A DNA stretch of 27,901 nt, from IMG/VR virus record IMGVR_UViG_3300023301_000071, positions 1 to 27,901 of that record. One strand, 5' to 3'. The stretch comes from a virus. The notes under the pieces are model-generated. The model worked only from the letters and a program-made list of their open reading frames with translations, had not been told where the DNA came from and searched no databases. A program made the translations under genes and the position numbers. Every line of letters starts with the position of its first letter. Within the stretch, counting starts at the first letter, position 1. Positions 1 through 27,901 of this stretch are shown in pieces.

Positions 1-1
1 C

Positions 2-121
2 GACTGCATATTTGGTGAGTTTGATAGCGGCTGCATATTTGGCCCTGACTGCATATTTGATAGCGGCTGCATATTTGGCCCTGACTGCGTATTTGGCCCT
101 GACTGCGAGTTTAGTGAGTAG
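2..121 (+). CDS. C-terminal end of a Cys/Phe hexapeptide-repeat protein (5' end outside window)
   Basis: An open frame enters from the left edge with its first full codon at 2 and stops at TAG 119-121. There is no start codon, so it is easily missed. The 39 residues are built of C-x-F-G-x-x units such as CIFGPD and CVFGPD, with Cys at residues 2, 11, 17, 23, 29 and 35; one unit is expanded to nine residues. The pattern matches the spacing of left-handed beta-helix hexapeptides (small residue, x, hydrophobic, G/A/E/D, x, x), with Cys and Phe in the buried positions. A second protein of the same kind is encoded at 4110-4583. The function is unknown; a small beta-helical fold is an inference from periodicity. 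Confidence 0.7.
   Translation, partial: DCIFGEFDSGCIFGPDCIFDSGCIFGPDCVFGPDCEFSE
20..106 (+). repeat. 36-bp tandem repeat inside the hexapeptide-repeat gene
   Basis: Positions 20-55 and 56-91 are two copies of a 36-bp unit that differ at one base (89), followed by a partial third copy at 92-106. Each unit encodes two hexapeptides. The near-identity indicates recent slippage or duplication in frame. Confidence 0.85.
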
Positions 122-135
122 GGGCAAATATTATG

Positions 136-163
136 TTACCAAGGGCACGAATCGCGTTATAAT
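136..163 (+). promoter_or_regulatory. candidate sigma70-type promoter upstream of the primase gene
   Basis: A perfect TATAAT lies at 158-163 with TTACCA at 136-141, separated by 16 bp. It is the only good promoter-like site between the stop at 121 and the primase start at 285. It does not carry the block shared by the three other promoters of this window. Confidence 0.4.
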
Positions 164-182
164 AAAGCACCCTATGTGCTTT
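164..182 (+). promoter_or_regulatory. short hairpin just after the candidate promoter
   Basis: AAAGCAC and GTGCTTT can form a 7-bp stem around the loop CCTAT. It may be a 5' mRNA hairpin, or a weak terminator of the gene ending at 121. The sequence does not decide between the two. Confidence 0.35.
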
Positions 183-213
183 CGTGGTTGGTAGCGCATA
201 GATGCAGTTGAAA

Positions 214-245
214 GCCCAAGGCCTAAAAACCTTGGGCCTTTCTTT
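214..245 (+). terminator. intrinsic terminator-like hairpin (CCTAAAAA loop) ahead of primase
   Basis: GCCCAAGG (214-221) pairs with CCTTGGGC (230-237) around the loop CCTAAAAA and is followed by CTTTCTTT. Because it lies between the candidate promoter at 136-163 and the primase start at 285, it could terminate upstream transcription or attenuate the primase message. The same loop occurs in the hairpin at 7966. Confidence 0.7.
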
Positions 246-284
246 CTGCAAAATCCAACCACAACAAACTGCAACAAACCAACC

Positions 285-2318
285 ATGTCTGCCCAAATCC
301 ACGCGTTATCCCCAATACTTTATGAAACAGCTCCACCACCCGTAACTGATCCCATCAGTAATGACTTCATGCTAGCAGACTTAGCACGAAGCGGACTGGT
401 CCCCGAGGATCTTGGCTGCTATCCCATAGCAAATGTCTTTGGCATCGGGCAGTATATTATACCGTACCAAACACCTGACATGTGGGTGCGACGAGCGGAC
501 ACCCCAATAGATAAGTACAAGGGGCCTAAGAGCCGAACAGACTTGTACGTGCCCCCTACAGCGTACCCAAAGTCCAAAGTCCTATGGTTAATCGAAGGTG
601 AAAAGAAGTCAGTAAAGTTTGCCAAGCACTTTGGGCTATTCACGGCAGGCTTGCGGGGTTGTCGTGGGTTCTCGCAAGGCTCAGTTCTGCACCCCACCCT
701 GATCAACCTTCTACATGGTTGCACTGAAATCAAGGCGGTCTTTGACGGGGACATAGATACCAACACGCAAATCCAGTATGCCGCCACCGCGTTTGCATCC
801 CTCCTCAAAGCCCTAAGTGTTAAGCTCACACTGTACAAGCCTCCGTTTAACAAGGGGGTCGATGACTGGCTTGTTGCAGACCCCAACGGTACGCTTGAAG
901 AGCTTGTTGTAGTTACAGTGGAGTCACTCCAAGCTTCGCGGAAACAAATACTCGTGGATGCTCGGGTTATCTTGAACGAAGAAGGCAAGTTCGTCCTAAA
1001 CGAGTTTAATACCTTCCAAATAGTCAAGTCGCTCTATGGTCCTCGCTTATATAATGACAAGCGGTTGGGGGTTATCTTTGACGGAGCCCTATGTCCAAGC
1101 GTAGACAAGGTGAAGTTTGACATACTCGTAAACTTCCAAGAGCACATTGATGGGAAGTTTACGAAGCCAGTAGTACATACCGCAGTGCAAGGGTACCTGA
1201 GTGCTAGCCAAAAAGACGTGGTGCGCGATGTTGTGAAGGCAGTGGTTTGGGACAAGGTGCCACGCCTAGATACTTGGGGCCCACAGTACCTAAAGGTTCC
1301 CGAAGCAGACACCCGTATTTGTGCAGACTTCGGGCGGATACTCATGACCGCGTTTGCCCTGCGTGTTATCCGGCCGGGCATTAAAGCTGACTTCGCCTTT
1401 ATGCTAGTGGGGGCACAGGGCACGCGCAAGACTACGTTTCTTGAGACCCTTGCAACGTTTGAAGGGTACAAGCTCTATCATGCTATCGAGGCCCTCCCTA
1501 CCGGAACGTCAGCCCAGCAGCGACACAGCATGGTGAAATGTGCCCGCTCTGTCATAGTCGACATGGCTGAGGGTATTATTCTTGACTCACGAGGTGCCTC
1601 GCATGAAAACATCAAACAGTATATCTCCCAAACAGAGGATGTAATACAGGTACTGTACCAAACAGACCCACAGGTAGAGCCTCGGGGGTACATTATTTGT
1701 GGGGCAACTAACCGCTCAGACATCACTTCAGACAAGTCAGGAAGTCGCCGGTTCATCGCCATAACAGTCGATTGGTGCATAGCAATACCGTACGAAATAA
1801 AGCTTCAAATTTTGGCTGAAGCACTGGAGACTGTGGTGCTTGACGACGGTGATCCGCTAGTATGGTGGCGGTCGCGGCTTACTCTAGACGATGTAGACCA
1901 AACAACTCGGGATGAGAACCCACATATCGATTCGCCTCAAGAGCTGCTAAACCTGAAGTTTGCCAAGCACGACGAGCTAACCAGCAGCATCACGCAAATG
2001 ATCGAAGGGAACGTCTTCCCAGTGCTTAAAGACCTTGGACACCAGTTTATCACAGCTAAGTTTGCCACAGACAAAATCAATGATAACAGCCGTGAAATAA
2101 CCTCTGTGAACTTGGTGGCAAAAGTACTGCGCAGCCTATCAACTTCGCCCACGTTTCCGTATGCACTGCAAACCCAGCGTAAAAGGCTATCACAGCTATC
2201 TATGACAGAGTGGCAGCAAATGTCTATGTCAAACGGGATCGGCAACAACGACTCAGCTTTAAACGGGTACGTAATAAACAAGAAGCTACCCCGCGTAATG
2301 GCTGAAAAGCCGGTGTAA
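285..2318 (+). CDS. phage primase-helicase (Toprim-like N-terminus, VapE-type ATPase)
   Basis: This 677-residue protein probably synthesises primers and unwinds DNA at the phage fork. The N-terminal third resembles Toprim-like DUF3854 primase regions: LIEGEKKS (about 102-109) gives the conserved Glu, and FDGDIDT (153-159) gives the Asp pair. The second part resembles virulence-associated protein E (PF05272) helicases. WDKVPRLDTW (about 322-331) leads into a Walker A at 376-384 (GAQGTRKTT), a Walker B-like VIVDMAEG (423-430), and the late motifs ICGATN and SRRF, which would supply sensor and arginine-finger residues. The start at 285 has no Shine-Dalgarno sequence; the leader is rich in CAA. 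The gene ends one base before a 71-bp inverted-repeat element. The domain calls come from motif recognition, and the exact primase chemistry is inferred. Confidence 0.88.
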   Translation: MSAQIHALSPILYETAPPPVTDPISNDFMLADLARSGLVPEDLGCYPIANVFGIGQYIIPYQTPDMWVRRADTPIDKYKGPKSRTDLYVPPTAYPKSKVLWLIEGEKKSVKFAKHFGLFTAGLRGCRGFSQGSVLHPTLINLLHGCTEIKAVFDGDIDTNTQIQYAATAFASLLKALSVKLTLYKPPFNKGVDDWLVADPNGTLEELVVVTVESLQASRKQILVDARVILNEEGKFVLNEFNTFQIVKSLYGPRLYNDKRLGVIFDGALCPSVDKVKFDILVNFQEHIDGKFTKPVVHTAVQGYLSASQKDVVRDVVKAVVWDKVPRLDTWGPQYLKVPEADTRICADFGRILMTAFALRVIRPGIKADFAFMLVGAQGTRKTTFLETLATFEGYKLYHAIEALPTGTSAQQRHSMVKCARSVIVDMAEGIILDSRGASHENIKQYISQTEDVIQVLYQTDPQVEPRGYIICGATNRSDITSDKSGSRRFIAITVDWCIAIPYEIKLQILAEALETVVLDDGDPLVWWRSRLTLDDVDQTTRDENPHIDSPQELLNLKFAKHDELTSSITQMIEGNVFPVLKDLGHQFITAKFATDKINDNSREITSVNLVAKVLRSLSTSPTFPYALQTQRKRLSQLSMTEWQQMSMSNGIGNNDSALNGYVINKKLPRVMAEKPV

Positions 2319-2319
2319 G

Positions 2320-2390
2320 CTGGTTGTCCACGGCCGATCGTTTTAAGTTTCGCGGGCATGTGTATACGACTGTTCGGTGTGGTCGACCAG
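2320..2390. repeat. 71-bp inverted-repeat element, copy A
   Basis: The outer arms CTGGTTGTCCAC (2320-2331) and GTGGTCGACCAG (2379-2390) pair with one G-T pair and one mismatch. It aligns without gaps to 14867-14937, with 61 of 71 identical positions by hand count. It begins one base after the primase stop. It could be a terminator, a protein-binding site or an origin-like element. There is no long T run, so a classical intrinsic terminator is not obvious. Confidence 0.8.
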
Positions 2391-2425
2391 TTTTCAGGGG
2401 CAAATAGTGGCAAATAAATTACAAA

Positions 2426-2448
2426 GCAGGTAAAATCTACAGTATAAT
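2426..2448 (+). promoter_or_regulatory. repeated phage promoter, copy 1
   Basis: TATAAT (2443-2448) is preceded by a block AAAATCTACAG that is nearly identical at 6604-6625 and 12093-12114. No shared -35 hexamer is visible. The conserved upstream block may therefore replace it, or bind an activator. A hairpin begins eight bases downstream and the gene at 2493 follows. Confidence 0.65.
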
Positions 2449-2455
2449 ATACTAA

Positions 2456-2473
2456 CAACAAAATTACTTGTTG
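2456..2473 (+). promoter_or_regulatory. 5' leader hairpin, copy 1
   Basis: CAACAA pairs with TTGTTG around the loop AATTAC. Compared with the copies at 6633 and 12121, one A-T pair here replaces a G-C pair, a compensatory change that supports a real RNA stem. The expected transcription start lies at or near the hairpin base. Confidence 0.6.
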
Positions 2474-2492
2474 CTATTACTCGAAAGAACTT

Positions 2493-2720
2493 ATGTCAAG
2501 ACCCCTCTCAATCATTGCCCGGGACATCCAGCAAGCGTGGCCGAAGCCATACTTCGGTGCTGTGCCGTACCTGCGGGCACTATCACAGTTAACTACTATC
2601 AAAGACCACTTTGGTGCGGATGATGCCTACAGCATCGTTCTATATTTTCTCAGCAATGCGGGCAGCTTTCGCGGTGTCAAAGCCAAAGCGCTAAAAGCAG
2701 AACTGCAGGGCCTGCTATGA
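2493..2720 (+). CDS. small conserved-looking phage protein, function unknown
   Basis: A 75-residue protein starting at ATG 2493, preceded by GAAAGAAC (2483-2490), the translation-start context shared with three other genes here. The sequence runs AWPKPYFGAVPYL, then helical segments ending SNAGSFRGVKAKALKAEL, and looks like a compact soluble helical protein. Small early genes of this kind are common in podoviruses, but no function can be assigned. It is the first gene after the repeated promoter and leader hairpin, and its stop overlaps the next start (ATGA at 2717). Confidence 0.75.
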   Translation: MSRPLSIIARDIQQAWPKPYFGAVPYLRALSQLTTIKDHFGADDAYSIVLYFLSNAGSFRGVKAKALKAELQGLL

Positions 2721-2806
2721 AAAAAAACGACTGGAAAGACTACGCCCTTGCTATTTCAGTAGGGCTCACGTTTGCAGTCCTGCTTGTTTGGGAGCTATCA
2801 AAATGA
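2717..2806 (+). CDS. tiny single-pass membrane peptide (29 aa)
   Basis: ATG 2717 overlaps the previous stop as ATGA, and the frame ends at TGA 2804-2806. The peptide has a charged start (MKKNDWKDY), then one hydrophobic span (about residues 10-25, ALAISVGLTFAVLLVW), and a short polar tail. This is the layout of a single-pass inner-membrane peptide. There is no separate ribosome site, so expression would depend on coupling to the upstream gene. The overlap chain and hydrophobic design support it; function is unknown. Confidence 0.55.
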   Translation: MKKNDWKDYALAISVGLTFAVLLVWELSK

Positions 2807-2859
2807 TTTTTGGAATAATCCTAATTGTCTGTGTAATTCTCATCGAAAGTGCGCTATGA
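2803..2859 (+). CDS. tiny hydrophobic peptide (18 aa)
   Basis: The start overlaps the stop of the preceding 29-aa frame (ATGA at 2803) and the stop overlaps the start at 2856 (ATGA). The 18 residues are almost entirely hydrophobic (MIFGIILIVCVILIESAL). It may be a membrane peptide, or only a translational bridge carrying ribosomes to the next gene. Support comes from the coupled overlaps alone. Confidence 0.4.
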   Translation: MIFGIILIVCVILIESAL

Positions 2860-3095
2860 TACAAACACGCATTCAAGGCATCCCCTGCCAAATCCAAGTA
2901 GACCGCTGCTTTGTCCAACGCCCCCTAGGCCGAAGTGCCGACAGCGACTGGGACTGCTACGGGTACTCCGAAATAGACTTCACAGTCTTTGATCGTAAAG
3001 GTTACCCCGCCACGTGGCTAGAGCGTAAGATGACGGACCGGGACACTGCGCGAATTGAAGAACTTATTCTGGACGACAAGGATGAAGACTACTAA
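2856..3095 (+). CDS. small acidic phage protein, function unknown
   Basis: A 79-residue protein. A longer frame opens at 2772, but ATG 2856 is chosen because it sits in an ATGA overlap and the protein then starts cleanly (MIQTRIQGIP). The centre contains two Cys and aromatic residues (SDWDCYGYSEIDFTVFD), and the end is strongly acidic (LILDDKDEDY). It is the last member of the four-gene overlap chain that starts at 2493. I do not recognise the family. Confidence 0.65.
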   Translation: MIQTRIQGIPCQIQVDRCFVQRPLGRSADSDWDCYGYSEIDFTVFDRKGYPATWLERKMTDRDTARIEELILDDKDEDY

Positions 3096-3186
3096 GATTT
3101 CAAACAAACGAAAGACCCAAATGCCAAATAACGAGATAGCTCAAGTGGTTGGGTGGCCAACTGAAATACCACAGGAGTTGACATGA
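3082..3186 (+). CDS. possible small peptide (34 aa, or 21 aa from 3121)
   Basis: This frame runs from ATG 3082 (overlapping the previous gene), or from ATG 3121, to TGA 3184-3186, which overlaps the start of the next gene (ATG 3183). The second start has GAAAGACC upstream (3110-3117), close to the GAAAGA context used elsewhere here. The sequence is polar with no domain. It may be a coupling leader rather than a functional protein. Confidence 0.35.
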   Translation: MKTTKISNKRKTQMPNNEIAQVVGWPTEIPQELT

Positions 3187-3593
3187 CACACAATGAAATA
3201 CTGATGGCCCTAGCCGCGGGTAAGCAGCTAGAGGTGAACTACGGAGCCAACCCGTGGTATGACACCAGCATCGTAGAGGTGCTAGAGCGGGTTGGCTCAG
3301 AGATACAGTTTGGCCGCACCATATACAGGTACCGAGTCAGGCCTGAGCCAAAGCCCGATATTGTGCTGTGGGGGTGCATAGGGGATTGTTGGTCTGAGTT
3401 CTTTGACAAGGACAAACAGGAGCATGACAACGTGCAGGCAATTATCAACGGCGAGACTGGCAAGCTCAAGTCCGTTCGCGTGCTCGGAAAACCGTGCCCC
3501 GAAAAGATGGAGGCTTTCCTGCGCAAGTGCGTGGCTAAATGGGACAAGTACCCCGCCACACAGCACGAAATCAACGAGGTGCTCAAACCATGA
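3183..3593 (+). CDS. phage protein of unknown function (136 aa)
   Basis: The start at 3183 has AGGAG at 3173-3177, a good ribosome site. The protein begins with MTHNEILMALAAGKQLEVNYG and carries a mixed sheet-like middle part ending in RYRVRPEPKP. A Cys pair follows (LWGCIGDCW), then a helical C-terminus with two further Cys. The opening resembles small phage proteins that start with a short helix and a substrate-like sheet, but the family is not identified. The stop overlaps the next start (ATGA at 3590), which continues the coupled arrangement of this early block. Confidence 0.75.
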   Translation: MTHNEILMALAAGKQLEVNYGANPWYDTSIVEVLERVGSEIQFGRTIYRYRVRPEPKPDIVLWGCIGDCWSEFFDKDKQEHDNVQAIINGETGKLKSVRVLGKPCPEKMEAFLRKCVAKWDKYPATQHEINEVLKP

Positions 3594-3811
3594 CACTCTT
3601 AGAAGAGACACGTCTGCACATCGCAAATATAAATTCGACCCTAATCAGAACGCGGCGCACACTGACCACATCCCGCTTACTGATCGCCCTGCTTTCCGAG
3701 AACGAGCGCCTCACACGCATCGTTAATGCCACGGCATCCAAGCCCATGCAGCGTGCGGCTGGGGGCGAGGACGAGGAAGTATGTGACACCCGTTTCTACA
3801 ACAACGACTGA
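3590..3811 (+). CDS. small helical phage protein, function unknown (73 aa)
   Basis: An upstream in-frame ATG exists at 3539, but 3590 overlaps the previous stop (ATGA) and gives a natural N-terminus, MTLLEETRLHIANINSTL. The first 45 residues form one long basic amphipathic helix (RTRRTLTTSRLLIALLSENERL). The tail is acidic (GGEDEEV). This suggests a short coiled-coil or nucleic-acid-binding peptide, but nothing more specific can be supported. Confidence 0.6.
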   Translation: MTLLEETRLHIANINSTLIRTRRTLTTSRLLIALLSENERLTRIVNATASKPMQRAAGGEDEEVCDTRFYNND

Positions 3812-3848
3812 CTATGACCTCAGCCGCTTGCTGCAAAGGAGATTGAAA

Positions 3849-4079
3849 ATGGATTGGATACCTGTAACCACTATGTTGCCCCCACGAGCCACACCCGTAC
3901 TCGTAACGCTCAAACCAAAGACCAAGCGGTCAGAGCGTGAGGTTGCTGTAGGAGTCTACTGGACACCTGGCAAAGGCCATGACTTTGCAGGATGCGGCTG
4001 GAGTGTAGGTGGCGAAGACGTTGAGGTAATTGCTTGGCGACCCGCCTATGCACCTTATGACGGTAACGCAGCAACATAG
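3849..4079 (+). CDS. DUF551-family phage protein
   Basis: A 76-residue protein starting at ATG 3849 with AAGGAG at 3836-3841. A longer frame from 3726 is rejected because it would overlap the preceding gene and lacks a ribosome site. The sequence MDWIPVTTMLPPRATPVLVTL is the hallmark opening of DUF551 (W-I-P-V, x, x, x-L-P, then V-L-V). It ends with VEVIAWRPAYAPY, matching the usual Trp-rich end of that family. DUF551 proteins are frequent in phages and prophages; their function is unknown. Confidence 0.82.
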   Translation: MDWIPVTTMLPPRATPVLVTLKPKTKRSEREVAVGVYWTPGKGHDFAGCGWSVGGEDVEVIAWRPAYAPYDGNAAT

Positions 4080-4109
4080 CCCGGATGGGCTTAACAAAGG
4101 AGATTGATG

Positions 4110-4583
4110 ATGACATTCATTGCCTCGCCTTACGAACCAACACACGCTGTGTGTATAGACAACCAAACTGAATTTGATGCCCTGCCCGTAGTCGGTGGGG
4201 TACGGCAATGCCCAACGGCGAAGTACGCTGCAACTATAAAGTTTGGCCCCAACTGTTGGTTTGGCCCCAACTGTTGGTTTTACCCTGCCTGCGTGTTTGG
4301 GGCAGGCTGCGAATTCGCCTACAGATGCATGTTTTCGATAAGCTGCAGTTTTGGGCCTGCCTGCAGGTTCGGTCTTGGTTGCAAGTTCGGCCCACACTGC
4401 CACTTTAGGGCTGGATGCGACTTTGGGTTTGGGTGCGGGTTTAATTCGTCTTGTCGCTTTGACTCTAAATGTCGGTTTGGATATGACTGCACTTGGCAGC
4501 CTGACTGCGCCATTAGCGGCGGCGAATTTGAAGTCGAATGCGATTTCGGCCCCGGCTTGGGCCTTTTACCTGTACGAGCCTAG
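4110..4583 (+). CDS. Cys/Phe hexapeptide-repeat protein, predicted left-handed beta-helix
   Basis: TTG 4104 and ATG 4107 are alternative starts; ATG 4110 is favoured by its 7-base spacing from AGGAG (4098-4102). The 157-residue protein has a short N-terminal domain (1-44). Fifteen uninterrupted hexapeptides follow, with Cys at every sixth residue from 49 to 133 and Phe four residues before each Cys (45, 51 ... 123; Trp at 129). Typical units are CWFGPN and CRFGLG. The C-x-[F]-[G]-x-x spacing fits a left-handed beta-helix of about five three-sided coils with Phe and Cys buried. The gene ending at 121 encodes a close relative. The function is unknown; scaffolding, inhibitor or DNA-mimic roles are only guesses. 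Confidence 0.8.
   Translation: MTFIASPYEPTHAVCIDNQTEFDALPVVGGVRQCPTAKYAATIKFGPNCWFGPNCWFYPACVFGAGCEFAYRCMFSISCSFGPACRFGLGCKFGPHCHFRAGCDFGFGCGFNSSCRFDSKCRFGYDCTWQPDCAISGGEFEVECDFGPGLGLLPVRA
4242..4277 (+). repeat. 18-bp perfect tandem duplication in the hexapeptide-repeat gene
   Basis: Two identical 18-bp copies (4242-4259, 4260-4277) encode two identical hexapeptides, FGPNCW. The exact identity points to recent unit duplication. Confidence 0.9.
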
Positions 4584-4631
4584 CAATGGCAAGCATTGGG
4601 CTGCGGGGATGCAAACTTTGATGGAGAAAAC

Positions 4632-4841
4632 ATGACACAAGCAAGCCGCATAAAAAGACTCGCTGACAACTACCGCGCCGCAGACGCGCCCAGCGTATCG
4701 CACCGACACCGCGAAGCACTTCACGAAGCAATCGACAAGCTGGATGATTGCCTAAGCATTGCACGATCCAACATAGCCGACATGCTTCGCAAAATAGATG
4801 CCTTGCAAGCTGAGAACGCAGCAATGCAAGGGGGTGATTGA
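4632..4841 (+). CDS. small coiled-coil phage protein, function unknown (69 aa)
   Basis: ATG 4632 has GGAG at 4623-4626; an upstream in-frame ATG at 4596 has no ribosome site. The protein is almost wholly helical and ends in heptad-like spacing (IARSNIADMLRKIDALQAEN), which suggests a short parallel coiled coil. It lies between the hexapeptide-repeat gene and a small Cys-His protein and shares their strand and tight spacing. No family is recognised. Confidence 0.65.
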   Translation: MTQASRIKRLADNYRAADAPSVSHRHREALHEAIDKLDDCLSIARSNIADMLRKIDALQAENAAMQGGD

Positions 4842-4842
4842 T

Positions 4843-5040
4843 ATGGGTGAATATGCACACGACGCAATGCGCCAAGAAATTAAGGGCGAACACGGTTTTG
4901 ACATTGGCGAGTATGACGACACCCCGGCTAAGAAGTTTGTGAAGCCGGTTTACAAGCGGGTGAAGTGCCCGCAGTGCGAGGCTAAGCCGAAAGAGGCAGG
5001 GCTACGTGACCATTTGCGTGACAAACACGGCGTGATTTAA
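4843..5040 (+). CDS. small zinc-finger-like phage protein (65 aa)
   Basis: ATG 4843 follows the previous stop by one base, with GGGGG upstream. The N-terminal 40 residues are acidic and polar. The end carries CPQC, then H-L-R-D-K-H: two Cys and two His spaced as a C2H2-type zinc finger (C-x2-C-x11-H-x4-H). This would allow nucleic-acid or protein binding. One finger alone in a 65-residue protein suggests a regulatory accessory factor; the target is unknown. Confidence 0.7.
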   Translation: MGEYAHDAMRQEIKGEHGFDIGEYDDTPAKKFVKPVYKRVKCPQCEAKPKEAGLRDHLRDKHGVI

Positions 5041-5050
5041 GGAGAAATAA

Positions 5051-5233
5051 ATGACTAAAGATGAATTTGATTTTGATACGTGGTTTGACAATTTGTGCAA
5101 CCTAGTGCAGGACAAATGCGGGGTTGAGTTTAGCGACAAAGACTCAGTGCGTGGAGACTACGAAGCGGGCAAAGACTGCTTCGATGTTGCCGATGAAATC
5201 GTGGCCGAGTATGGGGAAGGAGAAACAAAATGA
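5051..5233 (+). CDS. small acidic protein, function unknown (60 aa)
   Basis: The start at 5051 has AAGGAG at 5039-5044. The protein is strongly acidic, with many Asp and Glu and a few aromatic residues (DEFDFDTWFDNL), one feature often seen in phage inhibitors and DNA mimics. That role is not supported further here. The stop overlaps the next gene's ATG (ATGA at 5230). Confidence 0.65.
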   Translation: MTKDEFDFDTWFDNLCNLVQDKCGVEFSDKDSVRGDYEAGKDCFDVADEIVAEYGEGETK

Positions 5234-5724
5234 CTGACAAAGAGGTGATGCGGCAGGCGCTTGCTGCGCTGCAAAGTAATTGCCCTGAATTTGTAAGCGG
5301 CCACCGTGATCCCGTGGATAGCTTCGACGGGGTGCTTGTTGCCGCTGCTATCACAGCCCTGCAAGCCGCTATTGATGCGCCAGCGCAAGAGCCAATAGGC
5401 TATTTGTGGGAGCGCCCAGGTTACTGCGGAGAGCTAAGCACAGACAAAGGACCGAAAGTTGGGTGGACAATAACGCCACTGCATGCCCATTCACAGCCAC
5501 CGCCTACACAAGCGCAGCCAGTGGTGTGGCGGCTACTCAATGTAGTGATTGGATACCGAGGGGTTTTTAGGACCGAAGAAGGTGCGAGGCACATGGCGAA
5601 ACTACACGACAAATTAGGATTTTTTCAAAACGTAGTCACGCCACTTTACCCAGCCCCACAACCAGCACAGCCCGAGTCGCACCCCGCTAAACAAAAAACA
5701 CAACACGGAGAAAACGATGTTTAA
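5230..5724 (+). CDS. phage protein with N-terminal helical repeat and Pro-rich tail (164 aa)
   Basis: The start at 5230 overlaps the previous stop as ATGA and has GGAG at 5219-5222. The N-terminus MTDKEVMRQALAALQ and the later VVTPLYPAPQPAQ match a widespread but uncharacterised phage layout: a short E-A-L-x-A-L helix, a central linker, then a P-L-Y-x-A-P segment. The C-terminal 25 residues are rich in Pro, Gln, His and Lys and are probably disordered. It overlaps the ligase start by eight bases. No function is known to me. Confidence 0.68.
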   Translation: MTDKEVMRQALAALQSNCPEFVSGHRDPVDSFDGVLVAAAITALQAAIDAPAQEPIGYLWERPGYCGELSTDKGPKVGWTITPLHAHSQPPPTQAQPVVWRLLNVVIGYRGVFRTEEGARHMAKLHDKLGFFQNVVTPLYPAPQPAQPESHPAKQKTQHGENDV

Positions 5725-6586
5725 ACCAATGCTAGCAGCAACTGTCACGGACCGTGTCAAACTGCGCTTCCCCCTCATGGCGTCACCAAAGCTTGACGGC
5801 ATCCGCTGTGTTATCCTTGATGGCAAGGTGCTCAGCCGCAGCCTAAAGCCCATACGCAACAAGTTCATACAGGAGCGGTTGCGTGCTTTACCGAATCTCG
5901 ACGGCGAGCTGATCGTAGGGAGCGCTGTTGGGGAAGACGTCTTCAATCGCACTACCCGTGGAGTTATGCCCGCAGATGGTCGTCCTGAGTTTACATACCA
6001 CGTGTTTGATACACTTGACGACCTGTGTCTGCCCTTCCACGTAAGGCTAACTAAAGCCCATGCAAGTTGGCACTCAGACGTCAAAGTAGTTCCCCACACA
6101 ACTGTCTGGACATTAAACGACCTTGGTAAGTTTGAGGCGGAAATGCTTGAAGCAGGTTATGAGGGCGTGATGCTACGGCACCCCGAAGCCTTGTACAAAA
6201 TGGGCCGTGCAACTGCCACAGAAGGTAGCCTTTGGAAACTTAAGCAATTCGCTGACGGGGAGATACTCGTAACTGCGGTGCGCGAGGGCCTGACTAATGG
6301 TAACAAGCCCACAAAAGACGCGCTCGGCGAAACTGTCAGATCAACACATCAAGAAAACATGTTGCCGAGCAACAAAGTGGGTACGATCATTGGAACAGAC
6401 ATCAAAACAGGGCAAACCCTCGAGATTTCCCCCGGCAAAATGACGCATGTAGATCGTGAGCGGTACTGGGCCAACGCTAGCTTAATCGTGGGTAAAATTG
6501 CGAAGTACAAAGCCTTTGTTTATGGTAGCATCGGCGCCCCACGATTTGCAACGTTTCAAGCGTTCCGGGATCCTACAGATATGTGA
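5717..6586 (+). CDS. ATP-dependent DNA ligase
   Basis: This 289-residue enzyme would seal nicks during phage replication through an adenylated lysine. The nucleotidyltransferase motifs are clear: motif I KLDG with Lys25, DGELIV (62-67), FNRTTRG (76-82), YHVFD (94-98), EGVMLR (149-154) and LWKLK (172-176). The remaining about 100 residues form an OB-type domain. The length is that of small phage ligases, somewhat shorter than T7 ligase. The start at 5717 overlaps the upstream gene by eight bases and has GGAG nearby. It ends the early operon; a repeated promoter follows it. Confidence 0.93.
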   Translation: MFKPMLAATVTDRVKLRFPLMASPKLDGIRCVILDGKVLSRSLKPIRNKFIQERLRALPNLDGELIVGSAVGEDVFNRTTRGVMPADGRPEFTYHVFDTLDDLCLPFHVRLTKAHASWHSDVKVVPHTTVWTLNDLGKFEAEMLEAGYEGVMLRHPEALYKMGRATATEGSLWKLKQFADGEILVTAVREGLTNGNKPTKDALGETVRSTHQENMLPSNKVGTIIGTDIKTGQTLEISPGKMTHVDRERYWANASLIVGKIAKYKAFVYGSIGAPRFATFQAFRDPTDM

Positions 6587-6603
6587 CAAATAAACTTCTC
6601 CAA

Positions 6604-6625
6604 GCAGTAAAATATGCAGTATAAT
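6604..6625 (+). promoter_or_regulatory. repeated phage promoter, copy 2
   Basis: TATAAT at 6620-6625 is preceded by AAAATATGCAG, nearly identical to the blocks at 2426 and 12093. It sits in the 83-base gap after the ligase gene and drives the operon starting at 6670. Confidence 0.65.
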
Positions 6626-6632
6626 TAACGTA

Positions 6633-6652
6633 GCAGCAAAATTACTTGCTGC
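6633..6652 (+). promoter_or_regulatory. 5' leader hairpin, copy 2
   Basis: GCAGCAA pairs with TTGCTGC (7 bp) around the loop AATTAC, the same loop as copy 1. The terminal G-C pair replaces the A-T pair of copy 3, another compensatory change. Confidence 0.65.
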
Positions 6653-6669
6653 CTAATTTGAAAGAACCT

Positions 6670-6831
6670 ATGTTAGTAACTTTTACCAAAGAAGAAGTGC
6701 TTAAAATTGTGCTTGATTTTGCCCAAGCAGAGCTTGACCTTCAGCTTAACAAAGCTGAAGTAGACGGGTACTCTAGTTTTACGTCAGTTACGCTCAGCTA
6801 CGTGGCTGAAGATACCGAAAGCACAGAATGA
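6670..6831 (+). CDS. small acidic phage protein, function unknown (53 aa)
   Basis: ATG 6670 is preceded by GAAAGAAC (6660-6667), the shared start context; the in-frame ATG at 6646 lies inside the leader hairpin and is rejected. The protein is a helix (EEVLKIVLDFAQAELDLQL) followed by a short sheet-like stretch and an acidic tail. It is the first gene of the second operon, and its stop overlaps the next start (ATGA at 6828). Confidence 0.65.
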   Translation: MLVTFTKEEVLKIVLDFAQAELDLQLNKAEVDGYSSFTSVTLSYVAEDTESTE

Positions 6832-7217
6832 CATTGCAGACACTTACGCTAGGCCAAGCTATTGACAGCTTGTACGAAGCCCGCGCAGCAAGGCTTGTGA
6901 AAGCCAAAGAAGTCAAAGACTTGCAAGTACTCGAAGCACAAGCCAAAGTAGTTGTGCTCACGATGCTCAAAGAAACAGGCCTTGCAAAAGCGTCCGGGAT
7001 GCTTGCTACTGCAGGCATCACAACAGACGACATCCCCTTCATCAAAGACTGGGATGCGGTTCATGAGTACATCAAAATCAATGACAGGTTCGACTTGCTC
7101 CAACGCCGTATTGGCGTAGTTGCGTGGCGTGACCTGTACAAAGACGGCATCCTCGTGCCGGGAACTGAGGCTGCGGTCGATACAGACCTTTCACTAACCA
7201 AGTCAACAAGGAACTAA
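6828..7217 (+). CDS. conserved-looking phage protein, function unknown (129 aa)
   Basis: The start overlaps the previous stop (ATGA). The first 60 residues are helical and basic (YEARAARLVKAKEVKDLQVLE). The centre reads IPFIKDWDAVHEYIK, and the end has RRIGVVAWRDLYKDG, followed by GILVPGTE and LTKSTRN. I have the impression of a widespread phage family found next to single-strand-binding or polymerase genes, but cannot name it. Its place directly before the Cys-rich 233-aa protein and the DNA polymerase suggests a replication accessory role, which is inference. Confidence 0.7.
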   Translation: MTLQTLTLGQAIDSLYEARAARLVKAKEVKDLQVLEAQAKVVVLTMLKETGLAKASGMLATAGITTDDIPFIKDWDAVHEYIKINDRFDLLQRRIGVVAWRDLYKDGILVPGTEAAVDTDLSLTKSTRN

Positions 7218-7218
7218 T

Positions 7219-7920
7219 ATGACTAAGACCAAAGAACCTGTAGCTACGCCTCAAGAGCCTACAACTGCGATTATGTCAATCCAAGAGCAAATTGCTCAAC
7301 AGCTTGCTCGCCAAAACGAAACTGCTGCGGGCCTCCGGTCTAATGGCAGCTACATCGGTTTCAAAAACGCGCAGCTCAAAGTGGACGGCATCACCATCCC
7401 AGCTAATACACTTGATGTGCGGGTGCTTGCGGTTTTGAGTGAGCGGGCATGGTACTCAAAAGACTTTGATGCAGATGCGGTACAAGTACCGGACTGCTAC
7501 GCACTTGATGCCACTGTACCGCATCTGGCGTCGTCAAACCCGCAAGCAGATAACTGCGGTGACTGCCCCCATAATAAGTGGGGCTCTGCAACACGTGGTA
7601 AAGGCAAAGCTTGCCGTGAAGCTGCTCGTGTGATTGTCATCCCCGCAAACGTGCCGCTTGCATCTGCTCAAATGTACACAGCCAAAGTGCCTGTAACTTC
7701 GTTGTCTACTGTCACAAGCTTCACAAGCCGCTGTGGGCAAGCAGGCAAGCTGATGGGGGAGTTTGTGACTAAGCTAAGCGTTGTGGAAGACAAAAAGACC
7801 TTTTTCAAGGTGCATTTGACGCCCGTTGAGGTTACGCCTGAAATGGATATGCCCGCACTACTCAAAGCGCAGAACGCCGCCTATGATCTTGCCATGACGC
7901 CGTATCCCACCATCGAGTAA
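7219..7920 (+). CDS. Cys-cluster phage protein, possible replication/ssDNA-binding factor
   Basis: A 233-residue protein starting one base after the previous stop, with AAGGA upstream. The N-terminal 40 residues are polar and Gln-rich. Mid-protein, a cluster reads CGDCPHNKWGS, then GKGKACRE, and with an earlier Cys (VPDCYAL) it could bind zinc. The second half is sheet-rich (MYTAKVPVTSLSTVTSF), compatible with an OB-like fold. Proteins with a C-x-x-C, N-x-W-G-S and G-K-G-K-A-C arrangement occur in phage replication modules and are normally left uncharacterised. A single-strand-binding role is suggested only by position before the polymerase and by the fold impression. Confidence 0.72.
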   Translation: MTKTKEPVATPQEPTTAIMSIQEQIAQQLARQNETAAGLRSNGSYIGFKNAQLKVDGITIPANTLDVRVLAVLSERAWYSKDFDADAVQVPDCYALDATVPHLASSNPQADNCGDCPHNKWGSATRGKGKACREAARVIVIPANVPLASAQMYTAKVPVTSLSTVTSFTSRCGQAGKLMGEFVTKLSVVEDKKTFFKVHLTPVEVTPEMDMPALLKAQNAAYDLAMTPYPTIE

Positions 7921-7965
7921 ATGAGTCTCCCTTCCCGGCCTACTTTGCAGTTGCCGCCGGGCTTA

Positions 7966-7996
7966 GCCCTACGCCTAAAAACGTAGGGCCTTTTTC
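7966..7996 (+). terminator. intrinsic terminator-like hairpin (CCTAAAAA loop) ahead of DNA polymerase
   Basis: GCCCTACG (7966-7973) pairs with CGTAGGGC (7982-7989) around CCTAAAAA, followed by CTTTTTC. A weaker hairpin (CCCGGC 7934-7939 with GCCGGG 7956-7961) lies just upstream. The terminator ends only 12 bases before the polymerase start, so read-through would set polymerase levels. Confidence 0.72.
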
Positions 7997-8008
7997 TTGA
8001 AAGAACTT

Positions 8009-9802
8009 ATGTTAGTAGCTATTGACTTTGAGTCCCACGGGATTGAAGACCGGCCGAAGTACCCCCCAGTTCCAGTTGGGGTGGCGATTTACAAAGAAGG
8101 CGGCGAGCCTACGTATTATGCATGGGGGCACCCTACTGAGAATAACTGCACGCAAGCTACTGCGGTTAAAACACTCAAACAAGCAATCGACGACCCCGAC
8201 AACGAACTAATCTTTCACAATGCCCCGTTTGACTGTGCAATTCTAGAAGAGCGCCTCGGCATCGCGGTGCCTTGGGATCGTGTGCACGATACTATGGTTC
8301 TTGCTTTTTTGCAAGACCCGTTTGGCGAGCTAGCCCTAAAGCCGCTTGCAGCACAATGGCTTCAAATGCCACCAGCTGAGCGCGATGCAGTCAAAGAATG
8401 GCTTATTAAGCATGGTGCTTGCCGGGACACAAAAGGCTGGGGCGCGTATATCTGCATGGCCCCGGGTGCGCTTGTGGGTGCGTACGCAATAGGTGACGTG
8501 GTTCGCACCTTGCAGCTGTTTAAGCTGCTTCATGAGTATGCTACCACCACCGGCATGCTACCTGCGTATCGGCGTGAGATTGCGCTTATGCCCCATGTGC
8601 TTAAAATGGAGCAGCGTGGGCTGCGACTTGATGGCGAGCTGCTAACTAAAGACGTGGACTACTACTTCACAGCGCTTGATGAGCTCGACCAGTCCATTTG
8701 CGAGCTGCTCGGCGCGCAAGTTGATGTAGATAGCAGCGCGCAGCTCGCAGATGCGATCGAAGCGGCTGGAATGTCAAAAGGATTCGCTACAACCCCAACA
8801 GGTTTGCGCAGCACAGCCAAGGATTCTTTGATTGGTGCCATCAATAACCCAACGCTGCTAGGCCATTTACTTGTGCGGGGCTCTGTTGCCACTTGTCTTC
8901 GCACGTTTATGACTTCGTGGCTTGCACAGTACAACGAGCACGGCCGGTTGTTTGTTAAGTGGAATCTTGTGCGCAATTATAGCGACACGGGTGCGCGTAC
9001 TGGGCGAATCAGCAGCTCGCCCAATCTCCAAAACATACCTGTTGAGTGGGAGGGACTACGCGCACAGCTTGACAAAATTGGCTACGTGCTGCCGTTCCCG
9101 TTGCCACAAGTTCGCAAGTACATCATCCCCGATACCGGGAAAGTGTTTCTTGACCGAGACTACTCGGCACAAGAACTCCGGCTGCTTACTCACTTTGCCC
9201 CCGGCAAGTTATTGAAAGAGCTCGAAGCAGACCCTACCGCAGACATTCATCAAATTGCAGCCAAGATTGCGGGGATCAGCCGTAAAGAAGCCAAGACCCT
9301 TGCGTTTGCTGTTTTGTATGGCGCCGGCGGGGGCAAAATTGCTGAGTCGCTCCACATGACCGTACAAGAGGCAACGCGTGTAAAAGAGCAGTATCTCAAG
9401 GCGCTCCCTGAAATTAAGCTGCTTACCAAGTCTGTGCAAGATGCGGGCAAAAATCGTAGCTTTATTACTACGCTTGGCGGCCGTCAGTACTACGCACAAA
9501 AACCTGCAGTGGTAAAAGGCATGTGGAAAAGTTTTGAATACAAACTTACCAATTACTTGATCCAAGGTTCCGCAGCAGATGCCACAAAGCAAGCTATGCT
9601 GGCCTACTGCCAAAAAACGAAGCATGGGCAATTGGTACTCACAGTTCATGACGAGCTGGTTATTCAGGTCGATACGGAGCATGCCGAAACAGAAGCAGCC
9701 CTGCTTGAAGCATGTATGAATGGCAGCTTCCAAGATGTTCTCAAGTACAAAGTTATTTCAACCGGCTCGCAGGGGCTTAATTTTAGTGAGGCTAGTAAAT
9801 GA
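8009..9802 (+). CDS. family A DNA polymerase with 3'-5' exonuclease domain
   Basis: The replicative polymerase of the phage, 597 residues. ATG 8009 is chosen over TTG 7997 because the bases between them are the shared GAAAGAAC start context (7999-8006). The exonuclease domain shows IDFESH (5-10), HNAPFD (70-75) and YAIGD (159-163). The polymerase domain shows TGRISSSPNLQNIP (331-344), motif A DRDYSAQELR (382-391), motif B from Arg425 and Lys429 to Tyr437-Gly438, and motif C HDE (547-549). Both active sites appear complete. It has no 5'-nuclease domain, as in T7-type polymerases. Its stop overlaps the start of the nuclease gene (ATGA at 9799). Confidence 0.95.
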   Translation: MLVAIDFESHGIEDRPKYPPVPVGVAIYKEGGEPTYYAWGHPTENNCTQATAVKTLKQAIDDPDNELIFHNAPFDCAILEERLGIAVPWDRVHDTMVLAFLQDPFGELALKPLAAQWLQMPPAERDAVKEWLIKHGACRDTKGWGAYICMAPGALVGAYAIGDVVRTLQLFKLLHEYATTTGMLPAYRREIALMPHVLKMEQRGLRLDGELLTKDVDYYFTALDELDQSICELLGAQVDVDSSAQLADAIEAAGMSKGFATTPTGLRSTAKDSLIGAINNPTLLGHLLVRGSVATCLRTFMTSWLAQYNEHGRLFVKWNLVRNYSDTGARTGRISSSPNLQNIPVEWEGLRAQLDKIGYVLPFPLPQVRKYIIPDTGKVFLDRDYSAQELRLLTHFAPGKLLKELEADPTADIHQIAAKIAGISRKEAKTLAFAVLYGAGGGKIAESLHMTVQEATRVKEQYLKALPEIKLLTKSVQDAGKNRSFITTLGGRQYYAQKPAVVKGMWKSFEYKLTNYLIQGSAADATKQAMLAYCQKTKHGQLVLTVHDELVIQVDTEHAETEAALLEACMNGSFQDVLKYKVISTGSQGLNFSEASK

Positions 9803-10464
9803 CAGCACCGGCTACATTCAAAGACCCGTGGGGGTACAGCAAGCTTGAGACACTGGAAAAGTGTCCTCAAAAGTTCAAGTATCAGTTTATCGAGAAGTTA
9901 CCGCAGCCCGGCTCACAGGCTATGGAACGAGGTTCACGGATGCACGAATCCATCGAGTCGTACCTCAACGGCTGGGTAAAAGAGCTGATTCCAGAGTGCC
10001 AGAGCTTCCAGCAAGCTATTGATAGCTTAAAGGGCGAAAAGTTTGTTGCAGAGCAAGCTATTGGCCTTGACAAAAACTGGGCGAAGCTTCCTGATTGGTT
10101 TCATAAGGATACATGGATTCGTGCCAAAGCTGATGCCATGTATATCCATGGCGACGTGCTTGTGGTCGTAGACTTTAAGTCTGGAAAGTATCGTATCCCA
10201 TCAACGGACCAAGTTGAGCTGTACGCAATTGTAGGCGGGGCGATATATCCGGAAGTCAAGCAGGTGACTGCTGAGTACTGGTACCTAGACACTGGTGAAG
10301 TTTACTCAAAGGACTACACCCAAGCAGAGCTTTTTGAGCTTCGCAAAAAGTTCGAGAAGCGTGTAGTTCCGATGTACACCAACACAAATTGGGCGCCGGA
10401 GCCGTCTATGGAATGCAGGTGGTGCCCGTATTCCAAGACCAAAGGCGGGAAGTGTCAGTACTAG
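9799..10464 (+). CDS. PD-(D/E)XK nuclease, RecB/Cas4-like, four-Cys pattern
   Basis: A 221-residue exonuclease-like protein. The core shows Cys22 in EKCPQKFKY, His49, Asp112 in ADAMY, then Asp125 and Lys127 in VDFKSGK, and Gln138 and Tyr142, the order of the PDDEXK_1 family. The C-terminus has Cys206, Cys209 and Cys219 (ECRWCPYSK...GKCQY). One early Cys plus three late Cys is the layout that holds an iron-sulfur cluster in Cas4 and AddB. It overlaps the polymerase stop (ATGA) and the VRR-NUC start by 13 bases. A role in DNA end processing or recombination is likely; the cluster is a prediction. Confidence 0.88.
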   Translation: MTAPATFKDPWGYSKLETLEKCPQKFKYQFIEKLPQPGSQAMERGSRMHESIESYLNGWVKELIPECQSFQQAIDSLKGEKFVAEQAIGLDKNWAKLPDWFHKDTWIRAKADAMYIHGDVLVVVDFKSGKYRIPSTDQVELYAIVGGAIYPEVKQVTAEYWYLDTGEVYSKDYTQAELFELRKKFEKRVVPMYTNTNWAPEPSMECRWCPYSKTKGGKCQY

Positions 10465-10766
10465 AATCTGCGATCGAGCAAGCCTGCCGGGTTGAAGCTT
10501 CCGCGCAGGCTTGCGTTTTGCTCAAAATACAAGGGACTAAAGGCTGGCCCGATCGGATTCTGCTAGCCCCAAATGGGCAGCTTACGTTCATAGAGTTTAA
10601 GCGGCCCCGGGAAGCTTTACGGCCCCTACAGGAACATATACAATGTCTACTAACCCAAATGAACTTTCAAGCACTCCGGATCGACTCAGTCCAAGCGTTC
10701 AAGCAATGCTTGCAGGCTTTGAAAGTCCAACCTGGAAACCGCACGGGTACCAAGAGCGCGGAATAG
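10452..10766 (+). CDS. VRR-NUC domain nuclease
   Basis: A 104-residue protein of the VRR-NUC (PF08774) family of small phage nucleases. GTG 10452 is chosen: it follows a purine-rich AAAGGCGGG stretch and yields MSVLESAIEQAC, a typical opening with Glu5. An ATG further upstream (10389) would overlap the preceding gene by 76 bases. The core shows GWPD (31-34), IEFK (47-50) and LQEHIQCL (59-66), the metal-binding and backbone-cutting pattern of the family. Such genes commonly lie beside polymerase and SNF2 helicase genes in phages. It overlaps the helicase frame for 124 bases. Confidence 0.88.
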   Translation: MSVLESAIEQACRVEASAQACVLLKIQGTKGWPDRILLAPNGQLTFIEFKRPREALRPLQEHIQCLLTQMNFQALRIDSVQAFKQCLQALKVQPGNRTGTKSAE

Positions 10767-12091
10767 ACTGGCTTACACACAGGATTTCAGCCGCACTGTT
10801 TCTAGCGCCCGGCATGGGCAAAACAAGTATTGCGTTGGCCGCAATCAATGTCCTAAAAGCTGAGGGGCTTGCTAAGCGGATACTTATTCTCGCACCCCTA
10901 ACTGTCTGCATTACTACATGGGACACAGAGCCAAAGAAGTGGAAGCAGTTCCAAGAGCTAAAGATCGGGCTTGCGCATGGCCCTGACAAGGCGCGCATCT
11001 TGAACGACCCCTACTACGACATTGTGGTTATGAACTACGACGGAATTAGCTGGGCTGTACCATTGCTAGCTGCGGGCCACAAGTTTGACGTGCTAATTTG
11101 CGACGAGCTTACTAAGCTCAAGCATGCAAGCTCAAAGCGTTTCAAAACAATCAAGCCGCTACTCCCAACGTTCAAGTTCAAGTGGGGCTTAACGGCTAGC
11201 CCTGCAGCCAATGGGCTTATAGACTTATTTGGGCAGGTCTTTGCCCTTGACTGTGGTGCACGGCTGGGGCGGTATATTACTCATTTTCGTGCAAAGTATT
11301 TCCACCAAGAACCTTGGGACGCATACCGGCATTTTATCACCCCCGAAAAATCGCTTGAGCTAACAGACAAGCTTGCAGACTTGGCCATGTACATGGACCC
11401 TAAAGATCATCTCGTGCTCCCCGGCTTGTTTGATGTCATTCGCCCCGTGAAGCTTAAAGACTTGGCACAATACAAGTTTTTGCAAGATGAGTACATTCTT
11501 AAGCTGCAAGACACCACAATCACAGCAGCTAATGCAGGAGTGCTTACTAGTAAGCTTAGACAGTTTACTGGTGGGGCAATATACACAGAAGGCCGCGACT
11601 GGCAGGAGCTGCACAATGATAAAATTGAAGAGCTGCAAGAGCTAGTAGCAGAGCTGAACGGTGAGCCCTTGATTGTAGCTTATGAGTTTAATCATGAGTG
11701 CGAGCGCTTGCTCAAAGCTTTTCCAGAAGCTAGGGCAATTCGTGGGGGCCTTAGCACCAAAGAAACACAAGACATCGTGGCCGCTTGGAATGCGGGCAGC
11801 GTGCAAGTACTACTGATCCAGCCCCAAGCAGGTGCGCATGGCATTAACTTGCAAGCAGGCGGCTCGGCAATAGCTTGGTACAGCCTGACCTACAACCTCG
11901 ACAACTATATGCAGCTCATCGCGAGAATATACCGGCAGGGCCAGCCTAATATCGTTAGGAACTACCTACTTGTGGCGCAGGGCACAATAGACGAGGCGCT
12001 TGTTGAAGTTCTTGCAGACAAAACTGCCACGCAAGATGCTATGTTTTTGACCCTAAAAAATTACGCCTTATGCGGGAGAAATAAACTGTAA
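10643..12091 (+). CDS. SNF2-type superfamily 2 helicase/ATPase
   Basis: A 482-residue ATP-driven DNA translocase or helicase. The motifs run in order: KPHGYQERGIDWL (Q-like, 32-44), Walker A APGMGKT (55-61), LAPLTV (83-88), motif II DELT (154-157), motif III TASP (184-187), GAHGINL (397-403) and motif VI QLIARIYRQGQ (424-434). The start at 10643 has AGGAA eight bases upstream; ATG 10706 (Met22) is a possible later start and would reduce the overlap with the VRR-NUC gene. Phage SNF2 proteins of this type belong to the replication/recombination module. A repeated promoter begins just after its stop. Confidence 0.92.
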   Translation: MSTNPNELSSTPDRLSPSVQAMLAGFESPTWKPHGYQERGIDWLTHRISAALFLAPGMGKTSIALAAINVLKAEGLAKRILILAPLTVCITTWDTEPKKWKQFQELKIGLAHGPDKARILNDPYYDIVVMNYDGISWAVPLLAAGHKFDVLICDELTKLKHASSKRFKTIKPLLPTFKFKWGLTASPAANGLIDLFGQVFALDCGARLGRYITHFRAKYFHQEPWDAYRHFITPEKSLELTDKLADLAMYMDPKDHLVLPGLFDVIRPVKLKDLAQYKFLQDEYILKLQDTTITAANAGVLTSKLRQFTGGAIYTEGRDWQELHNDKIEELQELVAELNGEPLIVAYEFNHECERLLKAFPEARAIRGGLSTKETQDIVAAWNAGSVQVLLIQPQAGAHGINLQAGGSAIAWYSLTYNLDNYMQLIARIYRQGQPNIVRNYLLVAQGTIDEALVEVLADKTATQDAMFLTLKNYALCGRNKL

Positions 12092-12092
12092 A

Positions 12093-12114
12093 ACAGCAAA
12101 ATCTGCAGTATAAT
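12093..12114 (+). promoter_or_regulatory. repeated phage promoter, copy 3
   Basis: TATAAT at 12109-12114 follows AAAATCTGCAG, the same block as at 2426 and 6604. It starts right after the helicase stop and precedes the third leader hairpin. Confidence 0.65.
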
Positions 12115-12120
12115 TACTTA

Positions 12121-12140
12121 ACAGCAAACTTACTTGCTGT
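12121..12140 (+). promoter_or_regulatory. 5' leader hairpin, copy 3
   Basis: ACAGCAA pairs with TTGCTGT (7 bp) around the loop ACTTAC. The loop differs from the other copies by one base, and the stem differs only by compensated pairs. Confidence 0.65.
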
Positions 12141-12165
12141 GTTTAACCAAACTTTGAAAGACCCT

Positions 12166-12672
12166 ATGTCCAAACTCTCCATGTCTGCGATCATCCTTGC
12201 CTACAACGCCCTTGCTGTTGCGCAGGGCAAAGAAGAAGTTTCCAGCTTCAAAAACCTTCAAGCTGCGCGTGCAGCCCTTACAACCCTCGAAAGTAACACC
12301 ATGTCCGAAGAAAACCAAGCCCCGCATGATTCCATCGACGCACCACTGATTCCTGATTCTGAAAACACAAGTGGCCCCAAGTACAACACCACCGGCAAGC
12401 GCGGCCCAACTCAGGGTATCGGCGCCTTCTGCAAAAGTATGATTGCCGACGGCAAAACCAATACTGAAATCTTGGCAGAAGTTGCAACGCAGTTTCCTAC
12501 TGCCAAGACCACGGCCAACTGTGTCGCGTACTACCGCGCCAAAATGAAATTGGCAGCTGCGGCAGCGCCAGCTGAAGACGAAGCAGAAGCAGAAGCAGAA
12601 GCAGAAGCAGAAGCAGAAGCACAAGCACAAGCAGAAGCAGAAGACAGCGCACTAGCTACAGACGAAGCATAA
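12166..12672 (+). CDS. phage protein with (EA)n acidic tail, function unknown
   Basis: A 168-residue protein. ATG 12166 has GAAAGACC (12156-12163) upstream; the earlier in-frame ATG at 12139 sits in the leader hairpin and is rejected. The N-terminal 45 residues form one helical unit (AYNALAVAQGKEEV, then FKNLQAARAALTTLE). A polar linker leads to a second domain (about 92-133, GIGAFCKSMIADGKTNTEIL to ANCVAYYRAKMK) that looks like a small helix-turn-helix fold. The tail is a run of Glu-Ala dipeptides from a GAAGCA repeat. It is the only gene between promoter copy 3 and the terminator at 12691, so it is probably strongly expressed. Function unknown; the fold suggests DNA or RNA contact. Confidence 0.75.
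   Translation: MSKLSMSAIILAYNALAVAQGKEEVSSFKNLQAARAALTTLESNTMSEENQAPHDSIDAPLIPDSENTSGPKYNTTGKRGPTQGIGAFCKSMIADGKTNTEILAEVATQFPTAKTTANCVAYYRAKMKLAAAAAPAEDEAEAEAEAEAEAEAQAQAEAEDSALATDEA
12580..12642 (+). repeat. GAAGCA hexanucleotide repeat
   Basis: About ten GAAGCA-type units with a few CAAGCA variants encode Glu-Ala and Gln-Ala dipeptides. Such runs change length by slippage without breaking the frame. Confidence 0.9.
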
Positions 12673-12690
12673 GCGACTTGTGCAACACAA

Positions 12691-12718
12691 AAAAGAGGAG
12701 CTTAATTGCTCCTCTTTT
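12691..12718 (+). terminator. intrinsic terminator
   Basis: AAAAGAGGAGC pairs with GCTCCTCTTTT (11 bp) around the loop TTAATT, ending in a T run. It closes the single-gene unit at 12166-12672. The symmetric A and T flanks mean it could work in both directions. Confidence 0.85.
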
Positions 12719-12735
12719 ACTTTGGAGAATAAATA

Positions 12736-13059
12736 ATGGACAGAGCCAAATTTCTTAGCCTAATCGAACCTGCGATTAAGCTCATAGACCGCAAGGGTGA
12801 GGACTACAACAATGTAGTAGCGCTTGAGGAGTACTTCCCCTTCAAAGACCAAAGCTACCAGCAGATGCTGCACATGAAGGTGCTGCGTATGCGATCAGTC
12901 CTTGGCAAAAAAAGCGCACCCAATTTTGATTCGCTTGTTGATTCAGCCTATGACCTAATCAACTACACTGTTTTCTATCTTGACTACCTTGCAAAAGAGA
13001 AGCCTAGCGCAGAAACACAGCCAAACGGGCTAGGAACACCGTACCGGGGCAAGCCATGA
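12736..13059 (+). CDS. Nmad1/DUF1599-like protein (nucleotide modification associated)
   Basis: A 107-residue protein with GGAG at 12723-12726. The sequence runs LIDRKGEDYNN, then FPFKDQSYQQMLHMKVLRM, then FDSLVDSAYDLINYTVFYL, the conserved stations of the DUF1599 family (PF07659). That family has been named nucleotide modification associated domain 1 because of its company with base-modification genes. Its biochemical role is not established. Its stop overlaps the start of the thymidylate synthase homologue (ATGA at 13056), so the two are translationally coupled. Confidence 0.82.
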   Translation: MDRAKFLSLIEPAIKLIDRKGEDYNNVVALEEYFPFKDQSYQQMLHMKVLRMRSVLGKKSAPNFDSLVDSAYDLINYTVFYLDYLAKEKPSAETQPNGLGTPYRGKP

Positions 13060-13880
13060 GTAACTTTGAGCACGACTACCTAGCGCTTGTATGCCGTGTC
13101 ATTGCCCAGGGTACCCGCAGAGCAAGCCGCGCAGGACCTACGCTAAGCTGCTTTGGCGGAGTCCTCCAAATTGACTGCCTAGAGCAGGGTCACTTCCCGA
13201 TTCTCACCCAGCGGCAAGTTCATACAACCGGTGTACTTGGTGAGCTTGCGGCTTTCTTGCGGGGCGCAACAACAGTAGCTGAGTTCAAACAGCACGGCTG
13301 CAACTACTGGGACGCAAACGCAGCTGCGTGGCCCACAAATAAAGACGCGGCCAAGGGCGAACTTTCTGTTGGTAAGATCTACGGGTACCAATGGCGCAGG
13401 TGGGAAGGTAAGCTCGATCAGGTAGCTATGCTGCTAGGAAGTCTGCGCACAAACCCTGAAAGCCGTAGGCACTTGCTTACAACGTACAACCCTGCGCAGC
13501 TAGACGAAATGTGCCTACCCCCCTGCCACTTACTTGCGCAATACAACGTCCGCCGTACTGGCCAGTTAGACTGTATTGTTTACATGCGATCCGTGGACTT
13601 ATGCCTAGGGCTGCCTAGCGATATTGTGCTCTACGCTGCCCTGCTGCTAATTCTTTGCCACGAAACAGGCTACACCCCAGGCAAGCTTACTTTTATGTTG
13701 GGGGACACGCATGTTTACCAAAACCATGTTGGCCAGTTTGCTTTGCACGGGGTACGCGAAATGCGCGCGCTACCCACCTTTGAGCTTGCTGCATGCACTG
13801 TAGACAACTTTGTCCCAAGCAACTTACGGCTTATTAACTATCAACATTCTGGAGCACTTAGCTATGCGTTCAACGTCTAA
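13056..13880 (+). CDS. thymidylate synthase homologue with Asp at the base-recognition site (likely dCMP (hydroxy)methylase)
   Basis: A 274-residue enzyme of the thymidylate synthase fold, transferring one carbon from methylene-tetrahydrofolate to C5 of a pyrimidine nucleotide. The catalytic Cys157 lies in LPPCH, the phosphate-binding Arg178-Ser179 in MRSVD, and GDTHVYQNH (216-224) contacts the sugar. The residue equivalent to E. coli Asn177, which reads uracil, is Asp189 (GLPSDIVLYA). In this family Asn-to-Asp at that place shifts preference to dCMP and is found in T4 dCMP hydroxymethylase. Whether the product is methyl or hydroxymethyl dCMP cannot be read here. Neighbours (Nmad1, MazG-like, dCMP deaminase) fit a dC-directed pathway. 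An unusual true thymidylate synthase remains possible. Confidence 0.85.
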   Translation: MSNFEHDYLALVCRVIAQGTRRASRAGPTLSCFGGVLQIDCLEQGHFPILTQRQVHTTGVLGELAAFLRGATTVAEFKQHGCNYWDANAAAWPTNKDAAKGELSVGKIYGYQWRRWEGKLDQVAMLLGSLRTNPESRRHLLTTYNPAQLDEMCLPPCHLLAQYNVRRTGQLDCIVYMRSVDLCLGLPSDIVLYAALLLILCHETGYTPGKLTFMLGDTHVYQNHVGQFALHGVREMRALPTFELAACTVDNFVPSNLRLINYQHSGALSYAFNV

Positions 13881-14262
13881 TATGATCCACGACGTGGCAG
13901 ACTTCCACGACCTAATTCTGCAAGATGCGCCGGCAGAAGCCCCTTCGCTTATTTCGCTCGAGTACTGCGTAGAGCGTGCGCGCTTTCTTGCTGAAGAGCT
14001 TGATGAGTTCATGGTGGGGGTTGGTGAAAGCGACATGGTAAAAATTGCAGATGCGCTTGCTGATATTGTCTATGTTGCACTAGGCACAGCGCATAAGATG
14101 GGGCTGCCATTTGAGGAAATCTGGGCTGCAGTACAAATTGCCAATATGCAAAAGCAGCGTGGTATTACAAAACGCGGTAACGCAGTTGATGCGGTAAAGC
14201 CTGCCGGATGGGTTGGGCCTGAGGCAGCTATTGCACGAGCTATTGCACGGAAGCTCGCATGA
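13864..14262 (+). CDS. MazG-like / all-alpha nucleotide pyrophosphohydrolase
   Basis: A 132-residue helical enzyme. ATG 13864 has GGAG at 13851-13854 and overlaps the previous gene by 17 bases; a longer frame from 13810 is less likely. Metal ligands follow the family pattern: AEELDEF (Glu44, Glu45, Glu48) and DALADIVYV (Asp63, Asp67), then a closing helix and KPAGWVGPE, typical of phage HisE/MazG-type proteins. The reaction is hydrolysis of an NTP or dNTP to the monophosphate and pyrophosphate. Because T4 uses a protein of this broad fold (gp56, dCTPase) to supply dCMP, dCTP is an attractive substrate, but that is inference from neighbours. Confidence 0.85.
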   Translation: MRSTSNMIHDVADFHDLILQDAPAEAPSLISLEYCVERARFLAEELDEFMVGVGESDMVKIADALADIVYVALGTAHKMGLPFEEIWAAVQIANMQKQRGITKRGNAVDAVKPAGWVGPEAAIARAIARKLA

Positions 14263-14456
14263 AAGTTGTACCATACACCACGCCTGCAGGCATTCAAATT
14301 GGGTGCTGCTACGAAAGCCCAAAACGCATCGATTATTATTCGAACGATGCGTATGCGCTTCAGTCGGCAATTTTGACGCGACCCGGATCAACGTCGCGAG
14401 CCGTAGGCGCCTTGCGGCTGTGTCTTAATCGATGGTTGTCATGCGACCGGACTTAG
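14259..14456 (+). CDS. small phage protein, function unknown (65 aa)
   Basis: The start overlaps the previous stop (ATGA at 14259) and the frame overlaps the deaminase start by 25 bases. The N-terminal half (MKVVPYTTPAGIQIGCCY, then SNDAYALQSAIL) looks like a compact two-strand plus helix unit; the C-terminal half is basic. I do not recognise a family. Coupled overlaps on both sides make it likely to be translated. Confidence 0.6.
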   Translation: MKVVPYTTPAGIQIGCCYESPKRIDYYSNDAYALQSAILTRPGSTSRAVGALRLCLNRWLSCDRT

Positions 14457-14866
14457 CTACTGTGATGCTAGACATTGCCGCTTGTCTAGCACAACGGGCA
14501 ACGTGCGGCAAGCTCGCAGTTGGGTGCGTTTTGGTTGACCGGCAGGGTCGAATTATCGGCAGTGGGTACAACGGAGTGCCCCGTGGTATGACACACTGTA
14601 CTGATGTGGTATGCGCAGGATTCTCAGCCCCAAAAGGCTCTGATGCTTGCATTGCGGTTCATGCCGAACAGAACGCACTTTTGGTGTGCAGAGACCCTGA
14701 GCAAATCGAAACATGCTACACTACGCATGCCCCCTGCCTTCGGTGCACTAAGATGCTCCTAAATACTAGCTGCAAAGCTATTATTTATACAAATGCAGAC
14801 TTTGAGGCACCTGCAAAAGCCCTTTGGCTTGCCGGGAAGCGCTTTTGGCACCAAGTGGCCGCGTAA
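14432..14866 (+). CDS. dCMP deaminase
   Basis: A 144-residue zinc enzyme converting dCMP to dUMP. The catalytic HAE (77-79) and PCLRC (101-105) supply the zinc ligands and the proton-shuttle Glu; an N-terminal part (CGKLAVGCVLV, SGYNGVPRG) matches phage and bacterial dCMP deaminases. ATG 14432 or ATG 14441 may be the start; neither has a strong ribosome site. It is the last gene of the + strand block and ends directly before the second 71-bp inverted-repeat element. Together with the dCMP-specific synthase homologue it controls the fate of dCMP. Confidence 0.92.
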   Translation: MVVMRPDLATVMLDIAACLAQRATCGKLAVGCVLVDRQGRIIGSGYNGVPRGMTHCTDVVCAGFSAPKGSDACIAVHAEQNALLVCRDPEQIETCYTTHAPCLRCTKMLLNTSCKAIIYTNADFEAPAKALWLAGKRFWHQVAA

Positions 14867-14937
14867 CTGGTTGTCCACGGCCGATCGTTTAAAGGTTCGT
14901 GTACATACGTATACGACTGCTCGGTGTGGACAACCAG
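14867..14937. repeat. 71-bp inverted-repeat element, copy B, at convergent junction
   Basis: CTGGTTGTCCAC (14867-14878) pairs perfectly with GTGGACAACCAG (14926-14937); inner CCGA and TCGG can extend the stem. It starts on the base after the deaminase stop and ends eight bases before the last codon of the - strand holin gene. Position suggests a two-way transcription barrier. The arms contain TTGTCCAC, close to a DnaA box, so an origin-like role is an alternative. Confidence 0.82.
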
Positions 14938-14944
14938 CTTTAAG

Positions 14945-15466
14945 TTATATTGGTGGGGCCTGGGCCAGCAGATCAGTCTTGCGGCTGGAGTCGCGGGTTG
15001 TCCCAAACCAAAATGCCATAACCATCCCCCACGCGGTGCCCAGCGACCCAAGCATGATTAACAGCGCTTGCGAGTCATTGACGTTGAGCAGCCCAAGCAT
15101 CATCCCGACTAGGATGCCGAAGTACCCCAGTGTTACCCCAATAGATAGCACGGCGGGCACAGGGCTTGGCTTCGCTATCTGCATCGCCCTGGCGTCTTTG
15201 CGGTCGCCTGCTGCCAATGCTTCCATATCGGCAACGTTCTTGAAGCCCAACGTCTGCATCTGCAGTGCAAAGGCTTGGTCGGCTTGCTTGAGAGCCAGCA
15301 TCTGTTCCGGGGTGACACCCGACAGTGCTTGTTTAACGGCGTCCACCGTCTTAACGTTCAAGCCAAAAGCATTCGCAGCCGCTTCAACAGCCATGCCACC
15401 GAGGGGGCCACCGAGGGCGGTACCGATCCACGGTGCGACAGTCGATACGATTGTTTTCCAGTCCAT
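14945..15466 (-). CDS. holin, 3-TM type
   Basis: A 173-residue membrane protein of the lysis cassette. Hydrophobic spans are seen near residues 11-35 (APWIGTALGGPLGGM), 105-128 (AVLSIGVTLGYFGILVGMML) and 134-153. Between them is a charged helical loop with ALKQADQAFALQMQ. This layout matches the 'holin of 3TMs' family (PF11351) first noted in gene transfer agents. It would form the membrane lesion that releases or activates the endolysin. Its ATG lies one base after the endolysin stop, so the two are co-translated; it is the last gene of the - strand operon. Confidence 0.82.
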   Translation of the reverse strand: MDWKTIVSTVAPWIGTALGGPLGGMAVEAAANAFGLNVKTVDAVKQALSGVTPEQMLALKQADQAFALQMQTLGFKNVADMEALAAGDRKDARAMQIAKPSPVPAVLSIGVTLGYFGILVGMMLGLLNVNDSQALLIMLGSLGTAWGMVMAFWFGTTRDSSRKTDLLAQAPPI

Positions 15467-15467
15467 A

Positions 15468-15971
15468 TCAAACCCCCGCTGTAAAAGTTGCTAAGCCATT
15501 GACAAAACGCGCAGTCATCACCCGCCGGCGCATGGCGGGTGCAAAGCTGATATGCACCCATGCGCCCTCTTGCAGACACTGATCAAATTGCAGTGCAGAA
15601 TCGCGTATTGCTTGCGCTATTTTTTGTGGTGGGCCAAAGACGGGGCAAGTGAAATCGGCAGCCCACCCCTGCGGGTGCGCTTTCCGGGCAAAGTATTCGG
15701 CCCATGTTTTGCCGGTTATTGTTACCCCGCGCTTATGGCACCAGGCGCGGAAATCTTTGTCGCAAATGATGCGCTCTAGCTCCTCCGACCTGTAGCCGCT
15801 ACTCACGCCAATCGGCTTGCCAAGCAGCGCCCGGACACGCTCCATACCCGCCGCCGTGATCTGCAGGTTGATAAGCACACCAGCCGTCGGAGTCTGGTCG
15901 ATGCCGAGCCGCGTTGCCGTGTCGCTGCGCGTCATCTCGCCGAGCGAAAAGTGCTCAGATAGTTGTGTCAT
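15468..15971 (-). CDS. endolysin, peptidase M15 family
   Basis: A 167-residue peptidoglycan endopeptidase-like protein. The zinc site is visible as SSGYRSEEL (57-65), His99 and Asp106 in HPQGWAADF, and His140 in WVHISF, the order of the M15 (PF08291-like) D-Ala-D-Ala peptidases used by many phages. A stretch CDKDFRAWCHKRGVTITG lies between the first and second motif. There is no signal peptide, so it depends on the holin. The start at 15971 overlaps the stop of the upstream membrane peptide (ATGA). Confidence 0.9.
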   Translation of the reverse strand: MTQLSEHFSLGEMTRSDTATRLGIDQTPTAGVLINLQITAAGMERVRALLGKPIGVSSGYRSEELERIICDKDFRAWCHKRGVTITGKTWAEYFARKAHPQGWAADFTCPVFGPPQKIAQAIRDSALQFDQCLQEGAWVHISFAPAMRRRVMTARFVNGLATFTAGV

Positions 15972-16075
15972 TCGTCATCATCCTTCATGCACCAAGCGAT
16001 GACGATTGAATTTATCAAAACAGCCACCACACAAAATAAAGCTGCCAATGCAAAGTCGCTGAGATATTCCATCAT
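15968..16075 (-). CDS. small membrane protein of the lysis cassette (35 aa)
   Basis: On the - strand, ATG 16075 (or 16072) runs to a stop at 15968-15970 that overlaps the endolysin start (ATGA), with AAAGGG upstream. The peptide has one hydrophobic span (about 8-28, FALAALFCVVAVLINSIVIAW) and a C-terminal MKDDDE. Position, coupling and layout suit a lysis regulator or small holin partner. It lies wholly inside the 3' part of another frame, so one of the two could be the shadow. Confidence 0.6.
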   Translation of the reverse strand: MMEYLSDFALAALFCVVAVLINSIVIAWCMKDDDE

Positions 16076-16235
16076 TTTTCCCTTTTTGTCTCAAGTTTTC
16101 GGCCCATGATTCGCACTCCCTTGCAAGCACATAATCGCCCCTTTCGCGGGCGATCTTGGCCGCAATATCTAACTCGTCCGCACGCTCTTGTGGAGTGGGT
16201 GCGGGGGTGTCATAACTTATCCACTTTGCTGTCAA
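15978..16235 (-). CDS. possible helical protein overlapping the small membrane gene (85 aa)
   Basis: An open frame with only a TTG start (16235), overlapping the upstream gene by 26 bases. The first 55 residues form a plausible helical protein (QERADELDIAAKIARERGDY, then ECESWAENLRQK). The last 33 residues coincide with the membrane peptide in another frame and contain four Cys-Gly-type positions. The N-terminal part looks protein-like, but no ribosome site is visible. A shorter real product or a spurious frame cannot be excluded. Confidence 0.42.
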   Translation of the reverse strand: MTAKWISYDTPAPTPQERADELDIAAKIARERGDYVLARECESWAENLRQKGKNDGISQRLCIGSFILCGGCFDKFNRHRLVHEG

Positions 16236-16470
16236 TCTTGTTTTCGATCTTGTCGAGTTTATTGAACATGGCAGTTGTCAGCTTATCCAGGTCATCCCGC
16301 TTTACGTATGACCCCGCAACAAGCACCTCGATAGTTTGCACCTTCGTCGCTAGCTTTATGTCGGAGTCATATAGGGCGGCAATAGAGGCGCGTAGACTGG
16401 TCAATACCCAGCCGCCCAAGAAGCCGACAAGTGCAACGAGAATATTGAATAGGGTCTGTGTATCGCTCAT
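16210..16470 (-). CDS. membrane-anchored coiled-coil protein of the lysis region
   Basis: An 86-residue protein starting at ATG 16470 with AAAGG upstream. One membrane span is at about 8-26 (FNILVALVGFLGGWVLTSL), followed by a long helix with coiled-coil spacing (LDKLTTAMFNKLDKIENKID). A segment VLVAGSYVKRDDL is shared, from memory, with many uncharacterised phage proteins next to endolysin genes. The layout resembles inner-membrane spanin subunits or XhlA-like proteins, but neither assignment is secure. No outer-membrane lipoprotein partner is visible. Confidence 0.7.
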   Translation of the reverse strand: MSDTQTLFNILVALVGFLGGWVLTSLRASIAALYDSDIKLATKVQTIEVLVAGSYVKRDDLDKLTTAMFNKLDKIENKIDSKVDKL

Positions 16471-16504
16471 TTCTTACCTTTCTGCTTGTCAGTTTATGCA
16501 GTCT

Positions 16505-18442
16505 TTACGCCACTTCAAAAGAAAAGTTGACTCTGCCCGATACACCTGCGTTTACTGAAAAATTAACGAAATTAGCTCGGTAAATCCGAACCGTGGTGCC
16601 CGCAATTGGCCGGATGGTTCCAGTTTCATACGTCACATCATTTAGTACATTTGCAGGGGTGTAGCTATTACTGTCTATTGCAGTCGCCCACGCTGGCAAA
16701 GTTAAGCTGATGTAGTTCGGAGTAACCGCCCTAAGAGTCCCAATGAACGCAAGTTCGATAGAAACTGTTGTACCAATTCTTGAAATTCGAGCCTTAGTTG
16801 TTGTTGGGGTTGCGGTAAAGGTCGCAGCAGCGTCCCCAATGTCACTTGAATAAATAGGAGTCCACGTCTGCCGCTGTGACCCCGAATAAGAGGCGGTGCC
16901 AGCCAGCCCAATTTTTGCAGTGCAGTTAGGGTATGTATTGTTATCCTCTATAAATGTAGAGGTGCCGTCAGCGTATATGCCGACAGCCGCACTGTCGAAC
17001 CTCGATCCCTCAATATTAATACCAGACGAGGCATTGAGTATGCGGACGCCTGTGCCGACACCAGTTTCATTTTTTAAGCTGCAATTTTTTATTGATACTG
17101 TATCGGCATTTGCGACAGTATCAATAGTTATGCCATGAGTTACTTTACCAATCGTTGTTCCAGCGTCCACACTTATATTAGACAGCCTAGCACCAGCAAC
17201 TCGACCAGCAACATACACAGGTGCGCCTGCCCCTGCTGCCGTGTTGGATACAACAATATTTATATTGTCGATAATCGCGCCAATGAGCAAGCCTGTGCCA
17301 AATGTATACAACCCAACCGATCCACCAAAACTACCAACATGACTATTCAAGATCGTAAGGTTGCATAGCATGTTGCCGCGCACGTCGATGCTGGTGTCGT
17401 TACTAATTGCACCGATGGATGTGCAATCTTTAGCCGTAGAATTTGAAATAACGGAATAGTTACAGCCCTCCAGCACAAAGGCGTGATCTGTGACATTTTC
17501 AGCATAACAATCGGTAACGAGACAGTAATTACCGCGCACGAATATTCCATCGCAGGCTCGGGTGTTGGCATTTGTCCCCAAGTCAAGAAATCTAAGCCCA
17601 ACAGCTAAAAGTCCGGTGCATGTGCCAGATGCTGCGATAGCAACAAAAGACCCCCCGCCAGACGGACCTAAAGCGTTTTTATAAACGCCGCCCCTCAGCG
17701 TGCATCGCGTAGTCGCATTGACCTTTAAGCACCCCAGCCCACCAGCAGCAGCCCCGCGATTGGCCTTGTTAGCATCGAAGGTTAAAAAGGATACAGTAAC
17801 ATCCGACGTTCCCGTAATATCAAGAAGGAATTCAAAATCTGTTCCCGCAGCGGCCTTTAGTGTCCCATTGCCAAATAAATGAACACTTGAAAGCAGTGTG
17901 CCAGTTAATGGGGAGGAGATAATATAGGTGCCGGGAAATTCCAAATCGCTGCCTGCCAACGCAGCGGTTAACGCGGCCTGAATAGCCGCCGTATCGTCTG
18001 CAACCCCATCGCCGACGGCACCAAAGTCTTTAACGCTTCGCTTTTCCCGCAACTTCCCTTGCACCGTAGTAGCCACAGCCCCAACGCCTGCGGGGAGGTA
18101 GCCCACAAGTGCTGCGCCGGACGATGCGGCAAGGTCGACGCGTAGTGTATTAGCAAGCGACCCCGCGCCGCTGATATTGTCTTGCGTCCACTGTGTTACG
18201 CCAGCGGAATTTTTCAGCAGGAACTTGTACTGCTTGGCAGAATCAAGCCACAACACACACTCACCCCGCGAATCAAGCGTGATCGGATTGGTATTGGCCG
18301 TGCTAAGCGCTTGGTCCTGCCAAGTCGTTTCAGGTGTGGTTGTCCCGGCCAGATAGGTCGTGAGTGTTCCACCCGCAAGGGGGTTCCCATTACCGTCAAG
18401 GAATTGAAATTTAGGGGTGGTTGCAATAGTTCCGGTTGGCAT
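16505..18442 (-). CDS. tail spike with pectate-lyase-type beta-helix
   Basis: A 645-residue receptor-binding protein. Residues 1-90 form a phage-attachment domain typical of podovirus spikes (FQFLDGNGNPLAGGTLTTY, then ITLDSRGECVLWLD). A linker follows, and at 136-158 the signature SVKDFGAVGDGVADDTAAI opens a right-handed parallel beta-helix of the pectate_lyase_3 type. About 350 residues of short strand repeats continue it (VSFLTFDANKA, LRFLDLG). The last 120 residues are a separate sheet-rich domain probably used for trimer formation. The helix would bind or cut a host surface polysaccharide. The start has AAGGAAAC upstream. The 3' two thirds look richer in A and T than the neighbouring genes, as expected for an exchanged receptor module. 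Confidence 0.9.
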   Translation of the reverse strand: MPTGTIATTPKFQFLDGNGNPLAGGTLTTYLAGTTTPETTWQDQALSTANTNPITLDSRGECVLWLDSAKQYKFLLKNSAGVTQWTQDNISGAGSLANTLRVDLAASSGAALVGYLPAGVGAVATTVQGKLREKRSVKDFGAVGDGVADDTAAIQAALTAALAGSDLEFPGTYIISSPLTGTLLSSVHLFGNGTLKAAAGTDFEFLLDITGTSDVTVSFLTFDANKANRGAAAGGLGCLKVNATTRCTLRGGVYKNALGPSGGGSFVAIAASGTCTGLLAVGLRFLDLGTNANTRACDGIFVRGNYCLVTDCYAENVTDHAFVLEGCNYSVISNSTAKDCTSIGAISNDTSIDVRGNMLCNLTILNSHVGSFGGSVGLYTFGTGLLIGAIIDNINIVVSNTAAGAGAPVYVAGRVAGARLSNISVDAGTTIGKVTHGITIDTVANADTVSIKNCSLKNETGVGTGVRILNASSGINIEGSRFDSAAVGIYADGTSTFIEDNNTYPNCTAKIGLAGTASYSGSQRQTWTPIYSSDIGDAAATFTATPTTTKARISRIGTTVSIELAFIGTLRAVTPNYISLTLPAWATAIDSNSYTPANVLNDVTYETGTIRPIAGTTVRIYRANFVNFSVNAGVSGRVNFSFEVA

Positions 18443-18451
18443 AATGTTTCC

Positions 18452-20344
18452 TTAATCTTGAGATATCAGAGCGTTTTGAACTGCGATGGCCGTTGCGGGG
18501 TTGCGCAGACTGTTTACGGTACTGCTCATGAGCCTTTGCTTGACTACTTTCGCAGCTTCCTTTTCGAGTATGCTAGCGACCACTTTCGGGTCAAGCATTT
18601 CGGTAGCGATTTCAATGGCAAGCTTTTTGTCAATCTTACCCTCCAACCGGCCAATGATCGCGTTCGCGATGGTCACAACGCGGCTAAGTGGGTTGGGGAT
18701 TTTACCGCCACCAGTTGCCCCCGAAATGGACTGGCTTGCAACGTCCATGGCGTTAGGCCCAGCTTGCGCGCCCCTCTGAGCCATTAGTTCTTGGCGGGCC
18801 GTACGGGCTAGGTCTTGGCGCATAGCCTCAAGCTGGGCTACCTGTGCTGGTTCAAGCACATCAACCAACTTTTGAAATCGCGGCGCACCGTCCAATGAAT
18901 GCTTGATTGTTCCGGGCGCGTCGCGCAAAGCCCCTGAAAAGGACGCGGCTTTCTGCACAGCGGTTTCATCGAGCGGGGCTGTCAGTTTGTCCTTCAAGTA
19001 CTGTCCCACGTCCATCTGGTTGATGGGCTTGCTCTGTGCTGCGAACGTCGTGCGTGCTGTGGTGTAGGCGGGGGCAATCTGATCAATGGCCGCTAGCAGG
19101 TCTGTTTTGGTCTGCAACAGGGCTGCGAGCTTCTCTTTTCCAGCAGAAGATCCAGCCTTAGCCGCAGACGAGATTTGCTCATCAAGCCCCTTCTTGACCC
19201 AATCAAGCCCCTCCACAGAACCGAAGTTCGTGAGCGTGATATCCTTCTCACGTGCCAGCGTAACCGCCACTGCCCGCGCCTCTTCCATAGATGGTCGCGA
19301 CATCAAGCTGTCAAGCTGGGGCTGTATAGCCTTTGCCATTTTCTGGTCAATACCAGCATTCTCGGCAAGCTTATAATTTCGTTTGGCAGTGCTTTCGCGA
19401 AGAGCTACTGCAGCGGCCATATCCGCATCTGTGCCCGCAATACTACTGACTTGAGCCACCCGTGCGGCATTGCGCGCGTCGCTACGTGCAAGGTAGTTTG
19501 TGGGGAGCACTCGCTCGGCGCTCTTTTGCAGGGCACTGAATTCAGCGCGCCCCGCACCCACGGCTGCTTCACCGGCAGTGGGCAAGCTCCCCGGTACAAG
19601 CTCTTGGTTCTTGCGTAGGGCATTGATGATCTCAGGGGCTTTATCGCCAGCGGCTTCCATATAGGCCCGCCCCTTTATTGCGGAGCGGTTCACAAGTGGC
19701 TCTACTAATGTACGGTACGCGCCGCTACCGGCTGTTGCTAACACAGGGCCTAATGCTGGGACACCGCCCCCTAACGCAGCGCCAGTGCCCGCCTGCAACA
19801 TTGTTTGGTCAATACCAGGCGTACCGCTTGGAGTTGTGGCGCCCGCAGCAGCGCCCACTCCAGTGCCTTGCAGAATTTTACCGCCCCACGTGGCTGCCGG
19901 TGTGATCCCCTTCAAGGCTACACCGCCAGCAACAGCAGACCCCACAAACCCCCCCACGTCGGACCCTGTATCGCCAAGCGCAGCCATTCCACGCTTCTTA
20001 GATGCTTCATATTCAGTGACCTTACCCGCGATATACTTACCAAAAACTGGGTCCTGTCCCATCTTTTCATTGAGCCAATCCCCGACATTCGCGCCCGCTT
20101 GCAATACCCCAATCGCAGGCGCTGCGGCACCCATCAACATGCGCGTAGCGGGGAGTCCTGCGGCAACATCCCCAGCAGACGCAGAGTCCCAAGCGGACTT
20201 CACCGGAGCAGCGGGGGCGGCTTCCGGGACTTCCAGTTTACTGACATCATAACCGTTGCGTTGTAGCTTAGCCGTGAGGTCGGCTTTACTCATGCCGTCA
20301 GGCACATTTTTTAGCAGAGTTCCATCAGGTAGGCGGACGTCCAT
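18452..20344 (-). CDS. large DNA ejection / internal virion protein candidate (gp16 position)
   Basis: A 630-residue protein. The start RLPDGTLLKNVPDGMSKADL is a short domain seen at the front of many phage virion proteins. Residues 55-215 are rich in Gly and Ala with several hydrophobic stretches, suited to membrane insertion. The rest is helical and charged, with a long coiled-coil-like part. Size and place match P22 gp16 (about 609 residues), the last of three ejection proteins. No lysozyme motif was found. The start overlaps the upstream stop as TAATG. Confidence 0.68.
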   Translation of the reverse strand: MDVRLPDGTLLKNVPDGMSKADLTAKLQRNGYDVSKLEVPEAAPAAPVKSAWDSASAGDVAAGLPATRMLMGAAAPAIGVLQAGANVGDWLNEKMGQDPVFGKYIAGKVTEYEASKKRGMAALGDTGSDVGGFVGSAVAGGVALKGITPAATWGGKILQGTGVGAAAGATTPSGTPGIDQTMLQAGTGAALGGGVPALGPVLATAGSGAYRTLVEPLVNRSAIKGRAYMEAAGDKAPEIINALRKNQELVPGSLPTAGEAAVGAGRAEFSALQKSAERVLPTNYLARSDARNAARVAQVSSIAGTDADMAAAVALRESTAKRNYKLAENAGIDQKMAKAIQPQLDSLMSRPSMEEARAVAVTLAREKDITLTNFGSVEGLDWVKKGLDEQISSAAKAGSSAGKEKLAALLQTKTDLLAAIDQIAPAYTTARTTFAAQSKPINQMDVGQYLKDKLTAPLDETAVQKAASFSGALRDAPGTIKHSLDGAPRFQKLVDVLEPAQVAQLEAMRQDLARTARQELMAQRGAQAGPNAMDVASQSISGATGGGKIPNPLSRVVTIANAIIGRLEGKIDKKLAIEIATEMLDPKVVASILEKEAAKVVKQRLMSSTVNSLRNPATAIAVQNALISQD

Positions 20345-21675
20345 TATTGTAAACTCCCGAAGTCCACTTCACCGGGCGGGCCTGCCGGTTGTGCGGGTAC
20401 TGGGACACTATTGCTCTCCATGGTGGTATTCGTGAACTGCGTCCGACGAGACTTCATCAAACGCACCAGCTCATTCGCCGCAGCAAGTCGCACCTTGTTT
20501 GGCATATTTGCATCGGCGAGTTGCCCAGCAGCTTCTTTGTAAGATTGCGTATCTTTGTCCGATTGTGGGCCTTCAAAGCGCGGCACCATCTTCAAGATGA
20601 TATCTGCGATCGGTTGCAACTGGCCAATCGCAATCGCACCCGGCGTAGCGCTACCAAAGAAGCCCACAGCCGTATCAATCAATCGCCCGGCACCACTGCC
20701 TGTGGACTTCTCAATCAAGCCCCCCGGTTTTGCAGCGCGTTCAAGTTCAACGATGGCGCGTTCAAGATCGATGTTGTGTTGCTTCAATTGCCCTGCAGTC
20801 TTTTCAGCGAACAGGCTTGGTTTCGCTGTACCAATCACGGCACCTGTGCGCCCGTCAACAACTATGAACTTACCCGGTCGATTAGGATCTTCAATTGTGA
20901 CTGGTGTGATAGCGGGGGCGGCAGGAACGGCGCGATTGGCAGTAGCGCTGGCCCGGTTCAAGCTTCCTTGTGTTGCTTGTGCATTGATCTGCGCTTGTGT
21001 GTTAGGGCTGACTGTTATCAGGGAATCACTCACAACTCGGGGAGCGCCACCGAAAGCTGGGCGCTCTGTCACACGGGACACGCCACCGAGGTCTTGCGTT
21101 CCGTACGTTGGTTTCAAGTCGCCCGCAGTAGCCCCTTGGGATGCGATAGCTGCAACACGCTGGTCGTACGGCATGGATAAGAACATCGAAGCTTGGCGCT
21201 CAACATACGCTTTTTGCTCCGGTGTGTAAGTGGTATCGCCCCGAACGTCTTCAAGGTGTGCCGTGATCTGGGCATCCGAAGGGTTGCGGCCGATGTCTCG
21301 AAACGCTGATTGCATGTGCTTTTGGAAGCTGTCTCGGGCTGTTCCTCGTTTGGTTGCGAGATCTGCTTCGCCCGTAGCAAACGCCTGTTGGGCCTTGTCG
21401 ATGCCGGGTAGCAGTCCGCCCTGACCACCTGTCGCCAAGCTTGCGCGTAAACGGGTGTAATCGAGCTTGCCTGTGGCCGGGTCGTACGCCGAGGAGTACG
21501 CAGCGTTCAAGGCGTTGGACGTAGACTGCTCACGTTGAGCCTCAGCCATCTTCATAGCATTCAGCTGATTAGCTTGCTGCGCGTTTTGGATTTGACCCAT
21601 TTGCAGCATGGCGTTCAGAGGGTTCTCCAACTGAATGGGCCGATAACCCCCTGCGATTGAAGCGTCGATTCCCAT
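20344..21675 (-). CDS. ejection / internal virion protein candidate (gp20 position)
   Basis: A 443-residue protein. ATG 21675 is chosen over a longer frame from 21732 because AAAGGGGGTGG lies just upstream and the previous gene ends two bases away. The N-terminus has MGIDASIAGGYRPIQLENPL, followed by Gln- and Ala-rich helices (MGQIQNAQQANQLNAMKM). The middle is rich in Gly, Thr and Gln, and the end is helical with a Pro-rich tail. Length and order correspond to P22 gp20 (about 471 residues). The assignment is positional. Confidence 0.65.
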   Translation of the reverse strand: MGIDASIAGGYRPIQLENPLNAMLQMGQIQNAQQANQLNAMKMAEAQREQSTSNALNAAYSSAYDPATGKLDYTRLRASLATGGQGGLLPGIDKAQQAFATGEADLATKRGTARDSFQKHMQSAFRDIGRNPSDAQITAHLEDVRGDTTYTPEQKAYVERQASMFLSMPYDQRVAAIASQGATAGDLKPTYGTQDLGGVSRVTERPAFGGAPRVVSDSLITVSPNTQAQINAQATQGSLNRASATANRAVPAAPAITPVTIEDPNRPGKFIVVDGRTGAVIGTAKPSLFAEKTAGQLKQHNIDLERAIVELERAAKPGGLIEKSTGSGAGRLIDTAVGFFGSATPGAIAIGQLQPIADIILKMVPRFEGPQSDKDTQSYKEAAGQLADANMPNKVRLAAANELVRLMKSRRTQFTNTTMESNSVPVPAQPAGPPGEVDFGSLQ

Positions 21676-21676
21676 G

Positions 21677-22477
21677 TTACCACCCCCTTTGTGTAATAAA
21701 TGTACCCAGCGGGTCAGCTGATGCATTAGCATTATTAAGTGCCAATTGGTTCATCATGTTCTGGTTCTGGTTGTAATTCATATACGTACCAACACCGCTG
21801 GATAGCGCGTTAGCCGTGCCCATGTAGCTCGAAGCCCTTGCGTTGCCAGCGCCCATCGCGTTGTTGCCTATCACACCTGCCGCGCCCATCTGGATGTTTC
21901 CAACGCTGTTCGCCATACTTGCACCCGCCGTGCCTAAGTTAGTTGCCGTAGTTTGCCCCTGCCCCGCAAGCGACTGCAGGGGGTTAAGCTGGTTCGCACG
22001 ATTGGTTTGGTATCGGCTGAATGCATTCTGGTATTCTTGGCTGCCCATGTCCTGCCCGTACCGTGTGGCCGCTTTCAGGGCACCACCTGACTGCGTACCA
22101 CCACGCGCCGCAGCACTACGGTCAAGGGCTTTTTGACCTTCCGATAGCCTGAAGCCATACCCAGGATCTTGCTGGAAGTCCGACATACCGAAATCGCGCC
22201 CGTACTTCCCGTAATTACCGGTGCCCTGATCCGCACCAAGCCCCAATAACTGCTGCTGACGGGCCAGAGCATTATAGCCGCCCTGCATGAAGGGTTGTTG
22301 GTCAGTGCGTGTTTGTTGATACTGGCTATTCTGCAGGTCCGCAGAATACCGAGCCGCGTCGGATTGCAGTGCAGACGCACGATCTGACGCATCCACCTGT
22401 GCCCCCGCAGCACTCCTCGAAGAGACTGTCCCAAGTATTGCTGCTCCGGCTATCGCTGCTGGTATTGCTGCTGCCAT
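21677..22477 (-). CDS. ejection / internal virion protein candidate (gp7 position)
   Basis: A 266-residue protein. ATG 22477 (MAAAIPAAIAGAAILGTV) is preferred because a GGGGGG run lies upstream at the right distance; ATG 22492 would overlap the previous gene. The N-terminal 20 residues form a hydrophobic Ala/Ile segment. The rest is Gln/Asn/Gly/Ala-rich (QQPFMQGGYNALARQQQL, then YGRDFGMSDFQQDPGYGFRL). That segment is, from memory, common to DNA transfer proteins of podoviruses. The place and size fit P22 gp7 (about 229 residues). Molecular function is inferred. Confidence 0.7.
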   Translation of the reverse strand: MAAAIPAAIAGAAILGTVSSRSAAGAQVDASDRASALQSDAARYSADLQNSQYQQTRTDQQPFMQGGYNALARQQQLLGLGADQGTGNYGKYGRDFGMSDFQQDPGYGFRLSEGQKALDRSAAARGGTQSGGALKAATRYGQDMGSQEYQNAFSRYQTNRANQLNPLQSLAGQGQTTATNLGTAGASMANSVGNIQMGAAGVIGNNAMGAGNARASSYMGTANALSSGVGTYMNYNQNQNMMNQLALNNANASADPLGTFITQRGW

Positions 22478-22479
22478 GA

Positions 22480-22938
22480 TTAGACCCCCCATTCATTAAA
22501 TGATTCAAACGCAAAAAACTCGCGAATCTCCTGTGATACAGCCCGCATATGTGAGTAACCACCGAGCAGTAAAGCTGTGCTGATGTACAGTTCGATTCCC
22601 ATGTTCCTGATATGAAACGCAAGCTGGCGTAACCGTGCATTAGAACTACTGCACATTTCATTAGCGTCATGAAAAGCGTTTATAGATGCCATTATTGTCG
22701 GTAGGTAGTGCGCACGATTGGCTACGAACCAGTTATTCGAGGGCAACTCATACATCAAAAACAAAAAGACACCGTTCACGTGCCCGGCTGTTATCTCGGT
22801 ATCTTTGTCTATCAGGTCGTCCCATAGCTCAACGGCATTAAAGAACCCCGCAATGAAGTTAATGGCCTCACGGTGCCCCAGAAACCATTTTTCCCGATTA
22901 GCGTGTGCTTCACGGTGCCACTGTGCAGGCATGTCCAT
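22480..22938 (-). CDS. helical phage protein, function unknown (152 aa)
   Basis: The start at 22938 overlaps the upstream stop as TAATG, with GGGAGGTG before it, a strong ribosome site. The protein is all-helical with many His, Trp and Asn residues (HREAINFIAGFF, then AVELWDDLIDKD). The acidic D-D-x-x-D-x-D stretch could bind metal. In the P22 order this slot belongs to gp14, an ejection-related protein, but no sequence resemblance can be claimed. Its stop lies two bases before the next start. Confidence 0.72.
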   Translation of the reverse strand: MDMPAQWHREAHANREKWFLGHREAINFIAGFFNAVELWDDLIDKDTEITAGHVNGVFLFLMYELPSNNWFVANRAHYLPTIMASINAFHDANEMCSSSNARLRQLAFHIRNMGIELYISTALLLGGYSHMRAVSQEIREFFAFESFNEWGV

Positions 22939-23273
22939 TATGTCACCTCCCGACCGCTTGCCCGGATGCTGATGCTTGCAGCAGTACCGGCGATAGTACT
23001 GATGAAGGACCCCACCGCCAACACCTGACCCACGATCTCGGGGAAGGTGTACACCTCCGACGCGGCCAATGTTTTGAGCTTGGTGACCAAATTAAGATCC
23101 CCAGCGGATCCGGCCAATGTAACAAGGTTCACACTGATAGTTGCCGGAACAGCGCTGTAATTAGTTGCTGTGAACTTGTCAATGATCGTGGTCACATTGG
23201 TCGCGGTATACTGCGTGGTTTGCGCGGCTTCCGCAATTTTCGGGGGGATGATGTTTTTTACAGTGACTGCCAT
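22938..23273 (-). CDS. small structural protein candidate (111 aa)
   Basis: The start at 23273 has AGGAG upstream. The protein is sheet-rich with Thr, Val and Ala (ISVNLVTLAGSAG, then VGQVLAVGSFIST and ISIRASGREVT). This looks like a beta-sandwich of a small virion or adaptor protein, and I associate such sequences with podovirus tail regions. It sits between the needle candidate and the ejection genes. Molecular role unknown. Confidence 0.68.
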   Translation of the reverse strand: MAVTVKNIIPPKIAEAAQTTQYTATNVTTIIDKFTATNYSAVPATISVNLVTLAGSAGDLNLVTKLKTLAASEVYTFPEIVGQVLAVGSFISTIAGTAASISIRASGREVT

Positions 23274-23287
23274 AGTTTACTCCTAGG

Positions 23288-23968
23288 TTACAAATATTGA
23301 GTTGTTACCCAATTAGTGCCATCTGACACAAGGGTCGCGTGCGCACCGGCCACAGCCGCAAGAATCGTGGTTGCTGCCGCACCACCGCCCAGCGGCACAA
23401 CCACAGCCGCCGACGCAGTGAAGGTCTGCGCTTGATAATTCTGTAGGTACAACGCACGACCAAGGTTTGAAATGGGCGAGGGTAGGGTCACAACGCAACC
23501 CGAACCCGCCTTGTTGTTAATAATCCAAAGGTCTGCGGCCATCACGGCAAAATCGGTCGTTTTGGTGACGGGCCCTGACGCGAGCGGTGCTGCGCCTGAA
23601 AGTACTACGGGCGCAACTGACAGCGCATCGATTTGTTTCTGTAACTCCGCAAGCTGCTCAAATACCGGCCCGACTGCCAAGGCATCGACTTGCTTCCGCA
23701 ACTCCGCAAGCTGCTCAACTAGAGCCACTTGGTCTGCACGCACAGACAAAGCATATATAATGTCATTGATGTTTGTGAGGTCTTCATGACCTAGCGTGCG
23801 TGGGGCTACCTGCAGGTCAAGCAGGGACGTATCGTTCTGTCCGCCGCCTGCAAGATTGAAAAGGCTCAAGAAAAAACGGTACCACTCCCGTGAGACTAAG
23901 CCCGTTTGGGCGTCGACTAACGGCACTCGTGGGGGAGTGATTTGTGTTATGTTAGGATTGGCAGCCAT
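23288..23968 (-). CDS. tail fibre/needle-like structural protein (226 aa)
   Basis: An N-terminal segment (TPPRVPLVDAQTGLVSREW, then YRFFLSLFNL) is a docking motif found in many phage tail proteins. The centre (about 75-115) contains two copies of a heptad-type unit (VEQLAELRKQVDALAVGPV and FEQLAELQKQIDALSVAPV), which predicts a trimeric coiled coil. The C-terminal 100 residues are sheet-rich. The length and place match the P22 tail needle gp26 (about 233 residues); an adaptor fibre is the alternative. The ribosome site is weak, and the start lies just after the upstream stop. Confidence 0.72.
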   Translation of the reverse strand: MAANPNITQITPPRVPLVDAQTGLVSREWYRFFLSLFNLAGGGQNDTSLLDLQVAPRTLGHEDLTNINDIIYALSVRADQVALVEQLAELRKQVDALAVGPVFEQLAELQKQIDALSVAPVVLSGAAPLASGPVTKTTDFAVMAADLWIINNKAGSGCVVTLPSPISNLGRALYLQNYQAQTFTASAAVVVPLGGGAAATTILAAVAGAHATLVSDGTNWVTTQYL

Positions 23969-23969
23969 G

Positions 23970-25403
23970 CTAAGAAGCCGTTCCGCTGATTTGGAGTTGT
24001 GCGCCCATGATGGCTGTCTTCACGGGGTCTGTCATGCTGATCTCGTACACCCTGTCACGCAGCTTCAGGGTCATGCCTAAACGCCGCCAAATAGCGCGCT
24101 TGTAATACTCCCCAATACGACCGATGGATACCCAATGCTCGTTTGACCATGTGTGTCCGCCATCATCTGACCAACGCAACATGACTTGGGGATCACTACC
24201 CTGGCCTTCATTCAAACCGACACCAGATTCAATATCAAGCTGTAAGCTGTGTTGGGCTGTACGCACAAGTTGGTTTTCATTGGGAGCGATTGCACGCCAT
24301 GAACGTAGCCATTTTTGGATTTGGCCATTATCAGCGTAGGTGTTCAGGTCCAACGTATAAACGTTACCATTTTCAAAGTCACCAACAACTACAGCATTTT
24401 GGAAGCTCGCTTGGCAGTTACTACGGTGCCGTGTGAACGCACCATTGATGAAGCCTGCACGGGCGTGCCATGCCTGCGTGGCCACGTCATAGACCCATGT
24501 GGCATTCGCACTCGGGAAAGTCAGCACATAAAACGCATGTCCGTCCTGCTGGTACGTGTAAGCAACCGCGTCTGAAATCACGCCGTAACTCTGGATTTGC
24601 CATTCTATAGCGTGTGTAGAAATTCGTGTGCCAGTGTAGCCGTTCGCCACGTAAACAATCCCGGAGCCACGGGCGTCGGACCCAAGCCAAAACAGGCGGT
24701 TGTCGAGGCGTGCGATCGAATTAGGCGCGGCGCAGCCCAATTCATTGAATGCGCCTTGAATGCGCTCCAGTGGGAAGTCCGCCGCACCTGTATTGTACCA
24801 GACTTCAATGCTATTAGTTCCAAAAAGCCAAGCTTCGCGGTGGTCGACAACCAAGGCCACCAAAGCATCTGGCGCACCCTCTGCAGATGCAAAGTCAAGG
24901 GGGTCGACTGTCGAACCATCCAACAGTGTTGTTACCCATACCCGCTGGCTATTCGGTTCATTGAAAACGAAGTACCCATCAAGGTACGCCACGCTTACCG
25001 CACCCGCAAAATCTGGGTCGGATATAACCGCAAACACGCCCGTGGTACGATTGTAGATATAGCTGGGCCCGTTACAGGCAAAGAAAATCTGAGTGCCGTT
25101 ATCCGCAATTGAAACAGGTCCTGTGCCGGACACGCTACCAATCAAAGTAGGCGTGGCCAACAGACTGCTCAGCTTGTAGACAGCGCTACCAGACACCACA
25201 TAAAGCTCTGCAGCCAATGTCCACAGCGCCCTGATGGGGCCTGTACCAACGGTCTGCTGGAACTTCAACCCTGGAGCACGTTGTAGCCAGCCCAAAGCTT
25301 TGCCGCCTTCGGGCATAACCTCGGGGAACAGATTCACCATGCGGCTATCCGCCGCATTAACACTGCGTGCAACGTAACTAGCGCCTAGTATCTGGGTTTT
25401 CAT
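23970..25403 (-). CDS. packaged-DNA stabilisation protein, P22 gp10-like tail factor
   Basis: A 477-residue protein of nearly the same length as P22 gp10 (about 472). It begins SVNAADSRMVNLFPEVMP, a motif of this family, followed by blade-like repeats (LYVVSGSAVYKLSS, IFFACNGPSYIYN, GHAFYVLTFPSANATWVYD). A C-terminal sheet region (QVMLRWSDDGGHTWSNEHW) ends it. These suggest a beta-propeller tail hub that closes the portal after packaging. The start overlaps the upstream stop (ATGA). The protein is expected in the virion. Confidence 0.88.
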   Translation of the reverse strand: MKTQILGASYVARSVNAADSRMVNLFPEVMPEGGKALGWLQRAPGLKFQQTVGTGPIRALWTLAAELYVVSGSAVYKLSSLLATPTLIGSVSGTGPVSIADNGTQIFFACNGPSYIYNRTTGVFAVISDPDFAGAVSVAYLDGYFVFNEPNSQRVWVTTLLDGSTVDPLDFASAEGAPDALVALVVDHREAWLFGTNSIEVWYNTGAADFPLERIQGAFNELGCAAPNSIARLDNRLFWLGSDARGSGIVYVANGYTGTRISTHAIEWQIQSYGVISDAVAYTYQQDGHAFYVLTFPSANATWVYDVATQAWHARAGFINGAFTRHRSNCQASFQNAVVVGDFENGNVYTLDLNTYADNGQIQKWLRSWRAIAPNENQLVRTAQHSLQLDIESGVGLNEGQGSDPQVMLRWSDDGGHTWSNEHWVSIGRIGEYYKRAIWRRLGMTLKLRDRVYEISMTDPVKTAIMGAQLQISGTAS

Positions 25404-27031
25404 TTGTTGAATGCGTTTGGTGTGGCTTTAAGGCCCTCAACGGCTATATCAAATTCACTGCGTGTGTAAAACCTTGGCAAAACATCGCGTAGTAACCTGG
25501 CACCAGCTGGTGTGATACCCGCTTTCTGTAAGTCCTTCGGGCCCATCATCCCAGCATTACGTATATCACCTACGCTCAGCCAATCTCCAGACCTGATAAA
25601 ATCTTGAACTGCAGGCAGGTATTTTGCGGCGGGTGCCCCATTGCCCTTACCTTTGATTTGCAAAATGCTGGGCATACCATTCGGTATCGGCTCAACTTCA
25701 ATTGTTACGTGTGGCTCCCCTTTTGCGTCGCGCAACGAGAAAATCTGCTGGTCACCAGCTGCTACGCTCGAACAATAGCCACCCACGCAATGCCCCATCG
25801 TGTCGCCCTCGTACTTGAGCGCGGCCTGCAGTGAAGCTTGGTTGGTGGCCCCTTCCGGCTGACGTAACTGCCGCCATGAAAGGCCTTGTTCCGGGTAATC
25901 TTTATGTAGAAACGTGGCCTCATTATTTGCCAGCGCCTTGTTTGTGTCCGCCTTGTTTGCGGCCCTCCAAGCGTTTATCTTAGCAACACGTTCTACAGCT
26001 TGCGGCACAGACACCTGCGCCAAGCTTTCTGGTTTAAGCTGTAGGTGTGCGGGCAATCCTGATGCGGGGTTTGTGGCGTTACGCAGTTCATCGATAAGAT
26101 GCGTGAACCCAATATTGTACGGCTTGTGTGCCAGATGCACAGGCGTATCTGGCGGGACTTTTGCAAGCCATGCGTTGTGCTCCAAACGTGCCGCGGGACG
26201 CAGATCACGATCGAACGTCTTGCGCAGTAAACCGCCAGCGGACTCTGTAGGCAAATGTTGGTCGACCGTGTAGTCCCACCGCTTAGCTAAATCTGATACG
26301 GCTGGCGCAGTTTGCCCCGGCCTAAGGTCTTTGCCGTACCCTATAGGTACCGCTAGTGCGTCCGGCCCTATATGCAAAATGCCCCGCTCAGCCAAAGCCC
26401 TAACAGGGTCATTTTGTGTGCCCATGTCGTTCTTGACGTACCTAGTGAGCTGCTTGTCAATCCAGGTGTCAAGCAGCGGATCTGTATTAGAACGGCTGCG
26501 AGACTGTTTTAGGTAAAACTCGGGAGCCTCTGTAACAAGCCCGCCATCCACACCTTCTGGTCGTGGGCTAAGCCAGTTACCACCGGGTGTTTTAATGACA
26601 CCAGCTTCGGAGCGCAGCGTAGTGGGCGCTGCTAGGTTTTTGGCTCCAGTTGCTGCTGCTCGTTGCGCCAGTGCAGCAGTTTGTTGTGGGGCCATTGTGA
26701 GGGCACCTGTTGCAAGATCCCCCACCAAGTCCGCAGTGGGGTTACCTGTAGTGACGATAGAACCCAAGTGCTTTTCAGCTAGTTCCATGAGATGCTCAGA
26801 CCCAAAAACGGGGCGGGTTTGCTTTTGGCCTAGCACAGCACGCTTGAGCATGACAGGGAGATTGGCCATATCAGCGGGTGCCCCAGCTAACATTAGTGCG
26901 GCCCGATTACCCACAGACGAAGCATTACGCCCTATAGACTTCCAAAATCCAGGGTCTTGCATGGCTCCAAGAAATGACGGCGCCACAAACGCATTAGTCG
27001 CGGGAGCTTTGTTGAATGCGTTTGCGGCCAT
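25400..27031 (-). CDS. PcfJ-domain protein within the tail operon (polyvalent-like)
   Basis: A 543-residue protein between the gp4-like and gp10-like genes, where P22 has none. Its C-terminal part holds MGHCVGGYC (412-420), IFSLRD (430-435), PHVTIEV (440-446) and LQIKGKGN (457-464), the stations of the PcfJ-like domain known from conjugative elements and phage polyvalent proteins. The first 400 residues are helical and unrecognised. The motif NAF appears at residues 4-6 and 13-15, and NAFNK at both 4-8 and 539-543. The start has AGGT-type pairing upstream. It may be a virion-carried protein delivered to the host; its biochemical activity is unknown. Confidence 0.78.
   Translation of the reverse strand: MAANAFNKAPATNAFVAPSFLGAMQDPGFWKSIGRNASSVGNRAALMLAGAPADMANLPVMLKRAVLGQKQTRPVFGSEHLMELAEKHLGSIVTTGNPTADLVGDLATGALTMAPQQTAALAQRAAATGAKNLAAPTTLRSEAGVIKTPGGNWLSPRPEGVDGGLVTEAPEFYLKQSRSRSNTDPLLDTWIDKQLTRYVKNDMGTQNDPVRALAERGILHIGPDALAVPIGYGKDLRPGQTAPAVSDLAKRWDYTVDQHLPTESAGGLLRKTFDRDLRPAARLEHNAWLAKVPPDTPVHLAHKPYNIGFTHLIDELRNATNPASGLPAHLQLKPESLAQVSVPQAVERVAKINAWRAANKADTNKALANNEATFLHKDYPEQGLSWRQLRQPEGATNQASLQAALKYEGDTMGHCVGGYCSSVAAGDQQIFSLRDAKGEPHVTIEVEPIPNGMPSILQIKGKGNGAPAAKYLPAVQDFIRSGDWLSVGDIRNAGMMGPKDLQKAGITPAGARLLRDVLPRFYTRSEFDIAVEGLKATPNAFNK
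25403..25419. repeat. 17-bp direct repeat, right-hand partner at 27008
   Basis: This 17-bp sequence is identical to 27008-27024. The two copies lie at the 3' and 5' ends of the PcfJ-domain gene and both encode NAFNK in the - strand frame with the same codons. Confidence 0.85.
27008..27024. repeat. 17-bp direct repeat, partner of 25403
   Basis: Identical to 25403-25419 and in the same orientation. Together the copies bracket almost the whole PcfJ-domain gene. Confidence 0.85.
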
Positions 27032-27033
27032 AC

Positions 27034-27744
27034 CTAGTTACCTGTGTAGATGTCGTAGCGCGGGTTCGAATTTGTCAGTATGCTCGGCATCGCCAGCATG
27101 TCTTGCGGGTTGTTGATTCGCTTGAGATTTCGCTTGCTCGTCATCGCGATGCGCTGCACCTGCGGCGCGGGTTCAGTCCCAAACTCTGGAGCAAGCTCAC
27201 AGGCAAGGTTGTAGGTGAACGCACGCAAATAACCGGGCGGGAACGATAGTTCGGTAATCAAACTAGCTGGCTGTGAAAGCGCCTGCACGGAAACGAAGTG
27301 CCACTCAAGTGACCTCGTGGGAACAGGGTACACCGATAACTCAACATCGGGGTAGCCCATGTTGACAAACATGACCTGCGGGAATGTTGAGGTGACACCC
27401 TTAACCGCAATACCATTATACTGCTCTTGCGTGATAATCTTGATGCCGTACGAGATACCCGTGCTCGTGTCCTTGTAGTATGTAGCTGCATCGAGCAGCA
27501 CAGGCCGCAACCCCACGAAATTACCTGTAGGGCCTAACGTCCGAGTGGCTGAGCCTGCAGGCCATGTGAATACTTGGTCTTGCGTGGTATAAACGGCCAA
27601 GCGCTCTGTGGACCATGAATCGAGCATCTGGTTCAAAGCGGTCAGGCTGTCTTGCATGATCTCCACAGACGGGGTTTCCGCCTCGGCCAGCACACCAAGT
27701 AGTCGCAAAGCCCGGATAATCTGCTCACCCGCTGTATTAGCCAT
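27034..27744 (-). CDS. head-to-tail adaptor / P22 gp4-like tail accessory factor
   Basis: A 236-residue protein, longer than P22 gp4 (166). The opening GEQIIRALRLLGVLAEAETP, then LTALNQMLDSWSTERLAVYT, is the helical signature of gp4-type head-completion factors, followed by a sheet-rich region (VELSVYPVPTRSLEWHF) and a last helix with LKRINN. It would form a ring under the portal before gp10-like and needle proteins join. The ribosome site is weak, and a 12-bp hairpin lies upstream. The gene order fits the P22 tail machine. Confidence 0.85.
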   Translation of the reverse strand: MANTAGEQIIRALRLLGVLAEAETPSVEIMQDSLTALNQMLDSWSTERLAVYTTQDQVFTWPAGSATRTLGPTGNFVGLRPVLLDAATYYKDTSTGISYGIKIITQEQYNGIAVKGVTSTFPQVMFVNMGYPDVELSVYPVPTRSLEWHFVSVQALSQPASLITELSFPPGYLRAFTYNLACELAPEFGTEPAPQVQRIAMTSKRNLKRINNPQDMLAMPSILTNSNPRYDIYTGN

Positions 27745-27774
27745 TATATTTCAATCCAGAAGGTTTTGATACAA

Positions 27775-27807
27775 GTCACTCACAAAACGCTGTGCTTTGT
27801 GAGTGAC
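27775..27807 (-). terminator. strong hairpin between structural genes (partial terminator or processing site)
   Basis: On the - strand GTCACTCACAAA pairs with TTTGTGAGTGAC (12 bp) around GCACAGCGT. It lies in the 70-base gap between a structural gene's end and the gp4-like start. The T run after it is weak, so partial termination or RNA processing to grade expression is more likely than a full stop. Confidence 0.6.
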
Positions 27808-27814
27808 CCAGCCA

Positions 27815-27901
27815 TTAGACGCGGTACAATACCCAGGTATTGGTCGCTGCGAGCTTGCGTGCACGGAAATTGCCCGTGGTGCCGATCGCAATAACCAAGA
27901 T
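27815..27901 (-). CDS. C-terminal end of a probable structural gene (5' end outside window)
   Basis: A - strand frame enters from the right edge and stops at 27815-27817. The last 28 residues (ending GTTGNFRARKLAATNTWVLY, then RV) are sheet-like. In the P22 order the coat protein gene lies immediately upstream of gp4, so this may be coat or a small capsid-associated protein. The visible part is too short to decide. Confidence 0.55.
   Translation of the reverse strand: MLVIAIGTTGNFRARKLAATNTWVLYRV

Follow-up and report, generated by a model that had tools for sequence, protein, structure and literature searches.

The window (the whole 27,901-nucleotide stretch analysed, from IMG/VR virus record IMGVR_UViG_3300023301_000071) carries a replication module on its + strand that encodes a VapE-type primase, a ligase, a DNA polymerase, an exonuclease and an SNF2-type helicase. 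Long genes on the - strand, which fall outside this analysis, follow after about position 16500. Repeats of the type ctgcatatttggccctga are found at the left end (1–120), and an ORF at 4104–4583 contains many short F-G-x-x-C-like repeats. Three cassettes made up of TATAAT, a hairpin and a GAAAGA-ATG start were found in the replication module (sites B, C and D, Table 1), all at the positions reported in a sequence-only reading of this DNA. In each, TATAAT is followed after 6–7 bases by a 6–7 bp stem with a 6-base loop and then by GAAAGA-N4-ATG. The promoters of the three sites combine a perfect -10 element with an AAATAAA block that precedes it by about 30 nt (at 2412–2418, 6588–6594 and 12079–12085; the block also occurs in most promoters of the related phages L008 and L057). 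They have no clear -35, which makes their polymerase requirements uncertain, and the start may be set by an activator or another polymerase.

A fourth TATAAT with a 5′ hairpin, absent from the sequence-only reading, lies at 158–201 before the primase gene (site A). In L008 the corresponding hairpin is CTATGCGC...GCGCATGG, in which matching pairs are changed from U-G to C-G and from U-A to U-G relative to the window. The leader of the primase gene (175–250) reads GTGGTTGG...GATGCAGTTG followed by a terminator-like hairpin, an order resembled in L008 (2776–2860) and L057 (about 690–800), and is possibly an attenuator.

Table 1. Positions of the -10 elements, predicted hairpins and start contexts in the window. 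Shuffles are dinucleotide shuffles, in 32-nt folds.
Feature	Site	Position	Strand	Remarks
-10 element TATAAT	A	158–163	+	TTACCA-16-TATAAT, 10 of 12
Longer hairpin near predicted +1, CTATGUGC...GCGCAUAG	A	172–201	+	-13.0 kcal/mol, p 0.003
Terminator-like hairpin	between A and primase start	214–237	+	
AAATAAA block	B	2412–2418	+	about 31 nt upstream of TATAAT; possible UP-element-like part
-10 element TATAAT	B (after primase)	2443–2448	+	
Predicted 5′-terminal hairpin CAACAA-AATTAC-TTGTTG	B	2456–2473	+	1 nt from predicted +1; -4.4 kcal/mol, p 0.003 vs shuffles
GAAAGA (Shine-Dalgarno-like)	B	2483–2488	+	before ATG 2493
-10 element TATAAT	C (after DNA ligase)	6620–6625	+	
Predicted 5′-terminal hairpin GCAGCAA-AATTAC-TTGCTGC	C	6633–6652	+	1 nt from predicted +1; -10.1 kcal/mol, p 0.007 vs shuffles
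GAAAGA	C	6660–6665	+	before ATG 6670
-10 element TATAAT	D (after SNF2-type helicase)	12109–12114	+	
Predicted 5′-terminal hairpin ACAGCAA-ACTTAC-TTGCTGT	D	12121–12140	+	starts at predicted +1; -8.1 kcal/mol, p 0.020 vs shuffles
GAAAGA	D	12156–12161	+	before ATG 12166

When the full leaders (66–75 nt) were folded, only that of site C folded clearly better than shuffled sequences. A search of the window with Rfam 15 at E values up to 1 gave no covariance-model match, and no curated RNA family could be assigned. Viral contigs scanned for the cassette in its exact form gave only chance matches, a nucleotide search of phage records gave no match, and a scan of genome contigs for hosts or prophages produced one distant match.

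Other candidate RNA elements lie nearby. A leader and terminator directly before the DNA polymerase gene (7924–7997) resembles RF02278 (Betaproteobacteria_toxic_sRNA; in a search with 121 bases, E 0.003 and 24 bits against a gathering threshold of 50). Its resemblance to RF02837 (anti-hemB) is weak. Comparable leaders carrying CTT(N)GCAGTNGCC were found near the polymerase gene in seven related contigs (L003, L004, L008, L072, L075, L081 and L090). The window leader is a possible phage-borne relative of the RF02278 group, and this weak match to a betaproteobacterial sRNA hints at Burkholderiales-like hosts. Two similar elements of 75–80 nt (CTGGTTGTCCACGGCCGATCG...GTGTGG..ACCAG) are located at the ends of + strand units (2318–2397 and 14866–14942), with relatives in L008 near 15354 (- strand) and in L057 near 2843. 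Neither of the two in the window had an Rfam match.

Relatives of the window were found by searching with the DNA polymerase, helicase, primase and ORF6828, and gene order is kept in the resulting contig set. The comparison of the same gene junctions covered about 15 related contigs together with three named phage genomes, with site C defined as the ligase/ORF6828 junction and site D as the position after the SNF2 helicase; the TATAAT promoter is kept at both. By folding, a hairpin was present directly after the promoter at 13 of 14 (site C) and 8 of 10 (site D) syntenic promoters. Under a strict rule, requiring at least 6 uninterrupted pairs starting 0–1 nt from the predicted +1, the counts were 10/14 (p 1e-12) and 7/10 (p 4e-9) compared with 3.2% of random positions. 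Synteny and the presence of TATAAT decided which sites entered this count, irrespective of any hairpin, and the p-values overstate independence because some of the sites are related to each other. The 5-bp row of this test is uninformative as it forces an exact stem length, and two distant relatives with no TATAAT at the junction (L083 and L084) were left out of the counts. In a wider curated set, hairpins were found at 22 of 30 sites, compared with 6 of 112 other TATAAT sequences and 3.4% of random positions (Fisher 4e-14, a value that is less clean because the 30 sites include some found through their hairpins).

Among the GAAAGA-ATG starts with an upstream TATAAT in the window and the L008 and L057 phages, 10 of 11 had a hairpin. 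Across all the sites compared, a hairpin was absent from those of L086 and L087, from that of a distant relative (L082) and from an additional GAAAGA promoter of the L057 phage (L062:18048, - strand). Promoters without a hairpin were also found in the more distant L011. In L086 (4081) and L087 (4044) the site D promoters have an ATG at the predicted +1, which suggests that these mRNAs are leaderless. No syntenic site that keeps a leader was found to combine a broken stem with an intact promoter and loop. Hairpins orthologous to that of site B were located at 4928 in L008 and 2946 in L057.

Gene order is also partly shared with Stenotrophomonas phage AXL3 (NC_071036), Pseudoxanthomonas phage PW916 (OL960029) and the metagenome-derived ctUtU524 (MW202621). 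In all three, hairpins were found at the predicted +1 or one base after it at the corresponding junctions, and their hairpin promoters are mostly of the form TTTACA-17-(-10). Other promoters of ctUtU524 and AXL3 were without a hairpin.

Transcription from sigma70 promoters usually starts at the seventh base after TATAAT, and the +1 was assumed from the position of the -10 element in this way at all sites. The stem started 0–1 nt from the predicted RNA 5′ end at nearly all of 31 sites, and folding was better than that of shuffled sequences (p<=0.05) at 24 of the 31. When possible stem starts were counted for each base after TATAAT, the number of sites peaked at bases 7–8. The comparison shows a fixed register of the hairpin to the -10 element, and with the start as predicted the hairpins have the features of 5′-terminal stem-loops, namely a stem of at least about 6 bp located about 0–4 nt from the 5′ end. 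This supports the earlier proposal that the hairpin would lie at the 5′ end of several transcripts of the replication module.

The sequence-only reading had argued from the three copies in the window that the stems covary. Exchanging the 3′ arms among the three window hairpins left 19 of 20 pairs intact on average, because of G-U pairing, and covariation is not significant from these copies. It is shown instead by the relatives, in which the stems are rewritten and still paired. At the same junctions the stems read GCAGCAA in the window, CAAGCGGC in L075, TCACCAGA in L004 and TTACAAC in L005, CAAGCGGT in L072 and CAAGTGGTA in L003 (two G-U pairs each), and AGCAAC in L013, CGTAGC in L073 and TACGTGCC in L081, while CAAGCGG, GTAACGT, CGGTCG and others also occur, and all stay paired. 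A U-G pair in L072 is replaced by C-G in L075, and two neighbouring pairs are changed on both sides between L005 and L013. In a set of 25 hairpins, 167 of 175 pair cells were kept (8 of the cells being G-U), compared with a mean of 82.8 and a maximum of 113 when the 3′ arms were shuffled 5000 times. The count was ungapped and anchored on the loop, and DNA alignments (A3 and A4) were unused as the arms were misplaced or gapped. As the hairpins were entered by hand where one was seen and many rows are related, the result is not a strict probability. Stems of different subclades could not be aligned as sequence. On these comparisons the predicted hairpin structure is shown to be conserved independently of its sequence, and the rewritten stems that stay paired support the earlier suggestion of selection on RNA shape.

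The loop and the upstream sequence fared differently. The loop is near-constant in the window (AATTAC, AATTAC and ACTTAC), as had been noted, but relatives have AATAAC, AATAAG, AATGGTT, ATTT, AATGCC or GATCCT, and a constant loop is therefore not a feature of the group. Both stems and loops differ between sites of one genome in L075, L005, L080 and L008, which fits recognition of shape rather than sequence. The idea that a constant loop binds a protein is not supported, as loops differ both between relatives and between sites of one genome. The subclade that unites the window with L008 and L057 has stems and loops that are alike (mostly CAGCAA-AATNNN-TTGCTG), and recognition by sequence is conceivable there. 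An AAAAT-x-T-x-CAG block described upstream of the -10 element was not conserved in relatives, except for a frequent (T)GCAG before TATAAT.

We consider it rather probable that the hairpins are 5′-terminal mRNA-stabilising stem-loops of the ompA/papA type, placed systematically on the host-RNA-polymerase promoters of this phage lineage. A host-type (sigma70 -10) promoter would set the start so that the nascent mRNA opens with 0–1 unpaired nt and then a 6–9 bp stem-loop, and an exposed GAAAGA resembling a Shine-Dalgarno sequence would come shortly after it, ahead of the ATG. The paired 5′ end would hinder removal of the 5′ pyrophosphate by RppH and 5′-end-dependent attack by RNase E, and replication-module transcripts would thereby live longer. 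The hairpin would also prevent base pairing between the first nucleotides of the RNA and the ribosome-binding site. We infer all three of the transcription start, the protection from decay and the early timing. The combination of free sequence and a paired 5′ end with 0–1 free nt is best fitted by 5′ protection, and mRNA stabilisation, proposed previously, is probably the likeliest of the roles considered.

Several known systems offer parallels. In T7, the phi10 leader transcript opens straight into a hairpin that is encoded beside the promoter and formed by part of it, and the RNA polymerase is the phage's own. Here too the RNA would begin directly in a hairpin, but the -10 element looks sigma70-type. 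Studies of E. coli mRNAs (Emory 1992, Bouvet and Belasco 1992, as cited in PMC7509114 and PMC3997798) describe 5′-terminal stem-loops that stabilise mRNA, and a paired 5′ end with 0–1 free nt that slows decay dependent on RppH and RNase E; B. subtilis RppH requires at least two unpaired 5′ nucleotides (PMC3997798). As described there for ompA and papA (PMC7509114, PMC3997798), the stem-loop is located at the 5′ end or a few nt from it and precedes a ribosome-binding site that is exposed, but here it is present at most strong promoters of a phage lineage, and stabilisation is presumed. The proposed protection from RppH and RNase E is modelled on other bacteria, and the RNases of the host may differ. 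The leader hairpin of T4 gene 32 is likewise a phage leader hairpin and, as cited in PMC8948821, stabilises its mRNA and has a fixed CUUCGG loop, whereas here both stems and loops vary. The extended start-associated sequences (ESAS) of cluster K mycobacteriophages, inverted repeats with a conserved sequence of 17 bp next to the likewise conserved 13 bp start-associated sequence (PMC3203893), also precede several gene starts in one phage group, but here the position is tied to the -10 element and the stem sequence is not conserved across relatives, and the hairpins were not assigned to that class.

A role in translation, in which the hairpin stops the transcript start from pairing with the ribosome-binding site and provides a uniform, structure-insulated leader, appears fairly unlikely. 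The hairpin is just upstream of the Shine-Dalgarno-like site at the first gene of each unit, and centroid folds leave GAAAGA and the ATG largely unpaired, but an insulator could sit anywhere in the leader and would not by itself explain a stem that starts exactly at the predicted +1. Insulation is compatible with 5′ protection and could be a second benefit.

A signal for antitermination or for a phage or host RNA-binding protein (put-like or boxB-like), allowing read-through of terminators within operons, was retained as a rival because terminator-like hairpins are present inside the units (214–237 and 7966–7989), and we regard it as unlikely. A further hairpin at 12691–12718 was listed on the - strand, and its symmetrical stem is also readable on the + strand. 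Such a signal is favoured by the similar loops in the subclade of the window and by the example of HK022 putL, a structured RNA that opens an early phage transcript and is encoded immediately after the early promoter PL (PMC9378689), but sites within one genome differ. The put RNA of HK022 is about 70 nt with two stem-loops, has copies related in sequence and binds RNA polymerase (PMC9378689), whereas here there is a single hairpin of 16–25 nt with stem and loop sequence free to differ, and the hairpins were not classed with it. It is similarly doubtful that they form a sequence-free structural cap marking phage transcripts, as a general shield at almost every early promoter, or else as a minimal RNA signal modifying the elongating host polymerase to pass in-operon terminators.

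That the palindrome is an operator in double-stranded DNA, overlapping the start site and bound by a dimeric repressor, is very unlikely and strongly disfavoured. The dyad of two 6–9 bp arms at about +1 to +20 would suit an operator, and the half-site CAGCAA is found repeatedly in the window, L008 and L057. However, half-sites differ within L075 (CAAGCGGC and GTAGCGT), L005 (TTACAAC and GTAGCA), L080 and L008, the arm spacing varies from 4 to 8 nt, and the palindrome has no copy elsewhere in the window. G-U pairs (L003, L072, L081 and site C of AXL3) also break DNA symmetry and keep RNA pairing. Operators of one genome would be expected to share their half-site sequence and to have strict Watson-Crick symmetry, and the hairpins were not assigned to that class. 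That the three cassettes are recent duplicates similar by mere common descent, as their likeness over about 70 bp including the GAAAGA context might indicate, is hardly credible, since the stems at orthologous sites of relatives are unrelated yet paired, an outcome not expected from descent in the absence of selection on pairing, and these compensatory changes refute it for the clade.

Protection by a 5′ stem-loop is a known device, and its probable use here is unusually consistent: at nearly every strong early promoter of this phage and its relatives the mRNA is predicted to open straight into a short hairpin. We found no account of this promoter-hairpin design in these phages in the literature searched, which left out most subscription journals. 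In a phage lineage with isolated members among the relatives (AXL3 and PW916), the placing of promoters and the structure of the RNA appear to have been selected together, with transcripts opening in a hairpin as the outcome. If confirmed, shielding of mRNA 5′ ends from host decay would be a systematic, lineage-wide phage design and not a feature of single mRNAs, and phage promoters and their start sites could be located by a simple sequence rule.

Follow-up and report, generated by a model that had tools for sequence, protein, structure and literature searches.

Complete replacement of cytosine by 5-methylcytosine (5mC) is known from phage Xp12, whose DNA is reported to contain 100% 5mC (PMC7653180), and is suspected in its relatives; the DNA of one of these, Stenotrophomonas phage AXL1, was reported to be cut by only 5 of 31 enzymes (PMC9206674). 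Seen through AXL1, the Xp12 gene set (gp64-gp61) comprises MazG and Nmad1 domains, a thymidylate synthase (TS) homologue of Asp type (Asp177) and an adjoining dCMP deaminase. An Asn to Asp change at position 177 (E. coli numbering) has been reported to switch TS to dCMP, and the same source describes Asp177 as a mark of contigs with modified cytosine and TS domains as co-occurring with PRA-PH and dCMP deaminase domains, often in combinations specific to modified contigs (PMC8670742). Asp at this base-reading position is shared by the dCMP hydroxymethylase of T4, gp42, and by the CMP hydroxymethylase MilA (PMC5175136). For T4 gp42, the signature of hydroxymethylation is given as Asp at the third position ahead of the catalytic Cys and Ser at the second position ahead of an active-site Tyr, the C-terminal tail being missing (PMC6400193).

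The DNA considered here (the window) is an entire IMG/VR virus record of 27,901 bases. An earlier note, made from the letters of this DNA, had placed at 12736-14866 four genes predicted to act on dCMP. All four are found there on the plus strand, where the following reading frames succeed one another, overlapping or closely spaced:

12736-13059, plus strand: Nmad1 (DUF1599-like), 107 aa, possible partner of a dCMP-modifying TS (PF07659 20.3 bits; PHROG 18404 at 1e-14)
13056-13880, plus strand: TS homologue, 274 aa, predicted dCMP C5-methylase with nucleophile Cys157 (PF00303 E=6.1e-71, residues and tree)
13620-13622, plus strand: codon of Asp189, which reads the base and stands where E. coli TS has Asn177, from the alignment with E. 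coli ThyA and T4 gp42, its position computed from the gene start at 13056
13864-14262, plus strand: MazG-type nucleoside triphosphate pyrophosphohydrolase (PF01503 55.7 bits), its start overlapping the TS end; alternative TTG start at 13810
14259-14456, plus strand: 65-aa open reading frame between MazG and deaminase, its start overlapping the MazG stop
14432-14866 (likelier start 14441), plus strand: dCMP deaminase (PF00383 61 bits and motifs), which may act on dCMP and/or 5-methyl-dCMP

The left half of the window carries, on the plus strand, replication genes for a VapE-type primase-helicase, a DNA ligase, a family A polymerase, a PD-(D/E)XK exonuclease and an SNF2-type helicase, and the right half, on the minus strand, lysis and structural genes. 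The window is probably a fragment of a virus genome, since neither a terminase nor a portal was recognised in its protein set. A megablast search of positions 1-24999 against 50,697 phage records gave no DNA-level match; the nearest relative by polymerase is contig L027 (36,070 bases), with a polymerase 83% and a TS 63% identical, and this contig is probably near complete because its second part, L053, shows a terminase (by Pfam) and, on inspection by eye, genes resembling those for portal and capsid. A polymerase of the DpoZ type, as in 2-aminoadenine phages, was considered for the window and rejected, the score being 162 against a cut-off of 500. The 65-aa reading frame, which the earlier note passes over, had no Pfam, PHROG or NCBIfam match, and has a 46% match over 41 residues to L027, at a different location there. 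The recurrence of the order Nmad1-TS-MazG-deaminase in relatives and the fixation of Asp throughout the clade of the TS homologue (see below) together take the gene set beyond chance.

The TS homologue belongs to the thymidylate synthase superfamily (PF00303 239.1 bits over residues 7-271, against a curated cut-off of 24.3), and in an alignment that took in E. coli ThyA, T4 gp42, a T4-like td and phage relatives it retains Cys157, Arg137, Arg138, Arg178, Ser179, His219 and Tyr221. It thus shares the fold family and the checked catalytic residues of canonical TS, and differs from it in having Asp189 where E. coli has Asn177. That this Asp replaces the uracil-reading Asn and matches the Asp of T4 dCMP hydroxymethylase had been proposed in the earlier note, and the alignment agrees; the link which that note drew from published work, between the Asn to Asp change and dCMP, is likewise to be found in PMC8670742. 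By this residue it is a predicted dCMP-directed TS homologue.

We placed the enzyme in a ‘quick’ tree of 92 rows from which E. coli-numbered columns 143, 147 and 177 were excluded, repeat, truncated and near-identical loci having been dropped and 6 of 23 closely related marine-type Phe147 loci kept. The window TS falls within a set of 38 rows (SH-aLRT 97) to which MW202744 and the TS of a cultured phage, Edwardsiella phage KF-1, also belong, and in which Asp stands at position 177 in 38 of 38. A second all-Asp set of seven rows (SH-aLRT 99) holds the Xp12 relatives AXL1 and Mallos together with JWX, RDJL1 and three contigs; in this quick tree, where Xp12 is seen through its relatives, the window enzyme lies in a separate set from these. 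Its clade also stands apart from the T4 gp42-type enzymes, the placement of gp42 itself and of contig L028, both long branches, being unsure. The distribution of Asp and Asn needs six changes on the tree, at least three of them forced by starred branches. In the 38-row set there is no variation in any catalytic column checked (column 21 is gapped in four rows), so that these enzymes look like active ones in which the base-reading residue has been changed; column 143 is Leu in all 38 rows, and at column 147 there are 28 rows with His, nine with Phe and one with Tyr.

The neighbours of the gene separate Asp-type from Asn-type enzymes. From a TS-only alignment scan of viral contigs we took the best 80 of 424 relatives, giving 79 loci (44 Asp and 35 Asn), and counted as neighbours genes within 5.5 kb on the same strand; a second TS copy in L069 and repeat loci of one contig were dropped ahead of the counts. 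Among these 79 loci from the best 80 of 424, MazG lay near 36/44 Asp-type and 0/35 Asn-type TS genes, Nmad1 near 33/44 and 0/35, and dCMP deaminase near 35/44 and 2/35; many of the loci are related and some incomplete, so that Fisher values for these counts overstate independence. Six of the 44 Asp-type loci, some of them incomplete, had neither MazG nor Nmad1 nearby, and 26 of the 44 are Phe147 types, mostly one tight marine-type group ordered MazG-Nmad1-TS-deaminase. A smaller locus set, a subset carried into the neighbour analysis only, had MazG at 1 of 5 Asp and 0 of 6 Asn loci. Across 28 whole records chosen by TS or polymerase similarity, PF01503 was found in 12, all among the 17 Asp-type records, and in none of the 11 with Asn only.

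These counts bear on another reading of the locus, ordinary dTMP synthesis, in which dUMP comes from the deaminase, dUTP is removed by MazG and dUMP is methylated by the TS despite its Asp. The gene content does read as a normal dTTP pathway, the enzyme otherwise resembles a canonical TS, and one MazG-type relative, DR2231, is credited with dUTP as its only substrate in a title seen in a reference list. Against this, Asp is fixed in 38 of 38 clade members, neither MazG nor Nmad1 was near any of the 35 Asn-type genes among the 79 loci (best 80 of 424), and the Asn to Asp change is reported to reduce TS to dCMP use (PMC8670742); we regard this reading as improbable, the least favoured of those considered here.

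Nmad1 gives a further view of the same pairing. A scan with this protein gave 23 loci, eight of them on contigs also present in the TS scan; the TS was readable at the key position in 20 (it was out of reach in L164 and L166, and in L161 it ends before that position), and in 20 of 20 it carried Asp and was preceded by Nmad1. The window Nmad1 finds its match in the C-terminal portion of AXL1 gp64, which fuses MazG to Nmad1 and is immediately followed by TS. Among T4-like phages, those of Muldoonvirus included, Nmad1 is a neighbour of the gp42-type gene and sits immediately ahead of it, as in Serratia phages PS2, Muldoon and SP1 and in Cronobacter phage VP8. The PS2 gp42-type product has Asp, Thr and Asp at 143, 147 and 177, the T4 residues, and glucosyltransferase genes adjoin its gene. 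Nmad1 thus accompanies TS homologues of three lineages whose common feature is Asp177, which is in our view the best comparative support for dCMP. A remote Nmad1-like reading frame in OX376641, where 8.3 kb of sequence showed neither TS nor MazG nor deaminase, counters any statement that Nmad1 always lies beside an Asp-type TS.

Our finding of an all-Asp clade with intact catalytic residues, the co-occurrence of MazG, Nmad1 and deaminase, and the presence of Nmad1 beside both the TS of Xp12 relatives and gp42 indicate that dCMP is very probably the substrate of the window TS homologue. The core of the earlier proposal, a gene set directed to dCMP, therefore stands on the all-Asp clade, the co-occurrence and the Nmad1 partner; it is refined in that 5-methyl-dCMP is the likelier product and that the proposed step from dCTP becomes an inference. 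CMP is an unlikely substrate, because the residues that mark MilA are unchanged here: where MilA has Lys and Ala for Arg126 and Ser167, the window TS keeps the deoxynucleotide-favouring Arg (Arg137) and Ser (Ser179).

As to the product, the enzyme could be a dCMP hydroxymethylase like T4 gp42, yielding 5-hydroxymethyl-dCMP and DNA with 5-hydroxymethylcytosine, either plain or further decorated by the products of genes lying beyond the fragment. The window TS and gp42 have Asp177 in common, the Nmad1 genes preceding gp42 in the Serratia (PS2, Muldoon, SP1) and Cronobacter (VP8) phages could be read in the same way, and phages with related replication genes (AXL3, L030 and MW202621) do carry the hydroxymethylase Asp. 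The residues of the window enzyme speak otherwise: three before the catalytic Cys, where T4 has its water-activating Asp145, stands Leu154, neither Asp nor Glu, with Leu at this site in all 38 clade rows; two before the Tyr stands Lys (K-I-Y), neither Ser nor Thr, so that the Ser-x-Tyr of gp42 is absent; and a TS-type C-terminal tail is kept, clade members ending in, for example, Y-x-F-N-V. On these grounds 5-methyl-dCMP is a likelier product than 5-hydroxymethyl-dCMP, and the T4-like alternative is unlikely. Because the methylases of Xp12 relatives, with Pro147 and a polar residue at 143, differ from the window at these two positions, the methyl call rests on the absence of hydroxymethylase features. 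No glycosyl- or carbamoyl-transferase was present among the scanned proteins of the window and of L027/L053, in line with the earlier note, which had seen neither glycosyl enzymes nor a monophosphate kinase (a profile search with the thymidylate-kinase family PF02223, that family alone, matched 0 of 16 records); this fits a plain methyl group, and contrasts with the glucosyltransferases of the T4 system. Since AXL3, L030 and MW202621 carry the hydroxymethylase Asp, and L028 combines Asp143 with Asn177, phages sharing this module for replication seem to differ in the pyrimidine-modifying enzymes that they have.

The MazG-like pyrophosphohydrolase is confirmed by PF01503 (55.7 bits, the cut-off being 21.3) and by conserved acidic metal-site residues (EE..E and D..LxD), as expected of the MazG/PRA-PH group, and its likelier start is the ATG at 13864, where the L027 homologue aligns. 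The ‘T4 gp56-type fold’ suggested for it holds at the level of the superfamily and fails at that of the family, gp56 being placed in dUTPase_2 (PF08761) and the window protein in PRA-PH/MazG; dUTPase_2, HisE and MazG are described as sharing an all-alpha fold. Among solved structures, those closest to it in sequence are 3nl9 and DR2231, and because the title of the DR2231 paper, as it stands in a reference list, speaks of ‘exclusive activity on dUTP’, we put forward cleavage of dCTP by the window protein as an inference only.

The last gene of the set encodes, as had been predicted, a dCMP deaminase (PF00383 61 bits, the cut-off being 25), with the HAE and PCxxC zinc motif and the GYNG/GYN allosteric motif. 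It is reported that dCMP deaminases act on 5-methyl-dCMP and that the Xp12 enzyme yields dTTP from 5-methyl-dCTP, a Trp of the latter being numbered Trp128 (PMC12088426); Trp132 of the window deaminase aligns with Trp128 of AXL1. A further reading is that 5-methyl-dCMP is only a stage toward dTMP, completed by the deaminase, so that the genes supply thymidylate for ordinary DNA. The deaminase is indeed part of this gene set and carries the Trp that PMC12088426 names, but Trp is present in all 31 aligned rows having a letter there and is therefore no proof of a methylated substrate. Thymidylate supply also explains the pairing with MazG and Nmad1 less well, and Xp12 combines this scheme with complete replacement by 5mC (PMC7653180, PMC12088426); we consider it quite unlikely.

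We propose instead, with a probability of roughly 0.6, that the cassette shifts the infected cell's pool of cytosine nucleotides to the C5-methylated form, in a 5mC pathway like that of Xp12 with a TS of separate lineage. The MazG-type enzyme, perhaps with Nmad1, would convert dCTP to dCMP, and the TS homologue, reading the base through Asp189, would transfer a methyl group from methylene-tetrahydrofolate onto C5 of dCMP to give 5-methyl-dCMP; the preference for dCMP is well supported by comparison, and methyl over hydroxymethyl by the residues. Host kinases could then raise 5-methyl-dCMP to 5-methyl-dCTP, which the phage polymerase would insert into DNA instead of cytosine, while the deaminase could turn dCMP into dUMP and/or 5-methyl-dCMP into dTMP, and the outcome would be restriction-resistant DNA. 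Counting against the proposal, no DHFR was found beside the window TS gene, though a host DHFR could serve, and no kinase of family PF02223 was matched; across 15 records the single DHFR match, below the cut-off, was in AXL1. MW202744 has an annotated ‘bifunctional DHFR-TS’ that might have been a second, canonical TS; we rejected this, since the single PF00303 match lies elsewhere in that record and PF00186 has no match there.

As judged from sequence, the gene set probably works like the Xp12 pathway, with 5mC in DNA as the likeliest outcome, although the window TS is no member of the Xp12-type clade. Like AXL1, the window brings together MazG and Nmad1 domains, an Asp-type TS and a dCMP deaminase; relative to AXL1, its TS has Leu and His at 143 and 147 instead of a polar residue and Pro, and MazG and Nmad1 are separate genes flanking TS. 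Edwardsiella phage KF-1 (TS-MazG-deaminase) has an enzyme with Asp177, Leu143, His147 and a place in the same all-Asp clade, but no Nmad1 was found in it; Pelagibacter phage Kolga (Nmad1-TS-MazG), whose TS did not enter the tree, shares the same three residues, and no adjacent deaminase was found there. With such an enzyme in two cultured phages the prediction can be tested at once: if it is true, phages of this kind should withstand many restriction enzymes while being exposed to those that depend on 5mC. For phages like KF-1, the literature searched, PMC11043334 included, gave no restriction data. It would also follow from a second TS lineage, distinct in sequence yet joined to these partner genes, that the trait is much commoner than its one textbook case.

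More tentatively, a widespread and uncharacterised lineage of small-genome phages might use 5mC for most or all of its cytosine through this non-Xp12 TS lineage, drawing thymine from 5-methyl-dCMP by way of the deaminase and so bypassing uracil nucleotides. Nmad1 might then be a dedicated partner of dCMP C5-modifying enzymes generally, methylases and T4-type hydroxymethylases alike, for example by binding dCTP or dCMP and passing it on. Its pairing with Asp-type TS from three lineages gives a concrete, testable role to a protein of unknown function; the titles and abstracts of the Nmad1/DUF1599 literature held nothing on phage DNA modification, and a search for dCMP methylase with Nmad1 gave nothing beyond papers already known.

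The Nmad1 gene adjoins TS, as had been noted, and its product belongs to a well-conserved phage family (a 29-row alignment; PHROG 18404 at 1e-14). The DUF1599 label fared less well, PF07659 scoring 20.3 bits, below the Pfam cut-off of 25, and relatives likewise falling below it, so that we file the protein as DUF1599-like only. The predicted structure has three long helices (pLDDT 79.7). Foldseek with this model gave no match at E<=0.001; the best structural match was 2p06 (AF_0060; Z 9.2, rmsd 3.0, 82 residues aligned), and HisE and MazG chains matched at Z 5.8-6.9, among unrelated helical proteins. The model hints at an all-alpha pyrophosphatase fold, with matches that lie within the chance range for helical proteins. 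A scan of bacterial genomes with Nmad1 gave at least 14 distant matches, of 26-35% identity, with Bacteroidota record titles throughout among the matches listed, which indicates no host. Further phage matches to Nmad1 were tallied in two Streptomyces phages and one Bacteroides phage.

In the phages L028 and L029, whose polymerase is related to that of the window, alignment of the thymidylate synthase (TS) homologue places Asp, Asn and Asn at positions 143, 147 and 177 (E. coli numbering), and this protein may be a dUMP hydroxymethylase.

The contig L069 carries a pair of Asp-type genes (Asp at position 177) at 4950-5825 and 9843-10718, spaced about 4.9 kb apart; their products are nearly identical (279 of 292 residues equal), reflecting either a real duplication or two strains assembled together. 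In Microbacterium phage Triscuit the TS homologues gp67 and gp66 adjoin each other; by alignment gp67 has Asn177, and gp66, a divergent homologue, has Asp at that place. The label "bifunctional dihydrofolate reductase-thymidylate synthase" on 329-1339 of phage record MW202744 is probably a wrong annotation, as neither PF00303 (TS) nor PF00186 (DHFR) was matched there in a profile search.

Further proteins of the window, and one of L027, its closest relative by polymerase, are:

4104-4583, window: repeat-rich ORF, TTG start, many F-G-x-x-C-x-F units
12139-12672, window: conserved protein between helicase and Nmad1, C-terminal end a long Ala-Glu repeat
25400-27031, window, minus strand: PcfJ-like domain protein (37.6 bits against a cut-off of 25)
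5318-5758, L027: pyrimidine-dimer DNA glycosylase (PF03013, 46.9 bits)

The repeat-rich ORF resembles a short repeat protein, and a PHROG search with this ORF gave no match. The conserved protein, with counterparts kept in L027, L024 and L003, matches four PHROGs, all of unknown function. The PcfJ-like domain protein sits amid structural genes.
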